Shown: positions 1 through 64,000 of the stretch, piece by piece
How positions within the stretch are numbered: position 1 is the stretch's first letter
How the letters are laid out: each line of letters opens with the position of its first letter
Assembly: GCF_000633935.1 (NCBI RefSeq)
Contig: NZ_KK214995.1
Span: 99,408-163,407 of the forward strand
Direction: 5' to 3'
DNA: 64,000 bases
Source: Ectothiorhodospira haloalkaliphila ATCC 51935
GTDB lineage: Bacteria; Pseudomonadota; Gammaproteobacteria; Ectothiorhodospirales; Ectothiorhodospiraceae
Notes under the pieces: generated by a model
The model's database searches: none
What the model saw: only the letters and a program-made list of their open reading frames with translations
Told to the model about the DNA's origin: nothing
Made by a program: the position numbers and the translations under genes

Positions 1-139
1 GGCCCTGCTCAAGGACAAGTCCATCACCGAGGACGATGATCGCCAGGGCCAGGAGATCATCCAGAAACTGACCGATCAGCACATTGCTGAAGTGGACAAG
101 GTGCTGGCCCAGAAAGAAAAAGAACTCATGGCCATTTGA
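1..139 (+). CDS. frr: Ribosome recycling factor, C-terminal end (partial)
   Basis: The window opens inside this gene; only the last 45 codons and the stop are present (frame starts at base 2). The visible tail contains [18 protein letters not shown] and ends in KEKELMAI, which matches the C-terminal helix of the three-helix bundle of ribosome recycling factor. RRF works with EF-G to split post-termination ribosomes. Its position directly before uppS and cdsA is the standard gammaproteobacterial order (rpsB-tsf-pyrH-frr-uppS). The identification rests on a short fragment plus context, but both agree. Confidence 0.9.
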
Positions 140-165
140 TTTCCACGGATGGATATCAAGACGCA

Positions 166-918
166 GTGAGCCAATCTCCCGTGAATGCCGCGGGCACGCC
201 GCGCCATGTGGCCATCATCATGGATGGCAATGGACGGTGGGCCCGCTCCCGCTTGCTTCCCCGGACAGAAGGTCATCGTCAGGGTGTGAACGCTGCCCGG
301 ATGGCGGTGCGTTACTGCGCCCAGCAGGGCGTCCGGGTTCTGACCCTGTTCGCCTTCAGCAGCGAGAACTGGCGTCGCCCACGTCAGGAGGTGGGCACGC
401 TGATGGATCTGTTCGTGGGTTCCATCGGCCGCGAGGTACCGGAACTGGTGGAGAAGGGCATTCGCCTTCGCTTCATTGGCGATCGCACCACCTTCTCCGC
501 CAAGCTCCAGGCGCGCATGGCCGATGCCGAGGAGCGTACCCGGAGCAATGAGCGTATGGAGCTGGTGGTGGCGGTCAGCTACGGCGGGCGCTGGGACATC
601 GCCAACGCCGCTGCGGCGCTGGCTGAACGGGTGCGCCGCGGGGAGCTTGAACCGGAGCAGATCACCCCCGAAGTCATGGACAGGCATTTGTCCACAGCGG
701 GTCTGCCTGAGCCGGATCTGTTCGTGCGTACCGGAGGCGAACAGCGCGTCAGTAATTTCCTGTTATGGCAGCTGGCTTACACCGAGCTGTTCTTTACCGA
801 TGTGCTCTGGCCGGATTTCGACGAAGATGAATTGGGTCGGGCCTTTGAATACTTCGCCGGGCGTCAGCGGCGCTTCGGGCATATCCAGGAACAGGTCGTG
901 GGGACGGGGGATGCTTAA
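166..918 (+). CDS. uppS: Undecaprenyl diphosphate synthase (cis-prenyltransferase)
   Basis: Condenses isopentenyl diphosphate onto farnesyl diphosphate to make the C55 lipid carrier for peptidoglycan and O-antigen. The family signature DGNGRWA lies near the N-terminus, its Asp being the catalytic/Mg2+ residue. SSENWRRP and the C-terminal RTGGEQRVSNFLLW block with DVLWPDF are also present. The start is uncertain: a TTG at 136 overlaps the frr stop, and a GTG at 166 gives a protein beginning MSQSPVN, closer to usual family length (250 residues). Neither has a strong Shine-Dalgarno. The 3' end overlaps cdsA by 8 bases, so the two are probably translationally coupled. It uses isoprenoid precursors made by dxr, ispD and ispF, also in this window. 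Confidence 0.95.
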   Translation: MSQSPVNAAGTPRHVAIIMDGNGRWARSRLLPRTEGHRQGVNAARMAVRYCAQQGVRVLTLFAFSSENWRRPRQEVGTLMDLFVGSIGREVPELVEKGIRLRFIGDRTTFSAKLQARMADAEERTRSNERMELVVAVSYGGRWDIANAAAALAERVRRGELEPEQITPEVMDRHLSTAGLPEPDLFVRTGGEQRVSNFLLWQLAYTELFFTDVLWPDFDEDELGRAFEYFAGRQRRFGHIQEQVVGTGDA

Positions 919-1732
919 ACAACGAGTGATGACCGGCGTGATCCTGGCGGCGGCCGTCGTGGCGGCCGTGTTGCTGCTGCCCAATTCCGTCTTCGCGGTG
1001 GTCATGCTGGCGGTGACGCTGCTAGGCGCTTGGGAATGGAGTCGTCTGTGCGGGCTCGATGAAACCCGGGTGCGCGCCGCCTACGTGGGAGGCCTGGCCG
1101 TTCTGGGAGGCATCACCTGGTGGCTGGTCTTCGTGCAGGTGCATCTCTGGCCCGTGGCCATTGGAGTCATCTGGTGGGTCTGCGTGCTGGTGATGCTGGC
1201 CCTCTACGAGCCAGGGTCCGGGGAGCGTCGGGCCCTGCGTCGGTACGGGCTGGCCTTGGCAGGGGCGTTGACCCTGATCCCCGCCTGGGCCGCATTGGTC
1301 TGGTTTCATCAAGTCCAGCCGCTTCTTGTGCTGTATCTGGTGTTGCTCACTGCCACCGCCGATACGGCGGCCTACTTCACGGGAAAGCGCTTCGGTCGGG
1401 TGAAGCTGGCACCGTCCATCAGTCCCGGCAAGACCCGGGAGGGCCTGCTCGGGGCCATCGCCGCCATCGTGCCCTTTGGTTTGCTGGGTGCCTGGGGCTT
1501 CGGTGTGGAACCCGGGTTGTGGTTTTATTTCGTGGCCCTGTGTGTGATCACTGCTTTGATTTCGGTGGCTGGCGATCTATTCGAGAGCCTGGTCAAGCGG
1601 GAGGCGGGAGCCAAGGACAGCGGTACCCTGTTGCCGGGGCATGGTGGGATAATGGATCGCATCGACAGCCTCACGGCCGCAGCGCCGGTCTTCCTGATCG
1701 GTCTCTTGTGGGCCGGAATTATGGCAAGATAG
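911..1732 (+). CDS. cdsA: Phosphatidate cytidylyltransferase (CDP-diglyceride synthase)
   Basis: Integral inner-membrane enzyme making CDP-diacylglycerol from CTP and phosphatidic acid, the branch point for all phospholipids. The 273-residue product is a series of hydrophobic segments and ends with the CdsA signature around KDSGTLLPGHGGIMDRIDS, where the conserved Ser, His, Gly-Gly and Asp residues can all be seen. The ATG at 911 lies inside the last codons of uppS, giving an 8-base overlap. About 110 bases separate it from dxr; the order uppS-cdsA-dxr-rseP-bamA is the same as in E. coli. Confidence 0.95.
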   Translation: MLKQRVMTGVILAAAVVAAVLLLPNSVFAVVMLAVTLLGAWEWSRLCGLDETRVRAAYVGGLAVLGGITWWLVFVQVHLWPVAIGVIWWVCVLVMLALYEPGSGERRALRRYGLALAGALTLIPAWAALVWFHQVQPLLVLYLVLLTATADTAAYFTGKRFGRVKLAPSISPGKTREGLLGAIAAIVPFGLLGAWGFGVEPGLWFYFVALCVITALISVAGDLFESLVKREAGAKDSGTLLPGHGGIMDRIDSLTAAAPVFLIGLLWAGIMAR

Positions 1733-1840
1733 CGCTCGGCGAGGGACCGGGATTTCTCCAATCACCCGATCCCTGGCCTCGCACACGCCGGCGGTATCCG
1801 TCCGCGTCAACCTGACTGTATGAGTACCGGGAGTCTTTCC

Positions 1841-3052
1841 ATGGCTGCTTCCCCCAAGGGCGTGACCGTTCTCGGCGCCACCGGAACCATCGGCGTCAAC
1901 ACCCTGGACGTGATGGCGCGCCATCCCCAACTCTATCGGGCCGTGGCCCTCACGGCCAACGGTAATGTGGAGCGCCTGGTGGAACAATGCCGCGCCCATC
2001 GACCCGCCTATGCCGTGGTGGCCGATCCCCAACACGAAGGCGCCCTGGCCGCCGGATTGAAGGCGGCCGGGCTGGACACCGAAGCCCTGTCGGGGCCCGA
2101 AGCCCTGGCGCATGTGGCCGCTCTGCCGGAAACGGATTATGTGATGGCAGCCATTGTGGGCGGTGCCGGCCTGCTACCCTCCCTGGCCGCGGCTCGGGCG
2201 GGTAAACGGGTGCTGCTGGCCAACAAGGAGGCCCTGGTCATGTCCGGGCGCATCTTCATGGACCAGATCCGTCAAAGCGGCGCAGAACTGCTGCCCATCG
2301 ACAGTGAGCACAACGCCATCTTCCAGTGCATGCCGGGCGACTTCGATCGAGGTCTGGGGCGTGTCGGCGTGGAACGCATTCTGCTGACCGCGTCCGGTGG
2401 CCCCTTCCGTGCCTATGCCGCGTCGGATCTGGAGGCTGTGACCCCGGAGCAGGCCTGCGCGCATCCCAACTGGGTGATGGGGCGCAAGATCTCGGTGGAT
2501 TCCGCCTCCATGATGAACAAGGGACTTGAACTGATCGAGGCCTGCTGGCTGTTCGATACCAAGCCGGACAAGGTGGAGGTGGTACTGCATCCCCAGAGCG
2601 TGATTCACTCCATGGTGTCCTATGTGGATGGCTCGGTACTGGCACAGCTGGGCAACCCCGATATGCGCACACCCATCGCCCATGCACTGGCCTGGCCGGA
2701 ACGCATTGCCTCCGGTGTGGATCCCCTGGATATCGTGCAGGTGGCCCGGCTGGATTTCGAACGACCCGACATGGATCGCTTCCCGTGCCTGCGCCTGGCC
2801 TACGAATCCTTCGAGGCGGGGGGCACTGCCACGGCCATCCTCAACGCGGCCAACGAAGTGGCGGTGGAATCCTTCCTGGAGGCACGCATTCGCTTCACGG
2901 ACATTCCCCGGGTGATATCCCACTGCCTTGAGACCATGGAACTGGGCACGGCGGATACCCTGGAGGAGGTCCTGGCGGCCGATGAGGCGGCTCGCGCCGT
3001 GGCCCGTGCGGTTGTCACGGCAGGTGGTCTTGGCCGGCGGGTCACCGCCTGA
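1841..3052 (+). CDS. dxr: 1-deoxy-D-xylulose-5-phosphate reductoisomerase
   Basis: First committed step of the MEP isoprenoid pathway: NADPH-dependent conversion of DXP to 2-C-methylerythritol 4-phosphate. The N-terminus has the GATGTIG nucleotide-binding loop. The metal/substrate region [10 protein letters not shown] and the ASGGPFR loop are intact. I chose the ATG at 1841 (403 residues) because GGGAG sits 7 bases upstream and the protein then begins like family members; an ATG at 1820 would add seven residues. The stop overlaps the rseP start by one base (TGATG). ispD and ispF, two later steps, lie near 54-55 kb. Confidence 0.96.
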
Positions 3053-4413
3053 TGACCTTCTTGATCAGCGTTCTGGCCTTTGTGGTGGCCATCGGGGTGC
3101 TGGTCACCGTGCATGAGTTCGGCCACTACTGGGTGGCGCGTCGCTGCGGTGTGAAGGTGCTGCGTTTCTCCGTGGGTTTCGGCCGCCCTCTTTGGAGACG
3201 GGTGGCTGGCAAGGACCGCACCGAATACGTGATTGCCGCGATCCCCCTGGGGGGGTACGTGAAGATGCTGGACGAGCGTGAGGAGCCTGTTGCCGAGAAG
3301 GACCTGCCTCGTGCCTTCAATCGCCAGAACGTCTGGCGTCGCATCGCCATCGTGATTGCCGGGCCCACCGCCAATTTCCTCTTCGCCATTGCCGCCTTCA
3401 CCCTGATGTTCATCGTTGGGGTCTCGGGGGTGAAGCCGTTGGTGGGTGAGGTGATGCCAGGGTCCCTGGCAGAACAGGCGGGCTTTGAACGCCAGGATGA
3501 GATCCTGCGGGTGGAAGACAAATCCACGCCCACCTGGGAACTCGTGGCCCTGAATCTGCTCGAAAAAGGCCTGGATGCCCGTGAGGTTGATGTGCTGGTG
3601 CGCACGGCCGGGGGGCAGGAAGTGTGGCGGACGCTGGATCTCACCGATCGGCGTCAATTGCTGGCGGATGGGCCGCTGCTGGATAAACTGGGAATGGAAG
3701 TCTGGCGGCCCTGGTCCGAGCCGGTCTTTGGTGAGGTACTGGCGGATGGGGCGGCTGAACGTGCCGGCGTACGACCCGGGGACCGCATCCTGAGCGTGAA
3801 CGGTGAATCCATTTCCAGTTGGCAGGCCTGGGTGGAGTATGTCCGGGCGCGTCCTGACGAAACACTGGAGGTTCGCCTGCAGAGGAATGGATCTCCCATC
3901 ACGCTCACGTTGCGGACCGAGGTCCGCAACGACGGAGAAGAGCGGATCGGTCAGATCGGCGCCTGGCCCCGCATGGACGATGAGGCGGTCGAGGCCATGC
4001 AGCGGCAGGTGCGCTACGGGCCTTTCACCGCCATTGCCCTGGGTCTGGAACGGACATGGGATATGTCGGTGCTGACCCTGCGGGTGATGTGGCGTCTGAT
4101 CACGGGGGAGGCCGCAGCCAGCAACATCGCTGGCCCGGTGGGCATTGCCGAATATGCCGGCGTGAGTGCGGTCATCGGCTTTTCCGCATTCCTGAGTTTT
4201 CTGGCCATCGTCAGTCTCAGCCTGGGCATCATCAATCTGCTGCCCATACCGATACTGGATGGGGGGCACTTGCTGTATTACCTAGTGGAGATCATCAAGG
4301 GCAGTCCGGTCTCACAAACGGTGGAGGCCATCGGTCAGCGCATCGGCCTGGTGATGATTGCCATGCTGATGTCACTGGCCCTTTACAACGATTTCATGCG
4401 AATCCTGGGTTGA
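3052..4413 (+). CDS. rseP: RseP site-2 intramembrane metalloprotease
   Basis: Zinc protease in the inner membrane that, in relatives, cuts the anti-sigma factor RseA after DegS and so releases sigma-E during envelope stress. The HEFGH zinc motif is at residues 21-25 in the first membrane helix. Two PDZ-like regions follow (roughly residues 115-300), and the second metal-ligand motif LDGGH is at 402-406. Length 453 is normal (E. coli 450). It sits between dxr and bamA, six bases before the latter. No sign of truncation. Confidence 0.96.
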   Translation: MTFLISVLAFVVAIGVLVTVHEFGHYWVARRCGVKVLRFSVGFGRPLWRRVAGKDRTEYVIAAIPLGGYVKMLDEREEPVAEKDLPRAFNRQNVWRRIAIVIAGPTANFLFAIAAFTLMFIVGVSGVKPLVGEVMPGSLAEQAGFERQDEILRVEDKSTPTWELVALNLLEKGLDAREVDVLVRTAGGQEVWRTLDLTDRRQLLADGPLLDKLGMEVWRPWSEPVFGEVLADGAAERAGVRPGDRILSVNGESISSWQAWVEYVRARPDETLEVRLQRNGSPITLTLRTEVRNDGEERIGQIGAWPRMDDEAVEAMQRQVRYGPFTAIALGLERTWDMSVLTLRVMWRLITGEAAASNIAGPVGIAEYAGVSAVIGFSAFLSFLAIVSLSLGIINLLPIPILDGGHLLYYLVEIIKGSPVSQTVEAIGQRIGLVMIAMLMSLALYNDFMRILG

Positions 4414-4419
4414 ATCTGA

Positions 4420-6723
4420 ATGTTTCTTGAGGTGCGACGTCTGATCGCCGGCACGGGCCTGGCCATTGCCCTGGCCAGTACCCCCACCATCCTGCATGCC
4501 AGCAATGAGCGGTTTGTCATTGAGGATATCGAAGTGGAGGGTCTGCAGCGCATCGCTGCCGGCACCGTTTTCAGCTACCTGCCGGTGGGTGTGGGGGATT
4601 CCTTCGATGAGGCCCAGAGTGCCGAGGTGATCCGTGCCCTGTATCGTACCGGCTTCTTCTCGGACGTTTCGCTGCTGCGGCGTGACGGGGTGCTGGTGGT
4701 GATGGTGGAAGAGCGCCCGGCCATCAACGAGATTCGCATCAGTGGCAACCGGGACATCAAGACCGATCAATTGATGGATGCCCTGCAGCAGGTGGGCATG
4801 GCCCGCGGCCGCGTGTTCAACCGCAGCGTGCTCGAGCGGATGGAGAACGAGTTGCTGCAGCAGTATTTTGCCCGAGGCAAGTACAACGTCCAGGTGGATG
4901 TGGAAGTGGACGAGCTGCCCCGCAACCGCGTGGATGTGGTCATTGATATTGCCGAAGGTCGGGTGGCCCGTATCCAGCAGATCAATCTGGTGGGTAACGA
5001 GACCTATACCGACCGGGAGCTGACCCGCCGTTTTGATTCCGGGGCGCCACCCTGGTACAACCCCTTCAGCCGACGTGACCATTATTCCCGCCAGCGCCTG
5101 TCGGGGGATCTGGAGGAGTTGCGTTCCCGCTATCTGGATTCGGGTTTCGTGAATTTCAATATTGACTCCACGCAGGTCACGCTCACCCCGGATCGCAAGG
5201 ACATCTACGTCACCATCAATATCGATGAGGGTGATCAATACTCCATCAGCGAAGTGAGTCTGGCAGGCGACCTGGTGGTCAGCGAGGAAGAGCTTCGTGA
5301 GTTGCTGGACATCCAGCCCGGGGACACCTTTTCCCGCAGCCGCATCACCCGCAGTGCCAACGCCATCAGCGACCGTCTGGGCGATGAGGGCCATGCGTTC
5401 GCCAACGTGAATCCCATCCCCGAACTGGATGAGGAGAATCAGACGGTGGCGCTGACCTTTTTCGTGGACCCCGGGCAACGGGTGTACGTGCGGCGCATCA
5501 ATTTCAGCGGTAACACCCGTACCCGGGATGAAGTCTTCCGCCGCGAGATGCGACAGATGGAGGGGGGCTGGTATTCCGCATCCAACGTGGATCGCTCCCA
5601 GGTGCGTCTGCAGCGGCTCTCGTATGTGGAAAACGTGAATGTGGAAACCCGCCGCGTTCCCGGCACGGAGGATCAGGTGGATCTGGACATCACCGTGCGC
5701 GAGCGCCTGTCGGGCAACTTCATGGTGGGTGCGGGTTATTCCCAGAGCCAGGGGGTTCTGTTCAACACCAGTCTCTCCCAGGAAAACTTCTTCGGTACGG
5801 GTAACCGGGTCTCCCTGGCCGTGAATACCAGCCGGGTGAGCACCCTGTACAGCCTCTCCTATACCAACCCCTATTACACCATTGACGGCGTCAGCCGGGG
5901 CTTCAATATCTTCTATCGGGAAACGGATGCCTTCCGGGCTGACATCTCCCGTTACTCATCCAACCGGTTCGGGGCCAATGTCACTTATGGCATCCCGCTG
6001 ACCGAGTACAACACCTTCCGGATCACGCCCGGGTTCGAGAGCGTGGAGATTCTCACCTCGGACAACACGCCCGACGAGATCTTCGACTATCTGGAGACCG
6101 AGGGGGATCGGTTCGACCTTTACACCCTGACGACCAGCCTCAGTCACGATACCCGTAACCGCACGGTGTTCGCGGAGAAGGGCAATCTGCAACGGGGCAC
6201 GCTGGAATTCTCCCTGCCCGGTAGCGATCTGGAATATTACAAGATCGACTACCGTAACCAGCTGTTCGTGCCGGTGCGGGATAACCTCACCTTCAAGCTC
6301 TCCGGAGAGGTGGCGTATGGGGAGTCTTACGGGGATACGTCGGATTTGCCGTTCTTCGAGAAGTATTTTGCCGGCGGTACGCGCTCCGTGCGTGGCTACC
6401 GGGATCTCAGCCTGGGCCCCCGTGACAGCCGCGATGACCCCTTCGGCGGCAACTTCCGGGTGCTGGGCGGGGCCGAGTTGATCTTCCCGCCGCCCTTCAT
6501 GGAGGAGGCGCCCAACGTCCGCATGAGTCTGTTCCTGGATGCAGGGCAGGTCTATCCCAGCTACGATGACTTCAAGGCGGACGAGATCCGTGCCTCGGTG
6601 GGCGTCGGCATGACCTGGTTGTCGCCGGTGGGCGCGTTGACTTTCAGTCTGGCCGAGGCGTTAAATGACGAGCCTGGTGACCGCCTGCAGTCGTTCCAGT
6701 TCAACATTGGCGCCTCCTTCTGA
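4420..6723 (+). CDS. bamA: BamA outer-membrane protein assembly factor
   Basis: Core of the BAM complex that folds beta-barrel proteins into the outer membrane. The 767-residue protein begins with a probable signal peptide ending near ILHAS-NE. Five POTRA domains fill about residues 25-420, and a C-terminal 16-strand barrel ends in phenylalanine (GASF). The barrel loop motif found as VRGF in E. coli is VRGY here, a conservative change. Genes before (rseP) and after (skp) belong to the same envelope-assembly module, which in E. coli is partly sigma-E controlled; I did not find a clear sigma-E promoter inside rseP. Confidence 0.96.
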
Positions 6724-6785
6724 GATCCGGTGGACCCACTGCACGGGCGTCCCCATAGCCGCGGAGAAAGGGTTTGAAGAGTCAT

Positions 6786-7304
6786 ATGTCGCGAATCATC
6801 ACCGGACTGGTGCTGGTCCTGGTGCTGATCATGCCCGGGCTCGCGCTGGGGGCAGGTTCCATTGCCTTTGTGAACATCAATCGTGTCATGGATCAGTCGC
6901 CCCAGGCGGAAGCCTCACTGAGTGCCCTGGAGGAAGAATTCGCCCCCCGGGATGCGGAACTGGTGGCCGAGCGTGACGCATTGCGTCGCTTGCAGCAGCG
7001 CCTGGAGCGGGATACGGACATCATGGGTTCAGAAGAGCGTCTTGAACTGGAGCGGGAATTTCGCAACCGCTCCCGAGAGTTCAAGCGATCCCAGGACATG
7101 TTTCAGGAAGACCTGAACGTTCGCCGCAATGATGAACTGGCCCGTCTGCAGCGACTGGTGCACAACGTGATCCTGGAGATCGCGAAAGAGCAGGGCGTGG
7201 ATCTCGTGGTGACCGAACGCACCGTCCTGTTTGCCAGCGATCGTATCGATATCACCAGCAAGGTGCTGGACGAGTTGCGCCGGCAGCATCGGAACGGTGG
7301 TTGA
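6786..7304 (+). CDS. skp: Periplasmic chaperone Skp (OmpH family)
   Basis: Trimeric periplasmic holdase that carries unfolded outer-membrane proteins to BamA. The 172-residue product starts with a signal peptide (hydrophobic stretch of LVLVLVLIMPG, cleavage near ALG-AG). A short beta segment beginning SIAFVNINRVMDQ and a long charged coiled coil rich in Glu/Arg (about residues 45-125) follow. The ATG at 6786 is preferred, with GAAGAG upstream; a TTG at 6774 would add four residues. The stop shares a base with the lpxD start. The order bamA-skp-lpxD is conserved in gammaproteobacteria. Confidence 0.93.
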   Translation: MSRIITGLVLVLVLIMPGLALGAGSIAFVNINRVMDQSPQAEASLSALEEEFAPRDAELVAERDALRRLQQRLERDTDIMGSEERLELEREFRNRSREFKRSQDMFQEDLNVRRNDELARLQRLVHNVILEIAKEQGVDLVVTERTVLFASDRIDITSKVLDELRRQHRNGG

Positions 7305-8356
7305 TGGGGATGACGGGGACCGTCATCACGCTTGGCGAGCTCGCAGAGTCTCTGGGTGCCGAACTGCAGGGGGGTGAGCCGGGTACGCGAATGCATTCGC
7401 TGGCCCCCCTGGAACGGGCTGGTCCGGGCCAGTTGGCCTTCATGACCCATCGTCGTTATCAGGACGCACTCATCCGCACTCGCGCCGGTGCAGTGATCCT
7501 CTCCCCCGAACACCTGCCCCATTGCCCCGTGCCGGCCCTGGTGTGCCAGCAGCCCCATGTGGCCTATGCACGGGCCGCACGATGTCTTCATCCGGATCCC
7601 GTGGCCTTGCCCGGCATTGCCCCCAGCGCCTGTGTCAGCGATCAGGCCCAGGTGCATCCCACGGCCGAGGTGGGCCCGCAGTGCGTGGTGGAGGCTGATT
7701 GCCTTGTGGGGCCGGGGGTGATCCTGGGGCCGGGATGCATACTCCAGCAAGGATGTCAGGTGGGCGAGGGTTCGCGACTGGTGGCGCGAGTGACCCTGGG
7801 CCCCCGAGTGCGGCTGGGAAGACGCAACCTGGTGCAACCGGGGGCGGTCATCGGCGCGGATGGCTTTGGTTTCGCCCGGCAGGGGGAAGCCTGGCTCAGA
7901 GTCCCGCAGGTGGGCAGTGTGCTGGTCGGTGACGATGTGGAAGTGGGCGCCAACACCACCATTGACCGGGGTGCTCTGGATGACACGATCATCGAGGATG
8001 GGGTCAAGCTGGATAACCTCATCCAGGTGGCGCACAACGTCGTCATCGGGGCGCACACCGCCGTGGCCGGTTGCGTGGGCATTGCTGGCAGTGCGCGTAT
8101 TGGCCGGCGCTGCGGCATCGGTGGTGGTGCAGGTATACTGGGGCACCTGGAGATCGCGGACGATGTCACCGTGACCGCCATGACGCTGGTGACGCATTCC
8201 ATACGGGCACCCGGGGTCTATTCTTCCGGCATGCCTCAGGCACCCGCCCGGGAATGGAATCGAAGCCTGGCTCATCTGCGGCGGCTGGGGGAGCTTTTTC
8301 GCAGGGTGAGGGGGCTCGAGCAGGGGGGCGATCCGAATGGCAGGCAGCGTCGCTGA
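7304..8356 (+). CDS. lpxD: UDP-3-O-(3-hydroxyacyl)glucosamine N-acyltransferase
   Basis: Third step of lipid A synthesis: adds the second 3-hydroxyacyl chain to the 2-amino group of the sugar. The N-terminal uridine-binding domain (about residues 1-110) is followed by left-handed beta-helix hexapeptide repeats. The likely catalytic His lies in IQVAHNVVIG. Length is 350 residues (E. coli 341). Start ATG 7304 overlaps the skp stop by one base; an ATG at 7310 is also possible. If GnnA/GnnB make a 3-amino sugar (see 14199-16308), the substrate carries an amide rather than an ester at position 3. Confidence 0.95.
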   Translation: MGMTGTVITLGELAESLGAELQGGEPGTRMHSLAPLERAGPGQLAFMTHRRYQDALIRTRAGAVILSPEHLPHCPVPALVCQQPHVAYARAARCLHPDPVALPGIAPSACVSDQAQVHPTAEVGPQCVVEADCLVGPGVILGPGCILQQGCQVGEGSRLVARVTLGPRVRLGRRNLVQPGAVIGADGFGFARQGEAWLRVPQVGSVLVGDDVEVGANTTIDRGALDDTIIEDGVKLDNLIQVAHNVVIGAHTAVAGCVGIAGSARIGRRCGIGGGAGILGHLEIADDVTVTAMTLVTHSIRAPGVYSSGMPQAPAREWNRSLAHLRRLGELFRRVRGLEQGGDPNGRQRR

Positions 8357-8408
8357 GGCCTTTCATCGCCGCAATGCGGTTTTTCTCGGATAAGAACAGG
8401 ACAATAAT

Positions 8409-8867
8409 GTGGATCAAATGACCATACATGAGGTGCTGCGATATCTGCCGCACCGTTTTCCTTTCCTGATGGTGGACCGGGTGCTGGACTATCAACCCGG
8501 TGATTACATGAATGCCATCAAGAATGTCTCTTTCAACGAGCCTTATTTCCAGGGGCACTTTCCGATTCGTCCGGTGATGCCCGGTGTGCTCATCCTGGAG
8601 GCCCTGGCTCAGACCACCGGTCTGCTCGCCTTCAAGACTCAGGAACACAGCGGCGAGTCCGGTGACAAGCAGCAGCTCTATCTGTTCGTGGGCATCGACG
8701 AAGCCCGTTTCCGTCGCCAGGTGGAGCCTGGGGATCAGCTGCACCTGTACGTGAAGCATGTGCGTACCGTGCGTGGCATCTGGCGTTTTGAGGCAGAGGC
8801 CAAGGTGGATGGCAAGGTGGTTGCCACGGCCACACTCATGTGTGCGGGCAAGGACGTGGAATCATGA
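8409..8867 (+). CDS. fabZ: 3-hydroxyacyl-ACP dehydratase FabZ
   Basis: Removes water from 3-hydroxyacyl-ACP in type II fatty acid synthesis; it competes with LpxA/LpxD for the same acyl-ACP. The 152-residue hot-dog protein has the catalytic His in FQGHFP and the Glu in [13 protein letters not shown]. The start is GTG 8409 with AGGA seven bases upstream; an ATG at 8418 is an alternative. The stop overlaps the lpxA ATG (ATGA), giving the usual lpxD-fabZ-lpxA operon. Confidence 0.96.
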
Positions 8868-9652
8868 TTGACTCCCGTGCCGTTGTGGACCCCGGCGCGC
8901 GGATAGAAGAGGGCGTCAGCATTGGCGCCTTTTCCATCATAGGGCCCGACGTGAAGATCGGTCGAGGCACCTGGATCGGTCCCCATGTGGTGATCAACGG
9001 GGACACCACCCTGGGGGAGGATTGCCAGGTATTCCAGTTTGCCTCTCTGGGGGAAGCACCTCAGGACATCGGCTATCGGGGTGAGCCAACCCGCCTGGTG
9101 ATCGGTGATCGTAATATCATCCGCGAATTCACTACCTTGAGCCGCGGCACCCCGAAGGGTGGAGGCTGCACCCGGGTGGGGTCGGACAACCTCATCATGG
9201 CCTATGTGCACATTGCCCATGACTGCGAGGTGGGCGATCACGTGGTGTTCTCCAATGCCGCCTCGTTGGCAGGCCACTGCCATGTGGGGGATCGGGCGAT
9301 CCTGGGTGGCTTTACCCTGGTGCATCAGTTCTGCCGGGTGGGTACTCAGGCCTTCACCAGCATGGGGGCCGCCCTGAACCGGGATCTGCCGCCTTACTGC
9401 CTGGCCAGCGGCAACTATGCCCGGGCGGTGGGTATCAACAAGGTGGGCCTGAAGCGGCGTGGTGTATCACCTGAGGCGGTGCGCGCCCTGCATCGGGCCT
9501 TCAAGCTGCTGGTTCGGGGCCGGGATCGGTCCCAGGGGCTTGAGGCCGTGGCTCCTCTTGTCCAGGCTCATCCGGAGGTGGCCGCCTTCGTGGACTTCAT
9601 CCAGAACAGCCCTCGCGGCATCATCCGTTCCGGTCGTCGCGGCGAGGGCTGA
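8864..9652 (+). CDS. lpxA: UDP-N-acetylglucosamine O-acyltransferase (or UDP-GlcNAc3N N-acyltransferase)
   Basis: First acylation of lipid A. The 262-residue protein is a hexapeptide-repeat left-handed helix with a helical C-terminus; the HIAHDC segment carries the catalytic His of the family and VHQFC is conserved. Start ATG 8864 ([10 protein letters not shown]) fits E. coli LpxA residue for residue. In Acidithiobacillus and Leptospira, where gnnA/gnnB are present, LpxA transfers the acyl chain to the 3-amino group of UDP-GlcNAc3N. The MAYVHIAHD stretch here differs from E. coli MINAHIAHD, which may or may not reflect that choice. It is the last plus-strand gene before an inverted block. Confidence 0.95.
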
Positions 9653-9679
9653 GGAATCAGGGACGGGGTTGAGCCCCTG

Positions 9680-9856
9680 CTATTGCCCGCCCCCTGATCC
9701 GGAATCCTTGTCCTTGAGGCGCACATCCAGAATGCGCACGCTTTCCACCGCCTCCACCTGATTGGGAGCAATCAGGCGCTCAGCGAGGCTCTTGACGTCA
9801 GCCAGTTTCACCTTGCTCAGGTTAACGTCCAGTTCAACGGTTACTTCCACTTTCAC
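9680..9856 (-). CDS. Small hypothetical protein, 58 residues
   Basis: An open frame of 58 codons starts with GTG and is preceded by a near-perfect Shine-Dalgarno (GAGGAGGT, about six bases from the start). The product begins MKVEVTVELDVNLSKVKL, continues through a short probable helix (SLAERLIAPN) and a second strand-like stretch (VESVRILDVRL), and ends in a Gly/Ser-rich charged tail. The beta-alpha-beta pattern and strong ribosome site argue for a real gene. There is no signal peptide, membrane segment or cysteine. It is about 28 bases downstream of the PH-domain gene on the same strand and could be its operon partner. I do not recognise a family. Confidence 0.6.
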   Translation of the reverse strand: MKVEVTVELDVNLSKVKLADVKSLAERLIAPNQVEAVESVRILDVRLKDKDSGSGGGQ

Positions 9857-9884
9857 GGTGTGACCTCCTCGCTGCAGGGCGTGT

Positions 9885-10748
9885 TCAGATGCTGGGGGCA
9901 GTGGTGTGGGTCGGGTCCAGCATGTCCCGCAGGCTCATGGGATCGGCGATCCCGGGCAGCTTGATGCTGCCACCGTCGCGACCGATGATGCCCACCTTGC
10001 CATAGCCCAGGAGTCGGCCCAGCCGGCCTTGAGACAGTCCGGCAGCCCGGATGTGGTCAAGTTCCAGCGTGCGCTTCCTCCGAAAGAGTGTGCCTGTCAC
10101 CGTGATCAATCGTCGGTCGGTGACGGACACCTCGGTATTGAGGAAGATGGCCAGCGCGCGGGCCATGACCCCCGGTACGATCACCACATACACCACGGCG
10201 GCAACCACTTCACCCCCAAGGCCAAACGGACCCAACACCAGCAGGATGCAGAAGGTGAGGAGCTGGATGGGCGGCAAAAAGATGGCCCAGTGGGTGTCGG
10301 CGCGGAACAGGATATCCTCGTCAGGTTCCAGGAGGTCCTCGGTGACCTCGTCACGACTCAGGGAGAAGGACACCAGGGCAGCCACCATGGCAGCCGGCAA
10401 TAGCAGCGTACCCGCAACCAGCAGAGTGGTGCCCAAGGGCGTGCCGAAGAAGTTCAGCCCTGCGAACACGTTGATGGCGGCGGCCACCAGCACCCCAGCG
10501 GATACGAAATTCAGTCGCCGTTTCCACCGTCGACTATTGGGCAGCGACTGGCAGGGGCGCGAAGGCCACCAGCGGACCAGCATCACGATCAGGGTGATGG
10601 GGAACAGGACGATAAAAAGGCTCAGGGAGAACAGGGCCGCCCGGCCCAGGAAGACAAGCGACCCCATGAGACTGAGCAGGGTGCACCAGAACAGCACGTG
10701 GGGAAGCCAGCGGCTCCAGAAGCTCCTTTTTTTGCGCTTTTCGTTCAA
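9885..10748 (-). CDS. Membrane protein with bacterial PH (bPH2/DUF304) domain
   Basis: 287 residues. After a basic N-terminus (NEKRKKRSFW) there are about four hydrophobic segments, then another hydrophobic pair near residues 150-205. The C-terminal 80 residues carry the bPH2 pattern TEVSVTDRRLITVTGTLFRR, followed by the RLLGYGKVGIIG strand and a conserved DP. Such proteins are inner-membrane proteins of unknown role. About 90 bases separate it from the coiled-coil gene upstream on the same strand. Function cannot be assigned beyond the domain. Confidence 0.75.
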   Translation of the reverse strand: MNEKRKKRSFWSRWLPHVLFWCTLLSLMGSLVFLGRAALFSLSLFIVLFPITLIVMLVRWWPSRPCQSLPNSRRWKRRLNFVSAGVLVAAAINVFAGLNFFGTPLGTTLLVAGTLLLPAAMVAALVSFSLSRDEVTEDLLEPDEDILFRADTHWAIFLPPIQLLTFCILLVLGPFGLGGEVVAAVVYVVIVPGVMARALAIFLNTEVSVTDRRLITVTGTLFRRKRTLELDHIRAAGLSQGRLGRLLGYGKVGIIGRDGGSIKLPGIADPMSLRDMLDPTHTTAPSI

Positions 10749-10841
10749 GGCCAGACTCCGGTGGGCATCTTGAGTATTTTCCCCTTTGGGGGATTGCCCT
10801 ATTTTGCCTGAGTATCCACCGGATTGTCCCTGTATCGGCGG

Positions 10842-11141
10842 TTACGAGTCCTTGATCTGGTCCTCGGCCTTACCCTCTCCTTTCTCGGGTTTGTCGACGC
10901 CGCGCAGTTCCTTCACCCGATCCAGGCCCTTGCGTCGCTGCGCGTAGATCACCTCCAGCTTGGCGGCGATCTCGTCACGCTCCTCGCCCGCGGGAGCCTT
11001 GGGCAGCTTCTCGCGCAGGTCTCGCTCCTTGTGCTTGAGCTTCTTGAGCACCTTGCGGATGGAGTCAATCTCCTTACGCTGCGAGGCTCGGTCAGCATCC
11101 AGGAACCTGCCCAGCTTAGCGAGCAGTTTTTTCGTCGCCAT
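10842..11141 (-). CDS. Small charged coiled-coil protein, hypothetical
   Basis: 99 residues starting MATKKLLAKLGRFLDADRAS. The middle is strongly helical and charged (EIDSIRKVLKKLKHKERDL, then a second helix with EERDEIAAKLEVIYAQRRKG) and probably forms an antiparallel coiled coil; the tail is Lys/Glu-rich. No signal or membrane segment. Its start lies 26 bases inside the 3' end of the Na/Pi-cotransporter gene, so the two are probably translated together and it may be a regulatory partner; that is inference from position only. The longer open frame extending upstream is out-of-frame transporter sequence. Confidence 0.65.
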   Translation of the reverse strand: MATKKLLAKLGRFLDADRASQRKEIDSIRKVLKKLKHKERDLREKLPKAPAGEERDEIAAKLEVIYAQRRKGLDRVKELRGVDKPEKGEGKAEDQIKDS

Positions 11142-12990
11142 GGGTATGATCCGGTTGGGGTGAGTCAGGTTCAGCACTGGCCATCCGCTCGATGTCGCTC
11201 GCGTCCAGCGCCAGCGCCCCCTCCGCGGCCTGCTCAGCCAGTGTACCGGTCTGGAGCAGTGCCTGTGCCGCCTCCAGGAGGTTTTCACACACCTCAGAGG
11301 CATACTTCTCATCGTTCAGCATCGATGTGGCAATGGCGGGGGATAATCGCCGGCTACGGACCATCCGGTTGATATCCGAGGTGAATCGGCGACCGGATTT
11401 CTCCATGCATAGCCTAAGGGAGTCCAGTGACAGGCTTGTGACAGTTTCGGGGTCCTGCTGCCGCAATTGCCGTATCTCCCGCAGCACCCGGGCAATGCGC
11501 AGGCGGATGTCGTCATAACCCTCCCGCACCGGCACGTTGGAGGACAGCCCGTAGCGTGACAGATTCTTGTGCAGGTGCTTGGTGGCCTTCACGGCCTCAA
11601 CGATGTCCCGGCTGGCCTGCTGCAGGGCGTAGACCTGATTGATGGCGTATTCGGACAACTCCCTGCCCTGGATCTCGCTGGCAAAGGCGATGACCTCGTT
11701 ATGCAGGCTCTTCACCTTGTGCTCGTACACATCATCCACGTCCAGCGGGATGATCCGGTGGGTCTTCTTCACCGCCTCCGTCAGGGAGTCGTCCGAGGCG
11801 ATCACGGAGCGCCGCAGACTCACACCGTGGGCGATCAGGTCGTGGGCATTGTCATATAAGTGCCCCACCTCCTTGCGCAGTGCGGTGAGGGCACTGGCCG
11901 GCGTTTCCAGGGCCCCCGGGTACAGATAAAGCGGTTGCGCCCGGGACTTGGGGGTGAATTGCACATAGCGCAGCAGCGCCCATTCCAGTTGCTTGATGAA
12001 GGGGGCCAGCAGCAATACCCCGAGCAGGTTGAACAGCGTGTGAAACAGCGCCAGCTTGAGAAGAAGATCGTCCTGGATCCCCATGAGCACGCTGAGCTGA
12101 TCCACCACCCAGCCCATCTGTTCGATCAGGGCAATGGCCACCGCAGCGGTCATGATGTTGAAGATCACATGGGCCATGGCCAGGCGCTTGCCGCCCAGGT
12201 TGGCGGTCATGCCGCCGATGGCGGTGGTGACGGCGCTGCCCAGATTGGCGCCGATGGCCAGTGCCAGGGCCGCATCGTAAGTGATCTGGCCGGCGGCCAG
12301 GGCGGCAATGATCACCAGCAGGGTGGCGTGGCTGGACTGCATGATCACCGTGATGAGCACACCGATTCCGGTGAACAGCAGCACACCCCAAAGACCGGGC
12401 ACCTCGTAGGCCGAAAGTTCGAAGGCCTGCTGGAAGGCCTCGAAACCCTCCTTCATGTAATGGATGCCCAGGAACAGGAACCCCACGCCCAGAGCCAGGT
12501 ACCCCAGGCCCTTCACCAGCTTGGAGCGCTGCAGCAGCATGACCACGCCAAACACCAGGGCGGGCATCGCATAACCGGCGATGTCCACCCGAAGCCCCAG
12601 CCCGGCGATGAGCCAGGCCCCGGTGGTGGTGCCCAGGTTGGCGCCCATGATGATGCCGATCCCCGCCGCCAGCGTGATCATCTCGGCGCTGACGAAGGAG
12701 ATGGTGATCAGGGAGACCAGGGTGCTGGACTGCATCAGCGTGGTGGAGCCGATGCCGAAGGCGATGCTTTTCCACAGCCGGTTGGTGGAACGGCGCAACA
12801 CCCGCTCCAGGGCGCCGCCGGTGAAGGCCTTGAAGCCCTTTTCCAGGGAGATCATCCCGAACAGGAACAGGGCCACGCCGGCGGCAATCTCCTTGAAATG
12901 CGGGCTCACCCAGAAGCCATAGCCCAGGATGATGAACACCACCAGGAGCCAGTAGCGACGCGGGTCCAGCAGGTGGATGTGCATCTTCAA
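11116..12990 (-). CDS. Na/Pi cotransporter family protein with C-terminal PhoU-like domain
   Basis: 624 residues. The N-terminal 350 residues are two inverted sets of membrane helices typical of the NptA/YjbB Na+-phosphate cotransporter family, with the repeated QSS-containing re-entrant segments (MQSSTLVSLITISF and MQSSHATLLVII) that bind substrate and sodium in this family. The C-terminal 230 residues are helical and PhoU-like. E. coli YjbB with this layout exports phosphate, so direction is uncertain. It lies 46 bases downstream of lpxB on the same strand and overlaps the next small gene. There are no other pho genes nearby. Confidence 0.88.
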   Translation of the reverse strand: MKMHIHLLDPRRYWLLVVFIILGYGFWVSPHFKEIAAGVALFLFGMISLEKGFKAFTGGALERVLRRSTNRLWKSIAFGIGSTTLMQSSTLVSLITISFVSAEMITLAAGIGIIMGANLGTTTGAWLIAGLGLRVDIAGYAMPALVFGVVMLLQRSKLVKGLGYLALGVGFLFLGIHYMKEGFEAFQQAFELSAYEVPGLWGVLLFTGIGVLITVIMQSSHATLLVIIAALAAGQITYDAALALAIGANLGSAVTTAIGGMTANLGGKRLAMAHVIFNIMTAAVAIALIEQMGWVVDQLSVLMGIQDDLLLKLALFHTLFNLLGVLLLAPFIKQLEWALLRYVQFTPKSRAQPLYLYPGALETPASALTALRKEVGHLYDNAHDLIAHGVSLRRSVIASDDSLTEAVKKTHRIIPLDVDDVYEHKVKSLHNEVIAFASEIQGRELSEYAINQVYALQQASRDIVEAVKATKHLHKNLSRYGLSSNVPVREGYDDIRLRIARVLREIRQLRQQDPETVTSLSLDSLRLCMEKSGRRFTSDINRMVRSRRLSPAIATSMLNDEKYASEVCENLLEAAQALLQTGTLAEQAAEGALALDASDIERMASAEPDSPQPDHTHGDEKTAR

Positions 12991-13036
12991 GGCGTTGCTG
13001 TCCTCACGGTTGTGGGCACCGGGCAGGCGGCGTGAT

Positions 13037-14206
13037 TCACGTTTCCTTCAGCGTGCCTTCCCGTATCAATTCCAGGGCCATGCGGGCCACCTTGTCCGAG
13101 CCTCCGCCTTCGCCCAGACGTTCGCGAATCTCGGCCAGAGAGGCCACCACCTCCCCATGATACGCTTCATCCATGAGCAGTCTCTCCACTTCCATACCGA
13201 TCTGCTCGGCATTGGCTTCATCCTGCACGAACTCCCTCACCACACGTTTTTCGGCGACGATATTGGCCAGGCCGATGTCCCGGATGAGGATCATGCGCTT
13301 GAGGATGGCATGAGTGATGGGCGAGACGCGATAGATGATGGCCATGGGGGTCTTGAGCAGGGCGGCCTCCAGGGTTGCCGTGCCCGAGGCGATGATCAGG
13401 GCCCGGCTCACCGACATCACGTCATGGGCCTGGCCGATCACCTGATGAATGCCCAGCGAGGCATCCACGTGGGGTGTGATGTCGGACTGGATATCCACCC
13501 CCGGTGCCAGGGGCATCACCCACTGAATGTCCGGGTGGCGTGCCCTTAGCCAGCGGCAGGTCTCCATGATGATGGGCAGGTGGCGTCGCAGTTCACCGGA
13601 ACGGCTGCCCGGTAACAGACCGATCACCGGCCGCTGGGGGTCCAGTCCTAGAGAGGTCATGATCTCCTGGCGACTCCCCGAGGGTTTGACACTGTCCACC
13701 AGCGGGTTGCCCACGTAGCGCACGGGGATCCCGTAACGCCGGTAGACCTCCACCTCGAAGGGGAACAGCACGGCCATGGCGTCGATGACGCGGCCAATGC
13801 GCTTCACCCGGTGGGGTCGCCAGGCCCAGATCTGCGGGCTGACATAAAACAGCACGCGGATGCCCTGCGCCTTGGCCGCCCGGGCCAGGCGCAGGTTGAA
13901 TTCCACATAGTCCACCAGTACCAGCAGGTCCGGCGGATCGCTGTGCAGGCGTTCCTTGAGGACGTTCAGGGCACGGCGGATCTCCCGGTACTGGGCGATC
14001 ACCTCCCACAGGCCCACTACCGCGAGGCGGCGCGCGTCAACCACCAGTTCCACACCGGCCTCACGCAGGGCATTGCAGCCCATGCCCGTGTAGCGGTTGC
14101 CCGGGCTCAGGTCCTCCAGGGCGCGGACCATGGCGGCCGCATGCTGGTCACCGGAGGCTTCTCCGGCCACCACCATCACGTGCAGGGGTTGGCCGGCCTC
14201 AGTCAA
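13037..14206 (-). CDS. lpxB: Lipid-A-disaccharide synthase
   Basis: GT19 glycosyltransferase joining UDP-diacylglucosamine and lipid X at the inner membrane. VVAGEASGDQH near the N-terminus, YVSPQIWAWRP and LLPGSRSGE are family signatures. I chose the TTG at 14206, which gives MTEAGQPLHVMVVAGEASGD, very close to the E. coli start, a length of 389 (E. coli 382) and an 8-base overlap with gnnB; an ATG at 14248 would add 14 unconserved residues. In most gammaproteobacteria lpxB directly follows lpxA on the same strand. Here it is inverted and 3.4 kb away. Confidence 0.94.
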   Translation of the reverse strand: MTEAGQPLHVMVVAGEASGDQHAAAMVRALEDLSPGNRYTGMGCNALREAGVELVVDARRLAVVGLWEVIAQYREIRRALNVLKERLHSDPPDLLVLVDYVEFNLRLARAAKAQGIRVLFYVSPQIWAWRPHRVKRIGRVIDAMAVLFPFEVEVYRRYGIPVRYVGNPLVDSVKPSGSRQEIMTSLGLDPQRPVIGLLPGSRSGELRRHLPIIMETCRWLRARHPDIQWVMPLAPGVDIQSDITPHVDASLGIHQVIGQAHDVMSVSRALIIASGTATLEAALLKTPMAIIYRVSPITHAILKRMILIRDIGLANIVAEKRVVREFVQDEANAEQIGMEVERLLMDEAYHGEVVASLAEIRERLGEGGGSDKVARMALELIREGTLKET

Positions 14207-15293
14207 GGGCGCCCCGGATGACCTGGGTGATGCGCTCGATGGATGCATCGGGCAACTCCGGATAGATGGGCAGGGACAGGCAGCGCGCGGCCACCGAATC
14301 GGTCACCGGCAGGTTCACTCCGGCGGTGGTGTCGGCAAAGGCCTTCTGACGGTGCAGGGGGATGGGATAGTAGATGGCGCAGGCGATCTGTTCGGCCTGC
14401 AGGGCCTTCATGATGACATCCCGCTGATCGCTGAGGATCGTGTACTGGTGGAACACATGGGTGCCCAGACCGTCTTCAAAGGGCGTGGACACGCCGGTAC
14501 CGGCCAGCAGTTCGTTGTAGCGATGGGCGACGCGGCGGCGGCTGAAGTTGTAGTCGTCGATATGGGGCAGTTTCACCCGCAGGATGGCCGCCTGGATCTC
14601 GTCCAGGCGGCTGTTGTAGCCGATGCGGTCATGGTGATAGCGCATGTCGCTGCCATGGTTGCGCAGATTGCGCAGCATGGCCGCATGGGCCGCGTCACGG
14701 GTGGTCACCAGGCCGCCGTCTCCGTAACACCCCAGATTCTTGCTGGGGAAGAAGCTGAAGCAGCCGAAATCGCCCGCAGCCCCGGTTTGTTGAACGCCCA
14801 CCCGGGCGCCAAAGGATTGGGCGCAGTCTTCCAGCAGCATCAGGTCGTGTTGCCGACAGAGCTGTTTCAGGGTGTCCAGGTCGGCGGGCTGGCCGAACAG
14901 GTGCACCGGCATGATGGCGCGTGTCTTGTCATTGATGGCCCCACGCACCTGCTCCACATCAATATTGAAGCTGTGGGGATCGATATCCACGAATACCGGT
15001 GTGGCACCCACGTAACGGATGGCCTCGGCGGTGGCAATGAAGGTGAAGGCAGGGGTGATCACCTCGTCTCCAGGCCCGATGCCGGCAGCCCTGAGGGCCA
15101 GATGCAGGGCGTCGGTGCCCGAGGAGCAGGTGATGGCGTGCTGGACGCCCAGATAATCGGCCAGTTCCTGCTCCAGAGTCTGAACATTGGGGCCCAGGAT
15201 GAAATGGGTGCTGTCGAGCACACCCTGCACGGCGGCGTCGATGTCGCTCTTGAGATGCTGGTATTGGGTCTTGAGATCGACCATGGGGATCAT
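14199..15293 (-). CDS. gnnB: DegT/DnrJ-family aminotransferase, likely GnnB (UDP-3-keto-GlcNAc transaminase)
   Basis: PLP enzyme of 364 residues. SSGTDALHLALRA binds the PLP phosphate, and the Schiff-base Lys is in SFFPSKNLGCYGDGG. Beginning MIPMVDLKTQYQHL, it starts at 15293 with AAGGA eight bases upstream. Family members act on keto-sugar nucleotides. Lying between an adjacent Gfo/Idh oxidoreductase and lpxB, it matches the Acidithiobacillus ferrooxidans gnnA-gnnB pair, which converts UDP-GlcNAc to UDP-GlcNAc3N for lipid A. The specific role is inferred from this context; the family alone would also fit O-antigen amino-sugar synthesis. Confidence 0.82.
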   Translation of the reverse strand: MIPMVDLKTQYQHLKSDIDAAVQGVLDSTHFILGPNVQTLEQELADYLGVQHAITCSSGTDALHLALRAAGIGPGDEVITPAFTFIATAEAIRYVGATPVFVDIDPHSFNIDVEQVRGAINDKTRAIMPVHLFGQPADLDTLKQLCRQHDLMLLEDCAQSFGARVGVQQTGAAGDFGCFSFFPSKNLGCYGDGGLVTTRDAAHAAMLRNLRNHGSDMRYHHDRIGYNSRLDEIQAAILRVKLPHIDDYNFSRRRVAHRYNELLAGTGVSTPFEDGLGTHVFHQYTILSDQRDVIMKALQAEQIACAIYYPIPLHRQKAFADTTAGVNLPVTDSVAARCLSLPIYPELPDASIERITQVIRGALD

Positions 15294-15345
15294 GGTGGGG
15301 TCCTTCTGCAAACGAATCGGGTGTTGGGACGATCGGGCGAGGGGC

Positions 15346-16308
15346 TCAGCAGTCCTCGCCCAGCACATGGGCGCCGTGGCGCACCTGCTCGGTGATGCGA
15401 ATGGCGGTTTCCAGGGCGCGTTGCCCATCCTCGCCGGAGACAATCACCGGCCCACCGTTCCGCACGGCTTCCAGGAACGCGGCAATCTCGGTCTTCAGGG
15501 CATCGCCTTCCTCGAAGATGCTGGTTTCGGTGGTCACTTCCGGTATGCCGGGGAACATCTCTCGCTCACCCAGGCGGTGGATGGACAGGCCGCGATTCTG
15601 GAAATCCACAGAGACATAAGCGTTCTTCTGAAAGATGCGCATCTTGCGCTCGCTCTTCAGGCTCACCCGGCTGGAGGTGACATTGGCCACACAGCCATTT
15701 TCGAATTCAATACGGGCATTGGCGATGTCCAGCGCCTCGGATAGCACCTTGGCGCCACTGGCGGCCACGGATTTTACCGGTGAGCGCACCATGTCCAGGA
15801 TGATGTCGATATCGTGGATCATCAGGTCCAGTACCACATTCACGTCGGTGGCCCGGGGCTTGAAGGGGGCCAGCCGGTGAGATTCGATGAACAGGGGGGG
15901 GCAGCGCTGGTCGGCCAGATCCAGCAGGGCGGCGTTGAAGCGTTCCAGATGCCCCACCTGCAGGATGGCATTGTGCTCGCGGGCGATGCGGTTCAGCTCC
16001 GCCGCCTCTTCCACGGTGCTGGTGATGGGCTTCTCCACCAGTACATGAGTACCTCGCTCCAGGAAGTCCCGCGCCACCTGATAGTGCAGGGTGGTGGGCA
16101 CGGCGATGCTCACCGCGTCCACCTCACCGAGCAGCTCCCGGTAATCGGTCACCCCGCGACAGTCGCAGTCCGCCGCCACCCGGGCGACCGCCTCGGCGTC
16201 AGTATCGGCCACGGCGACCAGATCGGCGTGGGAAAAGGCGGCGTACTTCTGGGCGTGAAACTTGCCGAGATAGCCGACGCCGATGACGGCGCATCGGGTT
16301 GGAGTCAT
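15346..16308 (-). CDS. gnnA: Gfo/Idh/MocA oxidoreductase, likely GnnA (UDP-GlcNAc 3-dehydrogenase)
   Basis: 320 residues with an N-terminal Rossmann fold (CAVIGVGYLGKFHAQKY), the EKPITST motif whose Lys is catalytic, and QVGHLERFNAAL and DLMIHDIDI typical of sugar-nucleotide dehydrogenases. In the A. ferrooxidans pathway GnnA oxidises C3 of UDP-GlcNAc before GnnB aminates it. It is the first gene of the minus-strand run gnnA-gnnB-lpxB. The 189 bases between its start and rnhB (divergent) must hold promoters for both; I see only a repeated GGTTTTCCAGGG/TTTTCCAGGGATTTTCC stretch at 16310-16340. Start ATG 16308 is chosen because upstream residues are not conserved. Confidence 0.82.
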   Translation of the reverse strand: MTPTRCAVIGVGYLGKFHAQKYAAFSHADLVAVADTDAEAVARVAADCDCRGVTDYRELLGEVDAVSIAVPTTLHYQVARDFLERGTHVLVEKPITSTVEEAAELNRIAREHNAILQVGHLERFNAALLDLADQRCPPLFIESHRLAPFKPRATDVNVVLDLMIHDIDIILDMVRSPVKSVAASGAKVLSEALDIANARIEFENGCVANVTSSRVSLKSERKMRIFQKNAYVSVDFQNRGLSIHRLGEREMFPGIPEVTTETSIFEEGDALKTEIAAFLEAVRNGGPVIVSGEDGQRALETAIRITEQVRHGAHVLGEDC

Positions 16309-16497
16309 GGGTTTTCCAGGGTTCGGTTTTCCAGGGATTTTCCGGGACGGTGCGTGTGGAACGGCCAGTCGTGGGGTGCCAGGATACACCGTCGTGGGGC
16401 GCCGGGCCGCTTGGCCATGCATCCATGCCGCTGATGCCCGTGGGGCTGGCTTTGCCTTGGCTGACCTGCTTAATTGATTGTTGATGGCATCATTTTA

Positions 16498-17118
16498 ATG
16501 GATCGTGAGGGCCTTGTGGTGACGGAAGCGGAACTGACCCGATTGCTGGCACAAAACGACGTGGCCGGCGTGGATGAGGTGGGGCGCGGCCCCCTGGCCG
16601 GCCCGGTGGTGGCTGCCGCCGTGATCCTGGATCCTGCCCGCCCCATTGCCGGGTTGATGGACTCCAAGTCCCTGACACCGGCCCGCCGCGAGGCGCTGGC
16701 GGTGCTGATTCGTGAGCGATCCCTCGCCTGGTCCCTGGCCCTTTGCACGCCGGGGGAGATCGACGAGATGAACATCCTGCGCGCCACTCTCGAGGCCATG
16801 CGGCGGGCTGTGGCCACGCTGACGCGACCGCCAGCCATCGCACTGGTGGACGGAAATCGCTGCCCTGAACTCAACTGTGCCGCCTACCCGGTGGTGAAGG
16901 GGGATGGCCGCGCCCCCTGCATCAGCGCTGCCTCCATCATTGCCAAGGTTCACCGGGATGCCCTGATGGCCGACCTGGATCAGATCCATCCCGGTTACGG
17001 GCTGGCCACCCACAAGGGCTACCCCACGCGGGCCCATCGGGATGCCCTGGTCAGGCTGGGCCCCAGTCCATGCCATCGCCGCAGTTTCGCTCCCGTCCGG
17101 GAAGCCGGGATGCGCTGA
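16498..17118 (+). CDS. rnhB: Ribonuclease HII
   Basis: Removes RNA from RNA-DNA hybrids and starts excision of single ribonucleotides. The signature [15 protein letters not shown] starts near residue 25, with catalytic Asp26-Glu27; further acidic residues lie in ALVDGN and near SIIAKVHRD. 206 residues from ATG 16498. A TTG at 16474 would add eight residues without support. In E. coli rnhB lies between lpxB and dnaE; here dnaE still follows but lpxB has been turned round. Confidence 0.93.
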
Positions 17119-17208
17119 GCCTCCCTGGCCGCAAGGCTGGATCAAGGGCCCCCCTCTGGCCTTATACTCCACGACTGTCCAGCTCGACCCAGCAGCCCCA
17201 CGGCACCC

Positions 17209-20200
17209 ATGACACCCAGTTTTGTTCATCTCCATCTGCATTCCGAATTCTCCCTGGTGGACGGCCTGGTGCGCGTCGGTGCCCTGGTGGATACCGCGCG
17301 GGCCAACGGCATGCCGGCCTGTGCGGTCACGGACCAGAACAACCTCTTTGGCATGGTCAAGTTCTACAAGGCCGCGCTCAAGGCCGGGGTGAAGCCCCTC
17401 ATTGGCGCCGATGCCTGGGTGACGGCACCGCAGCCTGGAGAGCCACCCACGCGTCTGGTCCTGCTCTGCCAGGACAACGAAGGCTATGGAAACCTCACGC
17501 GCCTGATCAGCCGGGGTTATCAGGAAGGCCAGCAAAGCGGTGCTCCCATCCTGGAGCGAGACTGGTTCACCCCGGAGACCTGTCGCGGATTGATCGCCCT
17601 GTCCGGCGCGCGCGAGGGGGAAGTGGGTCGCGCCCTGCTGTCCAGCCAGCCGGACATGGCCCCGCCCCTGTGCGATCACTGGGCAGGGCTTTTTCCGGGG
17701 CGCTTCTACCTGGAACTGGTCCGCACCGGGCGAGAGGGCGAGGAGGATTACCTGCACGCGGCGGTGGAACTGGCTGCCACCCGTGGCCTGCCGGTGGTGG
17801 CCACCAACGATGTGCGCTTCCTCAAGGCCGAGGATTTCGACGCCCATGAGGCCCGTGTGTGCATCCACGATGGCCGGGTGCTGGACGATCCGAGACGGCC
17901 ACGTCTGTACAGTCGGCAGCAGTATCTGCGCACCCCGGAAGAGATGGCAGAGCTCTTCAGCGATGTGCCGGAAGCCCTTGAAAATACAGTGGAGATCGCC
18001 AGGCGCTGCAACCTCACGCTGACCCTGGGGGAAAACTATCTACCCCAGTTCCCCATCCCTGACGGGATGACCACCGACGAGTATTTTCGCAGTGAGTCCC
18101 GCAAGGGGCTGGAGCAGCGCCTGGTCCGTCTGGTGGCCGAGGATGATCCGGATCGGGAGGCCCGCATCCAGACCTACAAGGACCGTCTGGAGGTGGAGCT
18201 GGACGTGATCTGCCAGATGGGGTTCCCCGGCTACTTCCTGATCGTGGCGGATTTCATCCAGTGGGCCAAGGACAACGGCGTGCCGGTGGGCCCGGGGCGT
18301 GGCTCCGGGGCGGGCTCCCTGGTGGCCTATGCCCTGAAGATTACCGACCTGGATCCAATACGTTATGAGCTTCTCTTTGAGCGTTTTCTGAATCCGGAGC
18401 GGGTGTCCATGCCCGACTTCGATGTGGACTTCTGCATGGAGAAGCGGGACAGCGTCATCGAGTACGTGGCCCGTCGTTATGGTCGGGAAAAGGTCTCGCA
18501 GATCATCACCTACGGCACCATGGCGGCCAAGGCGGTGGTGCGCGACGTCGGCAGGGTCCTGGGACATCCCTACGGCTTTGTGGACCGGATCGCCAAGCAG
18601 ATCCCCATGGAGATCGGCATGACCCTGGACAAGGCCCTGGAGCAGGAGGAGGACCTGCGTCAGAGTTACCAGGATGACGAGGAAGTCCGCGATCTCATCG
18701 ACCTGGCCCTGAAACTTGAAGGGGTGGCTCGCAATGCCGGCAAGCACGCTGGCGGCGTGGTCATCGCCCCCACCACGCTCACGGACTTCTCGCCCCTGTT
18801 CTGCGAGCCGGGCGGGCAGGGGGTGGTCACCCACTTCGACAAGGACGATGTGGAGGCCATTGGTCTGGTGAAGTTCGACTTCCTGGGCCTGCGCACCCTG
18901 ACGATCATCGATTGGGCGGTGCACAACATCAATGCCCGGCGCAGGGAAAACGGCGAGGATCTGCTGGACATCAACGATGTCTCCCTGGAGGACCCGGATA
19001 CCTTCAGCCTGCTCAAGCGCCAGGAGACCACAGCGGTCTTCCAGCTGGAATCCCGGGGCATGAAGGATCTCATCAAGCGCCTGGAACCCGATGATTTTGA
19101 AGACATCATCGCGCTGGTGGCCCTCTACCGCCCTGGCCCGCTGCAATCGGGCATGGTGGATGACTACATCAACCGCAAGCACGGCCGGGCCAAGGTGGAA
19201 TACCCCCACCCGGCCCTGGAGCCCATCCTCAAGCCCACCCATGGGGTGATCCTCTACCAGGAACAGGTGATGCAGATCGCCCAGGTGCTGGCTGGCTACA
19301 GCCTGGGCGGCGCTGACCTGCTGCGTCGAGCCATGGGCAAGAAAAAGCCCGAGGAGATGGCCAAGCAGCGGGAGATCTTCCAGAAGGGCGCCGTGGAGCA
19401 AGGGGTGGAGGCGGACACCGCCACCTACATCTTCGACCTGATGGAGAAGTTCGCCGGTTACGGATTCAACAAATCCCACTCGGCGGCCTATGCGCTGCTC
19501 TCCTACCAGACTGCCTGGCTCAAATGCCATTATCCGGCGGCCTTCATGGCGGCGGTGCTCTCCGCCGACATGGATCACACCGACAAGATCGTGAATCTCA
19601 TCGACGAGTGTCGTTCCATGAATCTGGAGGTGATCCCGCCGGACGTGAATGCCTCCAGCTACGAGTTCACCGTGCGCGATGCGCGCACCATCGTTTACGG
19701 GCTGGGCGCCATCAAGGGCGTAGGGGAATCGGCCATTCAGGTGATCCTGGACAGTCGTAACCAGGGCGGGTCGTTCAGCAGCCTGGATGACCTGTGCATG
19801 CGCGCCGACTCCCAGAAGATCAACCGGCGCACCCTGGAGGCCCTGATCCGCGCTGGCGCCCTGGATTCCATCGGCCCCAATCGGGCCACGCTGATGCACA
19901 CACTGCCCCAGGCGCTGTCCCGCGCCGAGCAATACCTGCGGGATCAGAGCATGGGGCAGGAGGACCTGTTCGGGGATCTGGTCGCCCCGACACCGGAGGT
20001 GACGGCGACCGAGCAATGGCCGGAATGGGACGAAGAGAGTCGCCTGCTGGCGGAAAAGGAAACCCTGGGCCTGTACCTCACGGGGCATCCCATCATCCGC
20101 TATGAGGCCGAACTGGCGCAGATCACCGGCAAGCGCATCGCCGATCTGCTCAGCGACCTGGCCGACAGCGCCCCTGGCAATGGTGGCGGCAATGGGGGTG

Positions 20201-20748
20201 GCAACGGCGAGGGCGGTGGTTATGGCCGGGGTCGGCAGCGGGAGCAGACCGTGATCGTTGCCGGTCTGGTGGTGGCCATCCGCACCCGCAACGGCAACTC
20301 CGGACGCATGGCCTTCCTCACCCTGGATGACCGCAGCGGCCGGGTGGAGGTGGGTCTGTTCGGCGACGACTACAAACGCTATCAGAGTCTGCTGGTCAAG
20401 GACCGACTGCTGGTGGTGGAGGGCAGTGCCGGCATCGACGAGTTCAGTGGCAATGTGCGGATGCGCTGCCGTCAGATCATGGACCTGGACCAGGCCCGCG
20501 AACAGTTTGCCAAACGTGTGGAGTTGTCCGTGAACGGCAAGGCCAGTCCGGGCCTTCTCGAGGGGCTGCACGCGCATCTGGAGCCGTTCAGCGAGGGACC
20601 ATGCCCCATCTACCTGAGTTACTGCAACGACCAGGCCAGTGCGCGCTTTCGGCTGGGGGCCCGCTGGCAGGTGCGCCCCAGTGAGGAACTGATTCATCGC
20701 CTGCGAGAGCTGCTGGGGGAGGAGTCAGTGCGGATTGTCTACCGGTGA
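17209..20748 (+). CDS. dnaE: DNA polymerase III alpha subunit
   Basis: Replicative polymerase, 1179 residues (E. coli 1160). Domains in order: PHP domain with HLHLHSEFS at 7-15; palm with catalytic Asp pair in PDFDVDFC (about 403 and 405) and the third acidic residue in [11 protein letters not shown]; beta-clamp-binding and helix-hairpin-helix region ([18 protein letters not shown]); OB fold and C-terminal tau-binding tail. A glycine/asparagine-rich insert occupies about residues 989-1010, just before the OB fold, and is not typical of the enzyme. A possible -10 (TATACT, 17163-17168) lies upstream. Confidence 0.97.
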
Positions 20749-20769
20749 GATCAAGATGCTGCGATGCAC

Positions 20770-20800
20770 TTGAGACGAGTCAGTTCCCCGCGTGTACAAT
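20770..20800 (+). promoter_or_regulatory. Possible sigma-70 promoter for accA
   Basis: TTGAGA (20770-20775) and TACAAT (20795-20800, preceded by TG) are separated by 19 bases, longer than the ideal 17 but with an extended -10. They sit 34 bases before the accA ATG and after the dnaE stop. The only evidence is the match. Confidence 0.4.
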
Positions 20801-20833
20801 GCCCCTTTCCCACACCAACCGACAAGTCATCGA

Positions 20834-21790
20834 ATGAACCCGGATTTCCTTGAATTTGAGCAGCCTATCGCCGAACTGGAAGCCAAGATCGAAGAGCTCC
20901 GGTTCGTGGGTGATGATGCGGAAGTGAACATCCAGGATGAGATCGCCCGTCTGGAGGCCAAGTGCAAGAGCCTCACCGAGTCGATCTTCTCCAAGCTCAC
21001 GGCCTGGCAGATTGCCCAGCTGGCCCGTCATCCGCGACGGCCCTACACCCTGGATTACGTGCAGCACATGCTCACGGACTTCGAGGAACTCCATGGGGAT
21101 CGCGCCTTTGCCGATGATCCGGCGATTGTGGGCGGCATCGGGCGCCTGGGGGATCGGCCCGTGATGGTCATCGGCCACCAGAAGGGCCGTGACACCAAGG
21201 AGAAGATATTCCGCAATTTTGGCATGCCGCGCCCCGAGGGTTACCGCAAGGCCCTGCGCCTGATGCAGATGGCGGAGCGGTTTTCACTGCCGGTGATCAC
21301 CTTCATCGATACCCCCGGTGCCTACCCCGGCGTAGGGGCCGAGGAACGAGGTCAGAGCGAGGCCATTGCCCGTAACCTCATGGAAATGTCGGAACTGCGC
21401 ACGCCCATCGTCTGCACCGTGGTGGGCGAGGGTGGGTCCGGTGGCGCCCTGGCCGTGGGGGTGGGTGACAAGGTTCAGATGCTGCAATACAGCACCTACT
21501 CGGTGATCTCGCCCGAGGGCTGCGCCTCCATCCTCTGGAAGAGCGCTGAAAAGGCTGCCGAAGCCGCCGAGGCCATGGGCATCATCTCCACCCGGCTCAA
21601 GGAACTGGGACTGATCGACGAGGTGATCAATGAGCCGCTGGGAGGGGCACACCGGAATCCGGACGCCATGTGCCAGACCTTGAAGGCGAATCTCCAGGAG
21701 ACCCTGGACGAGTTGCAGTGCATGGATGTGGATGAACTGGTGGAGCGTCGTTATCAGCGCATCATGAAGTACGGACAGGTCAAGGAGTAA
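20834..21790 (+). CDS. accA: Acetyl-CoA carboxylase carboxyltransferase subunit alpha
   Basis: Transfers the carboxyl group from biotin to acetyl-CoA to make malonyl-CoA, together with AccD. 318 residues. The start ATG 20834 gives [19 protein letters not shown], nearly the E. coli N-terminus; a GTG at 20792 would overlap the promoter. Oxyanion-type glycine-rich motifs [15 protein letters not shown] and the [10 protein letters not shown] segment are present. It follows dnaE as in E. coli and precedes tilS by six bases. Confidence 0.96.
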
Positions 21791-21796
21791 GCTTCC

Positions 21797-23095
21797 GTGC
21801 TCAAGGACCTCGTCCAGGCCCTGGAACGTCTGCCGCCGGCACGACGGTGGTTGGTGGGGCTGAGCGGGGGGCTCGATTCCGTGGCCTTGTTGCACGGGCT
21901 GGCGCAACTGGACGCTCCGCCAGGCTCCCCTGGCTTGCGGGCGGTGCACGTGCATCATGGTCTTCATGCCCGTGCGGATGAGTGGGCCCGACAGTGCCAG
22001 GTGCTCTGTGATGCCCTGGAGGTGCCACTGGAAGTGGTGAACGTGGATGCCCGGCCCCGGCGGGGCCAGAGCCCCGAGGCAGCCGCCCGCCGGGCACGCT
22101 ATGAGGCACTGGCCGACCGGATGGCCCCCGGTGACGCCCTGCTGACCGCCCATCACCGCCGCGATCAGGCGGAAACCCTGCTCCTTCAACTCCTGCGTGG
22201 CGCCGGCCCTGCCGGGCTCTCGGCCATGCCCCGCTGGCAGCCCTATGGTTCAGGCTGGCACGGTCGGCCTTTGCTGGACATGGATCGCTCCGTTCTCGAG
22301 GCCCATGCCCACCAGCATGACCTGGTCTGGGTGGAAGACGACAGTAATACCGACCTGGGGCTGGACCGCAATCTTCTGCGCCATGAGGTGATGCCCCAGC
22401 TGCGTCAGCGTTGGCCGGCCCTGGATACCACACTGGCCCGAGCCGCGGGCCTGCAGGCGGAGGCCCAGGAGCTTCTGGCGGAGCGCGCCCGGGAAGACCT
22501 GCAGGACCTGCGAGGGGAGGTGGCAGGCACCTTGTCGATTCCGGCGATCCGTGCCCTGCGCCGGCCCCGGCAACGCAACGCCGTGAGAGGCTGGTTGCAG
22601 GAGAAGGGGTTGCCGGTACCGAACCAGAATCGCCTGGAATCCCTGTTGCGCCAGATTCGGGATGCCAGTCCCGATACCCGGCTGCGGGTGAGCTGGCCCG
22701 GGGCAGAGGTGCGCGGGTATCGGGACAGTCTCCATGCCATGGCGCCATTGCCGCCGGTGGACCCTGGGCGGGTATGGTCATGGGATGGCACGACGGAACT
22801 TCACCTGCCCGAACTGGGGATGACCCTATCGGTAGAGGAAATGGCCCGCCTGCATGAACTGGACCCTACCCGCCTTGCATGGCCGCTGACGGTGCACCTG
22901 CGCCGGGGAGGCGAAACATGCCGTCTGCGCGGACAGACCCGAATCCTCAAGAAACTCTTCCAGGAGGCAGGCATCCCCCCATGGGAACGGGAACGCATTC
23001 CCCTGATATACGCCGGCGATCGTCTTGCCCTGGTGTGGGGCCTGTGGTGCTGTGATCTCCCGACCGGGGTGGTTGGCGGTGAAGCATCTGAGTGA
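21797..23095 (+). CDS. tilS: tRNA(Ile)-lysidine synthetase
   Basis: Modifies C34 of the tRNA-Ile CAU anticodon to lysidine, so it reads AUA rather than AUG. The PP-loop ATP motif SGGLDS is at residues 23-28. Further down are the helical TilS domain and the C-terminal beta domain with KKLFQEAGIPPWERERIPL. The start is GTG 21797 with AGGAG nine bases upstream; 432 residues matches the family. Its last 17 bases overlap hypD, an unusual partner. Confidence 0.95.
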   Translation: MLKDLVQALERLPPARRWLVGLSGGLDSVALLHGLAQLDAPPGSPGLRAVHVHHGLHARADEWARQCQVLCDALEVPLEVVNVDARPRRGQSPEAAARRARYEALADRMAPGDALLTAHHRRDQAETLLLQLLRGAGPAGLSAMPRWQPYGSGWHGRPLLDMDRSVLEAHAHQHDLVWVEDDSNTDLGLDRNLLRHEVMPQLRQRWPALDTTLARAAGLQAEAQELLAERAREDLQDLRGEVAGTLSIPAIRALRRPRQRNAVRGWLQEKGLPVPNQNRLESLLRQIRDASPDTRLRVSWPGAEVRGYRDSLHAMAPLPPVDPGRVWSWDGTTELHLPELGMTLSVEEMARLHELDPTRLAWPLTVHLRRGGETCRLRGQTRILKKLFQEAGIPPWERERIPLIYAGDRLALVWGLWCCDLPTGVVGGEASE

Positions 23096-24182
23096 ATACC
23101 GGGACGCCGGAGCCGTGCGGCAGATGGCGGCGGCCATCGCCCGGGAGGTGGATGCGGCCCGGTATTATCGATTCATGGAGTTCTGCGGCGGCCATACCCA
23201 CGCCATCGCCCGGGACGCCCTGGCCGGTCTGTTGCCGGAAAATCTGCAGTTTGTTCATGGTCCGGGGTGCCCGGTCTGCGTGCTCCCTGGCGAACGCGTG
23301 GATCTGGCCATCGCCCTGGCGCAACGCCCGGAGGTGATCCTGTGCACCTATGCCGATACCCTGAGAGTGCCCGGCTCCGGTGGCCACACCTTGCTTCGGG
23401 CTCGAGCCCAGGGAGCGGATGTGCGCATGGTGTATGCCACCACCGATGCCCTGCAGGTGGCCCGGGACCATCCGGATCGACAGGTGGTCTTTTTCGCCAT
23501 CGGTTTCGAGACCACGGCCCCGGCCACGGCAGTGGCACTGTTGCAGGCCCGTGATGAGGCCCTGGGCAATTTCTCTGCCTGCTGCAACCATGTGCTGACA
23601 CCCCCTGCGATGCGCGCCGTGCTGAGCGGCGATCAGGAGAGTGCGCCAGCGCGGGTGAATGGCGTGATCGGTCCATCACATGTATCGGCCATCATCGGCC
23701 TGGAACCCTACACCTTCGTGGCTCATGAACTGCAAACGCCTCTGGTGGTGGCCGGGTTCGAGCCCCTGGATGTGCTGCAGGCGGTGCTCATGCTGGTACG
23801 TCAGACCCATGCGGGTCGGTGCGAGGTGGAAAACCAGTACACTCGGGTGGTGTCTCCTCAGGGGAATCCCAAGGCCCGTGCACTGATGGACCAGGTGTTC
23901 CTGCCCCGGCCCAGCTTTGCATGGCGGGGCTTGGGGCGATTGCCGCACAGCGCCCTGGGTATTGCAGATGACTTTGCGGATCTGGATGCCGAGCGGCGCT
24001 TTCCCGTGCAGGTGGTCCCGGTGGAGGATCATCCCGCTTGTCAGTGCGCTGCCGTCCTGCGTGGGCAGATGGAGCCCCGGGCGTGTCGGGTGTTTGGTCG
24101 TGGCTGCACTCCGGAGAGTCCGCTGGGCGCGTGCATGGTGTCCTCGGAGGGGGCTTGCGCGGCGGCCTATCGATATGGCTGA
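23079..24182 (+). CDS. hypD: Hydrogenase maturation factor HypD
   Basis: Iron-sulfur scaffold on which the Fe(CN)2CO unit of NiFe hydrogenase is assembled with HypC. CGGHTH is at residues 36-41, GPGCPVCV near 64-71, and the C-terminal cysteine set for the [4Fe-4S] cluster (CQC, CRVFGRGC, LGACMV, GACAA) is intact. GTG 23079 is preferred (367 residues, MKHLSEYRD); the upstream open frame is tilS sequence in another frame. It overlaps tilS by 17 bases and hypE by 8, so the three are probably one transcript. The other hyp genes are 15 kb downstream. Confidence 0.95.
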   Translation: MKHLSEYRDAGAVRQMAAAIAREVDAARYYRFMEFCGGHTHAIARDALAGLLPENLQFVHGPGCPVCVLPGERVDLAIALAQRPEVILCTYADTLRVPGSGGHTLLRARAQGADVRMVYATTDALQVARDHPDRQVVFFAIGFETTAPATAVALLQARDEALGNFSACCNHVLTPPAMRAVLSGDQESAPARVNGVIGPSHVSAIIGLEPYTFVAHELQTPLVVAGFEPLDVLQAVLMLVRQTHAGRCEVENQYTRVVSPQGNPKARALMDQVFLPRPSFAWRGLGRLPHSALGIADDFADLDAERRFPVQVVPVEDHPACQCAAVLRGQMEPRACRVFGRGCTPESPLGACMVSSEGACAAAYRYG

Positions 24183-25185
24183 GAACACCATCACCCTGGC
24201 CCACGGCAGTGGCGGGCGCGCCATGAGCCAGTTGATTGAGGATCTGTTTCGGTGCGCCTTTGACAATCCCTGGCTCAACCAGGGCAATGACTGTGCCGTA
24301 ATGGACTCCCCGCCGGGCCGCCTGGTGATGGCTACCGATAGTCACGTGATCACGCCACTGTTCTTCCCCGGTGGCGACATTGGTAGCCTGGCCGTGCACG
24401 GCACCCTGAACGACGTGGCCATGAGTGGTGGCAAACCCATCTCCCTGTCGGTCGCCTTCATCCTGGAGGAGGGGTTTCCCCTGGCGGATCTGGAACGCAT
24501 CGTCCGCTCCATGGCCGATGCGGCCCGGCAGGCGGGCGTGCCCGTGGTGACCGGGGACACCAAGGTGGTGCCGCGAGGGCAGGCGGATGGGGTGTATATC
24601 ACCACCACCGGGCTGGGCCGGGTTTCCGAGGGCGTGAACATCGCCGGAAGCCGTGCCCGCCCGGGGGACGCCATCCTGGTGAGCGGCACCCTGGGGGATC
24701 ATGGGGTGGCCATCCTGTCCCTGCGGGAAAACCTGCAGTTCCAGACAACCCTGGAATCGGATACCGCTGCCTTGCACGAATTGGTGGCGTCCATGCTGGC
24801 GGCCGTGCCGGATATTCATTGCCTGCGGGACCCTACGCGGGGCGGGCTGTCCTGCTGCCTGTACGAGCTGGCGCAGCAGTCGGGCGTGGGCATGATCATC
24901 GAGGAGGCGCAGCTACCGGTTCGGGAGGCCGTGGCCGGCGCCTGCGAACTACTGGGCCTGGACCCCCTCAATGTGGCCAATGAGGGCAAACTGGTAGCCA
25001 TCTGTCCCGGACACCAGGCTCAGGCCTTGCTGGCTGCCCTGCATCATCACCCGCTGGGCCGGGAGGCGGCCATCATCGGCCAGGTGGTGGAGGACGCGCA
25101 TGGGCTGGTTCGCCTGAAGACCCGCTATGGGGGGATGCGCCATGTGGAATGGCTGGCCGGCGAGGCCCTGCCGCGGATCTGCTGA
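24175..25185 (+). CDS. hypE: Hydrogenase maturation factor HypE (carbamoyl dehydratase)
   Basis: Converts the C-terminal thiocarboxamide loaded by HypF into thiocyanate, the source of the cyanide ligands of the NiFe site. It ends exactly in the diagnostic PRIC, the terminal Cys being the carrier. LAHGSGGRAM and GDTKVVPRG belong to the AIR-synthase-like fold. ATG 24175 gives 336 residues (normal). It is followed after 13 bases by zapE on the opposite strand, so the hypDE transcript ends here. Confidence 0.95.
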   Translation: MAENTITLAHGSGGRAMSQLIEDLFRCAFDNPWLNQGNDCAVMDSPPGRLVMATDSHVITPLFFPGGDIGSLAVHGTLNDVAMSGGKPISLSVAFILEEGFPLADLERIVRSMADAARQAGVPVVTGDTKVVPRGQADGVYITTTGLGRVSEGVNIAGSRARPGDAILVSGTLGDHGVAILSLRENLQFQTTLESDTAALHELVASMLAAVPDIHCLRDPTRGGLSCCLYELAQQSGVGMIIEEAQLPVREAVAGACELLGLDPLNVANEGKLVAICPGHQAQALLAALHHHPLGREAAIIGQVVEDAHGLVRLKTRYGGMRHVEWLAGEALPRIC

Positions 25186-25198
25186 AAACAGAATGCCT

Positions 25199-26287
25199 TC
25201 AAGGCCGGTGAGGCTGTGCCAGATAGTCCTCGGATTGCATCTCCAGCAGCCGGCTCACGCAGCGCTGGTACTCGAAGCGTAGCCGCTGGCCCTGATACAG
25301 CGCCTCGGGGCGCGCTTCGGCGGCGATGATGAGGTTCACCTTGCGGTCGTAGAACTCATCCACCAGCGCCAGGAATCGCCGGGCGGCATCGTCCATGGTG
25401 TTGTCCATGACCGGCATATCGGCGATCAGCACCGAATGGAACTCCCGGGCGATCTCCACGTAGTCCACCTGACTGCGCGGCCCTTCGCACAGATCGGCGA
25501 AGCGAAACCACACCACACCGTCGGCGCAGCGCTGAACCGGGATCTTGCGACCCTCCACCTTGATATTGCGGCAATCGTGTGGCGCATCGGGGGCCAGGGT
25601 GTCGAAGGTGCTGATCAGTCGCTCGCGAGACGCCTCGTCAGACGGTGTGTGATAAATCCGGGCCTGTTGCAGGCTGCGCAGCCGATAGTCCACATCCCCA
25701 TCCAGATGGAACACCTCCAGGTTTCTCTTGATCAGCCCGATGGCGGGCAGGAACAGGTCCCGTTGCAGACCATCCTTGTAAAGCTCATCCGGTGGCAGGT
25801 TGGAAGTGGTCACCAGGCAGACGCCATTGTCCATCAGTCCCGCCAGCAGACGGTGCAGCAAGACCGCATCAGTGATGTCGGAGACGAAAAACTCATCCAG
25901 GCACAACAGACGGGCGCGGGCCATGCGTTTGGCGACAATGGCGATGGGGTCGCTCTGGTCCTTGAGTCCGCCAAGTTCGGCATGCACCTTCTGCATGAAG
26001 CGGTGAAAATGCAGCCGGGTCTTGTCCTCGATGGGCAGTTCATCGAAGAAGCGATCCACCAGGTAGGTCTTGCCACGACCCACATCCCCCCATAGATACA
26101 GGCCGCGCACCGGTTCTTGCACATCACCACGCCCCAGCAGGCGGGCCAGCGGACCGGGCCGCTTCGGTCGGGGCGCCGCCTCCAGGTCATCCGAGATGCG
26201 TCGCAAGCGCGCCAGGGCCTGTTCCTGAGCGGGATCCAGCTGGATTTCAGTTGGGTGTTCGGGTTGCACGCGACCGTGATGGGGCAT
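25199..26287 (-). CDS. zapE: ZapE, AFG1-like ATPase
   Basis: Cell-division-associated AAA-type ATPase (AFG1/LACE1 family). Walker A GDVGRGKT is at residues 67-74, Walker B LLCLDEF is followed by FVSDITDA, and TTSNLPPDELYKDGLQR is a family signature. 362 residues from ATG 26287. In E. coli ZapE interacts with FtsZ and is needed under low oxygen or heat; whether the same holds here is unknown. It is monocistronic and convergent with hypE. Confidence 0.92.
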   Translation of the reverse strand: MPHHGRVQPEHPTEIQLDPAQEQALARLRRISDDLEAAPRPKRPGPLARLLGRGDVQEPVRGLYLWGDVGRGKTYLVDRFFDELPIEDKTRLHFHRFMQKVHAELGGLKDQSDPIAIVAKRMARARLLCLDEFFVSDITDAVLLHRLLAGLMDNGVCLVTTSNLPPDELYKDGLQRDLFLPAIGLIKRNLEVFHLDGDVDYRLRSLQQARIYHTPSDEASRERLISTFDTLAPDAPHDCRNIKVEGRKIPVQRCADGVVWFRFADLCEGPRSQVDYVEIAREFHSVLIADMPVMDNTMDDAARRFLALVDEFYDRKVNLIIAAEARPEALYQGQRLRFEYQRCVSRLLEMQSEDYLAQPHRP

Positions 26288-26449
26288 GAGAACGGCTCTG
26301 TGATGACAGCGCTACGGCACTGCAGCATAGCATAGACACCCGTACACCCAACCCCGCGAATCCCGTGGAAAAGGACTGGTCAGGGGCCTATCCGGGGTTT
26401 AGCATTGCGACTATCCGTTTCGTTATCTGGTGAATGAGAGCTGTGATCC

Positions 26450-27679
26450 ATGAATAAAGCCCCGGAAACCGACCTCCACGCCCTGCTTGACCAGCCCATG
26501 CCCGATCGTGACGGGCACTTCGGGCCCTATGGGGGGCAGGCCGTACCCCCCCAGTTGAAGGCCATCATGGATTCCATCGCCGAGGCCTATCTCGCCATCC
26601 GCGAGACCCAGGCTTATCAGGACGAACTGGCCGAGTTGTACACCCACTACGTCGGTCGCCCCAGCCCCATCTACCTGGCCCGGCGGCTGAGTGAGCACTG
26701 TGGTGGCCATGCCGAAATCTATCTCAAGCGGGAGGATCTGAATCATACGGGCGCCCACAAGATCAACCATGCCCTTGGGGAGGCCCTGCTGGCCAAGCAC
26801 ATGGGCAAGACCAAGGTGATCGCCGAGACGGGGGCGGGACAGCACGGTGTGGCCATGGCCACGGCCTGTGCCCTGGTGGGGCTGCCCTGCGAGATCCACA
26901 TGGGTGAGATCGATATCGCCAAGGAACACCCCAACGTGGTCAAGATGAAGATCCTCGGGGCCACCCTGATCAGCGTGGATCGTGGCACACGTACCCTGAA
27001 GGATGCCGTGGATAGCGCCTTCGAGGAATACATGAAGGACCCGGACAACTTCTTCTATGCCATTGGCTCCGTGGTTGGCCCCCATCCCTTCCCCATGATG
27101 GTGCGGGACTTCCAGTCGGTGGTGGGGCGCGAGGCGCGTGAGCAGTTTCTCGCCATGAAGGGGGAACTCCCGGATTACGTGGTGGCCTGCGTCGGGGGCG
27201 GCTCCAATGCCATGGGGCTGTTCACGGCCTTCCTGCATGATCTGGACGTGAAGATGGTGGGCGTGGAGCCTTCCGGTCGGGGTCTTGGCCTGGGTGAACA
27301 TGCTGCCACGCTGACCTATGGCAAACCTGGCACCATGCACGGATTCCATTCCTACATGCTGCAGGACGATGAAGGTCAGCCTCAGCCCGTGTATTCCATT
27401 GCCTCCGGCCTGGACTACCCCTCCGTGGGTCCTCAGCACAGCTACCTGAAGGATATTGGCCGGGCCGAGTACCATGCCATGGATGATGAGGCCTGCCTGA
27501 AGGCCTTCATGGATCTTTCCCGCTTTGAAGGCATCATCCCCGCCCTGGAATCCTCCCATGCCCTGGCCTGGGCCATGCAGGCCGCACGCGAGGCAGAGCC
27601 CGGCACGCGCATCCTGGTCAACCTCTCGGGGCGTGGTGACAAGGACGCTGACTTCGTCGCCGACAAGCTCGCCCTTTAA
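26450..27679 (+). CDS. trpB: Tryptophan synthase beta chain-like protein, stand-alone
   Basis: PLP enzyme that joins indole and serine. The PLP lysine is in HTGAHKIN (Lys104), the catalytic Glu in AETGAGQHG, and the phosphate loop is [10 protein letters not shown]. 409 residues. No trpA or trpF is adjacent, unlike normal trpFBA operons. Differences from canonical TrpB include KINH for KINN and an [18 protein letters not shown] segment where most have YMGAxDxxRQxxNVxRM. It may be a second copy using free indole. It is flanked by an upstream 162-base gap with no clear promoter and a hairpin after the stop. Confidence 0.85.
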
Positions 27680-27692
27680 GCTCGTGCCGAAC

Positions 27693-27715
27693 CCCTCTCC
27701 CTTCACGGGAGGGGG
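27693..27715 (+). terminator. Hairpin after trpB (CCCTCTCCC/GGGAGGGGG)
   Basis: A nine-pair stem with one G-T pair and a five-base loop lies 13 bases after the trpB stop. No T-run follows. The sequence closely resembles the hairpin at 34486-34510, so it may be a dispersed intergenic repeat acting as a transcript end rather than a classic terminator. Confidence 0.45.
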
Positions 27716-27805
27716 CAGCTGATCCTTTCCGGAACCACCGCCATCGGCGCGCTGTCTTCATCCTGTGGCCAGGGAAGGCCCGCATTGCCTGCCACCGAGG
27801 AGACC

Positions 27806-28204
27806 ATGATGAAGACCCTGACCCTCTCCCGCCTGCCCTCGCCGGACAATCCCGCGCTCATCCTGCTGCCCTGGCTGGCTGCCCTGGCTGCGGTGATCGC
27901 GGCATTGACGCTGGGCGATCCTGCGGCCCACCTGGCCGGTGAGACCGACACCTCGGGCCTGCTGCGCGGTTTTGCCATGCTCAAGGGGGTGATCACACTG
28001 GTGGCCCTGCTGCTGCTTTCCTGGCGCCTGCTATGGCCGGTGCCCCGTTTTCTGCTGGTGGGGTATGTCCTGGCCATTGTGTCCATGGCGGGCGCGGCTG
28101 CCATGGTCTGGCAACTGTCCTATCTGGGCCTGGTCTCCATTTTCTTCCATGGCGGGCTGATCCTCCTCCTTCTGATGGCCTGGAAGGATTCGTCAGCCCA
28201 TTGA
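27806..28204 (+). CDS. Small four-helix membrane protein, hypothetical
   Basis: 132 residues with about four hydrophobic helices (near 18-38, 58-80, 85-105 and 107-126), short loops and no recognised motif. GAGGAG lies just upstream of the double ATG at 27806/27809. It is convergent with sbtA, 27 bases apart. The compact layout recalls small cytochrome-like or quinone-associated membrane proteins, but there are no paired histidines, so I make no functional call. Confidence 0.7.
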   Translation: MMKTLTLSRLPSPDNPALILLPWLAALAAVIAALTLGDPAAHLAGETDTSGLLRGFAMLKGVITLVALLLLSWRLLWPVPRFLLVGYVLAIVSMAGAAAMVWQLSYLGLVSIFFHGGLILLLLMAWKDSSAH

Positions 28205-28231
28205 CTCCGCGCACGGGGTTGCCCTCGACCA

Positions 28232-29182
28232 TCAGGCCACACCCAGCCACTGGACCAACTGGTAGTAAAGGGGAATCCCCACAATCACGTTGACCGGGAA
28301 GGTGAGCCCCAGGGCGGCCAGCATGGCCAGGCCGATATTGGCCTTGGGAATCGCGGCGCGAATGGCTGCCGGCGCCGCAATATAGGAGGCGCTGGCGGTC
28401 AGGGCCGTGAGAATCAGCACCGAGCCCGCCGGCAGGCCCAGCACAATGCCCATGCCCATGCCCATGGCAGCCAGCACGAATGGCGCAAACACGGCAAAGC
28501 ACAACAGACGCCAGTGGTGCCAGGGGATGGGGCGCAGGGTCTCGGCGGCCGTCAGGCCCATTTCCAGGAGGAACAGGGCCAGAACCACCTTGAAGGCATT
28601 GGTCAGCAGGTCGGTGACCGCCGCGCCGTCCTGGGGACCATAGAGCAGACCGATGATCACGCCACCCACCAGCAGGATCACTCCGCGGTTGGTCAGGGTC
28701 TCATGCCAGATGCTGGGCGTGGCCGCACCTTTCTTCGCGCCGCTAAAACGGCGATACAGAAAGATGGCCACCATGATGGCCGGCAATTCCATCATCACCA
28801 GGTACAGGGTCACCTCGGGACTGATGGTGAGTTGCAGCCCTTCGGCATAGGCCAGGGCCACAGCGAAGGTGCCCGCGCTCACGGAACCGTAGTGGGCGGC
28901 CATGCTGGCGCTGTCGGCAGTGGACAGACAGACCACCCGCATCAGTAGAGGCATGAGTATCAATGGAATCAGTGCCCCCAGCAGGGCCACCGCCAGTAGA
29001 TCCTGGATGACCGACAGGCTGATGTTGCCGTGCAGGGCCATTCCCCCCTTCAGGCCGATGGTCAGCATCAGCAGAAGGCTGAGGGTGTCGTAGGCGGCCT
29101 TGGGAATGGTCAGGTCTGATTTTAGCAGCCCGGCCACCAGGCCGAGCAGGAAGAACATGACGACAATATCAGGCATGGGCAT
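28232..29182 (-). CDS. sbtA: SbtA-type sodium-dependent bicarbonate transporter
   Basis: 316 residues with about ten membrane helices in two inverted halves, beginning MPMPDIVVMFFLLGLVAGL. The motifs STADSASMAAHYGSVSAG and TASASYIAAPAAIR are characteristic of the SbtA (DUF897) family, which imports HCO3- with Na+ in cyanobacteria and many autotrophic proteobacteria. ATG 29182 is used because the longer frame adds a non-membrane, unconserved extension. An SbtB (PII-like) gene, the usual regulator, is not adjacent. Fits an autotroph in saline, alkaline water. Confidence 0.85.
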   Translation of the reverse strand: MPMPDIVVMFFLLGLVAGLLKSDLTIPKAAYDTLSLLLMLTIGLKGGMALHGNISLSVIQDLLAVALLGALIPLILMPLLMRVVCLSTADSASMAAHYGSVSAGTFAVALAYAEGLQLTISPEVTLYLVMMELPAIMVAIFLYRRFSGAKKGAATPSIWHETLTNRGVILLVGGVIIGLLYGPQDGAAVTDLLTNAFKVVLALFLLEMGLTAAETLRPIPWHHWRLLCFAVFAPFVLAAMGMGMGIVLGLPAGSVLILTALTASASYIAAPAAIRAAIPKANIGLAMLAALGLTFPVNVIVGIPLYYQLVQWLGVA

Positions 29183-29282
29183 GGAAGCAGTTGGCAAGTA
29201 GGGGCGGATTTTGAAGCGAAAAGCCCCTGGATGCCAGTACCTGGGGCTTGAGTAGCCCTCGGCCTGGTGGCACTCTCCTGTC

Positions 29283-29702
29283 ATGACACTTTACACGCGC
29301 ATCATGATCATTCCATGGGTTGCCCTGGCGTTGAGCTGGCTGGTACTGGCCCCGGTGCAGGCGCAGACCATCATCCTTCAGGAAGGGGAATCCTGGGAGC
29401 GGGGTGGCGTGCAGGTCTGGTGTGGGCCACCCCCTTCCAGCGTGCGCCCCATCGTGATCACGGAGTGCCAGTTCTGGGACGATTTCGACCGCACCTGCCT
29501 GTTCGAGCGCCGAATTCATCGGGTCGGCAGCCAGGCGTGTGTCGAGGAATGCCAGCACTGGGATGATTTTTCGAGCACCTGCAACTTCGAAACCCGCTGC
29601 GATTTCCACCCCGATCAAGGCGTGTTCGTGCACACTCGCTGTGAGCAATTCGACGACTTTTCCAGGACTTGCGAGCGAGAGCAAGCCCGTATTCTGCGCT
29701 GA
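29283..29702 (+). CDS. Secreted cysteine-rich protein with three DDF-cysteine repeats
   Basis: 139 residues: signal peptide with cleavage near VQA-QT (residue 27), then a mature domain with nine cysteines. Three copies of C-x2-[WF]-D-D-F-x2-T-C-x2-E occur at 62-75, 90-103 and 120-133, spaced 28 and 30 residues apart. The even spacing suggests disulfide-linked repeat units in the periplasm or outside the cell. It is divergent from sbtA with about 100 bases between. I recognise no family. The motif resembles small metal- or calcium-binding loops (paired Asp between cysteines), but that is speculation. Confidence 0.75.
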   Translation: MTLYTRIMIIPWVALALSWLVLAPVQAQTIILQEGESWERGGVQVWCGPPPSSVRPIVITECQFWDDFDRTCLFERRIHRVGSQACVEECQHWDDFSSTCNFETRCDFHPDQGVFVHTRCEQFDDFSRTCEREQARILR

Positions 29703-29801
29703 TGAAGGCCGTTTTCCCCGTTTTGTTGTGAAGGCCCCCTAAAGAATCCATCCAGGCCGCCGATACCGTCTCCATACCCCCCAGTGCAGGAGTGTGCCGC
29801 C

Positions 29802-30941
29802 GTGGCCATCGATAATAGTTCCTTCCCGGTCTCACTCAAGACCCCCGATTTCCGTCCCGGCGCCAGGGGCGCGGGACAAGGCCTGGCCGCGGGTGACAAT
29901 GGATCGGCCCGCAGCCTGAATGCATTGCAGAACAAGATCCTGGAGAATCTGGCCAGGCAGATTCCCGGGCAGAGTGCGAGCAGCATGAAACGCCTGGATG
30001 CCAATGACTTCACCCCCGAGAAGGTGGCCGAGCGCATCGCCGGTTTCGTGGAGCTGGGGCTGGCCAATGCCCGTGCCCGGGGGGCATCCGAAGAACAACT
30101 GGAGAATCTCAGGCAACAGGCCACCCGCGGCGTCGAGCAGGGCTTCAAGGAGGCCCGTGAGATCCTGGGTGGTCTCAATCTACTCGATGGAAAGATCAAG
30201 GCGGACGTGGACGAGACCGAACGACTCACCTTCGACGCCCTTGAAAACCTCAAGCTCGCCCCTCAGGATCGGGACCTGGCCGGCGTGACCCGCCTCTCCA
30301 TGATGGAGCGCTATCAACGGGCAGAGAGCCTGGAGTTGAACATCACCACCCAGTCCGGGGCCCAGGTGAGCATCCAGTTCCAGAGCGCCCAGGACACGCG
30401 TGTTCAGGCCGAGGCCCGCATGGAAGGCGGAGAGTCACGGGGGTGGCTGGATGTCAGTCGCTCCGAGCAGAGCGGCTACCGGTTCTCCGTGCAGGGCGAC
30501 CTGAATCCCGACGAGCTCCAGGCCATCGAGAACCTGGTGCGGGATGTGGGCCAGTTGGCGGACGAATTCTTCAACGGAGATGTGCAGCGGGCCTTCGAGA
30601 TGCTTCCCGACCTGCGTTTCGACACCAGCCAGCTGCAGTCCATGGACCTGAACATGACCCGCACCGAGACCTACAAGATGGCTCAAAGCTATGAGCAGAC
30701 CCGACAGATGGAGTCGCCGGAGCAGTCCATGCCGGGACGTCGCATCGGTCAGTTGATGGAAGCCATGCAGGAGCGGTTCAACCAGCCTTCGCTTCAGTTC
30801 CTGGCCAATCCCATGGACGATGGTGGGCTGATCATGAAGACACTGGTGGAACAGGATACCCGCTTCAAGGAAGCCGCCACCGAGCAACAAGAGCGGTTCC
30901 AGGAGAACATGGCGCGGCTGCTGGACGCAGTACGTCAGTAG
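29802..30941 (+). CDS. DUF5610-like protein, unknown function
   Basis: 379 residues, soluble and mostly helical. A block at about 110-150 with LGGLNLLDGKIKADVDET resembles the DUF5610 domain found in many gammaproteobacteria; the assignment is from memory. After it comes a beta-rich middle (ELNITTQSGAQVSIQF to GYRFSVQGDLN) and a helical C-terminus rich in Gln/Glu. No signal peptide. The start is GTG 29802, with AGGAG nine bases upstream. It precedes the MoxR/VWA cluster by 74 bases on the same strand. Confidence 0.7.
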   Translation: MAIDNSSFPVSLKTPDFRPGARGAGQGLAAGDNGSARSLNALQNKILENLARQIPGQSASSMKRLDANDFTPEKVAERIAGFVELGLANARARGASEEQLENLRQQATRGVEQGFKEAREILGGLNLLDGKIKADVDETERLTFDALENLKLAPQDRDLAGVTRLSMMERYQRAESLELNITTQSGAQVSIQFQSAQDTRVQAEARMEGGESRGWLDVSRSEQSGYRFSVQGDLNPDELQAIENLVRDVGQLADEFFNGDVQRAFEMLPDLRFDTSQLQSMDLNMTRTETYKMAQSYEQTRQMESPEQSMPGRRIGQLMEAMQERFNQPSLQFLANPMDDGGLIMKTLVEQDTRFKEAATEQQERFQENMARLLDAVRQ

Positions 30942-31015
30942 CATGAGGGCCCGCAGCGGGGAATATTCCGGTCACTCCACGGTCATAATTCCAGGTAACC
31001 ACCCCTGGAGCTCCG

Positions 31016-32008
31016 GTGACCCCGCTAACCCATCATGAAATCCTCACCCTGGTTGGCCCCTTTGCCCGCGATGAATGGCGGGTGGATCTGGCGGCCACCG
31101 ATCGCCAGAACCGGTGCGTGGTGTTCGAGCCGCGCACCCATGACAACCCCGAAGATCCTTCGAGCCTCTCGCTCACCGAACACCTGCAACTGGAAAACCC
31201 GGCCCGTGGCCGATTCTTTCTGCGGCGCACGCTGACCGAAGCATCGGGCCTGAGCGCCACACTGGAAGTCACCGGTGAAGACCCGGCCTCGGTGTACGCC
31301 CAGTGCGCACATGTGCCGCCACATGACCACTTTCGGCACCAGGCCGGCACGTTGGCGGCCATCAGTTACGCCCTGGAATATCGCCGCCCTGCACCTAATG
31401 CCGAGCCGGGCTGGAGGCGGCGTTTCACCCTGGGCGAGGCCTGCGTGCGCGGGCGACGCCTGCAGTTTGATGCCCGCACCGTCCCGGGTCTGCCGGCCAA
31501 GCTGACCCTGGACTGGCACCCCCGGGGGGATATCCATCTTCCCGGTGACCTGCTGGCAGTGCAGGGCTGGGCGTGGCGCCCGCTGCAACTCATGCCCGGC
31601 GGCTGGAAGGCCACCGTGAAGCTGTCCCGACGGGAGCCGGAGCGTTCACAAGAGGCCGAGGAGCGCTTTCTGGCCACCGTGGCACATCTGGAACAGACCC
31701 TGTCCCAACCCCCCGCGCGCTTTCATGAACGCTTCAAGTGGCAGCGCTGGCGGGTGGTCTTTCAGCGCAGCCTGGCCATACAGGGGATGCTGGCCATCCT
31801 GTCGGCCATCCCCATCCTGTACTGGGGCGATTTCGGGCAGGATGGTCAGGTGCCCCTGTGGACCACCGGTGTGCCACCCGTGATGCTGCTGGCCATCTTC
31901 CTGAGCTGGTCCCGCGAGGTGCCGGTGATGGAGATCCCGCCGCTGCCCAAACCGCTGCTGGCCAACGCCTGGGAGCAGGGTCCAACGACTGAAGGAGTTT
32001 CAGACTGA
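31016..32008 (+). CDS. Hypothetical membrane-anchored protein of MoxR/VWA cluster
   Basis: 330 residues from GTG 31016 with GGAG upstream. The first 240 residues are hydrophilic and mixed alpha/beta with no signal peptide, and I recognise no domain. Two membrane helices follow at about 253-272 and 283-302, with a short cytoplasmic tail. Its stop overlaps the start of the MoxR ATPase gene by one base, so it belongs to that operon. The topology suggests a cytoplasmic domain tethered to the inner membrane, possibly the anchor or client adaptor for the ATPase; that is inferred from position. Confidence 0.7.
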   Translation: MTPLTHHEILTLVGPFARDEWRVDLAATDRQNRCVVFEPRTHDNPEDPSSLSLTEHLQLENPARGRFFLRRTLTEASGLSATLEVTGEDPASVYAQCAHVPPHDHFRHQAGTLAAISYALEYRRPAPNAEPGWRRRFTLGEACVRGRRLQFDARTVPGLPAKLTLDWHPRGDIHLPGDLLAVQGWAWRPLQLMPGGWKATVKLSRREPERSQEAEERFLATVAHLEQTLSQPPARFHERFKWQRWRVVFQRSLAIQGMLAILSAIPILYWGDFGQDGQVPLWTTGVPPVMLLAIFLSWSREVPVMEIPPLPKPLLANAWEQGPTTEGVSD

Positions 32009-33108
32009 TGCAGGGCAATCCCATGAACATCCCGGCGGTGTCCATTGCCGCTGCCAAGCAGGCACTGATCGAGCAATACGCGGATCCGGTGCTGCGGCTT
32101 CGTGCCTCCATGCTCTGGGGCACCCGCGGGGTGGGCAAATCCTCCATCATCGCCCAGGTGGCTGAGCACTACAGGGTGCCCCTGGTGGACCTGCGCTTGA
32201 CCACCATCGAGCCGGTGGACATCCGCGGTGCCATCTATGCCGACGAGGAACAATCCCGTACGGTCTGGTTTCCCCCGGAATTCCTGCCCGGGCCGGATCA
32301 GCCCGAGGGCATCCTGTTCCTGGATGAACTCACCGCCGCCGATCAGCGCCTGCAGATCTCCGCCTATTCCCTCATCCTGGATCGTCGCGTGGGGCACTAC
32401 CGTTTGCCTGATGGCTGGCAGGTGGTGGCAGCAGGAAATGCCCGCTTTCACGGGGCAGTGAGTCACGACATGGGCACCGCCCTGGCCGATCGCATGTTCC
32501 ACTTCAACGTGCAGACAGCCATCGACGCCTTCCTGGAACACGCCCTGGAGCGTGGCTTTGCCCCGGAGGTGATGGCCTACCTGAAGGTGCGGGCCGACAA
32601 GCTGGATGACACCCAGACCCAGCTCGCCAATGATTATCTGATCGGCGCAAGCCCGCGGGGCTGGGAGGATATCTCCAACGTGCTGCACTCGGATATCTCC
32701 GACACGGCCAAGCGTCTGTTCGTCCAGGGTCGCATCGGGTCCGCCAATGCCGCAGAGTTCTTCGGGGTGTTGCGGGAGATCCAGTCGGGCGTGGATGTGA
32801 CCCGGCTACTGGCAGCAGATGCGGGGCCGGAAACCGCGGACCTGCTGCCGCGCTCCCTGGATGGCCTGTACGGCATGATCTATGGCCTGCTGGCCGCCGT
32901 GGAGGATGCCACAGCCATGAACCGCGCCCTGGAGATCATCGAGCAGTATCCGGATATCCGCGCCGATGTGGCCTTGCCCATTCGTGAAGCCCAGACCCTC
33001 ACCATGGAACTGCTGCTGCAAAAGGGCCTGGCCCGGGGGCTGGAGAACACCATCCTGGCCAGCCCGGCCTATGAGCGCTACATGGCCCAGCGGGAACAAG
33101 GGGCATGA
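32008..33108 (+). CDS. MoxR-family AAA+ ATPase
   Basis: 366 residues. Walker A GTRGVGKSS at about 38-46, Walker B ILFLDEL near 105, sensor-1 in VVAAGNAR, and an arginine-finger region around TALADRMFHF. This set is typical of MoxR ATPases, which remodel or activate protein complexes together with VWA partners (as CbbQ/CbbO, NorQ/NorD and RavA/ViaA do). It overlaps the upstream gene by one base and the downstream VWA gene by four, so all three are probably made in fixed ratio. Target unknown. Confidence 0.88.
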   Translation: MQGNPMNIPAVSIAAAKQALIEQYADPVLRLRASMLWGTRGVGKSSIIAQVAEHYRVPLVDLRLTTIEPVDIRGAIYADEEQSRTVWFPPEFLPGPDQPEGILFLDELTAADQRLQISAYSLILDRRVGHYRLPDGWQVVAAGNARFHGAVSHDMGTALADRMFHFNVQTAIDAFLEHALERGFAPEVMAYLKVRADKLDDTQTQLANDYLIGASPRGWEDISNVLHSDISDTAKRLFVQGRIGSANAAEFFGVLREIQSGVDVTRLLAADAGPETADLLPRSLDGLYGMIYGLLAAVEDATAMNRALEIIEQYPDIRADVALPIREAQTLTMELLLQKGLARGLENTILASPAYERYMAQREQGA

Positions 33109-34457
33109 AGGGCTACGACGACCCGGTTCATGCTGGCCACCGGGGGACCCGAGCGGTGCAGACCATGGTGGAGTACGCCCCGTCCACGGGGGGGCTGGCC
33201 CTGTGGATGCAACACCAGGACGTGGACGAACTCCCGGAGTCGGTCAGGGCGGCCAATGATGGTCAGACCATCTATTACGGACCCGGCTTCGGGGATCTGC
33301 CCTTGCCGCGCCAGGTGGGCCTGGTGGCACACCAGGTGCTGCACGTGGCCCTGCGCCATGCCCAACGCCGGGAGGAACTCAGACGCCTGGTGGGGGATGT
33401 GGATGCCCAGCTCTACAATATTTGCGCCGATGCCATCGTCAATACCAGCCTGAGTCATCTGGACTGGCTGGAGCTGCCCCGGGATGCGGTGACCCTGGAG
33501 CGCCTGCTGCGGGAGACCCTCGACACGCGCTACGGGCCCGAACAGGCCCTGCTGGAATGGGATGTGGAGCGGCTCTATCGTCAGGTGGACGATCGCCGCA
33601 AGGGGCGGGAATCCGGGCGCGGCGAGGGCGGCGATCAGGGGGGATCGGTAGGGGAGGGCAGCGAGGATGCCCGCGACGGCGCGCAGGACAAGCCCGGGCC
33701 GAGGCAGGATGGCCCCCGGGCCGAACGGGCGCGACGTCTGGATGGGGCAGAGTCCCGGGATCTGCTTCCCAGTGATGAGGATGTGAGCCGACCCGAGGCC
33801 GCAGCGGAGCAGAGTCGGGAGTGGGCCGAGCGCATCAGCCGTGCCCATGCCGGGGACGGTGCCTTCTCCATGATTCGCTCCCTGCTCGCGGATCTGCCCC
33901 GAGTGCGGGTGCCCTGGGAGCAGGTGCTGCGCACCCAGTTGACCCGTGGTCTGACCCGGAATCCCGAGTTGTCCTGGTCCCGCCCATCGCGCTCTTACCT
34001 GGCCAATCGGGGGCGTACGGCGGGTGGGCGTCGCATGCCTTGGGAACCCGGTATGGTGGGTTCCCGTGCCGTCCCCCGGCTGGTCCTGGTGGTGGATGTC
34101 TCGGGTTCCATTGATGAGGGTCTGCTGGGGCGCTTTGCCACCGAGATCGAGGCCATCACGCGTCGCACCGAGGCCAATCTGATCCTGGTGATCGGGGACC
34201 TGGTCGTACGCTCGGTGCAGCGCTTCGAGCCTGGGGTGTCCTCATTGCGGGATCTGGTCTTCGAGGGAGGCGCAGGCACTGACTTCACGCCCCTGCTCAA
34301 GGAGGCGGATCGGCAACAACCGGACATGGGGGTGGTGCTTACCGACCTTCAGGGACCGGCCCATTACCGCCCGGACTGGCCGGTGCTCTGGGCCGTGCCT
34401 CCCGAGCATGAATCCACCCCGGCGCCGTTTGGTCGCAAGCTGGTGCTGGTGGACTGA
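33105..34457 (+). CDS. VWA-like protein with degenerate metallopeptidase N-domain (DUF2201 type)
   Basis: 450 residues. The N-terminal domain (about 1-150) resembles the zincin-like part of DUF2201 proteins, but the expected HExxH reads HQVLH at 76-80, so the catalytic Glu is a Gln. A charged, Gly/Asp/Arg-rich linker covers about 165-245. The C-terminal VWA-like domain has the MIDAS residues DVSGSID (331-337), Thr in GAGTDFTP and Asp in VLTDLQG. It is the usual partner of a MoxR ATPase. The ATG overlaps the previous stop (ATGA). Confidence 0.85.
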   Translation: MKGYDDPVHAGHRGTRAVQTMVEYAPSTGGLALWMQHQDVDELPESVRAANDGQTIYYGPGFGDLPLPRQVGLVAHQVLHVALRHAQRREELRRLVGDVDAQLYNICADAIVNTSLSHLDWLELPRDAVTLERLLRETLDTRYGPEQALLEWDVERLYRQVDDRRKGRESGRGEGGDQGGSVGEGSEDARDGAQDKPGPRQDGPRAERARRLDGAESRDLLPSDEDVSRPEAAAEQSREWAERISRAHAGDGAFSMIRSLLADLPRVRVPWEQVLRTQLTRGLTRNPELSWSRPSRSYLANRGRTAGGRRMPWEPGMVGSRAVPRLVLVVDVSGSIDEGLLGRFATEIEAITRRTEANLILVIGDLVVRSVQRFEPGVSSLRDLVFEGGAGTDFTPLLKEADRQQPDMGVVLTDLQGPAHYRPDWPVLWAVPPEHESTPAPFGRKLVLVD

Positions 34458-34485
34458 GGCGGTCCTTCCCTTCCCCTCACCCCAA

Positions 34486-34510
34486 CCCCTCTCCCCCAAG
34501 GGGAGAGGGG
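34486..34510. repeat. Perfect 11-bp-stem intergenic hairpin (CCCCTCTCCCC-caa-GGGGAGAGGGG)
   Basis: Between the VWA gene and pdxH (convergent). Both arms match perfectly around a three-base loop. There is no T-run on either side. The same motif, imperfect, occurs at 27693-27715, so this looks like a short dispersed palindromic repeat used at transcript ends. Confidence 0.55.
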
Positions 34511-34559
34511 CTTGTCACTTTCATCATCGGGGGTGCGTCACCACCGTGATGGATGAGCG

Positions 34560-35198
34560 TCAGGGCATCAGCCGCTGGATCTCCCAGGTCTCGTATTGCA
34601 GCCGGTACTGAAACCGGTCGTGCAGTCGGTTGTCCCTTCCCTGCCAGAATTCGAAGGTGTCCGGTACCAGTCGGTACCCGCCCCAGGTCTCGGGGCGGCG
34701 CACATCCCCATGGGGGTGGCGTAGCTGCACCCGTTCCAGACGTTGCTCCAGGGCCTCCCGGTTTTTCACTGGGCTGCTTTGCTCCGAGGCGGCCGCGGCC
34801 AGCTGGCTGCCCCGTGGGCGGGACCGGAAATAATCATCCGCATCCTTTGCGGGCAAGCGTTCCACGTAGCCTTCCACACGGATCTGACGTTCCAGCCCGG
34901 CCCAGTAAAACAGCAGGGCGGCCATCGGGTTCTCCGCCAGTTGCCGACCCTTCAGGCTGCGAGCATCGGAATACCAGCACAGCCCCCGATCATCCACATG
35001 CTTGAGCAGCACCGCCCGGGCCGAGGGGCGGCCCTTGGCATCCGCCGTGGCCAGCACCATGGCAGTGGCGTCGGGTTCGCTTTCGGCGTCCTTGAGCCAG
35101 TCGGCCAGTTGTTCGAAGGGGTCCAGGGCCAGATCGGCACGGCGCAGGCTCGCACGTTGATACGATCGGCGGGTCTGACGATGGTCAATGGGCGACAT
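34560..35198 (-). CDS. pdxH: Pyridoxamine/pyridoxine 5'-phosphate oxidase
   Basis: FMN enzyme making pyridoxal 5'-phosphate. 212 residues. FMN- and substrate-contact segments ARAVLLKHVDDRGLCWYSD, FYWAGLERQIRVEG, RSRPRGSQLAA and the C-terminal FWQGRDNRLHDRF are all present and spaced as in the family. It is seven bases downstream of the crtI-like gene on the same strand, probably cotranscribed but with no obvious functional link. The PLP it makes serves TrpB and GnnB, among others. Confidence 0.95.
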   Translation of the reverse strand: MSPIDHRQTRRSYQRASLRRADLALDPFEQLADWLKDAESEPDATAMVLATADAKGRPSARAVLLKHVDDRGLCWYSDARSLKGRQLAENPMAALLFYWAGLERQIRVEGYVERLPAKDADDYFRSRPRGSQLAAAASEQSSPVKNREALEQRLERVQLRHPHGDVRRPETWGGYRLVPDTFEFWQGRDNRLHDRFQYRLQYETWEIQRLMP

Positions 35199-35204
35199 GG
35201 GCCG

Positions 35205-36683
35205 TCAACTCCTGCACTGTTGGAGGATCTGTTCAGCGGCGATGGTGCCGGACAGGATGGTCGGGGGGACGCCCGGTCCCGGTACCGTGAGCTGGCCAGC
35301 GTAATAGAGATTATCCAGCTTGCGGCTCTTCAGTCTGGGTTTGAGCATGGCCGTTTGCATCAGAGTGTTGGCCAGACCATAGGCATTACCCTTGAAGGCA
35401 TGATAGTCGTGGATGAAATCCTTGTGGGCGTAGGATCGGCAGAACACCACATGATCGCGAATGGACTGGCCGGTGATGGCTTCCAGCCGGTCCAGGATCA
35501 GGTTCTGGTAATGGCGTCGCGTCTCGGGGGTGTCCTCCAGGCCAGCGGCCACCGGGATGAGAACCATGAGATTCTCCTGACCCTCCGGGGCCACCGAGGG
35601 GTCGGTCTGCGAGGTGGCGCTCACGTACAGGGCCGGTTCGGTGGGCCAGGTGGGGTTTTCATAGATTTGCGCCGCATGGGCCTCGAAATCGGCGTCAAAC
35701 AACAGGGTGTGGTGCGGCAGCCCCTCCAGTTTCTTGTCCACACCCATGTAGAAGATGATGGAGGAGGGCGACATGACCCGTTTGTCCCAGTAGCTGGGTG
35801 AATACATACGATCCGCTTCGGGGAGCAGATCCTGTTCCACATGATGATAGTCCCCGGCGCCGATCAGATAGTCGGCCTCGAAGCGCCCCTGGTCCGTGTT
35901 CACGGCCACGACCTTGCCATCCCGGGTTTCAATGCCGCTGGCCTCGGTGCCGAACTGGAATCGGACCCCCATTTCCTCGGCCAGTTGATGCATGCCCTTG
36001 ACCAGTTCATGCATCCCGCCCATGGGATACCAGGTGCCCAGCTTGAGATCGCCATAGTTCATCATGCTGTACAGGGCCGGTGTGGTGCGGCCCGTGCCCC
36101 CCAGGAACAGGATGGGAAACTCCAGCATGCGGTGCAGGCGCGGGCTCTTGAAGTAACGGGTGATATGGCTGCGGTAGGAGCGCAGCAGATGCATGGAGAA
36201 GAGATAGCGCAACAGCCGCAACTGGGCAAATTCCATGAAGGAAAGGCAGGGTTTATTGGCAAACTCGCCGATGCCGACAGTGTATTTCACCTCGGCCTCG
36301 TCCAGGAATCGTTCCAGCTGAAAACCGGCACCCGGCTCGATGCTCTCGAACAACTCAACGGTCTGTTTCACATCCGCCGGGATCTCCACATAGTCATCCT
36401 TGCCGAAGTAGATCCGGTAGGACGGGTCCAGGCGTTTGAGTTCAAAGTAGTCAGAACTCTTGCGCCCGAATTCGGCGAAGAACCCATCGATGACATCGGG
36501 CATCCAGTACCAGCTCGGCCCCATGTCGAAGGTGAACCCCTGGGCGGAGAACTGCCGCCCCCGGCCGCCGGGGATGTCATGGCGCTCGATGACGGTGACA
36601 TCCATGCCCTCGCGGGCCAAGGTGGCAGCGGCGGCGAGCCCGGCAAAGCCGGCACCGATGATGACGATCTTGTTTTTCTTCAT
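35205..36683 (-). CDS. Phytoene desaturase family flavoprotein (CrtI-like)
   Basis: 492 residues. The FAD-binding motif IIGAGFAGLAAA (about 9-20) is followed by IERHDIPGGRGRQF; the C-terminal signature NLYYAGQLTVPGPGVPPTI is typical of CrtI desaturases. The segments FDMGPSWYWMPDVIDGFF and TWYPMGGMHELVKGM resemble CrtI of Bacteroidota and archaea more than the purple-bacterial CrtI, by memory. No crtB, crtE or photosynthesis genes are adjacent. It probably acts in carotenoid desaturation, but the exact substrate cannot be told from sequence. Followed directly by pdxH. Confidence 0.8.
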   Translation of the reverse strand: MKKNKIVIIGAGFAGLAAAATLAREGMDVTVIERHDIPGGRGRQFSAQGFTFDMGPSWYWMPDVIDGFFAEFGRKSSDYFELKRLDPSYRIYFGKDDYVEIPADVKQTVELFESIEPGAGFQLERFLDEAEVKYTVGIGEFANKPCLSFMEFAQLRLLRYLFSMHLLRSYRSHITRYFKSPRLHRMLEFPILFLGGTGRTTPALYSMMNYGDLKLGTWYPMGGMHELVKGMHQLAEEMGVRFQFGTEASGIETRDGKVVAVNTDQGRFEADYLIGAGDYHHVEQDLLPEADRMYSPSYWDKRVMSPSSIIFYMGVDKKLEGLPHHTLLFDADFEAHAAQIYENPTWPTEPALYVSATSQTDPSVAPEGQENLMVLIPVAAGLEDTPETRRHYQNLILDRLEAITGQSIRDHVVFCRSYAHKDFIHDYHAFKGNAYGLANTLMQTAMLKPRLKSRKLDNLYYAGQLTVPGPGVPPTILSGTIAAEQILQQCRS

Positions 36684-36842
36684 GATTTCTTCGGGAAATG
36701 ACGGTGAATGGGTACGCTACTCCGGCGGCCCGTGGCTGGCAAGGTGTACCGCCCCGCGCCCCTCCATGAAAACCCGCCCATGGGACCCGGGCCATGGGTG
36801 GGTTATGATTGCCCCCTCATTTTGTTCAAGTAATGGCTCCCC

Positions 36843-39191
36843 ATGACTTCCATATCCTCTCGTATTGCCCAGGAACTGGGCGTTCAGGCCAGCCAGGTCA
36901 ACGCTGCCGTGGAACTGCTGGATGGTGGCTCCACCGTGCCGTTCGTGGCCCGCTATCGCAAGGAGGCCACTGGCGGCCTGGACGACACGCAGTTGCGTAA
37001 CCTGGAGGAGCGACTGATCTATCTGCGGGAGCTGGAGGGTCGTCGTCAGGTGGTGCTCAAGGCCATCGAGGAACAGGGCAAGCTCACCGACACCTTGCGA
37101 GAGGCCATCGAGACCGCCGAGACCAAAACCCGTCTTGAGGACCTCTACCGGCCCTACATGAAAAAGCGCCGCACCAAGGCGCAGATTGCCCGGGAAAATG
37201 GTCTGGAGCCCTTGCTGGATAGCCTGCTGCAGGATCCGGCCCAGTCACCGGAGGCGGTGGCGGCGGGGTTCACCACCGAGGAGATCACCGTGGAGGCGGC
37301 CCTGGAGGGAGCCGGGCACATCTTCATGGAGCGCATTGCCGAGGATGCCGACCTCATTGAAGAGATGCGCAAGTTCGGCTGGGAGCATGGCTACATGGTC
37401 AGCCGTGTGGTGGAAGGCAAGGAACAGGCCGGTGCCCGTTTCCGTGACTATTTCGATCATGTGGAGCCCCTGTGCAAGGTGCCTTCCCACCGGGCCCTGG
37501 CCATGTTCCGTGGGCAGGCCGAGGAGGTGCTGCGCCTGGAAGTGGCCTGGAGCCAGGCCCAGGCCCGGGGTGAGAAGGAAGAGGCCGGCGCCTCCCCCGG
37601 CGAGCGTGCCGTGGTGCGACGCTTCGGCCTCTCGGACCAGGGGCGTCCCGCTGATACCTGGCTGGCGCGGCATGCCCGCCTGGCCTGGCGGGCCAAGCTT
37701 TCCATCCATCTGGATGTGGCCCTCAAGCGACGCTTGCGGGAACTGGCCGAGGAGGAGGCCATCCGGGTCTTCGGGGCCAACCTGGAGGACGTGCTGCTGG
37801 CAGCGCCGGCGGGCTCGCGGGTCACCATGGGCCTGGATCCGGGGGTGCGCACCGGTGTGAAGGTGGCCGTGGTGGATGCCGGGGGGGCGGTACTGGACAC
37901 CGCCACCGTCTATCCCTTTGCGCCGAAGAACCAGGTGGACGCTGCCCTGCACGCCCTGGAAACCCTGGTCAAGCATCATCAGGTGGACTTGATTGCCATC
38001 GGCAACGGCACCCATTCCCGGGAGACGGATGCCCTGGCGGCCGAGCTCCTGCGGCGCCTGAACCGGCCCGGGCTGAACAAGGTCATGGTGTCCGAGGCCG
38101 GTGCCTCCGTCTACTCGGCCTCGGAGCGGGCCTCCCGTGAACTGCCGGATCTGGACGTCTCCTTGCGGGGCGCCGTATCCATTGCCCGGCGGTTGCAGGA
38201 CCCGCTGGCGGAACTGGTGAAGATCGAGCCCAAGGCCATCGGTGTGGGCCAGTATCAGCACGACGTGAATCAGAGCCAACTGGCCCGCAAGCTGGATGCC
38301 GTGGTGGAGGACTGCGTGAACGCCGTGGGCGTGGACGTGAACACCGCCTCGGTGCCCCTGCTGGCCCGGGTGTCCGGTCTGGGTCCCACGCTGGCGGAGA
38401 ACATCGTGGTGCATCGCACGGAGAACGGGGCCTTCAGGAACCGAACGGCACTCAAGGCCATCCCCCGCCTGGGGGCGAAGGCCTTTGAGCAGGCGGCAGG
38501 ATTTCTGCGCGTGCCTTCCGGGGACAACCCGCTGGATGCCTCGGCGGTACACCCTGAGGCCTATCCCGTGGTCAAGCGCATCATGGCCGAAACCAAGCGA
38601 GACGTGAGCCAGTTGATCGGGGACGAGGCCTTCCTCAAGACCCTGGACCCCCGGGCGTTCACCGATGAAGCCTTTGGTGAACCCACGGTGCGGGACATCC
38701 TCGCTGAATTGGCCAAGCCGGGCCGAGATCCCAGACCCGAGTTCCGCACGGCCGCCTTCCGCGAGGGGGTGGACAAGCTGGAGGACCTGGAGCCGGGGAT
38801 GGTACTGGAGGGTACGGTCACCAATGTGGCCAACTTTGGAGCCTTTGTGGATGTGGGTGTGCACCAGGATGGCCTTGTGCACATCTCCGCGCTGGCCGAG
38901 ACCTTCGTCAAGGACCCTCGGGACGTGGTGCGGGCGGGCGATGTGGTCAAGGTGAAGGTCATGGAGGTGGATCCGGAGCGTCGTCGCATCGGCCTGAGCA
39001 TGCGACTGGGGGATGAACCGGGGCAGGAGAGTCGCGGCGGTCGCAAGCCGCCTCGGGACCAGAAGGCCCCCCATGCCGGCCGCAACGGCAAGGGGGCACC
39101 GCCCAAGGTTCGGGCGAGCGGCAAGCCCCGCGAGCCCGAACCTGAGGGTGCCCTGGCCGCCGCCTTGAAAGCGGCCCAGGGCAAAGGCTGA
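36843..39191 (+). CDS. tex: Tex family RNA-binding transcription accessory protein
   Basis: 782 residues. N-terminal helical Tex domain, YqgF/RNase H-like domain ([18 protein letters not shown] near 330), helix-hairpin-helix pairs ([15 protein letters not shown] and [18 protein letters not shown]), then an S1 RNA-binding domain at about 648-720 ([19 protein letters not shown]). A basic Pro/Gly/Lys-rich tail follows. In Pseudomonas and Bordetella Tex affects transcription of virulence genes; its general role is not settled. hypA begins 24 bases later, so readthrough into the hyp operon is possible. Confidence 0.95.
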
Positions 39192-39215
39192 GGGCCGGCC
39201 TCCGGGGCCGATGTC

Positions 39216-39557
39216 ATGCACGAGATGTCCCTGGCCCGTGAGGTGCTTCGCATCCTTGAAACCCAGGCCCGTTTGCAGAAATTTTCCCGGGTCCACGCGG
39301 TCACACTCTCTGTGGGCCTATTGGCTGCAGTGGATCCGCATGCCCTGCGTTTTGCCCTGAAGGCGGTGACTCGGGGAACGCTTGCCGAGGGGGCGGAAGT
39401 GCATATCGAGCCCTCTGTGGCCAACGGGTGTTGCCGACACTGCGGACACTGCTTCAACATGGATTCCTGGCTGACCCCTTGCCCTCGTTGCGGTGGCCCT
39501 GCGCGGGCCGAGAACGGTCAGGAGATGCAGGTCAAGGATCTGCAGGTCAGTGATTAG
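39216..39557 (+). CDS. hypA: Hydrogenase nickel incorporation protein HypA
   Basis: Delivers nickel to the large subunit of NiFe hydrogenase together with HypB. 113 residues. It starts MHEMS, where His2 is the nickel ligand. The zinc site has CxxC pairs at 73/76 and 89/92, with extra Cys at 72 and 79. Head of the plus-strand run hypA-hypB-hypF-hypC. No clear promoter is seen in the 24 bases after tex. Confidence 0.95.
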
Positions 39558-39595
39558 GGCCGGGTAGGCGGTCACGGGATGCGGAGGAAAAGATC

Positions 39596-40402
39596 ATGTG
39601 CACGGTTTGCGGTTGTGGTGACGATGAACACGGGCACGAGCATCATGGCAAGAACACCCGCCAGGTGTCCGTTGAAACGGACCTGCTGGCACAGAACGAC
39701 GCCCATGCTCAGAACAACCGGGCCTGGTTCGAGCGCGAACGGGTACTGGCCCTGAACCTGGTCTCAAGCCCCGGGTCGGGCAAGACCAGCCTGTTGACCG
39801 CGACCATCGAGCGTTTGAGGGATCGCCTGCCGCTGGCGGTCATCGAAGGGGACCAACAAACCAGTCGCGATGCCGTACGTATCCGCCAGGCCGGCGTGCC
39901 CGCCGTGCAGATCAATACCGGCAAGGGCTGCCACCTGGATGCCCATCGGGTGGGGCATGCCTGTGAAGACCTGGAGCCACCCAAGGGCGGCATTCTTTTC
40001 ATCGAAAACGTGGGCAACCTGGTCTGCCCGGCGGCCTTTGATCTGGGTGAGGCCTTCAGGGTCGTGGTCCTCTCGGTCACGGAGGGGGATGACAAGCCCT
40101 TCAAGTATCCGGACATGTTTCAAACCTCCCGGGTGATGATCGTGAACAAGCTGGACCTGCTCCCCCATGTGGACTTCGACCTGGACGCCTGCATTGAACA
40201 GGCGCGTCGGCTCAATCCAGAGATGGAGGTATTCCAGCTCTCGGCCCGCACGGGGCAGGGGATGGAGGCCTGGGTGCAGTGGCTGGAGGATCGGTGTTCA
40301 GGCCCGGGGGATGTGTCGGAGGGGCAGGAGCTGGAGGCCCTGCGCCAGCGTGTGGCCGAACTGGAGTCCCGTCTGCAGCAGGCGGGACTGATGAAGTCCT
40401 GA
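39596..40402 (+). CDS. hypB: Hydrogenase nickel incorporation GTPase HypB
   Basis: 268 residues. The N-terminus [17 protein letters not shown] has the CxxCGC high-affinity nickel motif and a short His-rich stretch (modest compared with rhizobial HypB). The G1 P-loop SSPGSGKTS is at 57-65, EGDQQTSRD is present, and NKLDLLP is the G4 motif. The C-terminal 35 residues add a predicted coiled coil ([17 protein letters not shown]) beyond the GTPase fold. A strong ribosome site (GGAGGAAAAG) precedes ATG 39596. hypF starts nine bases after the stop. Confidence 0.96.
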
Positions 40403-40411
40403 GGACACTCC

Positions 40412-42721
40412 GTGACCCAGGGCCCGGTTCGCCTGCATCTATGTATCCAGGGGTGTGTTCAGGGAGTGGGGTTCAGGCCTCATGTTCATCGTCTGGCTCA
40501 GTCCCTGGAACTGACGGGTTGGGTGCGTAACCAGGCGGACGGCGTTGAGGTGGAGTTGCAAGGGAATGCGCTGTCGCTGGATGTCTTTATCTCCGCTCTG
40601 CCAAAGGGGCTGCCCCCTCTGGCGAGACTGGATCACCTGGTACGCTCAAACCGGGTGCCATTGGATGGAGAATCCGGGTTCGTGATCCAGCCGAGCCAGA
40701 CGGGCGGCGTTCACTTTGGCCCGATGGCGGATGGGGCGATGTGTCCGCAGTGCCTGCGGGAAATGTTCGACCCCCATGATCGTCGCTACCGCCACGCTTT
40801 CACCCATTGCACCCACTGCGGCCCCCGTTACACGATGCTGGATGCACTTCCCTACGATCGGGCCCGCACCAGCATGCAGGTTTTCACACCCTGCGCAGCC
40901 TGCCAAGCTGAATACGAAGACCCCGCTGATCGACGCTTCCATGCCCAGGCCAATGCCTGCCCCGACTGTGGTCCCCGCCTGGCGCTGTTGAACCCGTATG
41001 GCCAGCCGGTTGAAGCGGATGATCCCGTGGCCGAGGCGGCGGCGTGGCTTGCCGAGGGGCGCATCCTGGCACTCAAGGGAGTGGGTGGATATCAACTGCT
41101 GTGCAATGCCCGTGATGCCGCCGCCGTGGCCAGGTTGCGGGCGCGCAAGCATCGCGGTGAACAGCCTCTGGGCGTGATGGTGGTCAATACGGCTTCTCTG
41201 GACGGCCTTGCCCGAGTGGAGCCACCACAAAGAGCATGGCTGGAGGACTGGACCCGCCCACTGGTGTTGCTTGAACAGACCACGGACACGGAGACGGCGC
41301 TGCCGGGTGTGGCCCCCCATCTACCCTGGCTGGCGGCCATGCTGCCCTGCGCCCCGGTGCACTACCTGCTATTTCACGCCCTGGCGGGGCAGCCGCCCGG
41401 GACGGCATGGTTACAGCAACCCCAGCCCGTTGTGCTGGTTTGCACGTCGGGTAATCTTCATGGCGAGCCCTTGTTCATCGACGATGCTCAGGCGCTGGAG
41501 GGTCTGGCATCGGTGGCTGATGGCTTTCTGGTCCATGACCGGGTCATTCGCCAGCGCTGCGATGACAGCGTGTTACGTGTGACAGACGGAGGGATCACGA
41601 TGATTCGCCGGGCCAGAGGCTTGAGTCCTGCGCCGATTACCCTGCCTCGTGAGGGTCCCACCGCCCTGGCCACCGGGGCGCTGTTGAAGAACACCCTGTG
41701 CATCACCCGGGGCCACCAGGCCCTGATGTCCCCCCATGTGGGGGATCTGGATCACGACGGGACCTGCCGGGCATTGGAGACACTGGCCCAATGGTGGCTG
41801 GAACGGCTGGACGAAACGCCCGCTGTGGTGGCCTGCGACATGCACCCGGACTTTTACAGCACTCGTCTGGCCTCGCGCCTGGCGGCTGAGTGGTCGGTGC
41901 CCTTGCTGGCGGTACAGCATCATCATGCCCATCTCGCAGCGGTACAGGCCGAGCATGGCCTCGAGCGGCCGATACTTGGCCTGGCCATCGATGGCTATGG
42001 TCTGGGGACGGACGGAGGCGCCTGGGGAGGAGAGTTGATGCTGCTGGAGGGCCAGGACTTCCAGCGGGTGGGCCACCTGCGGTCTCTGGCCCTCCCGGGC
42101 GGTGACCGGGCAGCAGTGGAACCCTGGCGAATGGCGGCGGCGGTCCTGCATGCCCTGGGCCGAGGCGAGGAGATCCCTGAGCGTTTCGCTCGATATCCCC
42201 AGGCCCAGGGTGTGGAGATGCTGCTGTCGTGCGGTAGTCTCTGTCCACGCACCACCAGCCTGGGTCGGTTATTCGATGCGGCTGCGGGTCTGTTGGGGGT
42301 GGTGGATTTCAATGGCTATGAAGGCGAAGCGGCCATGCGACTGGAGGGATTGGCTACTCGCCATGGCCCGGCAGAGGCGCTTCCTGGGGGTTGGGAGCTG
42401 GATCGGGACGTGCTGGATTTCTGGCCGCTGCTGGCTTGTCTGGCCGGAGGGCGGCTTTCGACAGCCGAGGCGGCTGCTGTCTTTCATGCCACGGTGGCCC
42501 GAGGCCTGGCCGAGTGGACCCTCAGCCGGGCCCGGCACCTGGGACTGGAGGAAGTGGTGGTGTCGGGCGGCTGCTGTCTGAATCAGATCCTGATGCGGGA
42601 CTTGCGACGTCTTCTCGCCGGCGCCGGGTTGCGTGTCTACGAGCCCCGTCGGTTACCACCCAATGATGGCGGGCTGAGCCTGGGGCAGGCCTGGGTGGCC
42701 CTGCAAGCGGTGCGCGGTTGA
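40412..42721 (+). CDS. hypF: Carbamoyltransferase HypF
   Basis: Makes carbamoyl adenylate from carbamoyl phosphate and moves the carbamoyl group to the HypE C-terminal Cys. 769 residues. Domains: acylphosphatase (1-90, CIQGCVQGVGFRPHVH), two zinc fingers (CPQC...CTHC and CAAC...CPDC, about 110-195), YrdC-like adenylation domain (about 205-390), and Kae1/TobZ-like carbamoyltransferase (HHHAHLAAV near 508). GTG 40412 is the start. Cotranscribed with hypA, hypB and hypC. Confidence 0.96.
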   Translation: MTQGPVRLHLCIQGCVQGVGFRPHVHRLAQSLELTGWVRNQADGVEVELQGNALSLDVFISALPKGLPPLARLDHLVRSNRVPLDGESGFVIQPSQTGGVHFGPMADGAMCPQCLREMFDPHDRRYRHAFTHCTHCGPRYTMLDALPYDRARTSMQVFTPCAACQAEYEDPADRRFHAQANACPDCGPRLALLNPYGQPVEADDPVAEAAAWLAEGRILALKGVGGYQLLCNARDAAAVARLRARKHRGEQPLGVMVVNTASLDGLARVEPPQRAWLEDWTRPLVLLEQTTDTETALPGVAPHLPWLAAMLPCAPVHYLLFHALAGQPPGTAWLQQPQPVVLVCTSGNLHGEPLFIDDAQALEGLASVADGFLVHDRVIRQRCDDSVLRVTDGGITMIRRARGLSPAPITLPREGPTALATGALLKNTLCITRGHQALMSPHVGDLDHDGTCRALETLAQWWLERLDETPAVVACDMHPDFYSTRLASRLAAEWSVPLLAVQHHHAHLAAVQAEHGLERPILGLAIDGYGLGTDGGAWGGELMLLEGQDFQRVGHLRSLALPGGDRAAVEPWRMAAAVLHALGRGEEIPERFARYPQAQGVEMLLSCGSLCPRTTSLGRLFDAAAGLLGVVDFNGYEGEAAMRLEGLATRHGPAEALPGGWELDRDVLDFWPLLACLAGGRLSTAEAAAVFHATVARGLAEWTLSRARHLGLEEVVVSGGCCLNQILMRDLRRLLAGAGLRVYEPRRLPPNDGGLSLGQAWVALQAVRG

Positions 42722-42740
42722 TCAATCCGGGAGGATTGCC

Positions 42741-42956
42741 ATGTGTCTGGCCATGCCGGTGGAAGTGATCGAATGTCTGGAGGGAGATCGGGCCCTGGTG
42801 GATCTTGGCGGCATCCGCAAGGAGATCAGCCTGGCCCTGGTGGATGATGTCTCGGCGGGGGACTTCGTGATCCTGCATGTGGGCTTTGCCATTGGCCGCC
42901 TGGACCCCGACGAGGCTGCCCGTAGCCTGGAGATGTTCCGTCAGATGGGCATCTGA
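42741..42956 (+). CDS. hypC: Hydrogenase assembly chaperone HypC/HupF
   Basis: 71 residues starting MCLAMPVEV; Cys2 (after Met removal the first residue) holds the Fe(CN)2CO unit and contacts HypD. Beta-barrel pattern with GGIRKEISLALV and VGFAIGRLDPDEA. GGGAGG lies upstream of the ATG. It ends the downstream hyp operon; its partner hypD is at the other hyp locus. Confidence 0.95.
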   Translation: MCLAMPVEVIECLEGDRALVDLGGIRKEISLALVDDVSAGDFVILHVGFAIGRLDPDEAARSLEMFRQMGI

Positions 42957-42984
42957 AGCACAGGGCAGGGCAATGTGCCGGGCA

Positions 42985-43020
42985 CAAAAAAGGCCGGGAG
43001 AGGTTTCCCCCTCCCGGCCT
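42985..43020 (-). terminator. Intrinsic terminator for metK operon
   Basis: AGGCCGGGAG/CTCCCGGCCT form a 10-pair stem with a short loop (arms at 42991-43000 and 43011-43020). On the minus strand the stem is followed by a run of Ts (complement of the A-run at 42986-42990), so it ends transcripts from metK. It lies between convergent hypC and metK. Confidence 0.85.
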
Positions 43021-43064
43021 CTCAATTGCATCGGGCGATGTCCGATGCAAGAGGCGCCAGGTAC

Positions 43065-44222
43065 TTACTTGGCGGCCTTGGCCAGGGCGTCGGCGCGGTC
43101 GGTGCGCTCCCAGCTCACGCCCAGGTCTTCACGACCGAAGTGGCCGTAGGAAGCGGTCGGACGATAGACCGGCTTCTCCAGGTCCAGCATGGTCAGGATG
43201 CCATAGGGGCGCAGATCGAAGACGTCGCGGACGATTTCCGTCAGACGGGTCTCGTCGATCTTGCCGGTGCCGAAGGTTTCCACGGCGATGGAGGTGGGTT
43301 CGGCCACACCGATGGCGTAGGAGACCTGCACTTCGCAGCGCTCGGCCAGGCCGGCGGCCACGATGTTCTTGGCCACATAGCGGGCGGCGTAGGCAGCGGA
43401 ACGGTCCACCTTGGAGGGGTCCTTGCCGGAGAAGGCACCGCCACCGTGACGGGCCATGCCGCCGTAGGTGTCGACGATGATCTTGCGGCCGGTCAGACCG
43501 CAGTCGCCCAGTGGGCCGCCGGTGACGAAGCGACCGGTCGGGTTGATGTGGAACTTGGTGCCCTTGTGCAGCCATTTCTCGCCCAGCACAGGCTTGATGA
43601 TCTCTTCCATCACGGCTTCCTGCAGATCTTTCTGTTCGATCTCGGGAGCGTGCTGGGTGGAGAGCACCACGGCGTCGGCAGCCACGGCCTTGCCACCTTC
43701 ATAGCGGAAGGTCACCTGGCTCTTGGCGTCGGGACGCAGCCAGGGCAGGGTGCCGTTCTTGCGCACTTCGGCCTGGCGCTGCACCAGCTTGTGGGAGAAG
43801 TGGATGGGGGCGGGCATCAGCACGTCGGTTTCGTTACAGGCATAACCGAACATCAGGCCCTGGTCACCGGCACCCTGTTCTTCCGGGCGGCTGCGATCCA
43901 CACCCTGGTTGATGTCCATGGACTGGGCGCCCAGGGAGTTCAGCACGGCGCAGGTGTTGCCGTCGAAGCCCTTGTCGGAGCTGTCGTAACCGATGTCCAG
44001 AACCACTTCACGTACCAGGTCTTCCAGGTTCAGAACGGCAGTGGACTTCACCTCACCGGCGATCAGCACCATGCCCGTCTGGGTGACGGTCTCCGCGGCC
44101 ACGCGGGCCTTGGGATCCTGCGCCAGGTAGGCGTCAAGGATCGCATCGGAGATCTGGTCGGCCATCTTGTCCGGATGGCCTTCGGAGACGGATTCGGAGG
44201 TGAATAGATAGGTCTTGCTCAT
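43065..44222 (-). CDS. metK: S-adenosylmethionine synthetase
   Basis: Makes SAM from methionine and ATP. 385 residues. [28 protein letters not shown] and the phosphate-loop [19 protein letters not shown] are intact. AGGAG lies before ATG 44222. It is 57 bases downstream of the sarcosine/dimethylglycine methyltransferase gene on the same strand and shares the terminator at 42985-43020, so it probably forms a three-gene operon whose two upstream enzymes use three SAM per betaine made. Confidence 0.97.
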
Positions 44223-44279
44223 GTAATGGTTTCTCCTGGTAATGGTCTTTCAGGGTTGAAGTCGGATCATGATCCGGAA

Positions 44280-45116
44280 TCAGGCCTTGCGGAAGCGGAA
44301 AATGCCCCAGCACAAGTGCCCGGCCTTGCCACCATCAACCCAGTGTTGCAAACCTTTCTTCATGCGTGCGATGTAATCGTCTGAAATCAGCCCCTTGAGG
44401 CTTTCCTCGCGGGATTCCAGCTCCTTGAGCACCCGCCCGTAGTGGCGCGGCAGCTGGTGACTGTGATCCTCGAAGCCGATTTCTTCAAGACCCACCTTGC
44501 TGGCGGCTTCCCGGTAGAATCCGGGGGAACCCAGGGTTTCCAGGTGGATGCGGTCGAGGATGGGCTGCAGCTTCTCCTTGGGTGCATCGTCGGTCTGCAT
44601 CGGGTCGGTGAAGATGAACACGCCGCCCGGCTTGAGCACGCGGGCCACTTCCTCCATGACCTTCATGCGGTTGCCGCTGTGCAGGATGGAATCCTGGGAC
44701 CAGACCACGTCGAAGCTGTTGTCCTCGGCCGGGATGGATTCGAAACTGGCGTCAAGCACGTCGACGAGATGATCCAGCTTGAGGGCCTTGTTCATCTGCC
44801 GGTCGCGCTCGTTCTCCACCTCGCTCAGGTTCAGCGCCTTGACATGGCATCCGAAGGTGGTGGCCAGGTAGCGAGCCGCGCCACCATATCCAGCACCGAT
44901 ATCCAGCACCTTCATGTCGCTGGTGGGTTCGCCCAGCAGGTCACCCATGTGAGCGACGGTGCGGCGGCTGGCATCCGGAATGGCTTCCTCGTCGGACTCG
45001 TACAGACCGATGTGGATATCCTCACCACCCCACACCCGGTGGTAGAAGTTATCGGCGTCTTCGCTGTTGTAGTAGTCGCGGGCAGTGGCGACGGCACCTT
45101 CATACTGATTCGTCAT
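44280..45116 (-). CDS. sdmt: Sarcosine/dimethylglycine N-methyltransferase
   Basis: Class I SAM methyltransferase, 278 residues, catalysing sarcosine to dimethylglycine to glycine betaine. SAM loop VLDIGAGYGGAARYL at about 70-84. The N-terminal stretch YYNSEDADNFYHRVWGGEDIHIG is typical of SDMT-type enzymes, and C-terminal SHQLPRHYGRVLKEL also fits. Remembered sequence of the Halorhodospira halochloris enzyme agrees well. ATG 45116 overlaps the gsmt stop by one base. Together the two make the osmoprotectant betaine de novo from glycine. Confidence 0.92.
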   Translation of the reverse strand: MTNQYEGAVATARDYYNSEDADNFYHRVWGGEDIHIGLYESDEEAIPDASRRTVAHMGDLLGEPTSDMKVLDIGAGYGGAARYLATTFGCHVKALNLSEVENERDRQMNKALKLDHLVDVLDASFESIPAEDNSFDVVWSQDSILHSGNRMKVMEEVARVLKPGGVFIFTDPMQTDDAPKEKLQPILDRIHLETLGSPGFYREAASKVGLEEIGFEDHSHQLPRHYGRVLKELESREESLKGLISDDYIARMKKGLQHWVDGGKAGHLCWGIFRFRKA

Positions 45117-45925
45117 TATTCTTTCCCCGTATATTTTTTGCTGGCTACGTGGATGAAGAAGTCCGGTTCAGTGTCGTGGTAGGTTTCCTTGAAGTCGCCG
45201 TAGGTTTCGATGTTCTGGAAACCCACCTCGCGCATCAGGCGGCGCACATAAGGCTTGCGCAGCGGGAACATGTTCAGGTGAAACACGGACTTGTCCGGGA
45301 AGGCGTAGCGGAAGCGAGCCAGGCCGTCGTCCACGTGTTCCGGATACACCGAGACGTTGTCGCCGCAATAATAGAAGGTGTGCGCACTGGAATAACCGTG
45401 ATCCAGGATGGCGTCGTAGTTGCGCTGGTCCAGGATCAGGACGCCGTCATGATTCAGGGCGGCATAGAACTCGGCCAGCGCCTTGCGGCGATCGTTTTCG
45501 TTGAACAGATGGGTGAAGGAGTTACCCAGGCAGACAACGGCATCGTAGCGGCCATAGATGTCGCGATTGAGTTCGCGCCAATCAGCCTGTGTGGTGCGCA
45601 GGATGTGGCCACGCTTGCGGCCGTTTTCGAAGGCCTTGACGAGCATCTCGGGAGCGCCGTCAACGCTCACCACGTCGAAGCCGGCTTCAAGCAGGCGCAC
45701 AGAGTGAAAACCGGTACCGGTGGCCACGTCGAGCACGCGCTTGGCGCCACGCTTCTTGAGTTCCTGAATGAAGAAGTCGCCTTCGCTCTTGGCGCGACTG
45801 TCCCAGTCGATCAGATCATCCCATTTGTCGACGAACGATTCGGTGTATTCCTTCACGTAGTTGTCGGTGTCGCGACGTTCTACCGGCTTCTCGCCAAAAT
45901 CCTGGTCTGTCATGGTGTTGGACAT
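45116..45925 (-). CDS. gsmt: Glycine/sarcosine N-methyltransferase
   Basis: Class I SAM methyltransferase, 269 residues, doing glycine to sarcosine to dimethylglycine. SAM motif VLDVATGTGFHSVRLLE at about 64-80; FVDKWDDLIDWDSRAKSEGD and LDQRNYDAILDHGY match the H. halochloris enzyme almost word for word. ATG 45925 (MSNTMTDQDFG) with GGGGA eight bases upstream is preferred; an ATG at 45943 adds six residues. First gene of gsmt-sdmt-metK. The acidic composition fits a salt-tolerant enzyme. A long hairpin-rich leader precedes it. Confidence 0.94.
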   Translation of the reverse strand: MSNTMTDQDFGEKPVERRDTDNYVKEYTESFVDKWDDLIDWDSRAKSEGDFFIQELKKRGAKRVLDVATGTGFHSVRLLEAGFDVVSVDGAPEMLVKAFENGRKRGHILRTTQADWRELNRDIYGRYDAVVCLGNSFTHLFNENDRRKALAEFYAALNHDGVLILDQRNYDAILDHGYSSAHTFYYCGDNVSVYPEHVDDGLARFRYAFPDKSVFHLNMFPLRKPYVRRLMREVGFQNIETYGDFKETYHDTEPDFFIHVASKKYTGKE

Positions 45926-46314
45926 AGTGATGTTCCCCGCCATTTGAGGTGTTTGATTTGCGTTGCATCGCGCGGCGCTCAGCGCCTCCACGATATCGAC
46001 CACACCGCCATGACCGGGCCGAACGATTCGACCCTGTCTGCGATGCGTGGCCGGCTTGATGCTTGCCGGCGATGGTGTCCGCCTCCACCATCGAACTCTG
46101 TGCTGGCGTGTTGCTGTGTCCTGTAGAAGAGTCGCGACCGCCCGGATCCTGCAATCACCCAAAGGGTGCGGGGGTGCGTCTTCCTTGTGACGGTTACCGC
46201 GGCCGGGTCGTGGGGCACGACCGTTTCAATGACCTTCGGGCCAAGTAGCCCGAGTGCGGAAAACCGTGGACGCCTTGTTGGCAGGTGGTCGCCCCACGGG
46301 GCGACAAAATAATA
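45926..46314 (-). promoter_or_regulatory. Hairpin-rich candidate 5' leader of gsmt operon
   Basis: Part of the largest gap in the window (45926-46803). Six perfect short-range inverted repeats lie in a row: 46288-46305 (8-bp arms), 46236-46253 (6), 46206-46222 (7), 46156-46168 (5), 46069-46092 (8) and 46049-46069 (6). A TATTAT -10-like element on the minus strand (46309-46314) would start a transcript at about 46300, giving a leader near 375 bases. No convincing protein frame. I do not recognise a known riboswitch class. The rest of the gap, 46315-46556, shows nothing I can name. Confidence 0.4.
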
Positions 46315-46556
46315 TGAACTCCGACTACGTTATTGCTCGCGCCAAAGACCTGCCTGGTTGCGGCTGATTACCACACTGCATTGCGTGGCGGTCACCGTAT
46401 GCACCTTCAAGGTTATGCGCTGATGCATCCTTAGTAGCTTGGGGGACTTTCGCGAAGAATGCAAGTTTGGGCCCTGGGGATTCACTGAATCTTCACGCGA
46501 GAGGGCGCGTATCTCGTCACTCATCACGACACCTGCGTGCGCCCTGGAATGCGCTA

Positions 46557-46572
46557 TGTCGCAAACCCCACA
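46557..46572 (+). promoter_or_regulatory. NifA upstream activator site
   Basis: TGTCGCAAACCCCACA is a perfect TGT-N10-ACA, the NifA binding consensus. It lies 116 bases before the -24 element at 46689, within the usual 80-150 base range. Between site and promoter is an AT-rich stretch (46633-46653) where IHF could bend DNA. Confidence 0.7.
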
Positions 46573-46656
46573 TTGGGGCAAATGCCCTGTTCTGGTGCGC
46601 TACGCCACCCGCCGCGAGGGCGGGGTGGAAGGATTAAATTGTGATCCAAAACATGA

Positions 46657-47346
<690 letters not shown>

Positions 47347-47355
47347 TCACCCAGG

Positions 47356-47387
47356 CCGCCCCGGCGCTCTCCGGGGCGGTTTTTTTA
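47356..47387 (+). terminator. Intrinsic terminator after nifF
   Basis: CCGCCCCGG (47356-47364), a six-base loop and CCGGGGCGG (47371-47379) form a perfect nine-pair stem followed by seven Ts. Ten bases after the nifF stop. Confidence 0.93.
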
Positions 47388-47398
47388 GGCCCTATCGT

Positions 47399-47413
47399 TG
47401 ATAATGATTAGCA
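47399..47413 (+). promoter_or_regulatory. Fur box upstream of exbB
   Basis: TGATAATGATTAGCA matches the 7-1-7 Fur consensus TGATAAT-N-ATTATCA in 13 of the 14 arm positions. It lies 63 bases before the exbB start, suggesting iron repression of the exbB-exbD-exbD-tonB operon. Confidence 0.75.
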
Positions 47414-47476
47414 ACACCATTAGCATGCTGGTCCTGCGTGCCTGAGGCGCATACTGGTTCCGCGAGGTTTTGCCCC

Positions 47477-48226
47477 ATGAATTCAGAAGATACAGCCCCA
47501 ACAAGCAGCATCCTCCACGGCCTGCAGTCCGTGATTGACCTGGGTGGTCCGGTGGTGGTCATTTTGCTGGTCATGTCGGTGGTGGCGCTTACCGTCATCT
47601 TCGTCAAGATCTGGCAATTCAGTTGGCTGCGTCTGGGGGATCAGCGCAGCCTCGATGAGGCGCTGACGCACTGGCGTCAACACCAGGCTGACAAGGCGCT
47701 GGAAGTGCTCGCTCGATCCCGCAGTCCTGCCGCCCGGGTGGTGGAAACAGCTATCCAGGGTCGCCGGGACCCCAATATGCCCGAGCCCCTGATTCGGGAG
47801 GAAGTGGGGCGTATCGCTGCTGGCTGGCTGGAAAAACTGCGCAGCCAGTTCCGGGTGCTGGAGGTGATCGGTAGTCTGGCACCGTTACTGGGTCTGCTGG
47901 GAACCGTGCTGGGCATGATCGTGGCCTTCCAGCAATTGGAGGCGGCGGGTAACCGGGTGGACCCGGCCATCCTTTCAGGTGGCATCTGGGTGGCTCTGAT
48001 GACCACCGCCGTGGGCTTGGCCGTGGCCATCCCGGTGGTGGCGGTGCTCAATGGTCTGGAGCGTTGGCTGGAGCGGTTCCGCTATCGCCTTCAGGATGCG
48101 GTGACACAGGTCTTTACCGTGCGACCGCCGGAGCCGATCGCCGAACGTCAGGAAGAAGAGGGGCCAGCGGCTCGGCAGGCCCGCATCAAGCTCTGGAAGG
48201 GGCGGGCGGCCTCTGATGCAGATTGA
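47477..48226 (+). CDS. exbB: ExbB/TolQ-type proton channel subunit
   Basis: 249 residues, three membrane helices (about 23-45, 133-160, 172-195), with the conserved GLLGTVLGMIVAFQ and the third-helix ALMTTAVGLAVAIPVV. It forms the pentameric channel that, with ExbD, uses proton flow to energise TonB. ATG 47477. The last 11 bases overlap exbD. The C-terminus is longer and charged (ERQEEEGPAARQARIKLWKG). First gene of a Fur-box-preceded four-gene operon. Confidence 0.93.
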   Translation: MNSEDTAPTSSILHGLQSVIDLGGPVVVILLVMSVVALTVIFVKIWQFSWLRLGDQRSLDEALTHWRQHQADKALEVLARSRSPAARVVETAIQGRRDPNMPEPLIREEVGRIAAGWLEKLRSQFRVLEVIGSLAPLLGLLGTVLGMIVAFQQLEAAGNRVDPAILSGGIWVALMTTAVGLAVAIPVVAVLNGLERWLERFRYRLQDAVTQVFTVRPPEPIAERQEEEGPAARQARIKLWKGRAASDAD

Positions 48227-48614
48227 ACTGCCACCACCACGCCGACGGGCACTGATCAGCTTGACGCCCCTGATCGATGTGGTTTTCATTCTGCTGATTT
48301 TCTTCATGCTCGCCTCCAGCTTTCTCGACTGGAGCGCGGTGCCGCTGAGTACGCCCTCCGCTCAACAAACACCGGCGGTTGTGGATGAGCCCCCCTTGTC
48401 AGTGCGCATCTTCGTCGATTCGGGCGTGCGCATCGAGGGTGAGGCCGTGGAACGTGACGCCATCAGGAGTGTGGTCCGGCAGTATCTGGATGACCAGCCA
48501 GAGCGCACTGTGGTGGTGCAGCCCGAAGGTGGCGTGCCCCTGCAGCAGGTGGTGGATGTGCTGGATGAGGTGCGCCATGCCAATCCGCGCTCCATGAGGC
48601 TGGCCCGAGAGTAA
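48216..48614 (+). CDS. exbD: ExbD-type biopolymer transport protein, first copy
   Basis: 132 residues with one N-terminal membrane helix: SLTPLIDVVFILLIFFMLAS carries the essential Asp that takes part in proton translocation. The periplasmic domain (residues 50-132) has the ExbD/TolR fold pattern. It overlaps exbB by 11 bases and is followed after five bases by a second ExbD. Two ExbDs per operon are known in several TonB systems; they may form a heterodimer. Confidence 0.92.
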   Translation: MQIELPPPRRRALISLTPLIDVVFILLIFFMLASSFLDWSAVPLSTPSAQQTPAVVDEPPLSVRIFVDSGVRIEGEAVERDAIRSVVRQYLDDQPERTVVVQPEGGVPLQQVVDVLDEVRHANPRSMRLARE

Positions 48615-48619
48615 AGTCC

Positions 48620-49045
48620 ATGCATCTTCCCGAGTTTCCACAGCGTGAAGCGGATGAAAACCATCTCATCCCACTGATCAACATCGTCTTCCTGCTGCTG
48701 ATCTTCTTCATGGTGGCTGGTGCCTTGTCTTCCCAGGATGTGTTTGATGTGGAAGCTCCGGATTCGAGCATCGAAGAAGAGGTGAACGATGAGGGCTGGC
48801 TGGTCCTGCTGGGAGAGGGGGGGCGTCTGGCCTTCGAGAATGAGGAGCTGGAGAGTGAGGCCCTCAAGGCGCGTCTCGTGGAGGCCCTGGATGCGAGTGA
48901 AGGCGACGAAACCAGCCCCCAGCCCGCCGTGCGCATCAAGGCAGATCAGGCTGCCACCACAGAGGAACTGCTGGATCTGATGGAACTTCTCAGGGATGCC
49001 GGTGTGGAAAAAGTCATGCTGCTCACCGTGCTTGGTGATCATTGA
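48620..49045 (+). CDS. exbD: ExbD-type biopolymer transport protein, second copy
   Basis: 141 residues. Membrane helix around [20 protein letters not shown]: where ExbD1 has the proton-carrying Asp (PLID), this copy has Asn (PLIN), so the key acidic residue is missing at that position. The periplasmic part is strongly acidic. The ATG has a weak ribosome site; translation is probably coupled with the preceding gene. It is likely a structural or regulatory partner of ExbD1 rather than a second proton carrier. Confidence 0.88.
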
Positions 49046-49047
49046 TC

Positions 49048-49818
49048 ATGCAGATTCGAGGTTTTCCATGGGTCGTTGCACTGCTCCTGGCCGTGGGGGT
49101 GCACGCCTCCGTGCTTTGGTACCTGGCGCGCACGGACACCGAGGTCGACGGCGCTGAAGCACCGGGTGAGTCCGGTGTGGTCATCGACCTGGGGCCTGCA
49201 GGCCGCACCCTTGGAGATCCGGAGGCACTGCCCGAACCGGAACCCGAGCCGGAGCCCGAACCGGAGCCCGAACCGGAGCCCGAACCGGAGCCCGAACCGG
49301 AGCCCGAACCCGAGCCCGAGCCCGAGCCAGAGCCCGAGCCGGAGCCAGAGCCCGAGCCAGAGCCCGAACCCGAGCCGGAGCCACAGCCCGAACCGGAGCC
49401 GGAGCCCCGCGAGCCCGCAGAGGATCATCCGCGGGAAGCGTCGGTCCAGGGGGAGGAAAGTGAGCATGAAGCCCCCATGGACGAGGTCCGTGACGCACCC
49501 GCTGCCGACCAGGGTGGAGGCGATCCCGCCGCAGAGCAGGATTATGCCCGGGAGCTGCGCGCCTGGCTGGAACGTCACAAGGAATATCCCCGTCAAGCTC
49601 AGCGTCGGCGACAGGAAGGGGTGGCCACGGTGCGGGTCACCATCGACCGGGATGGCAACGTGCTCTCTTACGAGCTGGAGCAGGGGTCCGGCCACGGTCT
49701 GCTGGATCGGGCGGTGGAGGACATGATCCGCCGTGCCGACCCATTACCCGCAATGCCCGCCGATATGGGACAGTCGCGTTTTACCTTCTCGCTCCCGGTC
49801 TCCTTCAACCTGCGTTAA
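49048..49818 (+). CDS. tonB: TonB energy transducer with long Glu-Pro spacer
   Basis: 256 residues. N-terminal membrane anchor at about 8-27 ([19 protein letters not shown]) containing the conserved His19. From about 62 to 120 the protein is almost pure Glu-Pro repeat, the rigid spacer that spans the periplasm, with no Lys-Pro section as in E. coli. The C-terminal domain (about 165-256) has [20 protein letters not shown], typical of TonB. A TTG at 49042 could add two residues, but ATG 49048 is preferred. Last gene of the exb operon. Confidence 0.93.
49231..49406 (+). repeat. In-frame Glu-Pro coding tandem repeat inside tonB
   Basis: About 29 consecutive six-base units of the form GAR-CCN, many grouped as 12-base GAACCGGAGCCC blocks. 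Near-identical units at 49249-49308 suggest recent slippage or unequal exchange; the later units vary more. Length change in steps of six bases keeps the reading frame. Confidence 0.9.
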
Positions 49819-49854
49819 CGGCTTGTGCCGGTGGTGATCGGGATAAGGCGCGTT

Positions 49855-52432
<2,578 letters not shown>

Positions 52433-52435
52433 TAG

Positions 52436-53725
<1,290 letters not shown>

Positions 53726-53734
53726 GGCCTCAAC

Positions 53735-53770
53735 GCGCCCCCCATTCCCGCGCGCGCGAGTGGGGGGCGC
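53735..53770 (+). terminator. Large GC-rich hairpin between eno and ftsB
   Basis: GCGCCCCCCA (53735-53744) and TGGGGGGCGC (53761-53770) are perfect 10-base arms; the 16-base loop contains an alternating CGCGCGCGCG tract. No T-run, so it may reduce rather than end readthrough into ftsB, or stabilise the eno mRNA 3' end. Confidence 0.5.
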
Positions 53771-53789
53771 TGCGCGCCTGGACAGGAAC

Positions 53790-54083
53790 ATGAAGTGGTT
53801 GACCGCCCTGCTGCTGGCCTTGCTGGTGGCCCTGCAGTACAAACTCTGGTTCGGTGAGGGCAACCCGCCCGAGGTCTGGCAATTGCGTGAGACCCTGGAG
53901 GCGCAACAGGTGGAGAACCGGCAATTACGTAGCCGTAATGAGGCCCTGGAAGCCGAAGTGATCGACCTCAAGACCGGACTGGACGCCATCGAGGAACGCG
54001 CCCGGCGAGAGCTGGGCATGATTGGCGAGGATGAGATCTTCTTCCAGGTAGTGGACCGACACCGCTTCCCCGAGTACCGATGA
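53790..54083 (+). CDS. ftsB: Cell division protein FtsB
   Basis: 97 residues. A single N-terminal membrane helix (WLTALLLALLVALQYKLWF) is followed by a leucine-rich coiled coil (about 35-75) and a short C-terminus with IEERARRELGMIGEDEIFF, a signature of FtsB. It links FtsL to FtsQ in the divisome. ATG 53790 has AGGA three bases earlier; the longer upstream frame is not conserved. Stop and ispD start lie in a tandem duplication (54072-54099). Confidence 0.93.
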   Translation: MKWLTALLLALLVALQYKLWFGEGNPPEVWQLRETLEAQQVENRQLRSRNEALEAEVIDLKTGLDAIEERARRELGMIGEDEIFFQVVDRHRFPEYR

Positions 54084-54099
54084 AAGAGTACCGATGAAA
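54072..54099 (+). repeat. Perfect 14-base tandem duplication at the ftsB/ispD junction
   Basis: GAGTACCGATGAAA occurs twice in direct succession (54072-54085 and 54086-54099). The ftsB stop TGA lies in copy one, overlapping an ATG (ATGA); the ispD start ATG lies in copy two. The first ATG opens only MKEYR before a stop. Confidence 0.95.
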
Positions 54100-54822
54100 C
54101 CTGAGCCAAGATTCTGGGCGGTGATTCCTGCCGCCGGCGTGGGCAGTCGCATGCGAGCCGACCGCCCCAAGCAGTACCTGCCCCTGGCCGGTCGCACCGT
54201 GATCGAGCAGACCCTGAATATCTTCCTGCGTCATCCTCGCATCGCCGGCGTGGTGGTGGCAGTGAGCCATGACGATGCCTATTTTCCTTCCCTATGCCCC
54301 ACCGCTGACAAGCCCCTCAAGGTGGTGGACGGTGGCGCCGAGCGCTGCCACTCGGTGTTGAATGCCCTGCGCGGCCTGGAGGCACTGGCTCAGCCTGATG
54401 ACTGGGTGCTGGTCCATGATGCCGCGCGCCCCTGTTTGAGTGACGAGGATCTGGAGGGTCTGATCCAGGCCCTGGGAGATGATCCGGTGGGCGGCATCCT
54501 GGCCACCCCGGTGAGGGACACCAAGAAGCGGGCCACACCCGATGGGCGCATTGCCGCCACGGTGGATCGCTCCGACCTTTGGCGAGCCTTCACGCCACAG
54601 ATGTTTCGCCTGGCCACCCTGGCAGGCGCCCTGGAGAAGGCACTGAACGACGGCTTCATGGTCACCGATGAAGCCTCGGCTCTGGAGCATGCCGGCCAGT
54701 CTCCCCGACTGGTGGAGGGCAGCGCCGAGAACATCAAGATCACCCGCCCCGAGGATCTGCGCCTGGCCGAGTTCTACCTGGCCGAGCGCAAGCGGGCATC
54801 CACGACCCGGAACGAGACATGA
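54094..54822 (+). CDS. ispD: 2-C-methyl-D-erythritol 4-phosphate cytidylyltransferase
   Basis: Third step of the MEP pathway: adds CMP to methylerythritol 4-phosphate. 242 residues. The CTP-binding N-terminal loop [18 protein letters not shown] and [10 protein letters not shown] are clear. ATG 54094 lies in the second copy of a 14-base duplication. The stop overlaps the ispF start (ATGA). With dxr and ispF in this window, three of seven pathway genes are here. Confidence 0.96.
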
Positions 54823-55298
54823 ACCTGCGTATTGGCCACGGCTACGACGTACACGCCTTCATGGAGGGCGATCACCTGATGATTGGCGGGGTGCATATTC
54901 CCCATGACCGGGCCTTCAAGGCCCATTCGGACGGCGACGTGCTGCTGCACGCCGTCAGTGACGCCATCCTTGGTGCGCTGGCCCTGGGTGACATCGGTCG
55001 GCATTTCCCGGACACGGACCCGGCCTTCAAGGGCGCGGACAGTCGTGACCTGCTGCGGCGTGTGATGGGGCAGGTCCGCGAGCGGGGCTGGAGAGTGGGC
55101 AATGTGGACGCCACCATTGCCGCCCAGGCCCCCAAGATGTCACCCCACGTGGATCGGATGCGGGCCCATATCGCCGAGGATCTCGGGGTGGAGGTCGAGC
55201 AGGTGAACGTCAAGGCCACCACCACCGAACGTCTGGGATTCGTGGGCCGCAAGGAAGGCATCGAGGCCCACGCGGTGGTGCTGCTGACCCGGGACTGA
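54819..55298 (+). CDS. ispF: 2-C-methyl-D-erythritol 2,4-cyclodiphosphate synthase
   Basis: Fifth MEP-pathway step, releasing CMP. 159 residues. Metal ligands Asp10 and His12 in GYDVHAF, the [14 protein letters not shown] segment, and C-terminal [17 protein letters not shown]. Overlaps ispD by four bases. In E. coli truD follows; here the operon ends in a hairpin facing fdxA. Confidence 0.96.
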
Positions 55299-55341
55299 AA
55301 CGCCTCCCGCCAGGGTCGGTAACCCTGGAGGAAGGGGCGTT
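55299..55341. terminator. Nested hairpin between convergent ispF and fdxA
   Basis: An inner perfect stem CCAGGGT-CGGTA-ACCCTGG (55310-55328) lies inside outer arms AACGCC/GGCGTT. No T-run on either side. The position between two convergent genes favours a bidirectional transcript end. Confidence 0.5.
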
Positions 55342-55349
55342 GCCTGGCG

Positions 55350-55673
55350 CTACCGCTCCAGGTGTTTCAACTTGTCCGGCTTCCCGTTCCATTCCTCCGC
55401 ATCCGGCAACGGATCCTTGCGCCGGGTGATCACCGGCCACTGCTGGGACAACTCCGCATTCAATTCCAGCATATGCTCCTGCCCATCAGGGACCTCATCC
55501 TCCGGCACGATGGCCTCGGCTGGGCACTCCGGCTCGCACAGGGAACAGTCGATGCATTCATCCGGGTCAATCACCAGAAAGTTGGGGCCCTCGTGAAAAC
55601 AGTCCACCGGGCAAACTTCCACACAGTCCGTGAACTTGCAGCGGATACAGTTCTCCAGTACCACAAACGTCAT
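55350..55673 (-). CDS. fdxA: Seven-iron ferredoxin FdxA
   Basis: 107 residues. Cysteines at 9, 12, 17, 21, 25, 40, 43, 46 and 50 match Azotobacter ferredoxin I, which carries one [3Fe-4S] and one [4Fe-4S] cluster; the C-terminal half is a long cap with a GQEHMLELN stretch. Low-potential electron carrier, possibly in redox regulation. It lies 191 bases downstream of mutS on the same strand, a gap containing a long palindrome (55782-55819) and presumably its own promoter. Confidence 0.94.
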
Positions 55674-55781
55674 CGCGCATATCCCTCCAGATGGGTGTGA
55701 TTGGGGCAGGCCCTGGCTGGCCCATGGAACAAGCCTGAGGCCTGAGCCAGCTTAACGTCAAGATCCCCTCATTTCGGTGCC

Positions 55782-55819
55782 GTTACCCCCAGGAAAACAG
55801 GGTTTTGCCAGGGGGTAAC
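55782..55819. promoter_or_regulatory. Near-perfect 38-base palindrome between mutS and fdxA
   Basis: GTTACCCCC (55782-55790) and GGGGGTAAC (55811-55819) pair perfectly. Inside, AGGAAAAC and GTTTTGCCA pair again with one mismatch and one bulge, around a very short loop. No T-run on the minus strand. It may be the end of the mutS transcript or an operator for fdxA. Confidence 0.5.
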
Positions 55820-55864
55820 GCTTGGCAGGTCATGAGATGAGGGACCGCGAACAACCCCGGGGGT

Positions 55865-58486
55865 TCACTTGCTGACCGATCCCGTTGCTTCCTCCTTGAT
55901 CAGCGACTGCAGCCGGTAAAGGGCCTCCAGGGCCTGCCGGGGGCTGAGATCATCCGGGCTCAGCGCTTCAACCGCCTCGCGCAGTGCCGTTGCGGCCGGG
56001 TCGACAGGTTCCGGTGGCGAGGGTGTCCAACCGCCGTCGGTACCAAAAAGGCTGAGTTGGGGGCTGTCGGCAGCCGCGCCGGCCAGGCTCTGCTGTTCCA
56101 GTTCCGACAGGCGCTCCCGGGCGCGCTGAATCACGCTGCGGGGCACACCGGCCAGTGCGGCCACGTGCAGACCATAACTCTGGTTGGCCGGCCCTTCTTT
56201 CAGGGCATGCAGGAAGACAATGCGCTCACCGTGCTCGATGGCATCGATGTGGACATTCACAATGGCGGGGAACTGCTCTGGCAGGGCGGTGAGTTCGAAA
56301 TAATGGGTGGCGAACAGACTGAACGCCCGGTTCTTGCGCGCCAGGTGTTCGGCGCAGGCCCAGGCGAGGGAGAGGCCATCGAAGGTACTGGTGCCACGGC
56401 CGATCTCATCCATGAGTACCAGGCTGCGATCAGTGGCATGGTTGAGGATGTTCGCGGCCTCGGTCATTTCCACCATGAACGTGGATCGGCCCGAGGCCAG
56501 GTCGTCACTGGCACCGATGCGGGTGAAGATGCGGTCCACAGGGCCCAGCCGGGCATGGCGAGCGGGCACGAAGCTGCCCACGTGGGCCATGAGCACAATC
56601 AGCGCGGCCTGACGCATGTACGTGGATTTACCACCCATATTGGGGCCGGTGATCACCAGCATGCGGCGCCGGTCGTGCATCTTCAGGTCGTTGGGCACGA
56701 ACGGGTCATCCAGCACCTGCTCCACCACCGGGTGCCGCCCTTCCTCGATGAGCAGTCCCGGTGTGTCGGTGAGTTCCGGCGCCCGATAGTCCAGGGTCTC
56801 GGCCCGTTCCGCCAGGTTGGACAGTACATCCAGTTCCGCCAGGCCCTCGGCGGTCTGACGCAGTCCCGGCAAGGGTGCATGCAGCTGTGTGAGCAGCGCC
56901 TCGTAAAGCTGTTTCTCCCGGGCCAGAGATCTTTCCCGCGCTGAGAGCACCTTGTCCTCGAAGCGCTTGAGTTCGGGCGTGATGAAGCGCTCCGCCCCCT
57001 TGAGGGTCTGGCGGCGAGTGTAATCCTCCGGCGCCTTGTCGGACTGGGTGCGACTGATCTCGATGTAATACCCATGCACACGGTTGTAGGCCACCTTGAG
57101 ATTGGCGATGCCCGTACGTTCCCGCTCCCGTTGCTCCAGGTCCACCAGGAACTGGTCGGCGTTCTCCGACAGACTGCGCAGTTCATCCAGTTCCGCGTCG
57201 TAGCCCGCTGCGATCACGCCACCGTCACGAATCAGGACCGGGGGCTGGTCGATCACGGCCCGGCGCAGCAGGTCCACCACTTGCGGGTGTTCGCCAATCT
57301 GCCCCGCCAGGGCGGTGATGCGCGGCGACGCCAGGGTAGCCAATTCCGACTGCAGGTTGGGCAGTTCTGCCAGGGAATCACGCAGGGTGGTGAGATCGCG
57401 AGGGCGGGCGGAACCCAAGGCCACCCGCGTGAGGATGCGCTCCAGGTCGCCAATCCCGCGCAGTTGCGTCTGAAGGGGCTCAAAGGCCTGCCGTTCCTGC
57501 AACTCTCCAACCGCTCCATGGCGCTCCTGCAGGGCCCGGCGATCCCGCAGGGGTTGATGCAGCCAACGGCCCAGCAGGCGGCTACCCATGGCCGTGACCG
57601 TGCGATCAAGCACGGAGGCCAGGGTGTTCTCATGGCCTCCGGACAGGTTCACGGTGAGTTCCAGATTCCGTCGACTGGCAGCATCCAGAATGATGCCGGC
57701 ATCGCGACTCTGCACGCTCAGGCCATCGATATGGGGCAGGGCGGTCTTCTGGGTATCCTTGACGTACTGCAGCAGGGCCCCTGCGGCACCAACTGCCCGG
57801 TGCATGTCCTCGCAGCCAAAGCCGGCCAGATCCCGAGTGCCGAACTGGCGGGTCAGCAGTTCCCGGGCGGCGTCCACCTCGAAATGCCACGGCGGCCGGC
57901 GGCGCACGCCCGTGCGTTCCGGGCCGGGCAGGGTCATGCCCTCGGGAATCAGGATCTCCGCCGGGCGCAGGCGTTCCAGCTCACCCAGCAGGGGCTCCGT
58001 GCCGGTGAGCTCCTGAACCTGAAAGCGCCCCGTGCTCAGGTCCAGGGCGGCCAGCCCGGTGTGTTCGCCATCGCCCCCAACGCACACCAGCAGATTGTCC
58101 CGGCGCTCCTCCAGCAGGGCATCCTCGGTGACCGTGCCTGGCGTGACCACGCGTACCACCTTGCGCTCCACCGGGCCCTTGCTGTTGCCCGGGTCCCCCA
58201 CCTGCTCACAGATGGCCACCGACTCTCCCAGTCGCAGCAGCCTGGCCAGATAGGACTCCACAGCATGCACGGGTACGCCCGCCATGGGGATGGGCTCCCC
58301 AGCGGACTGTCCGCGGCGGGTGAGGGTGATGTCCAGGAGTTTCGCCGCACGGGTGGCGTCGTCGAAGAAGAGCTCGTAGAAATCCCCCATGCGGTAGAAC
58401 AACAGGATGTCCGGATGCTCGGCCTTGATGCGAAGAAACTGCTGCATCATGGGTGTGTGTGCAGAATGGTTCTTTACTTCAGTCAC
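55865..58486 (-). CDS. mutS: DNA mismatch repair protein MutS
   Basis: 873 residues. The N-terminal mismatch-binding motif is in [15 protein letters not shown] (Phe-x-Glu as FYEL). The ABC-type ATPase has Walker [10 protein letters not shown], signature STFMVEM and Walker [17 protein letters not shown]; the C-terminus has SLFGTDGG and a short helical tail. GTG 58486 is the start. In many gammaproteobacteria mutS is near recA, as here (2.5 kb), and fdxA next to mutS is also common. Confidence 0.97.
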
Positions 58487-58632
58487 TTAATGCCTTTTCT
58501 TGTCAAATGGTCCGAAGAATGTTCAACCGGCGACGGCCCGCGGGTTGCAATGCTCGGGATGATGCCCTTAAAAGGCCTGCAGGTGAAGGAAGCGGGCGCT
58601 GAACAACCCATCAGGATCGTCTAATCTCCCTA

Positions 58633-58719
58633 TAGGAGGAGCTGCATGGCCCTTCCGGGTCGCTCTTCCGCTCATGACGCAGCGGGTCGCTGCGCGGCCG
58701 GGCTCAGGCCCGGCCTTTT
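58633..58719 (+). promoter_or_regulatory. Leader with a second ribosome site, short frame and terminator-like hairpin
   Basis: A strong TAGGAGGA (58633-58640) precedes an ATG at 58646 that opens a frame MALPGRSSAHD... running through a perfect hairpin, GGCCGGGC-TCAG-GCCCGGCC followed by TTTT (58696-58719), and into the ribosome site of the next gene. This looks like a transcribed leader with conditional termination, or a small RNA of about 100 bases. The gap 58487-58632 shows no other feature. Confidence 0.4.
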
Positions 58720-58745
58720 CAGTCACGCAGATAGGAGGTTCGTCT

Positions 58746-59180
58746 ATGACAACATGGGTCATCGTCGCGGATGCGAGTCGGGCCAGGGTTTTCAGCGCCG
58801 AAAAGTCCTTCAGCCCCCTGGTGGAAGAGGAAGACTTCACGCATCCCGAGGCCCGATTGCACGAGCACGACCTGCAATCCGACCGAATGGGGCGAACGTT
58901 TGACAGCAGTGGCGATGGGCGTCATGCCATGGGGAGGGAGACGCCCCCCAAGAAGCATGAGGCCAACCGATTTGCGAGGGAATTGTGTGAGCGGCTCAAT
59001 GTGGCCCGCGCCAAGGGCCAGTTCAACAAGCTCTACATCATTGCCGCGCCCTCGTTCCTTGGAGCGCTGCGCGGCTGCATGAACGCGGTCACCCAGAAGT
59101 CCATCGCCGGGGAGATCGACAAGAACCTCACCACCCAGGATCCGGCCGATATCCGGCGGCAGCTACCGCAGTTCCTTTGA
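58746..59180 (+). CDS. Host attachment protein family (baeRF-like)
   Basis: 144 residues beginning MTTWVIVADASRARVFSAEK, the usual opening of the Host_attach family, whose fold is like archaeo-eukaryotic release factors. A central acidic/His part with HEHDLQSDRMGR is followed by FARELCERLNVA and C-terminal IIAAPSFLGALR. In Agrobacterium a member affects plant attachment; in most free-living bacteria the role is unknown, perhaps in ribosome or stress functions. AGGAGG is seven bases before ATG 58746. Confidence 0.82.
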   Translation: MTTWVIVADASRARVFSAEKSFSPLVEEEDFTHPEARLHEHDLQSDRMGRTFDSSGDGRHAMGRETPPKKHEANRFARELCERLNVARAKGQFNKLYIIAAPSFLGALRGCMNAVTQKSIAGEIDKNLTTQDPADIRRQLPQFL

Positions 59181-59205
59181 GCCAACGGCCCGTCCTGGGG
59201 CCGTG

Positions 59206-59240
59206 CCCCCACACCCGGGATCACCCCGTGGCTGTGGGGG
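59206..59240. terminator. Hairpin between convergent host-attachment gene and pcm
   Basis: CCCCCACA (59206-59213) and TGTGGGGG (59233-59240) form a perfect eight-pair stem with a 19-base loop that can itself pair. No T-run. Position suggests a shared transcript end. Confidence 0.4.
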
Positions 59241-59245
59241 TGTGC

Positions 59246-59905
59246 TCAGGACTCTCTCCCCACCAGGGGCACGAAGCGCACCGCCAGCACTCGCTGGCAA
59301 TCCAGTTCTCCCTCCTCATTGCGGGTGGCCACCACCAGGTCCTGGCTTTGCCAATTGGAGTTCACCGGGATCACCATGCGCCCCCCGGGCCGCAACTGGT
59401 CTTCAAGGCTGGCGGGAATGCGCGGAGCACCGGCGGTGACAATGATGGCGTCGAAGGGCGCTTCCTCCGGCCAACCGGCATGACCATCTCCGACCCGGGT
59501 ATGGATGTTCCCGTAGCCCAGGGCCCCCAGGCGTTCCTGAGCACCCTCGGCCAGCTCCGGTATGACTTCGATGGTAAAGACCTCCCGGGCCAGCTCCGCC
59601 AGGATGGCGGTCTGGTAGCCGCATCCTGTGCCCACCTCCAGTACCCGCGCCTCGGGGGGCAGGTCCAGCAGTTGTGTCATCAGGGCCACCACGAATGGTT
59701 GCGAGATGGTTTGCTGATGTCCGATGGGGAGGGCGGTGTTCTCCCAGGCATGACTTTGTTGCCCGGCCGGCACGAAGCGGTTCCGGGGTACCCGGGTCAG
59801 GGCCGCTTCCACCTCGGGCGACATGGATTGAAGGCCGGTGGTGTCAGCAGTGGCCTTGAAGTCAAGGCGAACCTGTTCAATGAGCCGGGCGACTGGATCT
59901 TTCAT
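59246..59905 (-). CDS. pcm: Protein-L-isoaspartate O-methyltransferase
   Basis: Repairs isoaspartyl residues in aged proteins, using SAM. 219 residues. SAM motif VLEVGTGCGYQTAILAEL, PIGHQQTISQPFVVALM, and FDAIIVTAGAPRIP are family signatures. In many gammaproteobacteria it lies with surE/nlpD/rpoS; here it stands alone between two unrelated genes. Confidence 0.94.
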   Translation of the reverse strand: MKDPVARLIEQVRLDFKATADTTGLQSMSPEVEAALTRVPRNRFVPAGQQSHAWENTALPIGHQQTISQPFVVALMTQLLDLPPEARVLEVGTGCGYQTAILAELAREVFTIEVIPELAEGAQERLGALGYGNIHTRVGDGHAGWPEEAPFDAIIVTAGAPRIPASLEDQLRPGGRMVIPVNSNWQSQDLVVATRNEEGELDCQRVLAVRFVPLVGRES

Positions 59906-60030
59906 GGCGCGGTATCTCCTGTCAACGCCTGGAACAAGCCCTGGAAGGCTCGTGTTTCACGGCATGATAGTATTTCGCGGGCGCGCTTGTAGAGGCCCGA
60001 ATCGATCCATCTAATGAACTGGGGGCATGC

Positions 60031-60324
60031 ATGAACATGGGTATGGATGAAAAACGTGATTTCCAGCGCTTGCAGGTGGATCATCCGGTCCGGGTGAAGG
60101 AACTGGATTCGGGTCGGGAGCACCAGGGACTGGGGCGGGATCTAAGCCCGAACGGCCTCTCGTTCTACCTGGATGATCCGCTGCCCGTGGGAAAACAGCT
60201 CACGGTGGCGATTGAACCGATCAAGGCCCTGGTCGCGCCGTTGAATGCGGAAGTGGAGGTACTGCGGGTGGACCCGGAAGGTCTGGGCTATGTGGTGGCC
60301 ACCAAGATTCAGCGCATGCTGTGA
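60031..60324 (+). CDS. PilZ-domain protein (c-di-GMP binding)
   Basis: 97 residues, a PilZ domain alone. The c-di-GMP motifs are RDFQR at 9-13 (RxxxR) and DLSPNGLSF near 38-46 (D/NxSxxG). Such single-domain PilZ proteins act as c-di-GMP-dependent adaptors for motility or exopolysaccharide. The start could be ATG 60031, 60037 or 60043. The stop shares a base with the pncC start, so it is cotranscribed with pncC. Confidence 0.88.
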   Translation: MNMGMDEKRDFQRLQVDHPVRVKELDSGREHQGLGRDLSPNGLSFYLDDPLPVGKQLTVAIEPIKALVAPLNAEVEVLRVDPEGLGYVVATKIQRML

Positions 60325-60827
60325 TGACGGCCCTCAACGACTCCGCTCTGGAGGGGCGTGCCAGGGCCCTGGGAGACCTGATCCTGGCGCGAGGCTGGCA
60401 GCTGGCCCTGGCCGAATCCTGCACCGGGGGCTGGATTGCCAAGGTGATCACCGACATTCCCGGCAGCTCGGCCTGGTTCGATCGTGGCTTTGTCACTTAC
60501 AGCAACGCGGCCAAGCGGGAACAGTTGCAGGTGCCTCAACAGACCCTGGATGCCGCCGGCGCCGTGAGTCGCGAGACCGTGCAGGCCATGGTGGAGGGGG
60601 TCTTGCGCAACTGCAGCGCTGATCTTGCCGCGGCGGTCAGCGGCATCGCCGGCCCCGGGGGCGGGACCCCCGACAAGCCAGTGGGCACGGTCTGGGTCGC
60701 CTGGGCCCTCAGAGGCCAACCCGTTCAGGGTGAATGTCTCCATTTGCAGGGGGATCGCGAAGCCGTGCGACGGCAGAGCGTCGCGCGGGTGCTGGAGGGC
60801 CTGCAAACCCTGCTGGAGCGCCGCTGA
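60324..60827 (+). CDS. pncC: Nicotinamide-nucleotide amidase (CinA C-terminal domain)
   Basis: Deamidates NMN back to nicotinic acid mononucleotide in NAD salvage. 167 residues, consisting of the CinA C-terminal domain only. LALAESCTGGWIAKVIT, GVSGIAGPGG (AVSGIAGPGGG here) and KPVGTVWVAW are family signatures. Start ATG 60324, or GTG 60321. The neighbourhood pncC-recA-recX-alaS is the standard gammaproteobacterial order. Confidence 0.94.
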   Translation: MTALNDSALEGRARALGDLILARGWQLALAESCTGGWIAKVITDIPGSSAWFDRGFVTYSNAAKREQLQVPQQTLDAAGAVSRETVQAMVEGVLRNCSADLAAAVSGIAGPGGGTPDKPVGTVWVAWALRGQPVQGECLHLQGDREAVRRQSVARVLEGLQTLLERR

Positions 60828-60857
60828 CCCCTGTGTTCGGGATTGGCGACGGAGGGC

Positions 60858-60876
60858 GGGAGTGTGAGATACTCCC
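60858..60876 (+). promoter_or_regulatory. Inverted repeat in the recA promoter region
   Basis: GGGAGT-GTGAGAT-ACTCCC, perfect six-base arms, overlaps a possible extended -10 (TGAGATACT). A canonical LexA site (CTGT-N8-ACAG) was not found between pncC and recA. The repeat could be an alternative operator, but it is only a pattern. Confidence 0.3.
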
Positions 60877-60953
60877 ACGCTTTCCAGAATTGTTTGAGGG
60901 TACCGTGGAAGGTGCCAAACCACATGACTAGGGATGATCGAGAGGGCAGGACC

Positions 60954-61994
<1,041 letters not shown>

Positions 61995-62432
61995 ACAGGA
62001 TCCTCAGGAGAGCGCCCTGCGTCTGTTGGCGCGCCGCGAGCACAGTCGTCATGAACTCGCCGGCAAGCTGGCGCTAAGGGGTTTTGCCAGGGACAAGGTG
62101 GATGAGGCGCTGGATGACCTCGAGTCCGAGGGCTGGCTCAGCGACGCACGTTTTGCCAGTGAATTTGTACGTTACCGAATCCGCCAGGGGCAAGGCCCTC
62201 TACGCATCCTCGCCGATCTTCGCCAGCGTGGCATCGACGAGGCTCAGGCCCAGCAGGCCCTGGAGGCAGCAGAGGTGGATTGGCAGGTTCAGGCCCATGA
62301 TGTTTACGAACGCCGCTTCGCCGGCGAGCCACCCCGGGACTACAGGGAACGCGCCCGGCAGATGCGTTTTTTGCAGAGCCGGGGTTTTTCCGCGGAAGTC
62401 ATCCGCCGGGTCATGAATGAAGTAGGCAAGAT

Positions 62433-64000
<1,568 letters not shown>

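Follow-up and report, generated by a model that had tools for sequence, protein, structure and literature searches.

The gsmt locus and its relatives

The window, by which we mean the whole stretch of 64,000 nucleotides analysed here (Ectothiorhodospira haloalkaliphila ATCC 51935, contig NZ_KK214995.1, positions 99,408 to 163,407), carries the gsmt, sdmt and metK genes on its minus strand, and a divergent flavodoxin gene lies at 46804, on the other side of the gsmt upstream region. The three genes were assigned as follows.

45116-45925, minus strand: gsmt, glycine/sarcosine N-methyltransferase (NF051855, 500.4 bits, cut-off 350)
44280-45116, minus strand: sdmt; best match sarcosine/dimethylglycine N-methyltransferase NF041675, at 451.7 bits below the cut-off of 550
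43065-44222, minus strand: metK, methionine adenosyltransferase (TIGR01034, 611.2 bits, cut-off 309.4)

The gsmt gene is 85-99% identical to gsmt in seven other Ectothiorhodospira genomes, those with species names being E. marina, E. mobilis, E. shaposhnikovii and E. lacustris. For wider comparison, 80 gsmt loci were kept out of 191 confirmed ones. The genus alignment of the upstream region comprises five sequences: E. haloalkaliphila, the genome G009, E. marina, E. mobilis and the genome G005. A DNA-similarity search of 47 genomes of the family recovered the leader ahead of gsmt in five of them and gave one further match, of 27 bases, elsewhere.

Two further observations concern the gene content. 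The E. haloalkaliphila genome has a second GSMT-like gene (L082, G000:C4:823110-823850) that is 47% identical to gsmt, and GSMT-like second genes with 44-47% identity also occur in G003 (with one internal stop), G004, G005 and G009. Within the window, an ORF at 49042-49818 contains a long Pro-Glu repeat, looks TonB-like and follows ORFs that resemble ExbB/ExbD.

Inverted repeats upstream of gsmt

The earlier note had described six perfect short-range inverted repeats in a row upstream of gsmt. All six are present on the minus strand, from 46305 to 46050, with the arms and loops that it gave. We list them as H1 to H6, together with two predicted structures, H7 and H8, that were absent from its list.

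46288-46305, minus strand: H1, 8 bp, loop of 2
46236-46253, minus strand: H2, arm of 6, loop of 6
46206-46222, minus strand: H3, arm of 7, loop of 3 (CCC)
46156-46168, minus strand: H4, arm of 5, loop of 3
46070-46093, minus strand: H5, arm of 8, loop of 8
46050-46070, minus strand: H6, arm of 6, loop of 9; base 46070 is common to H5 and H6
46001-46047, minus strand: H7, long interrupted stem with 19 predicted pairs
45974-45986, minus strand: H8, hairpin

Counting perfect, non-overlapping hairpins with arms of at least 5 bases and loops of 2-9 bases in the segment of 266 bases gave five hairpins with 34 arm bases in sum. None of 1000 dinucleotide shuffles reached 34 arm bases, which bears out the suggestion that the density exceeds chance, and at least five hairpins occurred in 1.9% of the shuffles. 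Among 479 window tiles of 266 bases, which include tiles that overlap this region, two reach 34 arm bases and 15 reach five hairpins.

The hairpins differ in how they are kept within the genus. At the site of H1, E. mobilis forms an 8-bp hairpin of other sequence, and none of 1000 shuffles folds as well. The outer U-A pair of H2 is C-G in E. marina, and its innermost C-G pair is lost in the other four sequences, while E. marina has A-U, and G009 G-U, in place of one G-C pair of H3. Two pairs of H4 are changed on both sides, in a stretch that is poorly aligned. H5 is not kept, five of its seven counted pairs being broken in E. mobilis and G005. In E. mobilis, H6 is a 9-bp hairpin and H7 is shorter.

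Each of the eight genus leaders compared is predicted to form a hairpin at the H8 position (p 0.013-0.15), with weak values in the anchored-hairpin test for E. haloalkaliphila (0.13) and G009 (0.15). The same test, in which several anchors were not located and H6 was mis-cut in the marina, shap2 and lacus leaders, gave p 0.053 for H1 and 0.157 for the 5′-end stem of E. haloalkaliphila, and 0.060 for H3 in the E. lacustris leader. When whole blocks were folded against shuffles, the p values were 0.063 for H1, 0.111 for the H4 region and 0.066 for H8 in E. haloalkaliphila, and 0.138 for the H4 region and 0.091 for H7 in E. mobilis, whose mis-cut H8 block (89 nt) was left out of the comparison.

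The predicted 5′ boundary of the leader

The six hairpins belong to a longer object, the predicted gsmt leader. In the genus alignment (n = 5), conservation rises at ACTTGCAT...CCCCCAAGGTATTAGGGATGCATC, the box at 46464-46436, and continues to gsmt, which would put the length of the gsmt leader at about 505 nt.

46459-46464, minus strand: putative -35-like hexamer TTGCAT, from the alignment; this box type occurs in 28 of 37 gsmt loci
46436-46441, minus strand: putative -10-like hexamer CAAGCT, after a 17-base spacer; few matches to TATAAT, CAAGGT in relatives
45926-46430, minus strand: predicted gsmt leader, about 505 nt, its start placed by the identity profile of the alignment

Upstream of the box, E. 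haloalkaliphila and E. mobilis share 39% identity, compared with 83% inside it and 59% across the leader; the corresponding values for E. marina are 66%, 86% and 87%. The earlier note had placed the hairpins between gsmt and a -10-like TATTAT at 46309-46314. That hexamer exists on the minus strand, but it is not conserved, the four relatives reading TATTTA, CATGTAT, TCTTCT and TCTTCT at the aligned positions, and the box lies about 125 bases upstream of it. The proposal of a long, hairpin-rich and apparently non-coding leader is supported, but not the 5′ boundary that the note gave it, as the conserved box is further upstream. An N-terminally extended gsmt frame was considered and rejected, given open-frame lengths from 291 to 401 aa across eight orthologues and indels in the leader.

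Read as TTGCAT-N17-CAAGCT, the box has sigma-70-type spacing but few consensus bases (five of 12 in E. haloalkaliphila), and it is a putative promoter. A sigma-70 consensus scan listed neither TATTAT at 46309-46314 nor the box as a promoter. Of the 37 loci counted (L001-L035, L037 and L038), 28 contain a pattern of the box type in the 700 nt that precede gsmt, 329-545 nt ahead of the start codon, compared with 0 of 37 on the reverse strand of this stretch, 1 of 37 in coding sequence and 0 of 36 further upstream; the hits are not independent, because some of the counted loci had served to define the pattern. Nine counted loci lacked a match (L006, L016, L018, L020, L024, L029, L032, L034 and L037), and so, for the pattern's first form, did four loci outside the 37 that likewise carry the gammaproteobacteria label (L054, L065, L070 and L077). 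The E. haloalkaliphila box ends in CAAGCTA where the pattern wants GTA and would therefore fail it; a pattern of the E. haloalkaliphila type has a single occurrence in its own genome.

Folding strength and covariation

A 387-nt piece of the E. haloalkaliphila leader region folds at z -2.77, and the leader taken as 507 nt folds at z -3.17 against 60 shuffles and -2.79 against 40. For 22 hand-chosen leaders, which come from six named genera and from three MAGs that lack a genus name (G009, L003 and L005 were unscored), the mean folding z is -2.24, with 11 leaders below -2. The control means are -0.33 for 17 coding stretches, -0.29 for 16 stretches upstream of the promoter and -0.60 for nine window tiles; one of the coding stretches and two of the tiles fall below -2. 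The coding and upstream controls come from 17 non-Ectothiorhodospira loci (16 for the upstream stretches), whose leaders average -2.29. Weak values were obtained for E. mobilis (-1.26) and G005 (-0.44), and none of the four scored Halorhodospira-type leaders is lower than -1.08.

The sense strand folds lower than the antisense strand in 16 of the 22 leaders (means -2.28 vs -1.44, Wilcoxon p 0.017), the p value being only a guide because the loci are related. Since the antisense mean is also below zero, part of the folding signal is not strand-specific. In the two most structured 120-nt segments, z is -3.19 and -3.45 on the transcribed strand vs -1.34 and -1.81 on its complement; some weaker segments show the opposite order.

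Compensatory change was scored for eight local E. haloalkaliphila hairpins in alignment A2, which holds five sequences in two clusters and takes its structure from one of them. Paired cells make up 83.2%, vs 33-46% with slid partners, and covariation is 0.177 vs 0.025-0.083, a value matched by none of 500 shuffles. Seven pairs are changed on both sides vs 0-5 with slid partners (9 of 500 shuffles were as high), and the number of further pair types is unremarkable (133 of 500 shuffles). Changes that preserve pairing, one-sided as well as two-sided, are present in the genus leaders. The earlier note had named covariation in homologous leaders as a check on its hairpins; such covariation is present, at a moderate level, in these five sequences. 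The alignment thus gives moderate support for a conserved secondary structure with compensatory changes in the genus leaders. A long-range helix between GGTGACCGCC and GGCGGACACC was not retained as conserved structure: it is nearly invariant, and covariation therefore cannot test it.

Folding z scores, covariation and strand bias together support selection on the RNA structure of the gsmt-sdmt-metK leader. The hairpins are probably part of a structured RNA leader of about 500 bases that has been kept by evolution.

Leaders in other genera

Among chosen leaders from 11 groups, no k-mer of 8-10 bases was shared between genera above chance. Seven Halorhodospira-type leaders, four labelled Halorhodospira and three from Ectothiorhodospiraceae MAGs (L019, L025, L026, L030, L031, L033 and L038), have a common stem in which the elements GACCCGGA and GGCT and an internal loop are invariant; its covariation is 0.304 vs 0.016-0.148 when slid. 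This stem, at about 2600-2800 of its loci, may constitute a separate RNA family. A model of the stem, R1, recovers its own seven members. Its best other match among 39 sources (16.6 bits, E 0.04) is at 22609-22683 of the window, outside the leader, and a match in the L028 leader scores 12.0 bits (E 1.3); over the 47 genomes of the family there is one match, in G007, with 27.8 bits over 40 nt. R1 does not find the Ectothiorhodospira leaders, and the stem was rejected as a shared family.

Thirteen Thioalkalivibrio leaders form hairpins of their own, with seven of 35 predicted pairs changed on both sides. The genera share the box and the presence of a long structured leader, rather than one RNA family. 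We also noted by eye that the L003 and L005 leaders contain a palindromic insertion, a repeat of the TGGATTCCCGCTTnCGCGGGAATGAC type, which is absent from the L004 leader. Allowing up to two mismatches, this type of repeat occurs 276 times in G001, 101 times in G007, 117 times in G008 and not at all in the E. haloalkaliphila genome.

Predicted pairing at the gsmt ribosome-binding site

One short leader element can pair with the gsmt Shine-Dalgarno (SD) region.

46279-46285, minus strand: CCTGCCA, invariant in five of five sequences; can pair with the SD-bearing TGGCGGG at 45942-45936 or with GGCAGG at 46354-46349

The predicted probability of pairing between CCTGCCA and the SD is 0.75 in E. 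haloalkaliphila, 0.54 in G009 and 0.44 in E. marina, and that of pairing with the upstream GGCAGG is 0.19, 0.38 and 0.37, respectively. In these three sequences the two forced CCTGCCA states differ by 0.4-1.7 kcal/mol. In E. mobilis and G005 the probability of SD pairing through CCTGCCA falls to 0.0 and 0.01, respectively, and the SD is covered in part by a local hairpin; because the pairing is nearly absent there, the GGCAGG/CCTGCCA/TGGCGGG switch stays a lead. Among 35 start sites of the window, a script-chosen and uncurated set, the gsmt SD is the fourth least accessible.

Interpretation of the leader

Our preferred reading, to which we give a tentative probability of about 45%, is an untranslated leader of about 505 nt that starts from the box at 46464-46436 and works as RNA on both ribosome access and mRNA life. 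Transcription of gsmt-sdmt-metK would begin from this box, and the leader would act as RNA after transcription start. Most likely, it would limit ribosome access to the gsmt start, with CCTGCCA pairing to TGGCGGG in E. haloalkaliphila, G009 and E. marina, and it would also set the life of the mRNA. Ionic or osmotic conditions could then shift GSMT output at a constant mRNA level.

A somewhat unlikely alternative is that the leader is a stability or processing element, with stems such as H7 being cut by RNases or protecting from them. The long interrupted stem of H7 and the chain of hairpins speak for it, and so does the finding that leader sequence varies by genus while structure density stays, which fits a need for helices rather than for one fold. 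There is also a published precedent for this kind of mechanism, the control of betT mRNA by RNase III under osmotic stress in E. coli (PMC4067347). However, we found no stem conserved across genera, and H7 is shorter in E. mobilis.

We regard it as unlikely that the region serves chiefly as cis-regulatory DNA for the flavodoxin gene and gsmt on either side of it, in which the repeats are protein sites or chance GC palindromes and RNA structure is incidental. The divergent gene at 46804 would suit such a region, the blocks GGATGCATCAGCGCA and GGTGCATACGGTGACC are conserved in primary sequence, and the antisense strand also folds better than shuffles. Yet the sequence upstream of the box is less conserved than that downstream, folding is biased toward the sense strand, base changes on one or both sides preserve pairs, and the H1 site keeps a hairpin with another sequence, all of which argue against this alternative. 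Distinctly unlikely, in our estimate, is a reading in which several genera share one gsmt promoter type and each has kept its own non-homologous long structured leader that reads intracellular ionic strength or betaine directly by folding and so sets GSMT translation; this would be an RNA osmosensor reached several times with different folds.

Sensing of a ligand by the leader is not favoured, and a riboswitch of an undescribed class that binds an ion, betaine, glycine, SAM or SAH appears quite improbable. A long leader ahead of a SAM-consuming osmolyte operon invites the idea, as do the high conservation of its 5′ part, the near bistability of SD pairing in three of five sequences and the invariant internal loop of the Halorhodospira-type stem. 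Against it, no Rfam family reached its gathering score anywhere in the window, and at E ≤ 10 the region 45700-46800 gave only three chance-level matches: mir-200, SOX2OT and, on the opposite strand, a Fluoride fragment of 16 bases. The suggestion of the earlier note that SAM, SAH or glycine might be sensed is unsupported, with no such family among these leader-region matches; the salt sensing that it also put forward may still apply. In relatives, none of the 18 + 6 loci scanned had an Rfam match in the leader, no core common to the genera was found, and the SD switch is not kept in E. mobilis and G005. SAH riboswitches (RF01057) were detected in three of the 18 loci, from Aquisalimonas and Arhodomonas (L024:6029-6109, L020:6017-6097 and L037:5937-6024), but the gsmt start lies about 3 kb upstream of these sites. 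The L024 site stands directly before an ORF that starts at 6127, downstream of metK, and that we take from its resemblance to S-adenosylhomocysteinase to be ahcY-like.

Attenuation by a leader peptide or an intrinsic terminator is not favoured and seems very improbable: an open frame (MHQRITLKVHTVTAT...) starts near the predicted 5′ end and 17 of 80 loci, including both E. shaposhnikovii loci (where the site is weak) and Alloalcanivorax L029, have a terminator-like site within the 520 nt that precede gsmt, but a 5-base indel breaks the frame in E. mobilis and G005, and the leaders of E. haloalkaliphila, G009, E. marina, E. mobilis and G005 have no terminator-like site. In Alloalcanivorax L029, a terminator-like hairpin with a T run lies about 71 nt before gsmt.

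Significance and comparison with known systems

Control of ribosome access and mRNA life by the leader can be set beside physiological data from Thioalkalivibrio versutus D301. In that study, salt raised betaine about 40-fold while gsmt and sdmt mRNA did not change significantly, and its authors propose post-translational control through enzyme activity (PMC9062515). T. versutus strain AL 2 (L010), of the same species as D301, carries the long leader. Control of translation or mRNA life by a leader fits the D301 result as well as control of enzyme activity does. In D301, mRNA levels do not explain the rise in betaine (PMC9062515), and the combination of the promoter-like box with a structured leader of about 300-500 nt, shared by several genera, is a concrete candidate site for post-transcriptional control. 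A literature search by titles and the beginnings of abstracts, with subscription papers mostly outside its reach, returned no description of a gsmt leader.

Three known systems invite comparison. The SAH riboswitch RF01057 resembles the present case in occurring near the betaine genes, as it does in three of the 18 relatives scanned; it differs in that its L024 copy precedes the ahcY-like gene rather than gsmt, and it has no match in the window. The Na+ riboswitch, or DUF1646 motif, is likewise an RNA leader tied to osmotic genes (PMC9337991), whereas the gsmt leader is without an Rfam match; the main text of that paper lacks the word "ectoine" and has "betaine" once, for extended data on E. 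coli salt stress (PMC9337991). In the E. coli betT mRNA, a stem-loop of an osmolyte gene affects expression post-transcriptionally under osmotic stress (PMC4067347), a likeness to the role proposed here; betT, however, encodes a choline transporter, whereas the gsmt leader precedes a biosynthetic operon and has a series of hairpins that spans about 500 nt.
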